Virus record (IMG/VR): IMGVR_UViG_3300036826_000176 | Span: 1-20,344 of that record | Length of the DNA stretch: 20,344 bases | Direction: 5' to 3' (one strand) | Source of the DNA: a virus | Program-made: the position numbers and the translations under genes | The notes under the pieces: model-generated | Database searches by the model: none | What the model was told of the DNA's origin: nothing | What the model saw: only the letters and a program-made list of their open reading frames with translations | Shown here: piece after piece, positions 1 to 20,344 of the stretch | Layout: each line of letters opens with the position of its first letter | Numbering within the stretch: position 1 is the stretch's first letter

Positions 1-1510
1 GGACCTCCCACGAGATGTGCATCGGCCGCTCGAGGTCCTTCGGCCCGAAACCGATGTACTCCGCCTTGGCCTGCTCCGAGGCGGTCGCGGCGCCGTCGCC
101 GCCGTAGAACACCCACACCTTCTCGCCGGCGTGCTCGCGGATGAGCGCCCACATCTTCTCGGTCTGCCCCTTCAGCAGCGACTCGAGACCGTGACGAACG
201 GGACCGATCCTGGTGCGCGTGTACTGCAGCACCTGAGAGATGGCGAAGCCAGCGCCTTCCATGCCCGAGAGCGTGGTCACCCGCGGCGACTCCAGGTCGC
301 GGATCGCGCCGTCGATGAGCGCCATGTGCTTCTCGAGCGTGGCGGCGTCGGGGTACTGGATGCGCTGCAACTGCCGTCCAGGAGGCAGGTTGAGGATTTC
401 TCCAGGGTGGACGCTGGTCTGCGGCTCGCGCGGTAGACCGTCGTCGCCGATGACGCCCGCCGCGGGGGTGTCGCCGTAGGTCACCAGCGGCGACAGGAGG
501 TCTCGAGCGACGTACTGTGCATGCATGGCGCGCAGGTACTGGCGGTACTTGACCAGCCACAGCTTCGTCCTGCCGATCGACCAGCCCACCTTGCGGTTGC
601 GCCAGTGAGACATCGTCAAGCCCGGTGCGTAGTCATAGGGAACGCCAAATGGGTAGCGATGGCGGTACTGTTTGACGACGTAGCCGGTGGCTTCCTGATG
701 ATAATTTCGACCGACTACGGCCCAGGTCGCCCACTCTTCATCCCAATGCTCGTACAGATGCACCGTTGAGTTGGCGACGCGCCCGGCCTCGATCGTGTTG
801 GTCTGCTGGCCGAGCTCCTGGGGCACGATATTGCCCTGCTTGTCGTACCCGAGCCGATAGCGTCGGAACGCGAAGCGGACGGGGAGCTCGCTGACCTCGA
901 GCACCTCGCAGAGCTCGCCGCCCGACCACTGTGGGTACACGCTGCGCGGGTCGACGTAGGCCCAGATGAACGGCGGTCCCGCGGCTTTCTTGGCGTCCTC
1001 CGTGGCGCGGTCGTACGTGTCGTAGACCGCCTTCGACGCGTTGCTGAGCGGAGCCTTCAGCGCGTACCTGGTCGCCCACAGGTCAGACGCCCAGAGCATT
1101 TTCGACCAGCCCCCGCCGTCGTTCAGGCACGCGTCCGAGACTTGCGTCATCGTGTCCTGGCCCGGCGTGCGCGTCCCGCAGTGCCAGAGCGTTTCTTCGG
1201 TGAAGTGCTCGAGCTTGGACGCCACGGTCTGGGCCGTGTCGCCCTCGCCGCCGACGATGCTCAGACGGGGGCGGTCCAGGGTCAGGATGGCAGTCTGCTG
1301 GAACGCCTCTTCGGTGATGTCCGGGTCGCGCGGGTCGACGTTGACCAGGACGTAGTCTTTGTCGGCCTCCTGCATCGCCGGCGTCCGCATCTCGCGCTGG
1401 TCGCGGAAGGCGTCGATGTCCCGATCCTGCTGCAGGTACAGGTCGCCGAGCTCGGTGCCCAGACTCAGCAGGTATTCGTCAGTCGGCGCGGCTAGACCGT
1501 CCTGAGCCAC
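1..1510 (-). CDS. Phage portal-like protein (C-terminus beyond window)
   Basis: An open frame of 503 codons runs leftward from a GTG at 1510 off the window edge, so the C-terminus is missing. The start is set by a strong ribosome binding site, GGAGGTGATC, which overlaps the stop of the large terminase gene 3 bases upstream. The translation begins VAQDGLAAPTDEYLLSLG and contains stretches typical of portal proteins, such as LSGMEGAGFAISQVLQYTRT followed by a helical region with ESLLKGQTEKMWALIREHAG. Portals form the dodecameric ring at the capsid vertex through which terminase pumps DNA; position directly after the large terminase is the usual gene order. The assignment rests on context, length and these stretches rather than on a catalytic motif. 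Capsid and protease genes would be expected further left, outside the window. Confidence 0.75.
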   Translation of the reverse strand, partial: MAQDGLAAPTDEYLLSLGTELGDLYLQQDRDIDAFRDQREMRTPAMQEADKDYVLVNVDPRDPDITEEAFQQTAILTLDRPRLSIVGGEGDTAQTVASKLEHFTEETLWHCGTRTPGQDTMTQVSDACLNDGGGWSKMLWASDLWATRYALKAPLSNASKAVYDTYDRATEDAKKAAGPPFIWAYVDPRSVYPQWSGGELCEVLEVSELPVRFAFRRYRLGYDKQGNIVPQELGQQTNTIEAGRVANSTVHLYEHWDEEWATWAVVGRNYHQEATGYVVKQYRHRYPFGVPYDYAPGLTMSHWRNRKVGWSIGRTKLWLVKYRQYLRAMHAQYVARDLLSPLVTYGDTPAAGVIGDDGLPREPQTSVHPGEILNLPPGRQLQRIQYPDAATLEKHMALIDGAIRDLESPRVTTLSGMEGAGFAISQVLQYTRTRIGPVRHGLESLLKGQTEKMWALIREHAGEKVWVFYGGDGAATASEQAKAEYIGFGPKDLERPMHISWEV

Positions 1511-1513
1511 CGA

Positions 1514-2779
1514 TCACCTCCGAGAGCCTGCAAATCCATATCTCGTCCGCGCAGACGGGGTGCTGCGCTCGTGTTGCGAGCCAAGATACGCCAAAGAGAG
1601 CGCGGTGACGCAATCATCGTGCATGCCAGACGGCGCGCCGTAGCGCAGCATGCCGGTAGCACTCACCTTGGCCTCGTACGCCAGGAGCTCGCCCGACTGC
1701 GTCGCGTCGTCCAGGAGCGTGACCAGCCCCTGCTCGATGCCCAGGGAGAGCGCCTGGACCGCCGCGGCTTTGCTGGCGTTGGTCGCCGTCCAGGAGTAGA
1801 CCGGCAGCGGTTGCCGCGGCGCGCCGATGACCCGCGGGTAGCCGCGCTGGAGACGCTCCACCAGCGGACCGCCCATGCTGTTGGCCTCCGCCACGATCTG
1901 CAGCGGCTTGTAAATCTCCGCCAGCTTGTGCAGCCGCTCGGTCTGGAACTCGTACTCGGTCTGCGAGTAGCGGTCGATGACGCGCTGTTCCATCAGCGTC
2001 GCGTCCAGGACGCTCACCACGGTGTAGTCGTTGGTGCGGCCCCAATCGACGCCGAAGACGTGGACGTGCCCGCGGGTGGGGCCGGCAGGCTTCAGCCTGG
2101 AGACCGCCCCGACGCCGCGGAAGACGCCTGCCCCCTCGACCTGCAGGAAACGCGCCTCGAACTCCTGCGCGTAGTCGCGCTCGGGCATTTCCTGCTTGGC
2201 CGCGGCGAGCTCGGCCTTACGAATGTGCGGGTTGACCGCCGTCGGCATCTGCCACGACATCCAGTCCTGCTCCTGCTCGTCCTGGCCGCGCAGGTACAGC
2301 ACGTAGAAGTCGTTCAGCCCTCGCGGGGTGCTCAGCCACCAGGACTGACCGCCCAGGTCGGCGAGCGTCGGACGCAGCGCCTGGTTCCAGATGTCCAGCA
2401 GGTTGGGCACCATCGCCGCCTCATCGACCACGATCCTGGCGTACTTCCGACCACGGGCAGGATCGCCGGTGTCCATCGACCAGCACTCTATGGTCCCTCC
2501 CCCGTACACCTCGAGCCGATGCTCCTGCTCGCTCTTGTTGGTCACCACCGGCCCCAGGAGCCGCTTGAGCTCGCGCCAGCTTTCCTCCAGGAGCTTGTAC
2601 GTCGGCCCAAACCAGCCCGCCGGCTGATGCTCGAGCGCCGTCCTGATCACGAGCTCGTGGCCCATCGTGCTCTTGCCTGACCGCCTGCCAAGGGCTACGA
2701 CGTTGTGCCGCCGCGCCTCCCGCTGAATCTGCGCCTGAGCGTTGTGCGGCCTGGGTAGCAGGACGCTGAAATCAGGCAC
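1514..2779 (-). CDS. terL: Terminase large subunit (ATPase-nuclease)
   Basis: This 421-residue protein packages DNA into the prohead by ATP-driven translocation and cuts the concatemer. The N-terminal ATPase has a Walker A GRRSGKS at residues 31-37 and a Walker B RIVVDEA at about 115-121, followed by the coupling-type segment WWLSTPRG. The C-terminal RNase H-like nuclease shows its three acidic patches: FGVDWGRTNDY near residue 250, IVAEANSMG further on, and GMHDDCVTALSLAY close to the end. Length and order match the Terminase_6 type. The start is GTG at 2779. The TGA stop overlaps the ribosome binding site of the portal gene, so the two are translationally linked. The gene is separated from the probable small terminase by a cassette on the opposite strand, which is unusual. 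Confidence 0.95.
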   Translation of the reverse strand: MPDFSVLLPRPHNAQAQIQREARRHNVVALGRRSGKSTMGHELVIRTALEHQPAGWFGPTYKLLEESWRELKRLLGPVVTNKSEQEHRLEVYGGGTIECWSMDTGDPARGRKYARIVVDEAAMVPNLLDIWNQALRPTLADLGGQSWWLSTPRGLNDFYVLYLRGQDEQEQDWMSWQMPTAVNPHIRKAELAAAKQEMPERDYAQEFEARFLQVEGAGVFRGVGAVSRLKPAGPTRGHVHVFGVDWGRTNDYTVVSVLDATLMEQRVIDRYSQTEYEFQTERLHKLAEIYKPLQIVAEANSMGGPLVERLQRGYPRVIGAPRQPLPVYSWTATNASKAAAVQALSLGIEQGLVTLLDDATQSGELLAYEAKVSATGMLRYGAPSGMHDDCVTALSLAYLGSQHERSTPSARTRYGFAGSRR

Positions 2780-2809
2780 TTGACACGCCTAGGCTATGCG
2801 GCTTACAGT
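2780..2809 (+). promoter_or_regulatory. Promoter of rightward two-gene cassette (leaderless)
   Basis: A perfect -35 TTGACA (2780-2785), an 18-bp spacer and a -10 TACAGT (2804-2809) stand exactly 7 bases before the ATG at 2817. The run ATGCGGCTTACAGTA here is identical to that in the promoter at 12273-12302. The short distance implies transcription starting at or next to the ATG. The segment GCTTACaGTAAGC is also an inverted repeat and could bind a regulator. It overlaps the start of the terminase gene on the other strand. Confidence 0.75.
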
Positions 2810-2816
2810 AAGCGGC

Positions 2817-3041
2817 ATGCAACTCGACCTCTTCGGCTCGACCGCGGGTGACGATGTCATCACGTCGGAAGCATGGCCGACCAGCTACCGCGTCGATACC
2901 CGCGGCATGTTCGTCGTCACCGCAGACGTGCCCGGCGTTGGCAAGATCGTCGCGCGTCACCGCTTCCTCTGGGAAGCAACGTGTGAGGTTCGCCGCCAGG
3001 TCGCCATCGCACTCGCGGTTCGCCCCACGGAGATGTTCTGA
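2817..3041 (+). CDS. Small protein of unknown function, first gene of cassette
   Basis: This 74-residue protein begins MQLDLFGSTAGDDVITSE and ends VRPTEMF. I do not recognise the family. The N-terminal QLDLFG followed by a short beta-rich stretch (SYRVDTRGMFVVTADVP) and a helix with Arg residues is compatible with a small globular cytoplasmic protein; no membrane segment or catalytic motif is seen. I chose the ATG at 2817 because the -10 hexamer ends 7 bases before it; an in-frame ATG at 2796 lies inside the promoter. There is no Shine-Dalgarno sequence, in keeping with a leaderless message. The stop overlaps the next ATG (TGATG), so the two genes are co-translated. They lie between the terminase subunit genes on the opposite strand and look like a moron cassette. 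Confidence 0.7.
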   Translation: MQLDLFGSTAGDDVITSEAWPTSYRVDTRGMFVVTADVPGVGKIVARHRFLWEATCEVRRQVAIALAVRPTEMF

Positions 3042-3277
3042 TGGTCTGCACCCGCTGCGGCGACCGCATCGTCGGCAAGCCGTCCTGGTCGCACACCTCG
3101 TCCCGCGGCGGCTGGTGCGGCTCGCGTCGACGGACCACGACCGTCAACCTGTGCGAAGACTGCCACGCCGCGGGCGAGTACCAGCAGCACCTGGCGCGGC
3201 TCGCCTACCGCGCCGAGCTCGAAGCCGACATCGCCGAACACGGTCGCGTTCCGCTCGAGCAAGGCTCGCTCTTCTAG
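3041..3277 (+). CDS. Small four-cysteine zinc-ribbon-like protein
   Basis: This 78-residue protein has two CxxC knuckles, Cys3/Cys6 (CTRC) and Cys38/Cys41 (CEDC), which most likely bind one zinc ion; a further Cys26 lies between them. The C-terminal half, with LARLAYRAELEADIAEHG, is predicted to be helical and acidic. Such small zinc proteins in phages are often nucleic-acid or host-protein binders, but nothing here identifies the target. The start overlaps the stop of the upstream gene by one base, and the stop is followed within about 25 bases by a strong terminator. The gene is therefore the end of a short independent transcript on the strand opposite the terminase genes. Confidence 0.75.
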   Translation: MVCTRCGDRIVGKPSWSHTSSRGGWCGSRRRTTTVNLCEDCHAAGEYQQHLARLAYRAELEADIAEHGRVPLEQGSLF

Positions 3278-3287
3278 CGCGTAGCGC

Positions 3288-3737
3288 CTACTCGCTTTGC
3301 TCAAGACCGCCCTCCGTGGCGGTCTTTTCATGTCCGTTGCCCGACGGAAGCTCGTGATACGCGACCTCGATCGCTTCCTGGACCGCCTGACCCGTCACGC
3401 CGAGCGCCTCGTTGACGACATCCTGGTAGCTGACCGTGATGCTCACCTGGTTGTCGACCGCCACCTCTTTGGTCGCGACCACGCCCGCCCGATCGAGAAT
3501 GCTCTCAGCCGCTTTGAGCCTGATGGCGTGGCTCTCGCCGCGCAGCATCATCGTGCGAAGCGTCGTAACCGCCGGCATCACGAGCTCGTCTAGCCGCTTT
3601 GCCGCGGCAGCTTTGACGTGCCTGGTCGACCCGCCGTGCATCCTGCACACCCGACCGCCTTTGATCACCGGCGAACGGCACGGTTGCCCGTCACTGCGCG
3701 TCGCGCGGCACACGAGCCAACCCTGAGTGCCCGACAC
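3288..3737 (-). CDS. Probable terminase small subunit (HGG zinc-finger type)
   Basis: This 149-residue protein opens with a cysteine-histidine cluster: Cys10, Cys20, Cys31 and His34 in the pattern CRxxRxxGxPCxxP...CRMHGG. That is a signature of many phage small terminase or terminase-associated proteins. A helical segment follows (HVKAAAAKRLDELV, then HAIRLKAAESILDRAG), which resembles the DNA-binding and oligomerisation part of small terminases. Its role would be to recognise phage DNA and hand it to the large subunit. The start is GTG at 3737, 10 bases after the upstream nuclease gene; the ribosome binding site is weak. The last codons span the terminator of the opposing cassette. The large terminase lies about 500 bases downstream, with the cassette between. 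The HGG motif is also found outside terminases, so the call is moderate. Confidence 0.6.
   Translation of the reverse strand: MSGTQGWLVCRATRSDGQPCRSPVIKGGRVCRMHGGSTRHVKAAAAKRLDELVMPAVTTLRTMMLRGESHAIRLKAAESILDRAGVVATKEVAVDNQVSITVSYQDVVNEALGVTGQAVQEAIEVAYHELPSGNGHEKTATEGGLEQSE
3303..3328 (+). terminator. Intrinsic terminator of the rightward cassette
   Basis: AAGACCGCC (3303-3311) pairs perfectly with GGCGGTCTT (3318-3326) as a 9-bp stem around a 6-base loop. The run of four T at 3325-3328 overlaps the end of the stem. It lies just after the zinc protein gene and would end its transcript. It also lies inside the last codons of the leftward small terminase gene, so the two converging genes overlap at the hairpin. 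Confidence 0.8.
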
Positions 3738-3747
3738 TGCTCGATGC

Positions 3748-4635
3748 CTACGTCGCTGCTGACCTGGTGCCGGTCAGGTGAACCTTTGGTCGGCTCGGCG
3801 TACGGCAAACGTGATCGTGGCCGAAAGGCTCACCACACTCCAGACACGTACCGTGGCGCTTGGTGCAGTCGTAGTCGCCGTGCGCGACCGCCTCAGCGAT
3901 GGCGTCGGCGACGTCGCTCAGTCCCTCCAGGTCGCGCTCGAACGAGCGGCGCGAGTTCCAACTCCGATCGAAGATGTCGACCGCGCCGTTCATACGGTTG
4001 AGCACCAGGTAGCGGAACGTTGGCACGACGTCATAGGCCCGTACGTAGGCCCAACTGTACAGCAGCGGTTGCCACGTTTCTTTCTCCGCCCTGGTCGCCG
4101 ACCAGCTTCCCACGGTCGTCTTGAAGTCCCAGATCATCGGCCCATGCTGAGACCAGGGTGGACACCACAGGTCGACCGCGCCGACCAGCGGCCATGCGTA
4201 GCAGTCGGTTCCCTTCACGCCCCAGGTCGTCGGAATGCTGATACGCCGCTCGCTGCGGCTGCGGCGGTCGGCATTCAACTCCATCGCGTTCACCTGGTCG
4301 ATCTGGCGCAGCCCCTCGAAGTAGACGATGCCGTCCAGCGTCACGCCCTGCGGCTCCAGCAGCGACCGCGCCCTCTCGAACTCCTGGAAGTAGCGCGCCC
4401 TGGCGCACTCGAGATGGTCCGTGTGCGGCCCCGCCGTCACCGGACAGCCGCCCCTTTGCCCCTGGAGTAGCACCTCCAGAGCAGTGTGAACCGTGTGCCC
4501 GAACAGCATAGCTAGACTTGGCTCGGAGACCACGCCGTCGACGTAGCGTGCCTTGTACGCCTGCGGACACTGCTCGAACAGCATGAAACGAGAGGCAGAC
4601 CAGTGCTCGGTCCCGTAGCCGTAGGGGGTCACCAC
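3748..4635 (-). CDS. Cas4/RecB-like PD-(D/E)XK nuclease with cysteine cluster
   Basis: This 295-residue protein has the ordered motifs of the RecB/Cas4 exonuclease family: SASRFMLFEQCP near the N-terminus with Cys23, GHTVHTALE with His50, GAVD with Asp155, WDFKT with Asp170 and Lys172, and Gln189 followed by LYSWAY. C-terminal cysteines at 257, 264, 267 and 277, together with Cys23, are placed as in the family members that hold a 4Fe-4S cluster. Such enzymes resect or trim DNA ends in recombination and replication. The start is GTG at 4635 (a second GTG follows directly), 5 bases after AGGGAGG. The gene lies 61 bases downstream of the replication protein gene and just upstream of the small terminase. 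A role in recombination or end processing before packaging is likely; the exact substrate cannot be told. Confidence 0.85.
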   Translation of the reverse strand: MVTPYGYGTEHWSASRFMLFEQCPQAYKARYVDGVVSEPSLAMLFGHTVHTALEVLLQGQRGGCPVTAGPHTDHLECARARYFQEFERARSLLEPQGVTLDGIVYFEGLRQIDQVNAMELNADRRSRSERRISIPTTWGVKGTDCYAWPLVGAVDLWCPPWSQHGPMIWDFKTTVGSWSATRAEKETWQPLLYSWAYVRAYDVVPTFRYLVLNRMNGAVDIFDRSWNSRRSFERDLEGLSDVADAIAEAVAHGDYDCTKRHGTCLECGEPFGHDHVCRTPSRPKVHLTGTRSAAT

Positions 4636-4701
4636 GATGGCCTCCCTACTGACCGACGTCTGTGGTTCAGAACGACCACCGCGGTGACGCTGCTGTTGTA
4701 C

Positions 4702-7700
4702 TCAGTGCTTGTCTTCGTCGGCATAGCTCGCCACCTCTTCCGGGTCGCAGTGAACGACCACTCCCTCGACCAGCGGCTGCATCGCCGCTTCCATGTTGCT
4801 CTTCAGCCACTGCTTGCAGAGCGCCACATCGCCCTGGTCGCACTCTGCGATGAGCTCATCGTGAACCATCATCACCAGCCTTGCCGTAGGCACGCTTGAC
4901 CTGGTGTCGTACAGCCGTGTCATCGCCAGCTTGAAGCCGTGCGCCTCGACCATCTGCACCGGCGTGTTGGCCTTGACGTTGTTGCTGAAGATGCGCCGCC
5001 GCCGACGCCCCGAGCCGCTGAAGTCGATGACCTCCGCCTCGTCGCCCCACTCACCCAGGCCGCGGTGCCAGGCTCGGATGCCAGGGTAGGTCTTGAAGAA
5101 CAGGCTGCGCTGGCGCTTGGCTTCGTTCTCGCTCAGCACGATGCCGTTCTTGCGCTGCTCACGCCGAAAGGTATCCGCGCCTGCGCCGAACAGGAAGCCA
5201 AAATTGATCGCCTTCGCCTCCTGGCGCGTGCAGCCCACCGCGGCGGCGGTCGCCGCGTGAATGTCGCCGCCCGGCGTGTTCAGAATCTGGCGCATGGTGC
5301 GGTCCTCGCTCAGCCACGCCGCGATGACGAGTTGCAGTTGCGAGTAATCGGCACGGACGAAGGCGCGACCTGGTCCTGGCCGAATGCTCTTGCGCGCCAG
5401 CGTCTCGTGCGGCAGTTGCTGCAGGTTGGGGTCAGCGCAGCTTGTGCGGCCCGTCTGTGCGCCGATCGGGTTGAACGACGCATAGATGCGACCGTCTGGC
5501 GCGACCGAGCTCAGCGTCTTCCTGAGCAGGCCCATGCACGTCCCTGCCGAGCGATAGGCCAGCAGCGCGTCGATGATCGGATCGTCGCTCTGCGCCTCCA
5601 TCAGCGCGTCGATACCCGTCGAGACGAGCTCGAGACCGCGCGCCTGCAGTATCGGCAGCACCTGGCTCGGCGAGCGCCAGTTGACCGCGCTCGCGCCGAA
5701 GTCGGCGATGCCGTTGAGCTCCTGCAGCCGATCGTCCACGAGCGCCTCCTGCTCGGCGATAGCGCGCTTCAGGATGCCGACGTCGCACGGCACGCCGGCT
5801 GACGCGAGCCACCAGGTCGCTGCCTGGACGCTGCGCTCCAGGTTCAGGCACGACACCAGCGAGTCGGCGTCGGGATCGGCGAAGATGGCATCCTCGAGCG
5901 CGACCGCCGCGGCGTAGGTGACCCGCGCGTCCTCCGCGGCGTACGCGAGCTTGGCGTGCCGAAGGCTCCCTGGCGGCACGTCCCACCCGCGCTTCTGCTC
6001 GGTCTTGGCGACGTGCTCGTGCAGATGCCGCTTGGCGATGCCCTGCAGCCCATAGTCGACGTGCGCCTCTTCCGACTCCAGGACCATCGCCATCGTCTTG
6101 ACGTCCAGGATTTTGGACGGCTCGATGCTCAACCCGACCTGGGCCAGGAACGCCAGGTCGAACAGGTACGTGTGCATCCTGACCGAGCCGACCTCGTCCA
6201 GGTAGCTCTGCAGCGCCGACCAGGGCTCAGCCGTCGGGCTGTTGTGCGCGACCGCCCAGACGTCGATGACGACGTGCGTCTCGCCGTCGGACAGGTTGAT
6301 CGTCCGCAGACGATCGCGATGCGCGTCCAGTCCAGTCGTCTCGGTGTCCAGGGAGCACGCCGCGGTACTGAGCCGCGCCGTCACCTCGTTGAGCTCGACC
6401 ATGTCCAGGACCGTCAGGTACTCGAGCGTCGGCGCGGCGGCGTCCGCGGCCTCGAGCCGAGCGAGCTCGCGTGCCGCCTTCGCTTCCGCAAGTTTCGCGA
6501 CCGCTTCGGGTGTTTTGGCCTTTGCTGTTCTAGCTGTTCCGGAATTCCCCCCTCTAAAGAGGGGGGGAGAAAACCCCGGAACAGCTAGGTTTTCCTCAAC
6601 CCCCCTTAAGGGGGGTTGCTCCTGGACCTGTTCCGGAATTCCAAAATCGGCCGGAACAGCGGGAACAGCCGGAACAGCTTCGGTTTCGTGGGTGATATGC
6701 ACCTGCAGCGGAAGCCAGTACACGATCGCCTGACCGTGCTTGGCGCTCTTGACGTCGCCGCTCGCGACCATCATCTTCAGGTTTTCCGTTACGGCGGCTT
6801 TCTGCTTGCCGCTTTTGACGGTCACCTCCGCTGACGTCTTGCCTTTCGCCTCGCTGGTAGCGTCCAGGTCGCGCAGCGCCTGCAGGATGACGCCCTGCAG
6901 TCGCTCTTCTTTGGACTGGACCGCGCCGATCAGCTTGTACCGCTCGGTCTGCTTGTCGAGCTCGAGCGTCAGCGGCTCGATGCTCGCCGACATCCTCGAG
7001 CGGCAGCGCAGGATACGCAGGTTGGTGGTGTCTTCGTCGCCCTTGAACGGCTCGATCTGCAGCAGGATGTCGCAGTAGCCGCTGATGGCCGAGCTCCCAC
7101 GCCCGGCGTCGCCGACGTCGCCGCCGCTCTTGCGCGAGTGGCGCAGGATCAGCACCGCGAACCCGGCGTTGGCTAACCTGCGGATCTCATGCATCACCCC
7201 TGCCGCCTTGCCGGAGTGGTCCTCTTCGTCCAGCCCGGCGACGACGCTGAGCGTGTCCAGGACGATGACGTCCACGCCACGTTCCTGACCCTGCTCGATC
7301 AGGTCATCCACGATTTGCGGAAGGTCCACGCCCACCGGCGTCTCGAAGTCGAAGACGGTGTAGAAGCCGTCTGACTCGCCCAGGTCGCTCAGCCCGTAGC
7401 GCACCAGGTTCTGCTGGAACGTTCCCACGCCCTCTTCGGTGACGTAGCCGACGCGGATCGGACGCAGGATCGCCTTGCCGCAGTAGCTCTCGTCACCCTC
7501 GATCGCCGCGCGCAGCCCCTCCAGCGCGAAGGTGGTCTTGCCCATCTTCACCTTGGCGACGAGCTCGGTCATCAGCCCTTTGCTCAGCCAGTCCTGGATC
7601 AGCCACTCGACCTGTTCCGCGGCCATCGCCATGACATCAGGCACGGAATGCCACTTCAGACCGCTAACCCCCTTAAGGGGGTTAGGAATTGTGGTGCTAG

Positions 7701-8640
7701 CTGTTCCGGTGTTCCCACCCCTATAGGCGGAATTCCGGAACAGCTTGACGCGGATGGGTGGAACGGCCCTCTGCGCGGCCTCGCGGTAGCGAAACGCGGC
7801 GTTCCGCCGAGTCGAATACTTGTGCCAGCCGAGCGCCTCGTCACGCTCCTTGAGGATGCTGGCGACCGCCTCCAGGTCATGCAGTCCGGCGTCCCAGACC
7901 ATACGCCCGATGTCGATGAGACCCTGGCTGCGGTCCGCGGCAGCGCCGACGCCGAGCCAGACCTGTTGCTGCTGCGCGTCCAGGTCGAACGGTAGATCGT
8001 CGTCCCACGCCTCGAGCGGCTCGTCGTTCACCGATTCTCGCTCGGTCAGGTACGCCGCCTGGAAGTCTTCTATCCACTCGGGAGCGTCGACCGGCAGGAC
8101 GCGGTCGATCCACTCGTACCGACGCCCGCTCTCGTGCATCGACGGCGGCGCGACGCAGTAGCCGTCGCTCAGGACGTCGTAGCGGCTGCGCTGCGCGTTG
8201 CGGACCGACGGCATGTCGCCGCGGAGGTAGAGCCAGTGCTCGTGCCCCTCGCCGCCGCCAGAGCGGAAGTGCATCGTCCGCGGTAGGCCCAGACCGACGA
8301 AACGGGTCCACCACTCGGTCGAGTCTGGCGCTACGTCGACCAGTCCCGCGGGGCCGAGCGCGATGCCGACGTTGCCGTCGGGGTGCAGCGTCCACCAGGT
8401 CGCGATGGTCGCCTTGTCGGTCGTCGCCGACTGGTGCGCCTTGGGGCAGAGCTCGCCGATAGGGTGCTTGCCTGGCTTGCACTTGCCAGCCAGCTTGTAC
8501 TTGTCGGGGCAAGCGCACTTGCCGTCGATGATCGGATAGAGGATGAGAACGGGGTAGCCGGCGTCGGCGTATCCGAGCGCCGCAGTCAAGCATGCGCTCG
8601 TCTGCGCATTGCCACCCTCGTCAGGTGGTCTACTATGCAT
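4702..8640 (-). CDS. Prim-Pol / helicase / 3'-5' exonuclease / family A DNA polymerase fusion
   Basis: This 1312-residue protein joins a replisome's main activities. Residues about 15-200 are an AEP-type Prim-Pol domain with a Cys/His-rich insert (CxC...C...GKHP...C) and His135 in GHEHW; the usual DxD reads D102-V-A104. About 330-560 are a RepA/DnaB-like ATPase with Walker A AKVKMGKT (Lys368), whose first Gly is Ala362, and Walker B VIVLD (Asp462). About 575-645 look like a winged helix. About 755-920 are a DEDDy exonuclease: Asp765 and Glu767, Asp828, Tyr900 and Asp904. About 930-1300 are a Pol I-like palm and fingers: DYSQLQ (Asp1098), Arg1139/Lys1143/Phe1147, and VHDE (Asp1261, Glu1262). 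Residues 1103 (Gln) and 1151 (Phe) replace the usual Glu and Tyr. Both linkers (about 299-325 and 655-704) are repeat DNA. No good Shine-Dalgarno precedes the ATG at 8640. Confidence 0.93.
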   Translation of the reverse strand: MHSRPPDEGGNAQTSACLTAALGYADAGYPVLILYPIIDGKCACPDKYKLAGKCKPGKHPIGELCPKAHQSATTDKATIATWWTLHPDGNVGIALGPAGLVDVAPDSTEWWTRFVGLGLPRTMHFRSGGGEGHEHWLYLRGDMPSVRNAQRSRYDVLSDGYCVAPPSMHESGRRYEWIDRVLPVDAPEWIEDFQAAYLTERESVNDEPLEAWDDDLPFDLDAQQQQVWLGVGAAADRSQGLIDIGRMVWDAGLHDLEAVASILKERDEALGWHKYSTRRNAAFRYREAAQRAVPPIRVKLFRNSAYRGGNTGTASTTIPNPLKGVSGLKWHSVPDVMAMAAEQVEWLIQDWLSKGLMTELVAKVKMGKTTFALEGLRAAIEGDESYCGKAILRPIRVGYVTEEGVGTFQQNLVRYGLSDLGESDGFYTVFDFETPVGVDLPQIVDDLIEQGQERGVDVIVLDTLSVVAGLDEEDHSGKAAGVMHEIRRLANAGFAVLILRHSRKSGGDVGDAGRGSSAISGYCDILLQIEPFKGDEDTTNLRILRCRSRMSASIEPLTLELDKQTERYKLIGAVQSKEERLQGVILQALRDLDATSEAKGKTSAEVTVKSGKQKAAVTENLKMMVASGDVKSAKHGQAIVYWLPLQVHITHETEAVPAVPAVPADFGIPEQVQEQPPLRGVEENLAVPGFSPPLFRGGNSGTARTAKAKTPEAVAKLAEAKAARELARLEAADAAAPTLEYLTVLDMVELNEVTARLSTAACSLDTETTGLDAHRDRLRTINLSDGETHVVIDVWAVAHNSPTAEPWSALQSYLDEVGSVRMHTYLFDLAFLAQVGLSIEPSKILDVKTMAMVLESEEAHVDYGLQGIAKRHLHEHVAKTEQKRGWDVPPGSLRHAKLAYAAEDARVTYAAAVALEDAIFADPDADSLVSCLNLERSVQAATWWLASAGVPCDVGILKRAIAEQEALVDDRLQELNGIADFGASAVNWRSPSQVLPILQARGLELVSTGIDALMEAQSDDPIIDALLAYRSAGTCMGLLRKTLSSVAPDGRIYASFNPIGAQTGRTSCADPNLQQLPHETLARKSIRPGPGRAFVRADYSQLQLVIAAWLSEDRTMRQILNTPGGDIHAATAAAVGCTRQEAKAINFGFLFGAGADTFRREQRKNGIVLSENEAKRQRSLFFKTYPGIRAWHRGLGEWGDEAEVIDFSGSGRRRRRIFSNNVKANTPVQMVEAHGFKLAMTRLYDTRSSVPTARLVMMVHDELIAECDQGDVALCKQWLKSNMEAAMQPLVEGVVVHCDPEEVASYADEDKH
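6531..6587. repeat. GTTCC/GGAAC inverted repeat, element A, in linker 2
   Basis: TAGCTGTTCCGG (6531-6542) and CCGGAACAGCTA (6576-6587) are perfect 12-bp inverted arms. Nested inside is a second perfect repeat, CCCCCCTCT (6547-6555) with AGAGGGGGG (6558-6566). Read on the reverse strand, the element ends with the same GAATTCCGGAACAGCT as elements C and D, so it is an inverted copy with a different core. It is translated in frame as part of the linker before the exonuclease domain. Confidence 0.9.
6597..6618. repeat. 22-bp perfect palindrome centred on TTAA, in linker 2
   Basis: Each half is CAACCCCCCTT and its complement, giving a fully self-complementary 22-bp site inside the coding sequence. 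A close relative (half-site CTAACCCCCTT) is in the other linker at 7664-7685. Both are followed within 9-13 bases by a GTTCC/GGAAC inverted repeat. Confidence 0.9.
6628..6678. repeat. GTTCC/GGAAC element B with tandem 9-mers, in linker 2
   Basis: CTGTTCCGG (6628-6636) and CCGGAACAG (6651-6659) are perfect inverted arms. Two further 9-base units follow (GGGAACAGC at 6661-6669, CGGAACAGC at 6670-6678), so three units stand in tandem from 6652. On the coding strand the tandem units give the repeating tripeptide Ala-Val-Pro. Confidence 0.85.
7664..7685. repeat. 22-bp perfect palindrome centred on TTAA, in linker 1
   Basis: The half-site is CTAACCCCCTT and the whole 22 bp is self-complementary. 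It lies in the linker between the Prim-Pol and helicase domains and is followed 13 bases later by element C, matching the palindrome-plus-inverted-repeat order in linker 2. Confidence 0.9.
7699..7745. repeat. GTTCC/GGAAC element C, in linker 1
   Basis: AGCTGTTCCGG (7699-7709) and CCGGAACAGCT (7735-7745) are perfect 11-bp arms around a core with the small palindrome CCTATAGG. The 45 bases at 7701-7745 match 9442-9486 at 43 positions. It is read in the replication protein as about LFRNSAYRGGNTGTA. Confidence 0.92.
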
Positions 8641-8716
8641 GTGTCGGGCTCAACCCAAGCCTTTCTAACGAAGCGTCGCTTCCACCCGCAAAGCAGGAGC
8701 GGCGCTTTCGTTTTGT
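8609..8716 (+). ncRNA. Possible short antisense or leader-region transcript
   Basis: On the strand opposite the replication gene start there is TTGCCA (8609-8614), a 16-bp spacer, TACTAT (8631-8636), then GAAGCGtCGCTTC (8670-8682) and a terminator-like AAAGC/GCTTT hairpin (8690-8708) followed by CGTTTTG. This could be a transcript of about 70 bases covering the 91-base gap between the replication and VRR-NUC genes. The promoter match is modest and no homology is known to me. Confidence 0.25.
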
Positions 8717-8731
8717 AAAGATTTCCGCGGT

Positions 8732-9148
8732 CTAGCGTACTCCCGAGTGGCCCCCGAACGTCGAGACAATCTCGTCTCGATCGCGGGGTTTCCAGACCTT
8801 CCAGTCCAGGCCCGCGGCGACCAGCAAAGCGCCCCATCGACGCTGGTTGGCATCGGGATACTTGCCCTCGCCCTTGAGCTCGCGAAAGATGATTCGGTCG
8901 CCGCGGGCGAAGACCCAATCCGGCCAGCCGTCCGAGTCGTAGTGGTCGTCACCTTTACCCAATGCATGGACGCCTGTTACAGCGCCCTTCGAGAACGCGA
9001 CGTGCCAGCCGCACCACCCGTACAGGTGAGCGGTCGTCACCACGAACGACTCGAGCGCGTGCTCGTCCGGCGAGCGCAGGACGATCCTGGTCGGTGGCTT
9101 GCGCCGCGGTCTAACGATCGTCAACAGCGTCTCGACGTCTGCGGCCAT
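8732..9148 (-). CDS. VRR-NUC domain nuclease
   Basis: This 138-residue protein is a compact VRR-NUC enzyme, a branch of the PD-(D/E)XK nucleases that cut branched or forked DNA. The signature is plain: SPDEHALESFVV with its Glu near the N-terminus, then GWPDWVF, then RELKGE, then a Gln in ANQRRWGALL, and a final WKVWKP. The family acts alone or with a phage helicase on replication or recombination intermediates. The start is ATG at 9148 (MAADVETLLTIV), which lies 28 bases inside the upstream transglycosylase gene; a longer in-frame extension upstream has shadow-like composition and was not used. The next gene downstream is the replication fusion, so a job at stalled or finished forks is a fair inference. 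Confidence 0.9.
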   Translation of the reverse strand: MAADVETLLTIVRPRRKPPTRIVLRSPDEHALESFVVTTAHLYGWCGWHVAFSKGAVTGVHALGKGDDHYDSDGWPDWVFARGDRIIFRELKGEGKYPDANQRRWGALLVAAGLDWKVWKPRDRDEIVSTFGGHSGVR

Positions 9149-9558
9149 CGCCCGTACCCCAGATGGGAGACGCCCCACGCCATCGCGTCGATGCTGGCGA
9201 TGGGGTCGGTCCTGGACGCACCGGCCTTGCCCTGCGGCGTCTCGTACCAGGTCGTCAGGTCGAACTGCGCCAGCCCCAGGTACGGTCCTGACCGCGCCCA
9301 CGGTAGCCACGAGCTCTCGCCCTGGATCATGCAGTCCAGCCGTCGCGCCTGCCCCGGGTAGGTAGCGTAGAGGTACGCCTTCGGCGTCATCGGCGGAGCA
9401 TGGAGACGCTCGTCGTCCACGAGCTCTGGCTCGGGATCGACCTGTTCCGTTGTTCCAACCCCTATAGGCGGAATTCCGGAACAGCTATCCGAGCACTCGT
9501 CCACGCCATCGGTCAGAGCCTGCCCGACCAGGAGCAGACCAGCGAGTAAGACTGCCAT
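9121..9558 (-). CDS. Secreted lysozyme-like / SLT-type transglycosylase
   Basis: This 145-residue protein starts with a hydrophobic segment (VLLAGLLLVGQAL, residues 3-15) that would act as signal peptide or membrane anchor. The C-terminal 80 residues match lytic transglycosylases: CMIQGESSW with probable catalytic Glu81, then SGPYLGLAQFDLTTW and, near the end, AWGVSHLGYGRWP. It would cleave peptidoglycan glycan strands outside the membrane. Residues 25-39, between signal and enzyme, are encoded by repeat element D, the same DNA as in the replication gene linker but read in another frame. There is no obvious lipobox around Cys21 or Cys25. The gene is oddly placed inside the replication operon rather than with the membrane-protein cluster near 16500; it could serve lysis or host-wall remodelling. 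Confidence 0.75.
   Translation of the reverse strand: MAVLLAGLLLVGQALTDGVDECSDSCSGIPPIGVGTTEQVDPEPELVDDERLHAPPMTPKAYLYATYPGQARRLDCMIQGESSWLPWARSGPYLGLAQFDLTTWYETPQGKAGASRTDPIASIDAMAWGVSHLGYGRWPQTSRRC
9442..9486. repeat. GTTCC/GGAAC element D, inside the transglycosylase gene
   Basis: CTGTTCCG (9442-9449) and CGGAACAG (9477-9484) are the arms; the core again has CCTATAGG. The 45 bases match element C (7701-7745) except at two positions and in the same orientation. Here the DNA is read as about CSGIPPIGVGTTEQV, a different frame from that used in the replication gene. Confidence 0.92.
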
Positions 9559-9567
9559 CCGCCGAGC

Positions 9568-9759
9568 TTAGCGGAGCCCGGTCATGGCTCCGGCGACGAA
9601 CGCAGGCAGCGTGTCACGGTGTGCGCCGTGACTGTCGGGGCGCGTCTCCCAAAACGACAGGTACGCCTCCTGAATACGCGACGGCAACAGGTCGAACAGC
9701 GCCCGCATATCCGGGGGCATCCGACCGAGCGAATACAGCACCTGAGTGTCAGTCAGCAT
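9568..9759 (-). CDS. Small protein of unknown function (63 aa)
   Basis: The protein begins MLTDTQVLYSLGRMPPDM and is likely all-helical, with LFDLLPSRIQEAYLSFWETR in the middle. No catalytic residues, cysteines or membrane segment are seen, and I do not recognise the family. The start at 9759 lies 11 bases inside the upstream gene, after a GGAGTGGC-like ribosome binding stretch; a longer in-frame version would run through the upstream gene and was rejected. It is followed 9 bases later by the transglycosylase gene. Its place in the replication operon suggests early expression, nothing more. Confidence 0.6.
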   Translation of the reverse strand: MLTDTQVLYSLGRMPPDMRALFDLLPSRIQEAYLSFWETRPDSHGAHRDTLPAFVAGAMTGLR

Positions 9760-9931
9760 CGAGCCACTCCTTGAGACTGTCCAGGAGCTCTTTCGCTTCC
9801 TCACGGTTGAGATAGACGCTCCAGATTTCAGCGTTCTCGTGACCGAGTTGTTCGTCGTAGAACGGTCTGTGCTGTGTGATCAGCAACGTCTGCCCGTTCC
9901 AACTCCACTTCAACTCACCGATCGGAACCAT
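9749..9931 (-). CDS. Small acidic protein of unknown function (60 aa)
   Basis: The translation starts MVPIGELKWSWNGQTLLITQ and ends KELLDSLKEWLDAD. The first half looks like two or three beta strands and the second a single acidic helix; no known motif is recognised. The ATG at 9931 is preceded by AAAGGATC about 9 bases upstream. The gene overlaps the methyltransferase end by 17 bases and the next gene by 11, so it is an integral part of the leftward operon. Confidence 0.65.
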   Translation of the reverse strand: MVPIGELKWSWNGQTLLITQHRPFYDEQLGHENAEIWSVYLNREEAKELLDSLKEWLDAD

Positions 9932-10988
9932 GAACTTGTGATCCTTTCTTGAAGACCAGGTACGTTGATCCGTTGTTGTAAGCCGAGTACCGATCGTGCT
10001 CCGCTTCCCACCGCGGATCGACCACGCCTCTGGCGCGCACCTGGTGGACCTTCTCGTAGGGGGTCGACCAGTTGAGCGCCTCGCCGACCAGTGCCGACTC
10101 TTCCTGGAACACACCGCCATGTACGCTATCGGTGATCTTGACCACGATCGCAATACGGCAGACGCGCCAGCACTCGCGCGTGCCGTTGATGATCAGGTTG
10201 TCGATGTCCTCCTGCGACATCGTGCCGAACCGCTCGCCCATGATCGAGTCTTCGCTCAGGTCGGCGAGATGCGGCGGGTCGAACAGGACGACGTCGATGC
10301 TGGCGTCTTCGTAGTCCAGGTCTTCGACCAGCATCACCCCGTCGGGCGCGCGAGATTCCTCCTTGTCATGCGCGGCCACACTCAGACCGAGCGTGCCATC
10401 GTGGAAGTTGCCCAGACCGTAGGTCGGATCGAGCGCGGTCTTCGCCGATGGGAGCAGCGTCCGCACGATCGACGTGATGACCTGCGCCGGCGTCGCCCCG
10501 ATCATGAACCGCTCCAACGGCAGCACCTGGTCGGATGCGCTCTCGACGGTCTTAGGAACAGGTCGTGGAGCGGTCGGACGCCTCGCCAGCTTGAGCGCCC
10601 CACTGACAGTCAACTCGACGCCACTGCCCTCGACCGCCGCGGCAATGTACCGCTCGAAGACCTCTTCCGGCATTCGTGCCAGCGACTGCCAACGACTCGA
10701 CTCCATTTTGTCCAGACCAAAATCCGCCAAAGTAACATCGTGTGACTTTGCTCCGCCGCGGTGAACCTCACTCTCAGTGAGCAGTTCACCACCGCGGCGC
10801 TGAGTACGGAGACGGTGTTCACAGATACGGTTCTGCTGCTCGAGCGACAGCCCGAGTGAACGCGCCAGGGCTTGCAAGGCCCCGGCACGGTCGGATTCAT
10901 TCTTGGCGTCGATCGGTGTCTGGATATCGGCGAGCCGACGCTCAAGCTCGTCAATGATCGCCAGATCAGAACGGGGGGTCGTCGTCAT
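9915..10988 (-). CDS. DNA methyltransferase (DPPH type) with helical N-domain
   Basis: This 357-residue protein has a SAM-binding motif I, DPTYGLGNF (Asp187), followed 50 residues later by the catalytic motif FDPPH (Asp237-His240). That order and the acidic-Pro-Pro tetrapeptide fit an amino-methyltransferase acting on adenine or cytosine N4. The N-terminal 150 residues carry the helical segment seen in MT-A70 and ParB-like phage proteins: RLRTQRRGGELL, DVTLADFGLDKMESSRWQ and MPEEVFERYIAA. The likely role is to modify phage DNA against host restriction, or regulation. The ATG at 10988 was chosen; the open frame extends upstream to 11300 but with shadow composition inside the SSB gene. It overlaps the SSB gene by 23 bases. 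The recognition sequence cannot be told, and no cognate restriction enzyme is present in the window. Confidence 0.8.
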   Translation of the reverse strand: MTTTPRSDLAIIDELERRLADIQTPIDAKNESDRAGALQALARSLGLSLEQQNRICEHRLRTQRRGGELLTESEVHRGGAKSHDVTLADFGLDKMESSRWQSLARMPEEVFERYIAAAVEGSGVELTVSGALKLARRPTAPRPVPKTVESASDQVLPLERFMIGATPAQVITSIVRTLLPSAKTALDPTYGLGNFHDGTLGLSVAAHDKEESRAPDGVMLVEDLDYEDASIDVVLFDPPHLADLSEDSIMGERFGTMSQEDIDNLIINGTRECWRVCRIAIVVKITDSVHGGVFQEESALVGEALNWSTPYEKVHQVRARGVVDPRWEAEHDRYSAYNNGSTYLVFKKGSQVHGSDR

Positions 10989-11625
10989 CCGCAGTCTCGT
11001 CTCCCATCGCTGCGAGCTCGGCCTGGAGCCGTGCCCGACGCTCCGCCGCGGTCTCGCGGATCGCCTCGCGTGCCATCCGATCGACGCGGTCTGCTTCGAC
11101 CGCCGCAGACGGCGCGACCGGCGCGCTGCCGTTGGTCTCAGGTGCCGCCGTCCTGGTCTGCCGCGGAACCGGGCGGAGCAACGCGAACTTGAGCTTCTTG
11201 CTGCCCGTCTTGTCGTCGGTCTCGATCGTCCAGGACGCTCGAGCACGCTTGCCGACCAGGGCACCGTCGAAGTTTTCGGCGAGCCGCTCGCACTCTTCAT
11301 CGGTGAGCTCGTGGCCCAGGAACGCCGAAGCCCAGAGCCGCGCCTTGGAGGGACCGCGCTTGCCCTTCGCCAGGGACATGCTCGAGAACTCGACCAGGTC
11401 GTAGGGAGACTGGTCGATCATGTTCAGGAACGCGACGCCGTTCGAGTCGAAGATGCGGACGTGCCACATGATCGACGTGTACGGCTTGCCGTCGATGTTG
11501 CTGATGCCCTCGTACTCGTCCATCGACATGAGCTCAACAATGTGGTCGTCCTGGGGGTCGAAGCGGTCTTCGATCGTGATTGAGAAGTTGCCACCTTCGG
11601 ATGGCTTCGTCATGCGGATCGGCAT
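10966..11625 (-). CDS. SSB-like single-stranded DNA-binding protein
   Basis: The 219-residue protein ends in GDETADDDDPPF, the acidic tip with a final Pro-Phe used by bacterial SSB and phage gp2.5-type proteins to dock partner proteins. The first 140 residues are beta-rich (NFSITIEDRFD, YTSIMWHVRIFDS, RARASWTIETDD...KLKFALL) and could form an OB-like fold. A charged, Ala-rich flexible region joins the two (about 150-205). It would coat unwound DNA and recruit the replication fusion or nucleases encoded downstream. The ATG at 11625 follows GAGGT by 6 bases; a longer version starting further upstream was rejected as shadow. The methyltransferase gene begins inside its end. The fold call is inference; the tail is seen directly. 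Confidence 0.75.
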   Translation of the reverse strand: MPIRMTKPSEGGNFSITIEDRFDPQDDHIVELMSMDEYEGISNIDGKPYTSIMWHVRIFDSNGVAFLNMIDQSPYDLVEFSSMSLAKGKRGPSKARLWASAFLGHELTDEECERLAENFDGALVGKRARASWTIETDDKTGSKKLKFALLRPVPRQTRTAAPETNGSAPVAPSAAVEADRVDRMAREAIRETAAERRARLQAELAAMGDETADDDDPPF

Positions 11626-11627
11626 AG

Positions 11628-11963
11628 TTACCTCGTCTTCGTCGTTTGAGCAGGACCGAGTGAGTCGGCACCATCCATCTGCTCGGTGGTCATCCGCGCG
11701 CCCGCGGGTCCGGGATCGGTGTACTCGCCCTCCCCTCCTGGTGCTTTCCAGGACGTGACGTAGTCCATCCACGCCACGAATGCATTGATTGCCGGCGACA
11801 ACACGCTGGTCGCGCCGAAGGTGAAATCGCAGCCCTGCCGCCAACCGTCGCGGAACGTGCGCTCGTCAACGTCGCGACCTTGCTTGCGAGCGGTCGCGCG
11901 GTAGGCAAACCAGGCACTGTTCTCCGCCGCGGATGGCGACTGCTCAGACCGCGGCGAGCTCAC
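11628..11963 (-). CDS. Small protein of unknown function (111 aa)
   Basis: I take the GTG at 11963, which follows GGGAG by about 8 bases and lies 20 bases inside the upstream gene. The protein starts (V/M)SSPRSEQSPSAAENSAW and has an amphipathic helical region, AYRATARKQGRDVDERTFRDG, then GCDFTFGATSVLSP and an aromatic stretch AWMDYVTSW. The last 40 residues are Gly/Pro-rich and probably disordered. No family is recognised. It is two bases upstream of the SSB-like gene, so its product is made together with it and may belong to replication or early takeover. Confidence 0.6.
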   Translation of the reverse strand: MSSPRSEQSPSAAENSAWFAYRATARKQGRDVDERTFRDGWRQGCDFTFGATSVLSPAINAFVAWMDYVTSWKAPGGEGEYTDPGPAGARMTTEQMDGADSLGPAQTTKTR

Positions 11964-12222
11964 CCAGACGGCTCCCGTAGGGGCGCGGCCAGTAGGCACC
12001 GTCCCTGGTGCGCTTGAGCAGCACGAGCGTGTCCCGAGCTCCTGGCGTGGCCGGCTTGTAGCGATAGATGTCGGTGACCTCCCCGCCGCGGCGCAGCACC
12101 ACGTACGTGCGACTGCCCAGAACCTCGACGGTGGTCGCCGACCAGGTTGGCTCGGCACCTCCGCGGTTGTGAGTCAGCCACGCGGCGTGCGCCCGACGGA
12201 TCAGGTCGGCGTGAGTTGGCAT
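11944..12222 (-). CDS. Small basic protein, first gene of the leftward operon
   Basis: The 92-residue protein begins MPTHADLIRRAHAAWLTH and has a beta-rich middle (TYVVLRRGGEVTDIYRY) with many Arg and aromatic residues. It may bind nucleic acid, but no family is recognised. The ATG at 12222 is chosen because a TATGGT hexamer ends 6 bases before it and no ribosome binding site is visible; a second ATG at 12243 would put the start inside that promoter. It is the first gene of the leftward replication operon and faces the rightward accessory operon across a short control region. Confidence 0.65.
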   Translation of the reverse strand: MPTHADLIRRAHAAWLTHNRGGAEPTWSATTVEVLGSRTYVVLRRGGEVTDIYRYKPATPGARDTLVLLKRTRDGAYWPRPYGSRLGELAAV

Positions 12223-12228
12223 GCCGTA

Positions 12229-12257
12229 ACCATACCCGGCCATGCCGCATCGCGCAA
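12229..12257 (-). promoter_or_regulatory. Possible promoter of the leftward replication operon
   Basis: On the reverse strand TTGCGC (12257-12252), a 17-bp spacer and TATGGT (12234-12229) lie 6 bases before the ATG at 12222. The -35 is a weak match. The spacer holds ATGCGGC, the same word as in the rightward promoters. Copies of ATGCCG at 12221 and 12242 are 21 bp apart, on one face of the helix, and could be operator half-sites. Confidence 0.45.
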
Positions 12258-12272
12258 GTACCTTGACTCCCC

Positions 12273-12302
12273 TTGACAGGCATTGGCGATGCGGCTTACA
12301 GT
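12273..12302 (+). promoter_or_regulatory. Promoter of the rightward accessory operon (leaderless)
   Basis: TTGACA (12273-12278), an 18-bp spacer and TACAGT (12297-12302) end 7 bases before the ATG at 12310. ATGCGGCTTACAGTA is identical to the cassette promoter at 2796-2810. CCTTGAC occurs twice in a row here (12261 and 12271). No ribosome binding site is seen, as expected if the message starts at the ATG. Confidence 0.75.
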
Positions 12303-12309
12303 AGGCGTT

Positions 12310-12750
12310 ATGCGATACGAACTGGACAGCGACCTGATGGTCAAAGCTGCCAAGGAATACGGCAAGGCGCACGGCTTCAGGGGCAACCACGGCGGCTGGA
12401 TTTCCAACGCCGACGGCACCACCACGGTGCAGGGCTGGTGGCTTTTCTTCCGCACCCACTCGAGCCTGATCCTGGACGAGCTCACCCGTCGCCTGACCGC
12501 CTTCGACACCCTGGACGACATGGTGCTGCACACCGCGCCGACCTACCGCCCGACCATCCGCCCAACGACCTGGCGTGAGCGCCTCCTGGCCGACGCCTAC
12601 GACTGGCGCATGGCACGCCGCGGCGACGATCGCCGCGCCTACCGCGGTCTCGACGCCCGCTGCCGCTGCGGTCACGGTCCGAGCCGCCACTTTCACGCCG
12701 ACGGCAGCAGCACCTGCACCGTCTGCCCTTGCAAAGGAGCACGCGCATGA
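12310..12750 (+). CDS. Unknown protein with C-terminal Cys/His zinc cluster
   Basis: This 146-residue protein begins MRYELDSDLMVKAAKEYG. The C-terminal 30 residues contain a compact zinc-binding pattern, CRCGHGPSRHFH followed by CTVCPC. The middle has a helix-rich region with LDELTRRLTAFDTLDDMV. No family is recognised for the N-terminal part, though GGWISNADGTTTVQGWWLF looks like a beta hairpin. The start at 12310 follows a promoter without a leader; an ATG at 12289 lies inside the -10 region. The stop overlaps the next start (ATGA). As first gene of the rightward operon it is a candidate early protein. Confidence 0.75.
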   Translation: MRYELDSDLMVKAAKEYGKAHGFRGNHGGWISNADGTTTVQGWWLFFRTHSSLILDELTRRLTAFDTLDDMVLHTAPTYRPTIRPTTWRERLLADAYDWRMARRGDDRRAYRGLDARCRCGHGPSRHFHADGSSTCTVCPCKGARA

Positions 12751-12953
12751 CCGACCTCAAGACGATCGGCAACCTGGGCTTCGCCGCCTACAACCTGCGC
12801 TACCAGGACTTCCTGGTGGCGCTGGACCTGGTCGATGACGCGTACGCCCGAGACAAGTATGCAGACCTGAAGACGCTCGGTCGGGCGATGACCCCGTTCT
12901 CGAATGCCGCGCTCGCCAGCATCATCGACGCGTATCTCAAAATTGGGGCTTGA
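12747..12953 (+). CDS. Small helical protein of unknown function (68 aa)
   Basis: The translation is MTDLKTIGNLGFAAYNLRYQ then acidic helices (FLVALDLVDDAYARDKYADL, FSNAALASIIDAYLKIGA). It looks like a small helical bundle without cysteines or catalytic residues. The ATG at 12747 has AAAGGAG 8 bases upstream and overlaps the preceding stop (ATGA). Its own stop overlaps the -35 of the next promoter. The family is not recognised. Confidence 0.7.
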   Translation: MTDLKTIGNLGFAAYNLRYQDFLVALDLVDDAYARDKYADLKTLGRAMTPFSNAALASIIDAYLKIGA

Positions 12954-12980
12954 CACCACTTACCCGATGCCGCATATACT
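12950..12980 (+). promoter_or_regulatory. Internal promoter before the DUF6011-like gene
   Basis: TTGACA (12950-12955) and TATACT (12975-12980) are separated by 19 bp; TATACT ends 7 bases before the ATG at 12988. ATGCCGCA directly precedes the -10, matching ATGCGGCT in the two other rightward promoters. The AGGAG between -10 and start could aid translation only if the transcript begins upstream, so both leaderless and read-through messages are possible. Confidence 0.65.
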
Positions 12981-12987
12981 AGGAGCC

Positions 12988-13956
12988 ATGACGTACACCA
13001 CAGAGCAGCGGGCGGTCTTCAACGCCGCCTTCCGCGTCGGGCAGTCACTTGGTCGGAAGTTCGAGACCTCCGACCTGACCCCCGAGCTCCGCCAGGCAGC
13101 GCGCCTGTACGCCGCCTGCTACGACGGCGACTTCCCGTACATGGTCGAGATGGCGCAGAGCGCGACCGGCGGGGTGATGTTCTTCTCAGACGGGCAGTCG
13201 AAGGGCATTTTGAACTGCCTGATGGCCGACGCCAAACGGCGCATGGAGCAGCGCGGCCCGAAGGTCGTCGTCGCCGGCGCGGCTCGCGAGCAGGATCACC
13301 AGCCCGCTCCCTCGCGCGTCTACCTGCAAGACCTCCCCGACGGTCGCTACCGCGTGACCCTCCCCGACGGCGACCACCTGGCGCTCTACATCAAGAAGGC
13401 TGGCCCCGAATCCAAGCTGGCCGGCTCGCGCGTGATCAGCACCCGCGTCAACGGCGACGACTGGATGGGTGTCGCCCACGTTCGCGACAACCTGCACCTC
13501 TGGCGGTCCTGCCAGGGTCAGCTTCGCGTTCGCGTCTACGCCGCCCTCGACGTCCTCGACCAGGCCAAGACCCAGGACGAGTGGCTGGTCGCGGGTCTCG
13601 CCTTCGCCCAGGAAGGCTCGCAGTGCTTCATCTGCGGTCGCGACCTTGACACGCCCGAGAGCCTCACGGCTGGCTACGGTCCGACGTGCGCCGACAAGCA
13701 CGGTCTGCCGTGGGGCGCGAAGGCGGTTCCGATGAGCGTTCGCCTCGCGCAGCAGACCGCTGCCGCGAACGCCACGGTGGAGGCTCCCGCTGAGCCTCAC
13801 ATCGACCCCGAGACCGGCGTGCAGGAGAGCGCCGAAGAACTGTTGGACCTGGTCGAAGCGACCAGGCAGGCCCCCAAGGTCGTCAGCCTGAGCGACGCGC
13901 GAGCGCGCGGCTACAAGCGGACCTACGAGGAAATCTTTGGAGAGGATGCCCTCTAG
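12988..13956 (+). CDS. Protein with DUF6011-like zinc motif (322 aa)
   Basis: The C-terminal half contains CFICGRDLDTPES followed by GYGPTCADKHG (Cys213, Cys216 and a Cys about 15 residues later), the pattern of DUF6011, a small zinc-binding module frequent in phage proteins of unknown role. Before it lies a beta-rich domain (RVYLQDLPDGRYRVTLP, HLALYIKKAGPESK, LRVRVYAALDVL), and the N-terminal 100 residues are helical, with FNAAFRVGQSLGRKFE. The last 60 residues are acidic and probably flexible. A role in nucleic-acid binding or host take-over is plausible but not shown. The start at 12988 is set by the promoter spacing; the stop overlaps the next GTG start by one base. Confidence 0.8.
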   Translation: MTYTTEQRAVFNAAFRVGQSLGRKFETSDLTPELRQAARLYAACYDGDFPYMVEMAQSATGGVMFFSDGQSKGILNCLMADAKRRMEQRGPKVVVAGAAREQDHQPAPSRVYLQDLPDGRYRVTLPDGDHLALYIKKAGPESKLAGSRVISTRVNGDDWMGVAHVRDNLHLWRSCQGQLRVRVYAALDVLDQAKTQDEWLVAGLAFAQEGSQCFICGRDLDTPESLTAGYGPTCADKHGLPWGAKAVPMSVRLAQQTAAANATVEAPAEPHIDPETGVQESAEELLDLVEATRQAPKVVSLSDARARGYKRTYEEIFGEDAL

Positions 13957-14357
13957 TGCCCAAGTCAAAAGCTCCCGCGTTCTCGTGGGACAACGTGTCC
14001 GTTGTTGACCAGGCCAGAATCCTGTACCTGGTCGGCGGCGACGGTCACTCCATCTTCAATGCCGATGCGCTCAAGGAAGAAGGCGCGAGCGCCTACGTCA
14101 TCGACCACTTCACGACCGTCGAGAAGAGCGACGGCTCGTACAAGGGCTCGATCTTCTCGAGCGAGACCGGCGAGCTTCAGAAGGAGCTCCGCGGAGTGTA
14201 CGGCTTGACCGTCACGCGCTCGCTCGCCCGTCACTACGGCGTCGAGAGCCACAAGTTTGGCCGCGGCTCGGAAGCGCGCGAGCTCACCGAAAAACTCACT
14301 ACCGCGCTGATCGCCGCGGGCGATGCCGCGGCAGCAAAGCTGGAGGGTGGGGCGTAA
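13956..14357 (+). CDS. Unknown protein (133 aa)
   Basis: The GTG start at 13956 overlaps the preceding TAG, with GGAGAGG about 12 bases upstream. The protein begins (M)PKSKAPAFSWDNVSVVDQA and has an acidic middle (DHFTTVEKSDGSYKGSIFSS) followed by a basic stretch (LTVTRSLARHYGVESHKFGR). The C-terminus is a helix ending in AAGDAAAAKLEGGA. No family is recognised. It is co-translated with the DUF6011-like protein, so the two may work together. Confidence 0.7.
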   Translation: MPKSKAPAFSWDNVSVVDQARILYLVGGDGHSIFNADALKEEGASAYVIDHFTTVEKSDGSYKGSIFSSETGELQKELRGVYGLTVTRSLARHYGVESHKFGRGSEARELTEKLTTALIAAGDAAAAKLEGGA

Positions 14358-14383
14358 GCCCCCCTTCCCTTCGGGAGGAACCA
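14349..14383 (+). promoter_or_regulatory. Two small hairpins before the 14384 gene; one covers its ribosome binding site
   Basis: GGGGC-GTAA-GCCCC (14349-14362) is a 5-bp stem with a GNRA-type loop spanning the upstream stop. CTTCCC (14364-14369) can pair with GGGAGG (14373-14378), which is the Shine-Dalgarno sequence of the next gene. The pairing could couple translation of that gene to the one upstream. Confidence 0.4.
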
Positions 14384-14710
14384 GTGACCTCGTTTATCGA
14401 GATTCCCCAGATCGGCTTCAACGGTCAGGAACTGCCGAGCCTGTACGTGAACGTCGCCGACATCATCGCCTTCAAAGCCACCTACGACGGCGCGACCGAA
14501 TTCGAGCTTCGCGACCTGGGCACCGAAGGTATGAGCGTCACACGCCGCTCGTACCTGCCGATCGGCCTGTTTCTGAACTTGCTCGGGATGCTCGCCGAGA
14601 ACCCTGGCGTCAAGTCCTGGACCGACGAGACGAAGGCGGCGCACCTGGAACCCGCCCAGGAACGCTCTCGCGCCGCTGCTGCTCGAGAGCGTGGTGAACA
14701 CGTCGACTGA
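14384..14710 (+). CDS. Small protein of unknown function (108 aa)
   Basis: The GTG at 14384 follows GGGAGG by 5 bases. The protein (starting (M)TSFIEIPQIGFNGQELPSL) has a beta-rich first half with YVNVADIIAFKATYDG and TEFELRDLGTEG, then a hydrophobic helix IGLFLNLLGMLAE and a charged, Ala/Arg/Glu-rich C-terminus. The family is not recognised. It ends in TGATG, overlapping the next start. The ribosome binding site can be masked by a hairpin. Confidence 0.7.
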   Translation: MTSFIEIPQIGFNGQELPSLYVNVADIIAFKATYDGATEFELRDLGTEGMSVTRRSYLPIGLFLNLLGMLAENPGVKSWTDETKAAHLEPAQERSRAAAARERGEHVD

Positions 14711-15579
14711 TGCCCTCACACCGCCCCTGCCGATACCGCGGTGACGGTTGCATGGGCACCGCTCACCCCGGCTATCAGCAGTGCAAGCACTGTTGGGAGA
14801 CCTACCTCAAGCCCGTCCAACGGGCAGAAAGGCTCGACGTGAAACACCGCAGAGCTCTCAAGCGGAATCAGCTTTCCCCGGCTACCCGCTCGCTGATCAG
14901 TGCGGTTGACCTCCAGGAGCCCCAGATGCGGCCCGATCCGCCGCTCCGCGCCTCCAGAGCCATTCGGGACGCCATCTACGACATCGAGCTCGACCGACTG
15001 ATCGAGAACAAAACCGAAGAAGAAGCCCTGGAAGCGGTCGCCAACGAGCTTCAAAAAATCAACCTGCGCGACGTACCAGTGGTTATGGAGCGACCGCCAG
15101 ACCACCCAGAACAATCGAAGCCGTTGGGCTACCGATCCTTCCGCGACCTGACCGACCTGGAGCGCCAGGAGATTAGCGACGCCTACGCCGCTGCTCAGCC
15201 GGTCACCGAAATCGCTCGAGCCTGGAACGTCTCGACCTACACGCTGTACCAGGTCACCAAAGCCGCGGGACTGGACCTCCGCAGCGCGCCTGGTCGTAAG
15301 CCGACCGTCTGGGTTCCGACCGAGCCAGCGGTCCTCATATTTCACGATGAAAGGGCTTCAGAGATGCCTCAAAGCACACCGTCAGTATCGAACGCAAGCG
15401 TTGAGCCTGCCCCCACCAACGGGGTGGTTTCCGGGTTGACCGAGTGGGTGGTCACCTACGAAGTGACCAGGACGGAGACCGTCACGGTCGCCGCCAAAGG
15501 CTTCAGCGACGCCGCCTCCGCGGTCTCGCGCGAGCACCCCGACGTCAACGTCCTGAGCGTCGCGAAGGTCAAGCCATGA
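14710..15579 (+). CDS. Probable regulator: N-terminal Cys cluster plus helix-turn-helix
   Basis: This 289-residue protein has Cys7, Cys14, Cys25 and Cys28 near the N-terminus, likely a zinc site. A helical, charged region follows to about 130. Residues about 150-190 carry a helix-turn-helix of recombinase/transposase-regulator type (DLERQEISDAYAAAQ, VTEIARAWNVSTYTLYQVTK), which would bind DNA. A Pro/Ser/Thr-rich linker then leads to a C-terminal small alpha-beta domain, EWVVTYEVTRTETVTVAAKG to the end. It is the best candidate in the window for a transcription factor acting on the shared promoters. The start overlaps the upstream stop (TGATG) and the stop overlaps the next start (ATGA). The C-terminal domain might once have been a separate gene. 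Confidence 0.75.
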   Translation: MPSHRPCRYRGDGCMGTAHPGYQQCKHCWETYLKPVQRAERLDVKHRRALKRNQLSPATRSLISAVDLQEPQMRPDPPLRASRAIRDAIYDIELDRLIENKTEEEALEAVANELQKINLRDVPVVMERPPDHPEQSKPLGYRSFRDLTDLERQEISDAYAAAQPVTEIARAWNVSTYTLYQVTKAAGLDLRSAPGRKPTVWVPTEPAVLIFHDERASEMPQSTPSVSNASVEPAPTNGVVSGLTEWVVTYEVTRTETVTVAAKGFSDAASAVSREHPDVNVLSVAKVKP

Positions 15580-16028
15580 CGCGCATGGTCACGGTGCTGG
15601 TGCTGCCTCCGGGCAGCGCCCCCATCCGCACCGAGCGCATCGACGGCGACGACTCGAACGAGCTCGTGCGCCTGGTCGAAGGCAACCTGGGAACCTGCAC
15701 GCTGCCCCAGGACTGGCGCGCTCAGGACTGGTACGCCTTCTGTGACGACGACGCCATGATCCGCGCAGACCAGCCCTCGGAAAACGTCTGGGCCAAACAC
15801 CTGGGCCACTACGTGCTGCGCGGTCCCATCGTCATCGTCAAGACCGACTACACCGGCGAGACCCGCTCGCTCGGGCGTGCCGACGTCGCCGACCTCGAGA
15901 TGCGCCTCGCGATGGAGCCCTCGAAGGAGGCACTCCGGGCCGCGGAATTCGAACGTGAATTCTGGGCTCAGCACCCCGCCGGCTTCGCCGTTTTGAACAA
16001 CGAGACGGGCGAATGGGAAAACCTGTAA
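15576..16028 (+). CDS. DUF3846-like protein
   Basis: The 150-residue product begins MTRMVTVLVLPPGSAPIRTE and continues with NELVRLVEGNLG, YAFCDDDAMI and GHYVLRGPIVIVKTDYTGE, ending the domain with RSLGRADVADLEMRL. This order (beta strand, helix, calcium-independent turn, GxxxxG strand, sL helix) fits the DUF3846 family, widespread in phages and mobile elements and of unknown function. I chose the ATG at 15576, which overlaps the preceding stop; the longer in-frame extension upstream is a shadow of the regulator gene. The final 40 residues are acidic and helical and are not part of the usual domain. Confidence 0.7.
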   Translation: MTRMVTVLVLPPGSAPIRTERIDGDDSNELVRLVEGNLGTCTLPQDWRAQDWYAFCDDDAMIRADQPSENVWAKHLGHYVLRGPIVIVKTDYTGETRSLGRADVADLEMRLAMEPSKEALRAAEFEREFWAQHPAGFAVLNNETGEWENL

Positions 16029-16252
16029 CCCTCGCCGCGGCGTGGCACCAGGAGGCTTCCGACCGCGGAGCCTCCCCTGCCACCCCTGGCTACGACGACG
16101 CGCGGAATCTGTTCTACGCCGGTGCCGCGGCGATGCTGGCGATGGTGGTCGATGCTGGCACCGACGGCGGCAAGCCGTCCCTGGACCGCCTGGTCAACTT
16201 CTTGCACACCACCAAGGCAGAGCTCCGCGAGTATCTGGAAGAATTCGAGTGA
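16013..16252 (+). CDS. Small protein of unknown function (79 aa)
   Basis: The product starts MGKPVTLAAAWHQEASDRGA and has a hydrophobic helix (NLFYAGAAAMLAMVVDAG) followed by an amphipathic acidic helix (LHTTKAELREYLEEFE). The hydrophobic stretch is short and contains Asp, so it is more likely a packed helix than a membrane anchor. The ATG at 16013 lies 16 bases inside the DUF3846-like gene, and the stop overlaps the next GTG. No family is recognised. Confidence 0.65.
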   Translation: MGKPVTLAAAWHQEASDRGASPATPGYDDARNLFYAGAAAMLAMVVDAGTDGGKPSLDRLVNFLHTTKAELREYLEEFE

Positions 16253-16353
16253 TCGAGCTTCACAGCGGGTGGGACTTGCTGTTTATCGCTATTCCGTTGC
16301 TCATCCTGGTGATGTTTCTCTTCGATAAGGGTGGGCGTGCCGACCCCTCCTGA
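16249..16353 (+). CDS. Tiny membrane protein (34 aa)
   Basis: The translation MIELHSGWDLLFIAIPLLIL plus VMFLFDKGGRADPS is one transmembrane helix with a short charged tail. The GTG start overlaps the preceding TGA (GTGA). It may be a holin-like, antiholin or host-envelope peptide; no family is recognised. It overlaps the next tiny gene by 17 bases. Confidence 0.6.
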   Translation: MIELHSGWDLLFIAIPLLILVMFLFDKGGRADPS

Positions 16354-16423
16354 CTCGGTCTGGGTGCTGCTCCTGGTGGTCTGCATCGTCGGGCTCGGCA
16401 TGTGGTTCGAGTACCGCCGTTAG
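16337..16423 (+). CDS. Tiny membrane protein (28 aa), last gene of the rightward operon
   Basis: The translation (M)PTPPDSVWVLLLVVCIVGL plus GMWFEYRR is a single transmembrane helix ending in a positive cluster. The GTG start at 16337 has AAGGGTGG upstream. The TAG stop overlaps the stop of the converging pilin-like gene, so no base separates the two operons. It is too short for family assignment; the paired position with the 34-residue peptide suggests a two-component membrane function. Confidence 0.5.
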   Translation: MPTPPDSVWVLLLVVCIVGLGMWFEYRR

Positions 16424-16563
16424 CTCTGGGCAAGGCGCTGCAGGAGACGGTTGAACCACTCCTGCAGCACCGAGCCGAAGGTCACGCCGGCGAGCAGGGT
16501 CAGGATGGCGATACTCGCCACGATCAACGCGTACTCGACCGACTCCTGGCCGCGCTGACGCAC
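16420..16563 (-). CDS. Flp/Fap-type pilin-like peptide (47 aa)
   Basis: The product begins (M)RQRGQESVEYALIVASIAIL and is followed by TLLAGVTFGSVLQEWFNRLL. It matches the type IVb Flp prepilin signature: a short basic leader, Gly5, then a hydrophobic helix in which Glu10-Tyr11 falls at positions 5-6 after the Gly, as in prepilins cut by a prepilin peptidase. The length is normal for Flp pilins. GTG at 16563 follows GAGGGG by 3 bases. Such a gene is unexpected in a phage; no Tad secretion genes are present here. It sits at the end of a run of tiny membrane proteins downstream of the peptidase, so it may instead be a lysis or envelope peptide resembling a pilin. Confidence 0.65.
   Translation of the reverse strand: MRQRGQESVEYALIVASIAILTLLAGVTFGSVLQEWFNRLLQRLAQS
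16437..16468. terminator. Possible bidirectional terminator hairpin at convergent gene ends
   Basis: GCTGCAGGAG (16437-16446) and CTCCTGCAGC (16459-16468) are perfect 10-bp inverted arms with a 12-base loop, 14 bases after the rightward operon ends. There is no U-run on either side. It lies inside the C-terminal codons of the opposing gene, where it encodes the repeated Leu-Gln stretches. Confidence 0.4.
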
Positions 16564-16570
16564 AGGCCCC

Positions 16571-16747
16571 TCACAGCGTCGCTAGCCACGCCAGGACGCG
16601 TGGGAGGATCAGGAGGACCAGCACCAGGACAACGGTGCTGCCGATCAGCAGAAGCCCCAGAGAATCCATCCTGGCTTCCCACCGATCGCCGCGGACGTCA
16701 GGTCGGCGGCGTTCGTACCCGACCGAGATGCTCACGCTGATGCTCAT
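16571..16747 (-). CDS. Small membrane protein (58 aa)
   Basis: From the ATG at 16747 the product starts MSISVSISVGYERRRPDVRG, a charged head, and ends in one transmembrane helix, MDSLGLLLIGSTVVLVLVLL, with a short tail LPRVLAWLATL. Two other in-frame ATGs are possible: 16669 (32 residues, helix only) and 16798 (75 residues). The intermediate start is chosen because it overlaps the stop of a minimal upstream reading frame (ATGA), but the choice is uncertain. A holin-like function is possible from size and position. Confidence 0.5.
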   Translation of the reverse strand: MSISVSISVGYERRRPDVRGDRWEARMDSLGLLLIGSTVVLVLVLLILPRVLAWLATL

Positions 16748-16772
16748 GCCCGAGTCTCGAGAGCCGTTCCGC

Positions 16773-16853
16773 TCATGTTCCGGCTCGCCAGAAGACATAG
16801 ACCATGACCGCCAGGATGGTGAGCACCATCACCCAGAAGAGCGCGCGGTTCAG
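16773..16853 (-). CDS. Possible tiny membrane peptide (19-26 aa)
   Basis: An open frame encodes LNRALFWVMVLTILAVMVYV then FWRAGT, one transmembrane helix. No ATG heads it; the start may be a CTG at 16853 that overlaps the upstream stop (CTGA) or the GTG at 16832. No ribosome binding site is visible. The hydrophobic, evenly spaced composition and the neighbours suggest it is real, but it may be untranslated. Confidence 0.35.
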   Translation of the reverse strand: MNRALFWVMVLTILAVMVYVFWRAGT

Positions 16854-17002
16854 CAGAGACGCGCGACCGCGAGAGCCGCTATCAGGCCAAAAACCACCGT
16901 ACCGCTCATGGGCAGGACGCCGACGATGCCAATGATCGCGAGCAGAAGCACGACGAGTGCGACGAGAAAACCAATGGTTACGGGGGCGATGCCGAGTTGC
17001 AT
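16850..17002 (-). CDS. Small membrane protein (50 aa), holin candidate
   Basis: The product begins MQLGIAPVTIGFLVALVVLL and continues with a hydrophobic stretch to LAIIGIVGVLPMSGT and a second one VVFGLIAALAVARLC, so two short membrane helices are likely. AGGAGGG stands directly before the ATG at 17002, a strong signal. Size, two helices and position just after the peptidase gene make it the best holin candidate in the window. No sequence family is recognised. Confidence 0.65.
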   Translation of the reverse strand: MQLGIAPVTIGFLVALVVLLLAIIGIVGVLPMSGTVVFGLIAALAVARLC

Positions 17003-17036
17003 TGACCCTCCTGACCGCACGACTGTACGCCACGCC

Positions 17037-17462
17037 TCATCTGACCAAGTACACCATCTGCCACGGCGGTTTGCCGGCCCACTGTGCTGCGTCGATCGTG
17101 TCGGTGATGCCCCCGTAGCCCATTGCGCTGTTGGCTATCCACAACCCGCCCCAATTCGTCTGGCCGCGGACGGCGACGAAGTGAAACCAGGACGTCGAGT
17201 TGAGGATCGCCGCGGTCGATCCCGCGAGCTCGTACGCTCTCGGCCAGTCCACCCACTCCTGGACGGCGACCACGCCGTGATCCTCGAGCGCGTTGACCAG
17301 GCAGTAGGTGTCCTTCAGACCGCTCCACTCGTCCACACAGGACGGGTAGCCAATCTCGTACGCCGCCTTGACGCGGTCGCTCCAGGGATCGAGCCCCGAC
17401 GCCCTCAGAAGCCAATCGTAGGCACAGATCGAGCACGTCCACGACCGCTGTTGCGGCTCCAT
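17037..17462 (-). CDS. C39-like papain-fold cysteine peptidase
   Basis: In this 141-residue frame, Cys10/Cys13 (SWTCSICAYDW), His94 (WFHFVAVRG) and Asn111 (LWIANSA) are spaced as a papain-fold Cys-His-Asn triad of the C39_2 type; Cys10 or Cys13 would be the nucleophile. Phage proteins of this kind are parts of endolysins or virion hydrolases that cut peptide bonds in the cell wall. Coding sequence clearly continues upstream of the ATG at 17462 in the same frame (FDDELSPDPPSTWWDYFQEH), yet no ATG, GTG or TTG heads it. The upstream frame at 17527-17709 ends exactly where this one becomes protein-like, which suggests a single frameshifted gene. The next genes encode small membrane proteins, compatible with a lysis module. 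Confidence 0.75.
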   Translation of the reverse strand: MEPQQRSWTCSICAYDWLLRASGLDPWSDRVKAAYEIGYPSCVDEWSGLKDTYCLVNALEDHGVVAVQEWVDWPRAYELAGSTAAILNSTSWFHFVAVRGQTNWGGLWIANSAMGYGGITDTIDAAQWAGKPPWQMVYLVR

Positions 17463-17526
17463 CGGCAGATCGCGGTGTTCCTGGAAGTAGTCCCACCAGG
17501 TCGATGGCGGATCGGGACTGAGCTCG

Positions 17527-17709
17527 TCATCGAAACGGAACGCGGCGAACCGCGTTATCCACCTCCAGCCAGTGATAGATGGCGTCGCGTCCGTAGGCGG
17601 TCGAGATGCGCTCGCCTTCTGGATTCTCGAAGGTCTCGTTGCTGCGCGGCTCGTCGCCGTGATCGTCCATCGCGGCCTTGATGCCCGGTCCGACCGCCCA
17701 TTCGGTCAT
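17527..17709 (-). CDS. Small tail-region protein (60 aa), possibly joined to the peptidase by frameshift
   Basis: The product begins MTEWAVGPGIKAAMDDHGDE and continues with NETFENPEGERISTAYGRD and IYHWLEVDNAVRRVPFR. It resembles a short module seen near or within C39-like phage proteins, by impression only. The ATG overlaps the stop of the upstream gene (ATGA). The stop reads TTT CGA TGA C; a +1 shift at TTTC leads directly into the extended peptidase frame. As a free protein it would be a small unknown; as a fusion the whole would be about 230 residues. Confidence 0.6.
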   Translation of the reverse strand: MTEWAVGPGIKAAMDDHGDEPRSNETFENPEGERISTAYGRDAIYHWLEVDNAVRRVPFR

Positions 17710-18125
17710 GCCGTCACCGTCGTCGTCCGGGATTTATCCCACTCCTCCTGGGTGATCGGCACCTGCTCACGCGGCAGCAAGCCGCCGGTGATATCCCGGA
17801 TTTCCTGTTTGCGCGCCGCGGTCGTATTGGCATCCTGGAACTCGGTCGCATACTCGGCGTCGGTCTTGTCGCGCATGGCGATGTGGGCATCCACCACAGC
17901 TTGAGAGCCCGTCGGCAGATCGGTTGGGTTGGCGTCAGCGTCGTAGGTGTAGAGTCGCGAGCCTGCGGGAAGATGGACATCAGGCTCCGTAGTTACCGGC
18001 TGATTCGGTGGTCCCTCAACCGTGAGCCCATACACGGTAATGCCTGCCGCGCCCAGCTCCGCTTCGAGTTGACTCAGGTTGAGCACTTTGCCACCTACGT
18101 CGAGTCCGACTTCGGTCATGGTCAT
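17706..18125 (-). CDS. Tail-region protein of unknown function (139 aa)
   Basis: The translation begins MTMTEVGLDVGGKVLNLSQL. It has a beta-rich, Pro/Thr-rich middle (GITVYGLTVEGPPNQPVTTE, VHLPAGSRLYTYDADANPTD) and a helical acidic C-terminal part with AHIAMRDKTDAEYATEFQDA. ATGA overlaps on both sides show co-translation with the tail fibre-like protein and the small protein downstream. It could be a fibre accessory or chaperone; no family is recognised. The start at 18125 is preferred over a longer frame beginning inside the upstream gene. Confidence 0.65.
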   Translation of the reverse strand: MTMTEVGLDVGGKVLNLSQLEAELGAAGITVYGLTVEGPPNQPVTTEPDVHLPAGSRLYTYDADANPTDLPTGSQAVVDAHIAMRDKTDAEYATEFQDANTTAARKQEIRDITGGLLPREQVPITQEEWDKSRTTTVTA

Positions 18126-18784
18126 CGCCTGAACTCCGTCACCGAAAAGTAGCTGGACAACCCTGAAGACAAGGTCAGGGTGCCTGTTTGGTTGTAGGCA
18201 ATCGCCCACTGATGAGAACCGGGAGAAGGAGCGTTGAGCCAGTAGCTCGCCGCGAAGATGAAATTGGTGCCGGCAACTGGCGGCGTTGTGAGGTTCTGAT
18301 AGGAGTACGGCGAGCCATCCACCGCGTAGCCCAAGTACAGCCCCTGGTTCGTGTTCGTGTGCGTGAAGGACACGAGAATGTCAACGCGCGTCAGAACCCC
18401 GGTCGCGGTAAACGTGATGATCGACGGCGCGATGGTTTGCCAACCTGTCGCGCTGCTACTCCAGACACTCGACAGGCCAACTGAGTGGAAATCGTGAACC
18501 GCACCGTTGGCAATTTCGGCGGTGGTGACTTGACCCAGGCCGATATCCGCACTCTGAATCGTGCGATCCTGGATCATCGCCGTCGTAATGGCCGGCATGT
18601 GCGCCGCGTCCATCGGCGGAATCGCCGACAGCGGCAGGATCAGCCCCTTGCCAGCCGAGTGATCATGCTGGTCGACCGCCTGCGCCAGCACCTGGACGTC
18701 TTCCTTCAGGAACAGGTCAGTGCCCGCGGTCGCATACGGGAACTGCAGCGGAGCGGTGAAGTTGGTCGCGGTCAGCCGAGCCAT
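18122..18784 (-). CDS. Tail fibre-like structural protein
   Basis: The 220-residue protein begins MARLTATNFTAPLQFPYATA. It contains the stretch VLAQAVDQHDHSAGKGLIL, which recurs in phage minor structural and fibre proteins, then low-complexity repeats around TIQSADIGLGQVTTAEIANG of the kind that form trimeric fibre stalks. The C-terminal 110 residues are beta-rich (WSSSATGWQTIAPSIITFTA, GLYLGYAVDGSPYSY) and look like a jelly-roll or receptor-binding head. The start overlaps the preceding stop (TAATG). It probably contacts the host surface; the exact tail component is not fixed by the sequence. Confidence 0.75.
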   Translation of the reverse strand: MARLTATNFTAPLQFPYATAGTDLFLKEDVQVLAQAVDQHDHSAGKGLILPLSAIPPMDAAHMPAITTAMIQDRTIQSADIGLGQVTTAEIANGAVHDFHSVGLSSVWSSSATGWQTIAPSIITFTATGVLTRVDILVSFTHTNTNQGLYLGYAVDGSPYSYQNLTTPPVAGTNFIFAASYWLNAPSPGSHQWAIAYNQTGTLTLSSGLSSYFSVTEFRR

Positions 18785-20344
18785 TAGATTTCGACCTCCT
18801 GGGTGATCTGCTGCATCGCCGTAACGTGCAGGCTCGCGCGGTATTGTCGCCCGACCTCATCGAAGGACTGCGACACCTTCAGGTCAATGAAGCTGAGCTC
18901 CTGGGTGCTCTCGTCTGGCAGGGTGACCGTCATCGAGCCCGGGGAATCCAGCGCGTGCTCGATGCATTGCTGGAGCTTGCGACGCCCGACCCGCATCGGC
19001 ACGCCGTCGCGCCGCACCAGCCCGTCGGCGACCAGGACGTCGACCTCAACCTGCATGAGCCGCTGCGGTCGCAGCGCGTGCCCGAGCGAGACCGCCGAGA
19101 CCAGCGGCGACGCGGTGTTCGCGGTGTTGACCAGGTGAACCCGTAGTTGCGCCAGGACGCCGCTCGCCATCGGCACGATCGGCTGGAGCTCGTACGTCGC
19201 AGCGTCGAAGTTGCCGTTGACCTGGGTCCAGGACGTGTCTTGCGGATCGTCCTTCAGGTCGACCTGGACGTAGTTGTTAGCGTTCAGCAGTTGGCCGGTC
19301 ACGGCGATGTTGCGGAACGACTTGATGCTGGCGTGGAAGCCGCCGTGGAAGATCGGCAGCACCAGCGGGTGGTCGCCGACGCTGAAGCGATACTGGCTGC
19401 AGTTGGGCGGGTACGGGACGCACGGATTGACCATCCACCCGACCGAACCGTCTGAGAAGCCGACGTACGTCCGCGTGTGATTGGTCGGCGCACCGAAGCT
19501 CGAGACGAACATCGACTGGATCGCCCGGTTCGTCAGCGGGAAGATGACTGAGCCGTGCCAGGCATCAATGTGGATAGGCTCGACGTCCACGTTGAACGAC
19601 TGCGTCGAGTTGGGTGGAGCCCACGCGCCGAACTTGCACAGGAAGCCGGTCTGGGTATCGGGGTCGGTCACCGCGGCGTAGGCGAACATCGAGCCCACGC
19701 CGCAGAACGCGGTCACCCGACCTTTGACGGGACCGCGGTTGCCGGTCAGCTTCTCGAGCCCGACGTCCGTCCAGGACAGGTCGTTGTCGATGCGCCCGAG
19801 CGAGAAGCCGTAGCTGGTATAGATGCTGTTCTCGAACTGGCCCCAATACTTGCCGTTGTTGGCGTCGTCGGCGAACTGCAGGAACGGGAACAGCGGGATC
19901 GACTTACCCGTCGCGTCGAAGGTGTACAGACCGTCGGTCTTCGCCACCAGGAGCGTGCCCGCGGCGGTCACCATCAGCGCGGTGATGGCCGAGCTCTTGT
20001 CGCCAGCGCGGAAGATCGACGCGGTGTAGTTGGCCTCGTTGGTGGGGTCAGCGTCGGTGTCGCACTTGCGGAGACGGTTCAGGTCGTCGGCCATCCAGAA
20101 CTCTTTGCCGACGCGCGCCAGCGCGACCGCCGTGAACGTCGCCATCGCCGTGTACGTAGTGCCGTCGGTTGTCCAGCGCACCTGGCCCGAGCTCAGCGCG
20201 ATGAACACCCGCATGACGCCGTCGAAGTTGCTCTGGAACGCGACCGCGTCCAGGACCGCCACGCCCGCCCCGAAGTCGGCGACCTGTATCCAGTTGGCGT
20301 CCGAGTCGCGGCGTTTGATGTACCGCCCGTTGCAGGCGTAGACC
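18784..20344 (-). CDS. Large tail/minor structural protein (N-terminus beyond window)
   Basis: An open frame of 519 residues enters from the right edge. Its first visible residues, VYACNGRYIKRRDSDANWIQ, are clearly coding, so the GTG at 20262 is internal and the gene is partial. The first 250 residues have repeated beta-strand units (VRWTTDGTTYT, KTDGLYTFDATG, FCGVGSMFAYAAV) reminiscent of a beta-propeller. The remainder includes cysteine-containing loops (PCVPYPPNCSQ) and a C-terminal domain with DSPGSMTVTLPDES and YRASLHVTAMQQI. It is likely a baseplate or minor tail protein, being directly upstream of the fibre-like gene with a TAATG overlap. The exact part of the tail cannot be told. Confidence 0.75.
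   Translation of the reverse strand, partial: VYACNGRYIKRRDSDANWIQVADFGAGVAVLDAVAFQSNFDGVMRVFIALSSGQVRWTTDGTTYTAMATFTAVALARVGKEFWMADDLNRLRKCDTDADPTNEANYTASIFRAGDKSSAITALMVTAAGTLLVAKTDGLYTFDATGKSIPLFPFLQFADDANNGKYWGQFENSIYTSYGFSLGRIDNDLSWTDVGLEKLTGNRGPVKGRVTAFCGVGSMFAYAAVTDPDTQTGFLCKFGAWAPPNSTQSFNVDVEPIHIDAWHGSVIFPLTNRAIQSMFVSSFGAPTNHTRTYVGFSDGSVGWMVNPCVPYPPNCSQYRFSVGDHPLVLPIFHGGFHASIKSFRNIAVTGQLLNANNYVQVDLKDDPQDTSWTQVNGNFDAATYELQPIVPMASGVLAQLRVHLVNTANTASPLVSAVSLGHALRPQRLMQVEVDVLVADGLVRRDGVPMRVGRRKLQQCIEHALDSPGSMTVTLPDESTQELSFIDLKVSQSFDEVGRQYRASLHVTAMQQITQEVEI

Follow-up and report, generated by a model that had tools for sequence, protein, structure and literature searches.

The window, meaning the whole stretch of DNA analysed here, is a linear IMG/VR virus record of 20,344 bases with a G+C content of 65%. 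On its minus strand it holds a frame of 1312 codons, running from 8640 to 4702 without interruption, which encodes a Prim-Pol domain, a RepA-like helicase, a DEDDy exonuclease and a family A DNA polymerase (Pol A) in one chain (Table 1). All four Pfam matches exceed the curated cut-offs, and a PHROGs search agrees with these domain calls. The four-domain fusion in one frame that had been proposed in an earlier note, with no strand given, was thereby confirmed. No convincing internal translation start was found in the gene; a GTG at codon 968, within the polymerase domain, is the sole candidate that has a Shine-Dalgarno-like stretch.

We considered that separate genes might have been fused by mis-assembly or missed stop codons, and found no evidence for this. 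The G+C content at third codon positions is 0.82-0.87 and even along the gene where it is read in phase, and seven other full-length copies, whose contigs come from at least six metagenome samples, contain no stops. As the same fusion is present in independent contigs at 96% (L022), 63% (L020), 59% (L018) and 50% (L026) identity to the window protein, it is neither a chance product nor an assembly artefact, and the probability of such an error is practically negligible.

With regard to the gene neighbourhood, the contigs share a syntenic order comprising a methyltransferase-like gene, an SLT-like gene, a nuclease, the fusion, a PD-(D/E)XK exonuclease and the small and large terminase subunits; terminase genes are present in the window. 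The fusion-bearing contigs are one group of related phages. The C-terminal half of the gene at 9915-11300, which lies close to the replication genes and is syntenic in the relatives, matches phage DNA methyltransferase PHROGs (phrog_954). A 52-bp repeat in the window (2779-2830 and 12272-12323, 79% identical) contains TTGACA and GCGGCTTACAGTA, which is suggestive of a common promoter or operator.

The nuclease genes on either side of the fusion could point to a role in repair or recombination-dependent replication rather than as the main replicase. We consider this very improbable, as neither another polymerase nor another replicative helicase turned up in the window, or in the contigs by family search, and as a primase with a RepA-like motor is a replication set of plasmids and phages (PMC4538821). 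Neither the window nor eight related contigs matched the profiles for SSB (PF00436), DnaB_C (PF03796) and Helicase_C (PF00271), whereas the controls gave matches; since all these contigs are fragments, such absences are weak evidence. The SSB-like protein previously placed in the same operon was thus not recovered. The "near-complete replisome" that had been suggested is overstated: the four domains stand, but no member of the SSB, DnaB and Helicase_C families was found in the nine fragmentary contigs, and the Prim-Pol domain has lost one motif I acid, which makes priming uncertain.

Table 1. Features of the fusion gene and its surroundings (window positions; aa, residues of the fusion protein).
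Feature	Position	Strand	Basis or remark
PD-(D/E)XK exonuclease, directly downstream of the fusion, syntenic in relatives	3748..4635	minus	PF12705 E 5e-16
Fusion gene, 1312 aa	4702..8640	minus	intact frame, Pfam, relatives
Family A DNA polymerase domain, aa 961-1288	4777..5760	minus	PF00476 (DNA_pol_A) E 4e-48; PDB sequence matches
DEDDy 3'-5' exonuclease domain, aa 743-914	5899..6414	minus	PF01612 (DNA_pol_A_exo1) E 2e-15
Linker 2, aa 643-710, right edge of helicase cassette	6511..6714	minus	hairpin z -7.6; exchange edge
Palindrome type A, linker 2, arms CTAGCTGTTCC / GGAACAGCTAG	6530..6588
Palindrome type B, linker 2, AACCCCCCTTAAGGGGGGTT	6598..6617
Palindrome with tandem GCTGTTCC arms, linker 2	6626..6679
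RepA-like helicase/ATPase module, aa 341-640 (AAA_25 341-506)	6721..7620	minus	PF13481 E 3e-17; phrog_239, phrog_3123
Linker 1, aa 296-330, left edge of helicase cassette	7651..7755	minus	hairpin z -5.1; edge in two pairs
Palindrome type B, linker 1, AACCCCCTTAAGGGGGTT	7666..7683
Palindrome type A, linker 1, AGCTGTTCCGGAATTCCGCCTATAGGGG...CCGGAACAGCT	7697..7747
Helical segment after Prim-Pol, aa 222-295	7756..7977	minus	conservation; PriCT_1 at that place in G013
Prim-Pol domain, aa 21-189	8074..8580	minus	PF09250 E 3e-25
Prim-Pol motif I, D102-V-A104, Ala for second metal-binding acid	8329..8337	minus	alignments
Nuclease gene (phrog_93 endonuclease), directly upstream of the fusion, syntenic in relatives	8732..9310	minus	phrog_93

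Catalytic motifs and the altered Prim-Pol domain

The Walker motifs, the DEDDy exonuclease set and all three Pol A motifs described in the earlier note were each found intact. By eye, the window protein contains Walker A KMGKTT and Walker B VIVLDT, a complete D-E-D-D-Y set in SLDTETTGL, HTYLFDLAFL and YAAEDARVT, and the Pol A motifs A (RADYSQLQL), B (RQEAKAINFGFLFG) and C (MVHDE). All relatives retain K-x-GKTT and D-T in the helicase, and the catalytic residues of Exo I-III and of Pol A motifs A, B and C are invariant in eight proteins. Within motif B (aa 1140-1153, window 5182-5223), the O-helix reads KAINFGFLFG, which we take to place a phenylalanine at the positions of both Tyr766 and residue 762 of the E. 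coli enzyme; NFGFLFGAG is a good marker of the fusion-polymerase clade.

The Prim-Pol domain matches PF09250 over the whole profile (1-158/158) and exhibits a Cys-rich CACPD...CKPGKH stretch, SGGGEGHEHW as motif II and YD as motif III. In archaeo-eukaryotic-type primases (AEPs), motif I has the form hhhDhD/E, and motifs I and III hold the catalytic metals and are reported to be essential (PMC4538821). The window sequence, LVDVAP, departs from this form. The DVA version is common to all five Prim-Pols of the clade in the alignment (window, L022, L020, L018 and L026), whereas all eight outside homologues (seven plus G013) have DxD. The arginine after the motif III aspartate is also missing in the clade, which has DVL where most outside sequences have DxR. 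In contrast, the histidine of motif II (sxH) and the aspartate of motif III (hD) are kept, SGGGEGHEHW and YD155 aligning with the outside homologues. As one motif I acid is absent, priming activity is doubtful. We regard the domain as an AEP homologue by descent and make no claim to catalytic membership; the "Prim-Pol core" recognized earlier holds by homology to PF09250 but not by its catalytic residues, which are DVA instead of DxD/E.

These substitutions raise the possibility that the domain only binds DNA, at the origin or on the lagging strand, and that a host primase or RNA polymerase does the priming. With a motif reported as essential (PMC4538821) lacking one acid, the primase part may be dead, and the loss of both the acid, throughout the clade, and the arginine fits this explanation. 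Nevertheless, the domain is 63-67% identical to those of L020, L018 and L026, and is conserved about as much as the other domains; together with the retained motifs II and III, this indicates that it is under selection. The Cys-rich stretch is also kept, and a sister sub-lineage bears an AEP with intact motifs (see below), which suggests that priming is useful. We give a binding-only domain somewhat less than an even chance. It is a variant of the single-chain replicase proposed below, and both can be true together. In either case, the activity of the domain is probably altered in this clade, judging from the alignments.

The helical segment that follows the Prim-Pol domain is possibly equivalent to PriCT-1, and it is the sole confident part of the AF2 model of the window's N-terminal region. 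AF2 predictions for this region of the window protein and for the N-terminal domain of L028, with pLDDT values of 46 and 41, respectively, are too poor to judge the active sites, and searching PDB sequences with these parts returned nothing beyond chance matches.

Relatives and domain architectures

The fusion is real and rare. In INPHARED (50,697 phage records), no place covered 80% of the fusion protein, and none of these phages has the fusion. The best match involved the Exo-Pol A part alone, at 27% identity, and the N-terminal 650 residues matched separate Prim-Pol or helicase genes, for instance the Prim-Pol and ATPase "repA" proteins of MW202444 and MW202867. In Microbacterium phage Ilzat, helicase and Pol A are encoded by separate genes. 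Among metagenomic viruses the fusion does occur: a search of IMG/VR with the conserved polymerase pattern NFGFLFGAG returned 13 stretches and at least seven full-length relatives, namely L022 (same contig as L002), L020, L018, L026 (same contig as L003), L028, L019 and L030. Six are distinct, L019 and L030 being near-identical. The copies L025, L029, L024 and L023 run off the contig end, and the contig of L021 (G011) contains an apparent further L028-type copy, seen in part. A wider search gave 48 Pol A loci and no further fusion of such size, with open frames of 388-1060 aa outside the clade, none as long as the fusions. In bacterial genomes, the sole match of a pattern-limited search was a 25% identical Pol A in a Rhodospirillales MAG.

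Three architectures were observed. Type I (window, L022, L020, L018 and L026) has the order Prim-Pol, RepA-like helicase, Exo and Pol A. Type II (L028, L019 and L030) has the same helicase type, Exo and Pol A but starts with an unrelated domain for which Pfam gave no family. As this domain matches phage DNA primases (phrog_9765, E 5e-16; Javan630, Vibrio phage V6Aob) and keeps DxD, STH and D..R motifs in alignment, with FDIDD in L028, we read it as another AEP. Type III (G013; L065 3070-7767) combines Prim-Pol (with DFD), PriCT-1, DUF3987, Exo and Pol A in one frame of 1566 aa; no close further fusions of this type were found. The Exo-Pol A parts of types I-III form one clade with a support of 99/100 in a tree with several long branches. 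L026 groups in this part with the type II proteins (98/95), which in this one tree suggests that type II arose through replacement of the Prim-Pol domain.

Helicase cassettes and palindromic linkers

Two pairs of relatives differ mainly in their helicase. Between L020 and L018, identity reaches 99% over the N-terminal part and 97% over Exo-Pol A, against 54% over the helicase; for L028 and L019, the values are 95%, 90% and 52%, respectively. At the DNA level, the identity of L020 and L018 is about 97%, drops to about 60-70% between residues ~300 and ~700, and returns to above 90%. In both pairs, the exchange is bounded on the left at AAGCT, just ahead of the palindrome of linker 1, and on the right just past the palindromes of linker 2. 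As these edges are shared, the helicase segment and both linkers move as one cassette. The helicase of L026 is distinct again (25-31% identity to the others). Whole modules have thus been exchanged among phages of this group at the two linkers rich in palindromes: the helicase segment and, on one occasion, the primase domain.

The linkers carry two types of palindrome. Type B, ACCCCC-N(1-6)-GGGGGT, occurs 16 times in a set of 288 kb (14 contigs, the window included), and 16/16 of these lie in linker 1 or 2, compared with none in 20 dinucleotide-preserving shuffles of the set. It is absent from G004, G006, G007 and G013; G010 and G012 stop short of the linkers. In the window and the contigs of L020, L018, L028, L025 and L021, AACCCCC...GGGGGTT palindromes flank the helicase-coding part at a distance of ~1.05-1.08 kb. 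The arms of type A are phage-specific: linkers 1 and 2 of one phage share 16-32 7-mers, whereas linkers of different phages share 0-12, apart from the sister pair G002/G003 (20-28). In linker 2 of G013, repeated ACCCGTCGATTC arms and an inverted copy show a similar style in other letters. The type A repeat, with GCTGTTCC/GGAACAGC arms, has three copies in the window, all in frame; in addition to the two linkers, it is present at 9442-9486, inside the SLT-like ORF (9121-9558). Relative to shuffled sequences, the hairpin z was -2.7 to -5.1 for linker 1 in six lineages and -2.4 to -7.7 for linker 2, except in L026, where it was -0.5 over 201 nt, yet a local 18-bp stem is present. Control segments from Exo-Pol A were mostly within 2 SD. 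The palindrome might have been a repeat widespread in viral contigs, an explanation that we rejected: the 15-mer at its core was found in 19 IMG/VR stretches and, apart from that of the near-identical relative L022, each had it at one position only; these single occurrences are probably due to chance.

Four meanings of the palindromes are possible. They could be recombination joints, mobile palindromic elements tolerated in the linkers, sites of initiation by the AEP, or hairpins that act in the mRNA by slowing translation from one domain to the next. Initiation sites would resemble ssiA and ssiB of RSF1010, which serve an AEP primase located beside a RepA helicase (PMC4538821). As the palindromes coincide with the exchange edges, the first two meanings are favoured; as they are moved along with the cassette, they may be passengers as well. 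We infer that the linkers serve as joints for recombination and are not just passive spacers. A bolder proposal, which we find rather doubtful, is that the palindromic linkers are dedicated swap joints, with cassettes carrying their own matched arms on both sides, and that the Prim-Pol domain works in some way other than normal catalysis.

Alternatively, the two long linkers could be the places where the chain, of about 143 kDa at full length, is cut into separate AEP, helicase and Exo-Pol A enzymes. Long, poorly conserved linkers between well-conserved modules would suit such a polyprotein, and PREX, the apicoplast DNA polymerase of Plasmodium, provides a precedent of processing in the passages of PMC7689252 considered here. 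However, the linker peptides are only 17-38% identical among relatives outside the closest pair, so that no common cleavage site is visible, and none of the genes in the window was identified as encoding a protease. Cleavage at the linkers therefore appears unlikely.

The single chain and known replicases

As a whole, the locus is best explained as encoding a single-polypeptide phage replicase, a reading that we hold to be fairly probable. The RepA-like motor in the middle of the chain would unwind DNA, as its intact Walker motifs suggest, and the C-terminal Exo-Pol A, with its complete motifs, would copy it with proofreading. The N-terminal AEP-type domain would bind the single-stranded template and make or position primers. 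The loss of the motif I acid could mean that primer synthesis is weakened, that another residue is used, D106 being a candidate, or that the domain binds the template or origin while a host enzyme primes. These activities are predicted from the motifs, and the chain would work uncleaved.

The fusion deserves attention for its clean cassette exchange, palindromic joints and altered Prim-Pol domain. The relatives constitute a natural experiment, with backbones that are 97-99% identical and have the helicase as their main difference; others among them combine matching backbones with primases or helicases of different types. They would allow tests of which domains need to co-evolve, of what a Prim-Pol without the full DxD does, and of whether palindromes within a gene promote module exchange.

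Among known systems, PREX also joins a primase-helicase to Exo-Pol A and is among the best PDB sequence matches of the window Exo-Pol A. Its primase-helicase is of the TOPRIM/Twinkle type. The fusion polymerases form a clade without PREX, 8jrb and cellular-type Pol I, although the position of PREX itself is unsure owing to long branches. The fusion therefore looks like a separate solution, in line with the view previously taken of it. The Pyrovirus (OS3173/TOSV) polyprotein, of 1606 aa, likewise fuses a viral helicase region to Exo-Pol A, but its N-terminal helicase region (DUF927) belongs to another family; the passages of PMC7689252 considered here name "primase and/or helicase" motifs and no Prim-Pol domain. 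Pyroviruses are also distinct in being viruses of thermophilic Aquificae. The N-terminal half of the window protein resembles proteins that combine Prim-Pol and ATPase (the "repA" proteins mentioned above, ORF904 of pRN1 and gp43 of corynephage BFK20), which differ in having no Pol A and, in those aligned, an intact DxD. No open-access paper was found on a chain that unites Prim-Pol with a RepA-like helicase and Pol A; such fusions may be described in papers under subscription.

The closest functional parallel is GP55 of lactococcal phage 1706, a demonstrated four-in-one replicase of 1317 aa with more than 1000 homologues (NAR 2025, PMC12205980). Both are single chains of similar length with a helicase, an AEP-type primase, a polymerase and a 3'-5' exonuclease. 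In GP55, however, the order is helicase, AEP, alpha-helical domain and family B polymerase, and the AEP motifs are reported to be conserved (PMC12205980). Having a family A polymerase, the window fusion is not a member of the GP55 type, but by analogy it may work in the same way. The different solution proposed in the earlier note, which did not name GP55, accordingly lies in the combination with Pol A and not in the one-chain design, for which this family B precedent has been tested (PMC12205980). A replicase in one chain, demonstrated for GP55 with its family B polymerase, thus appears to exist with a family A polymerase as well.
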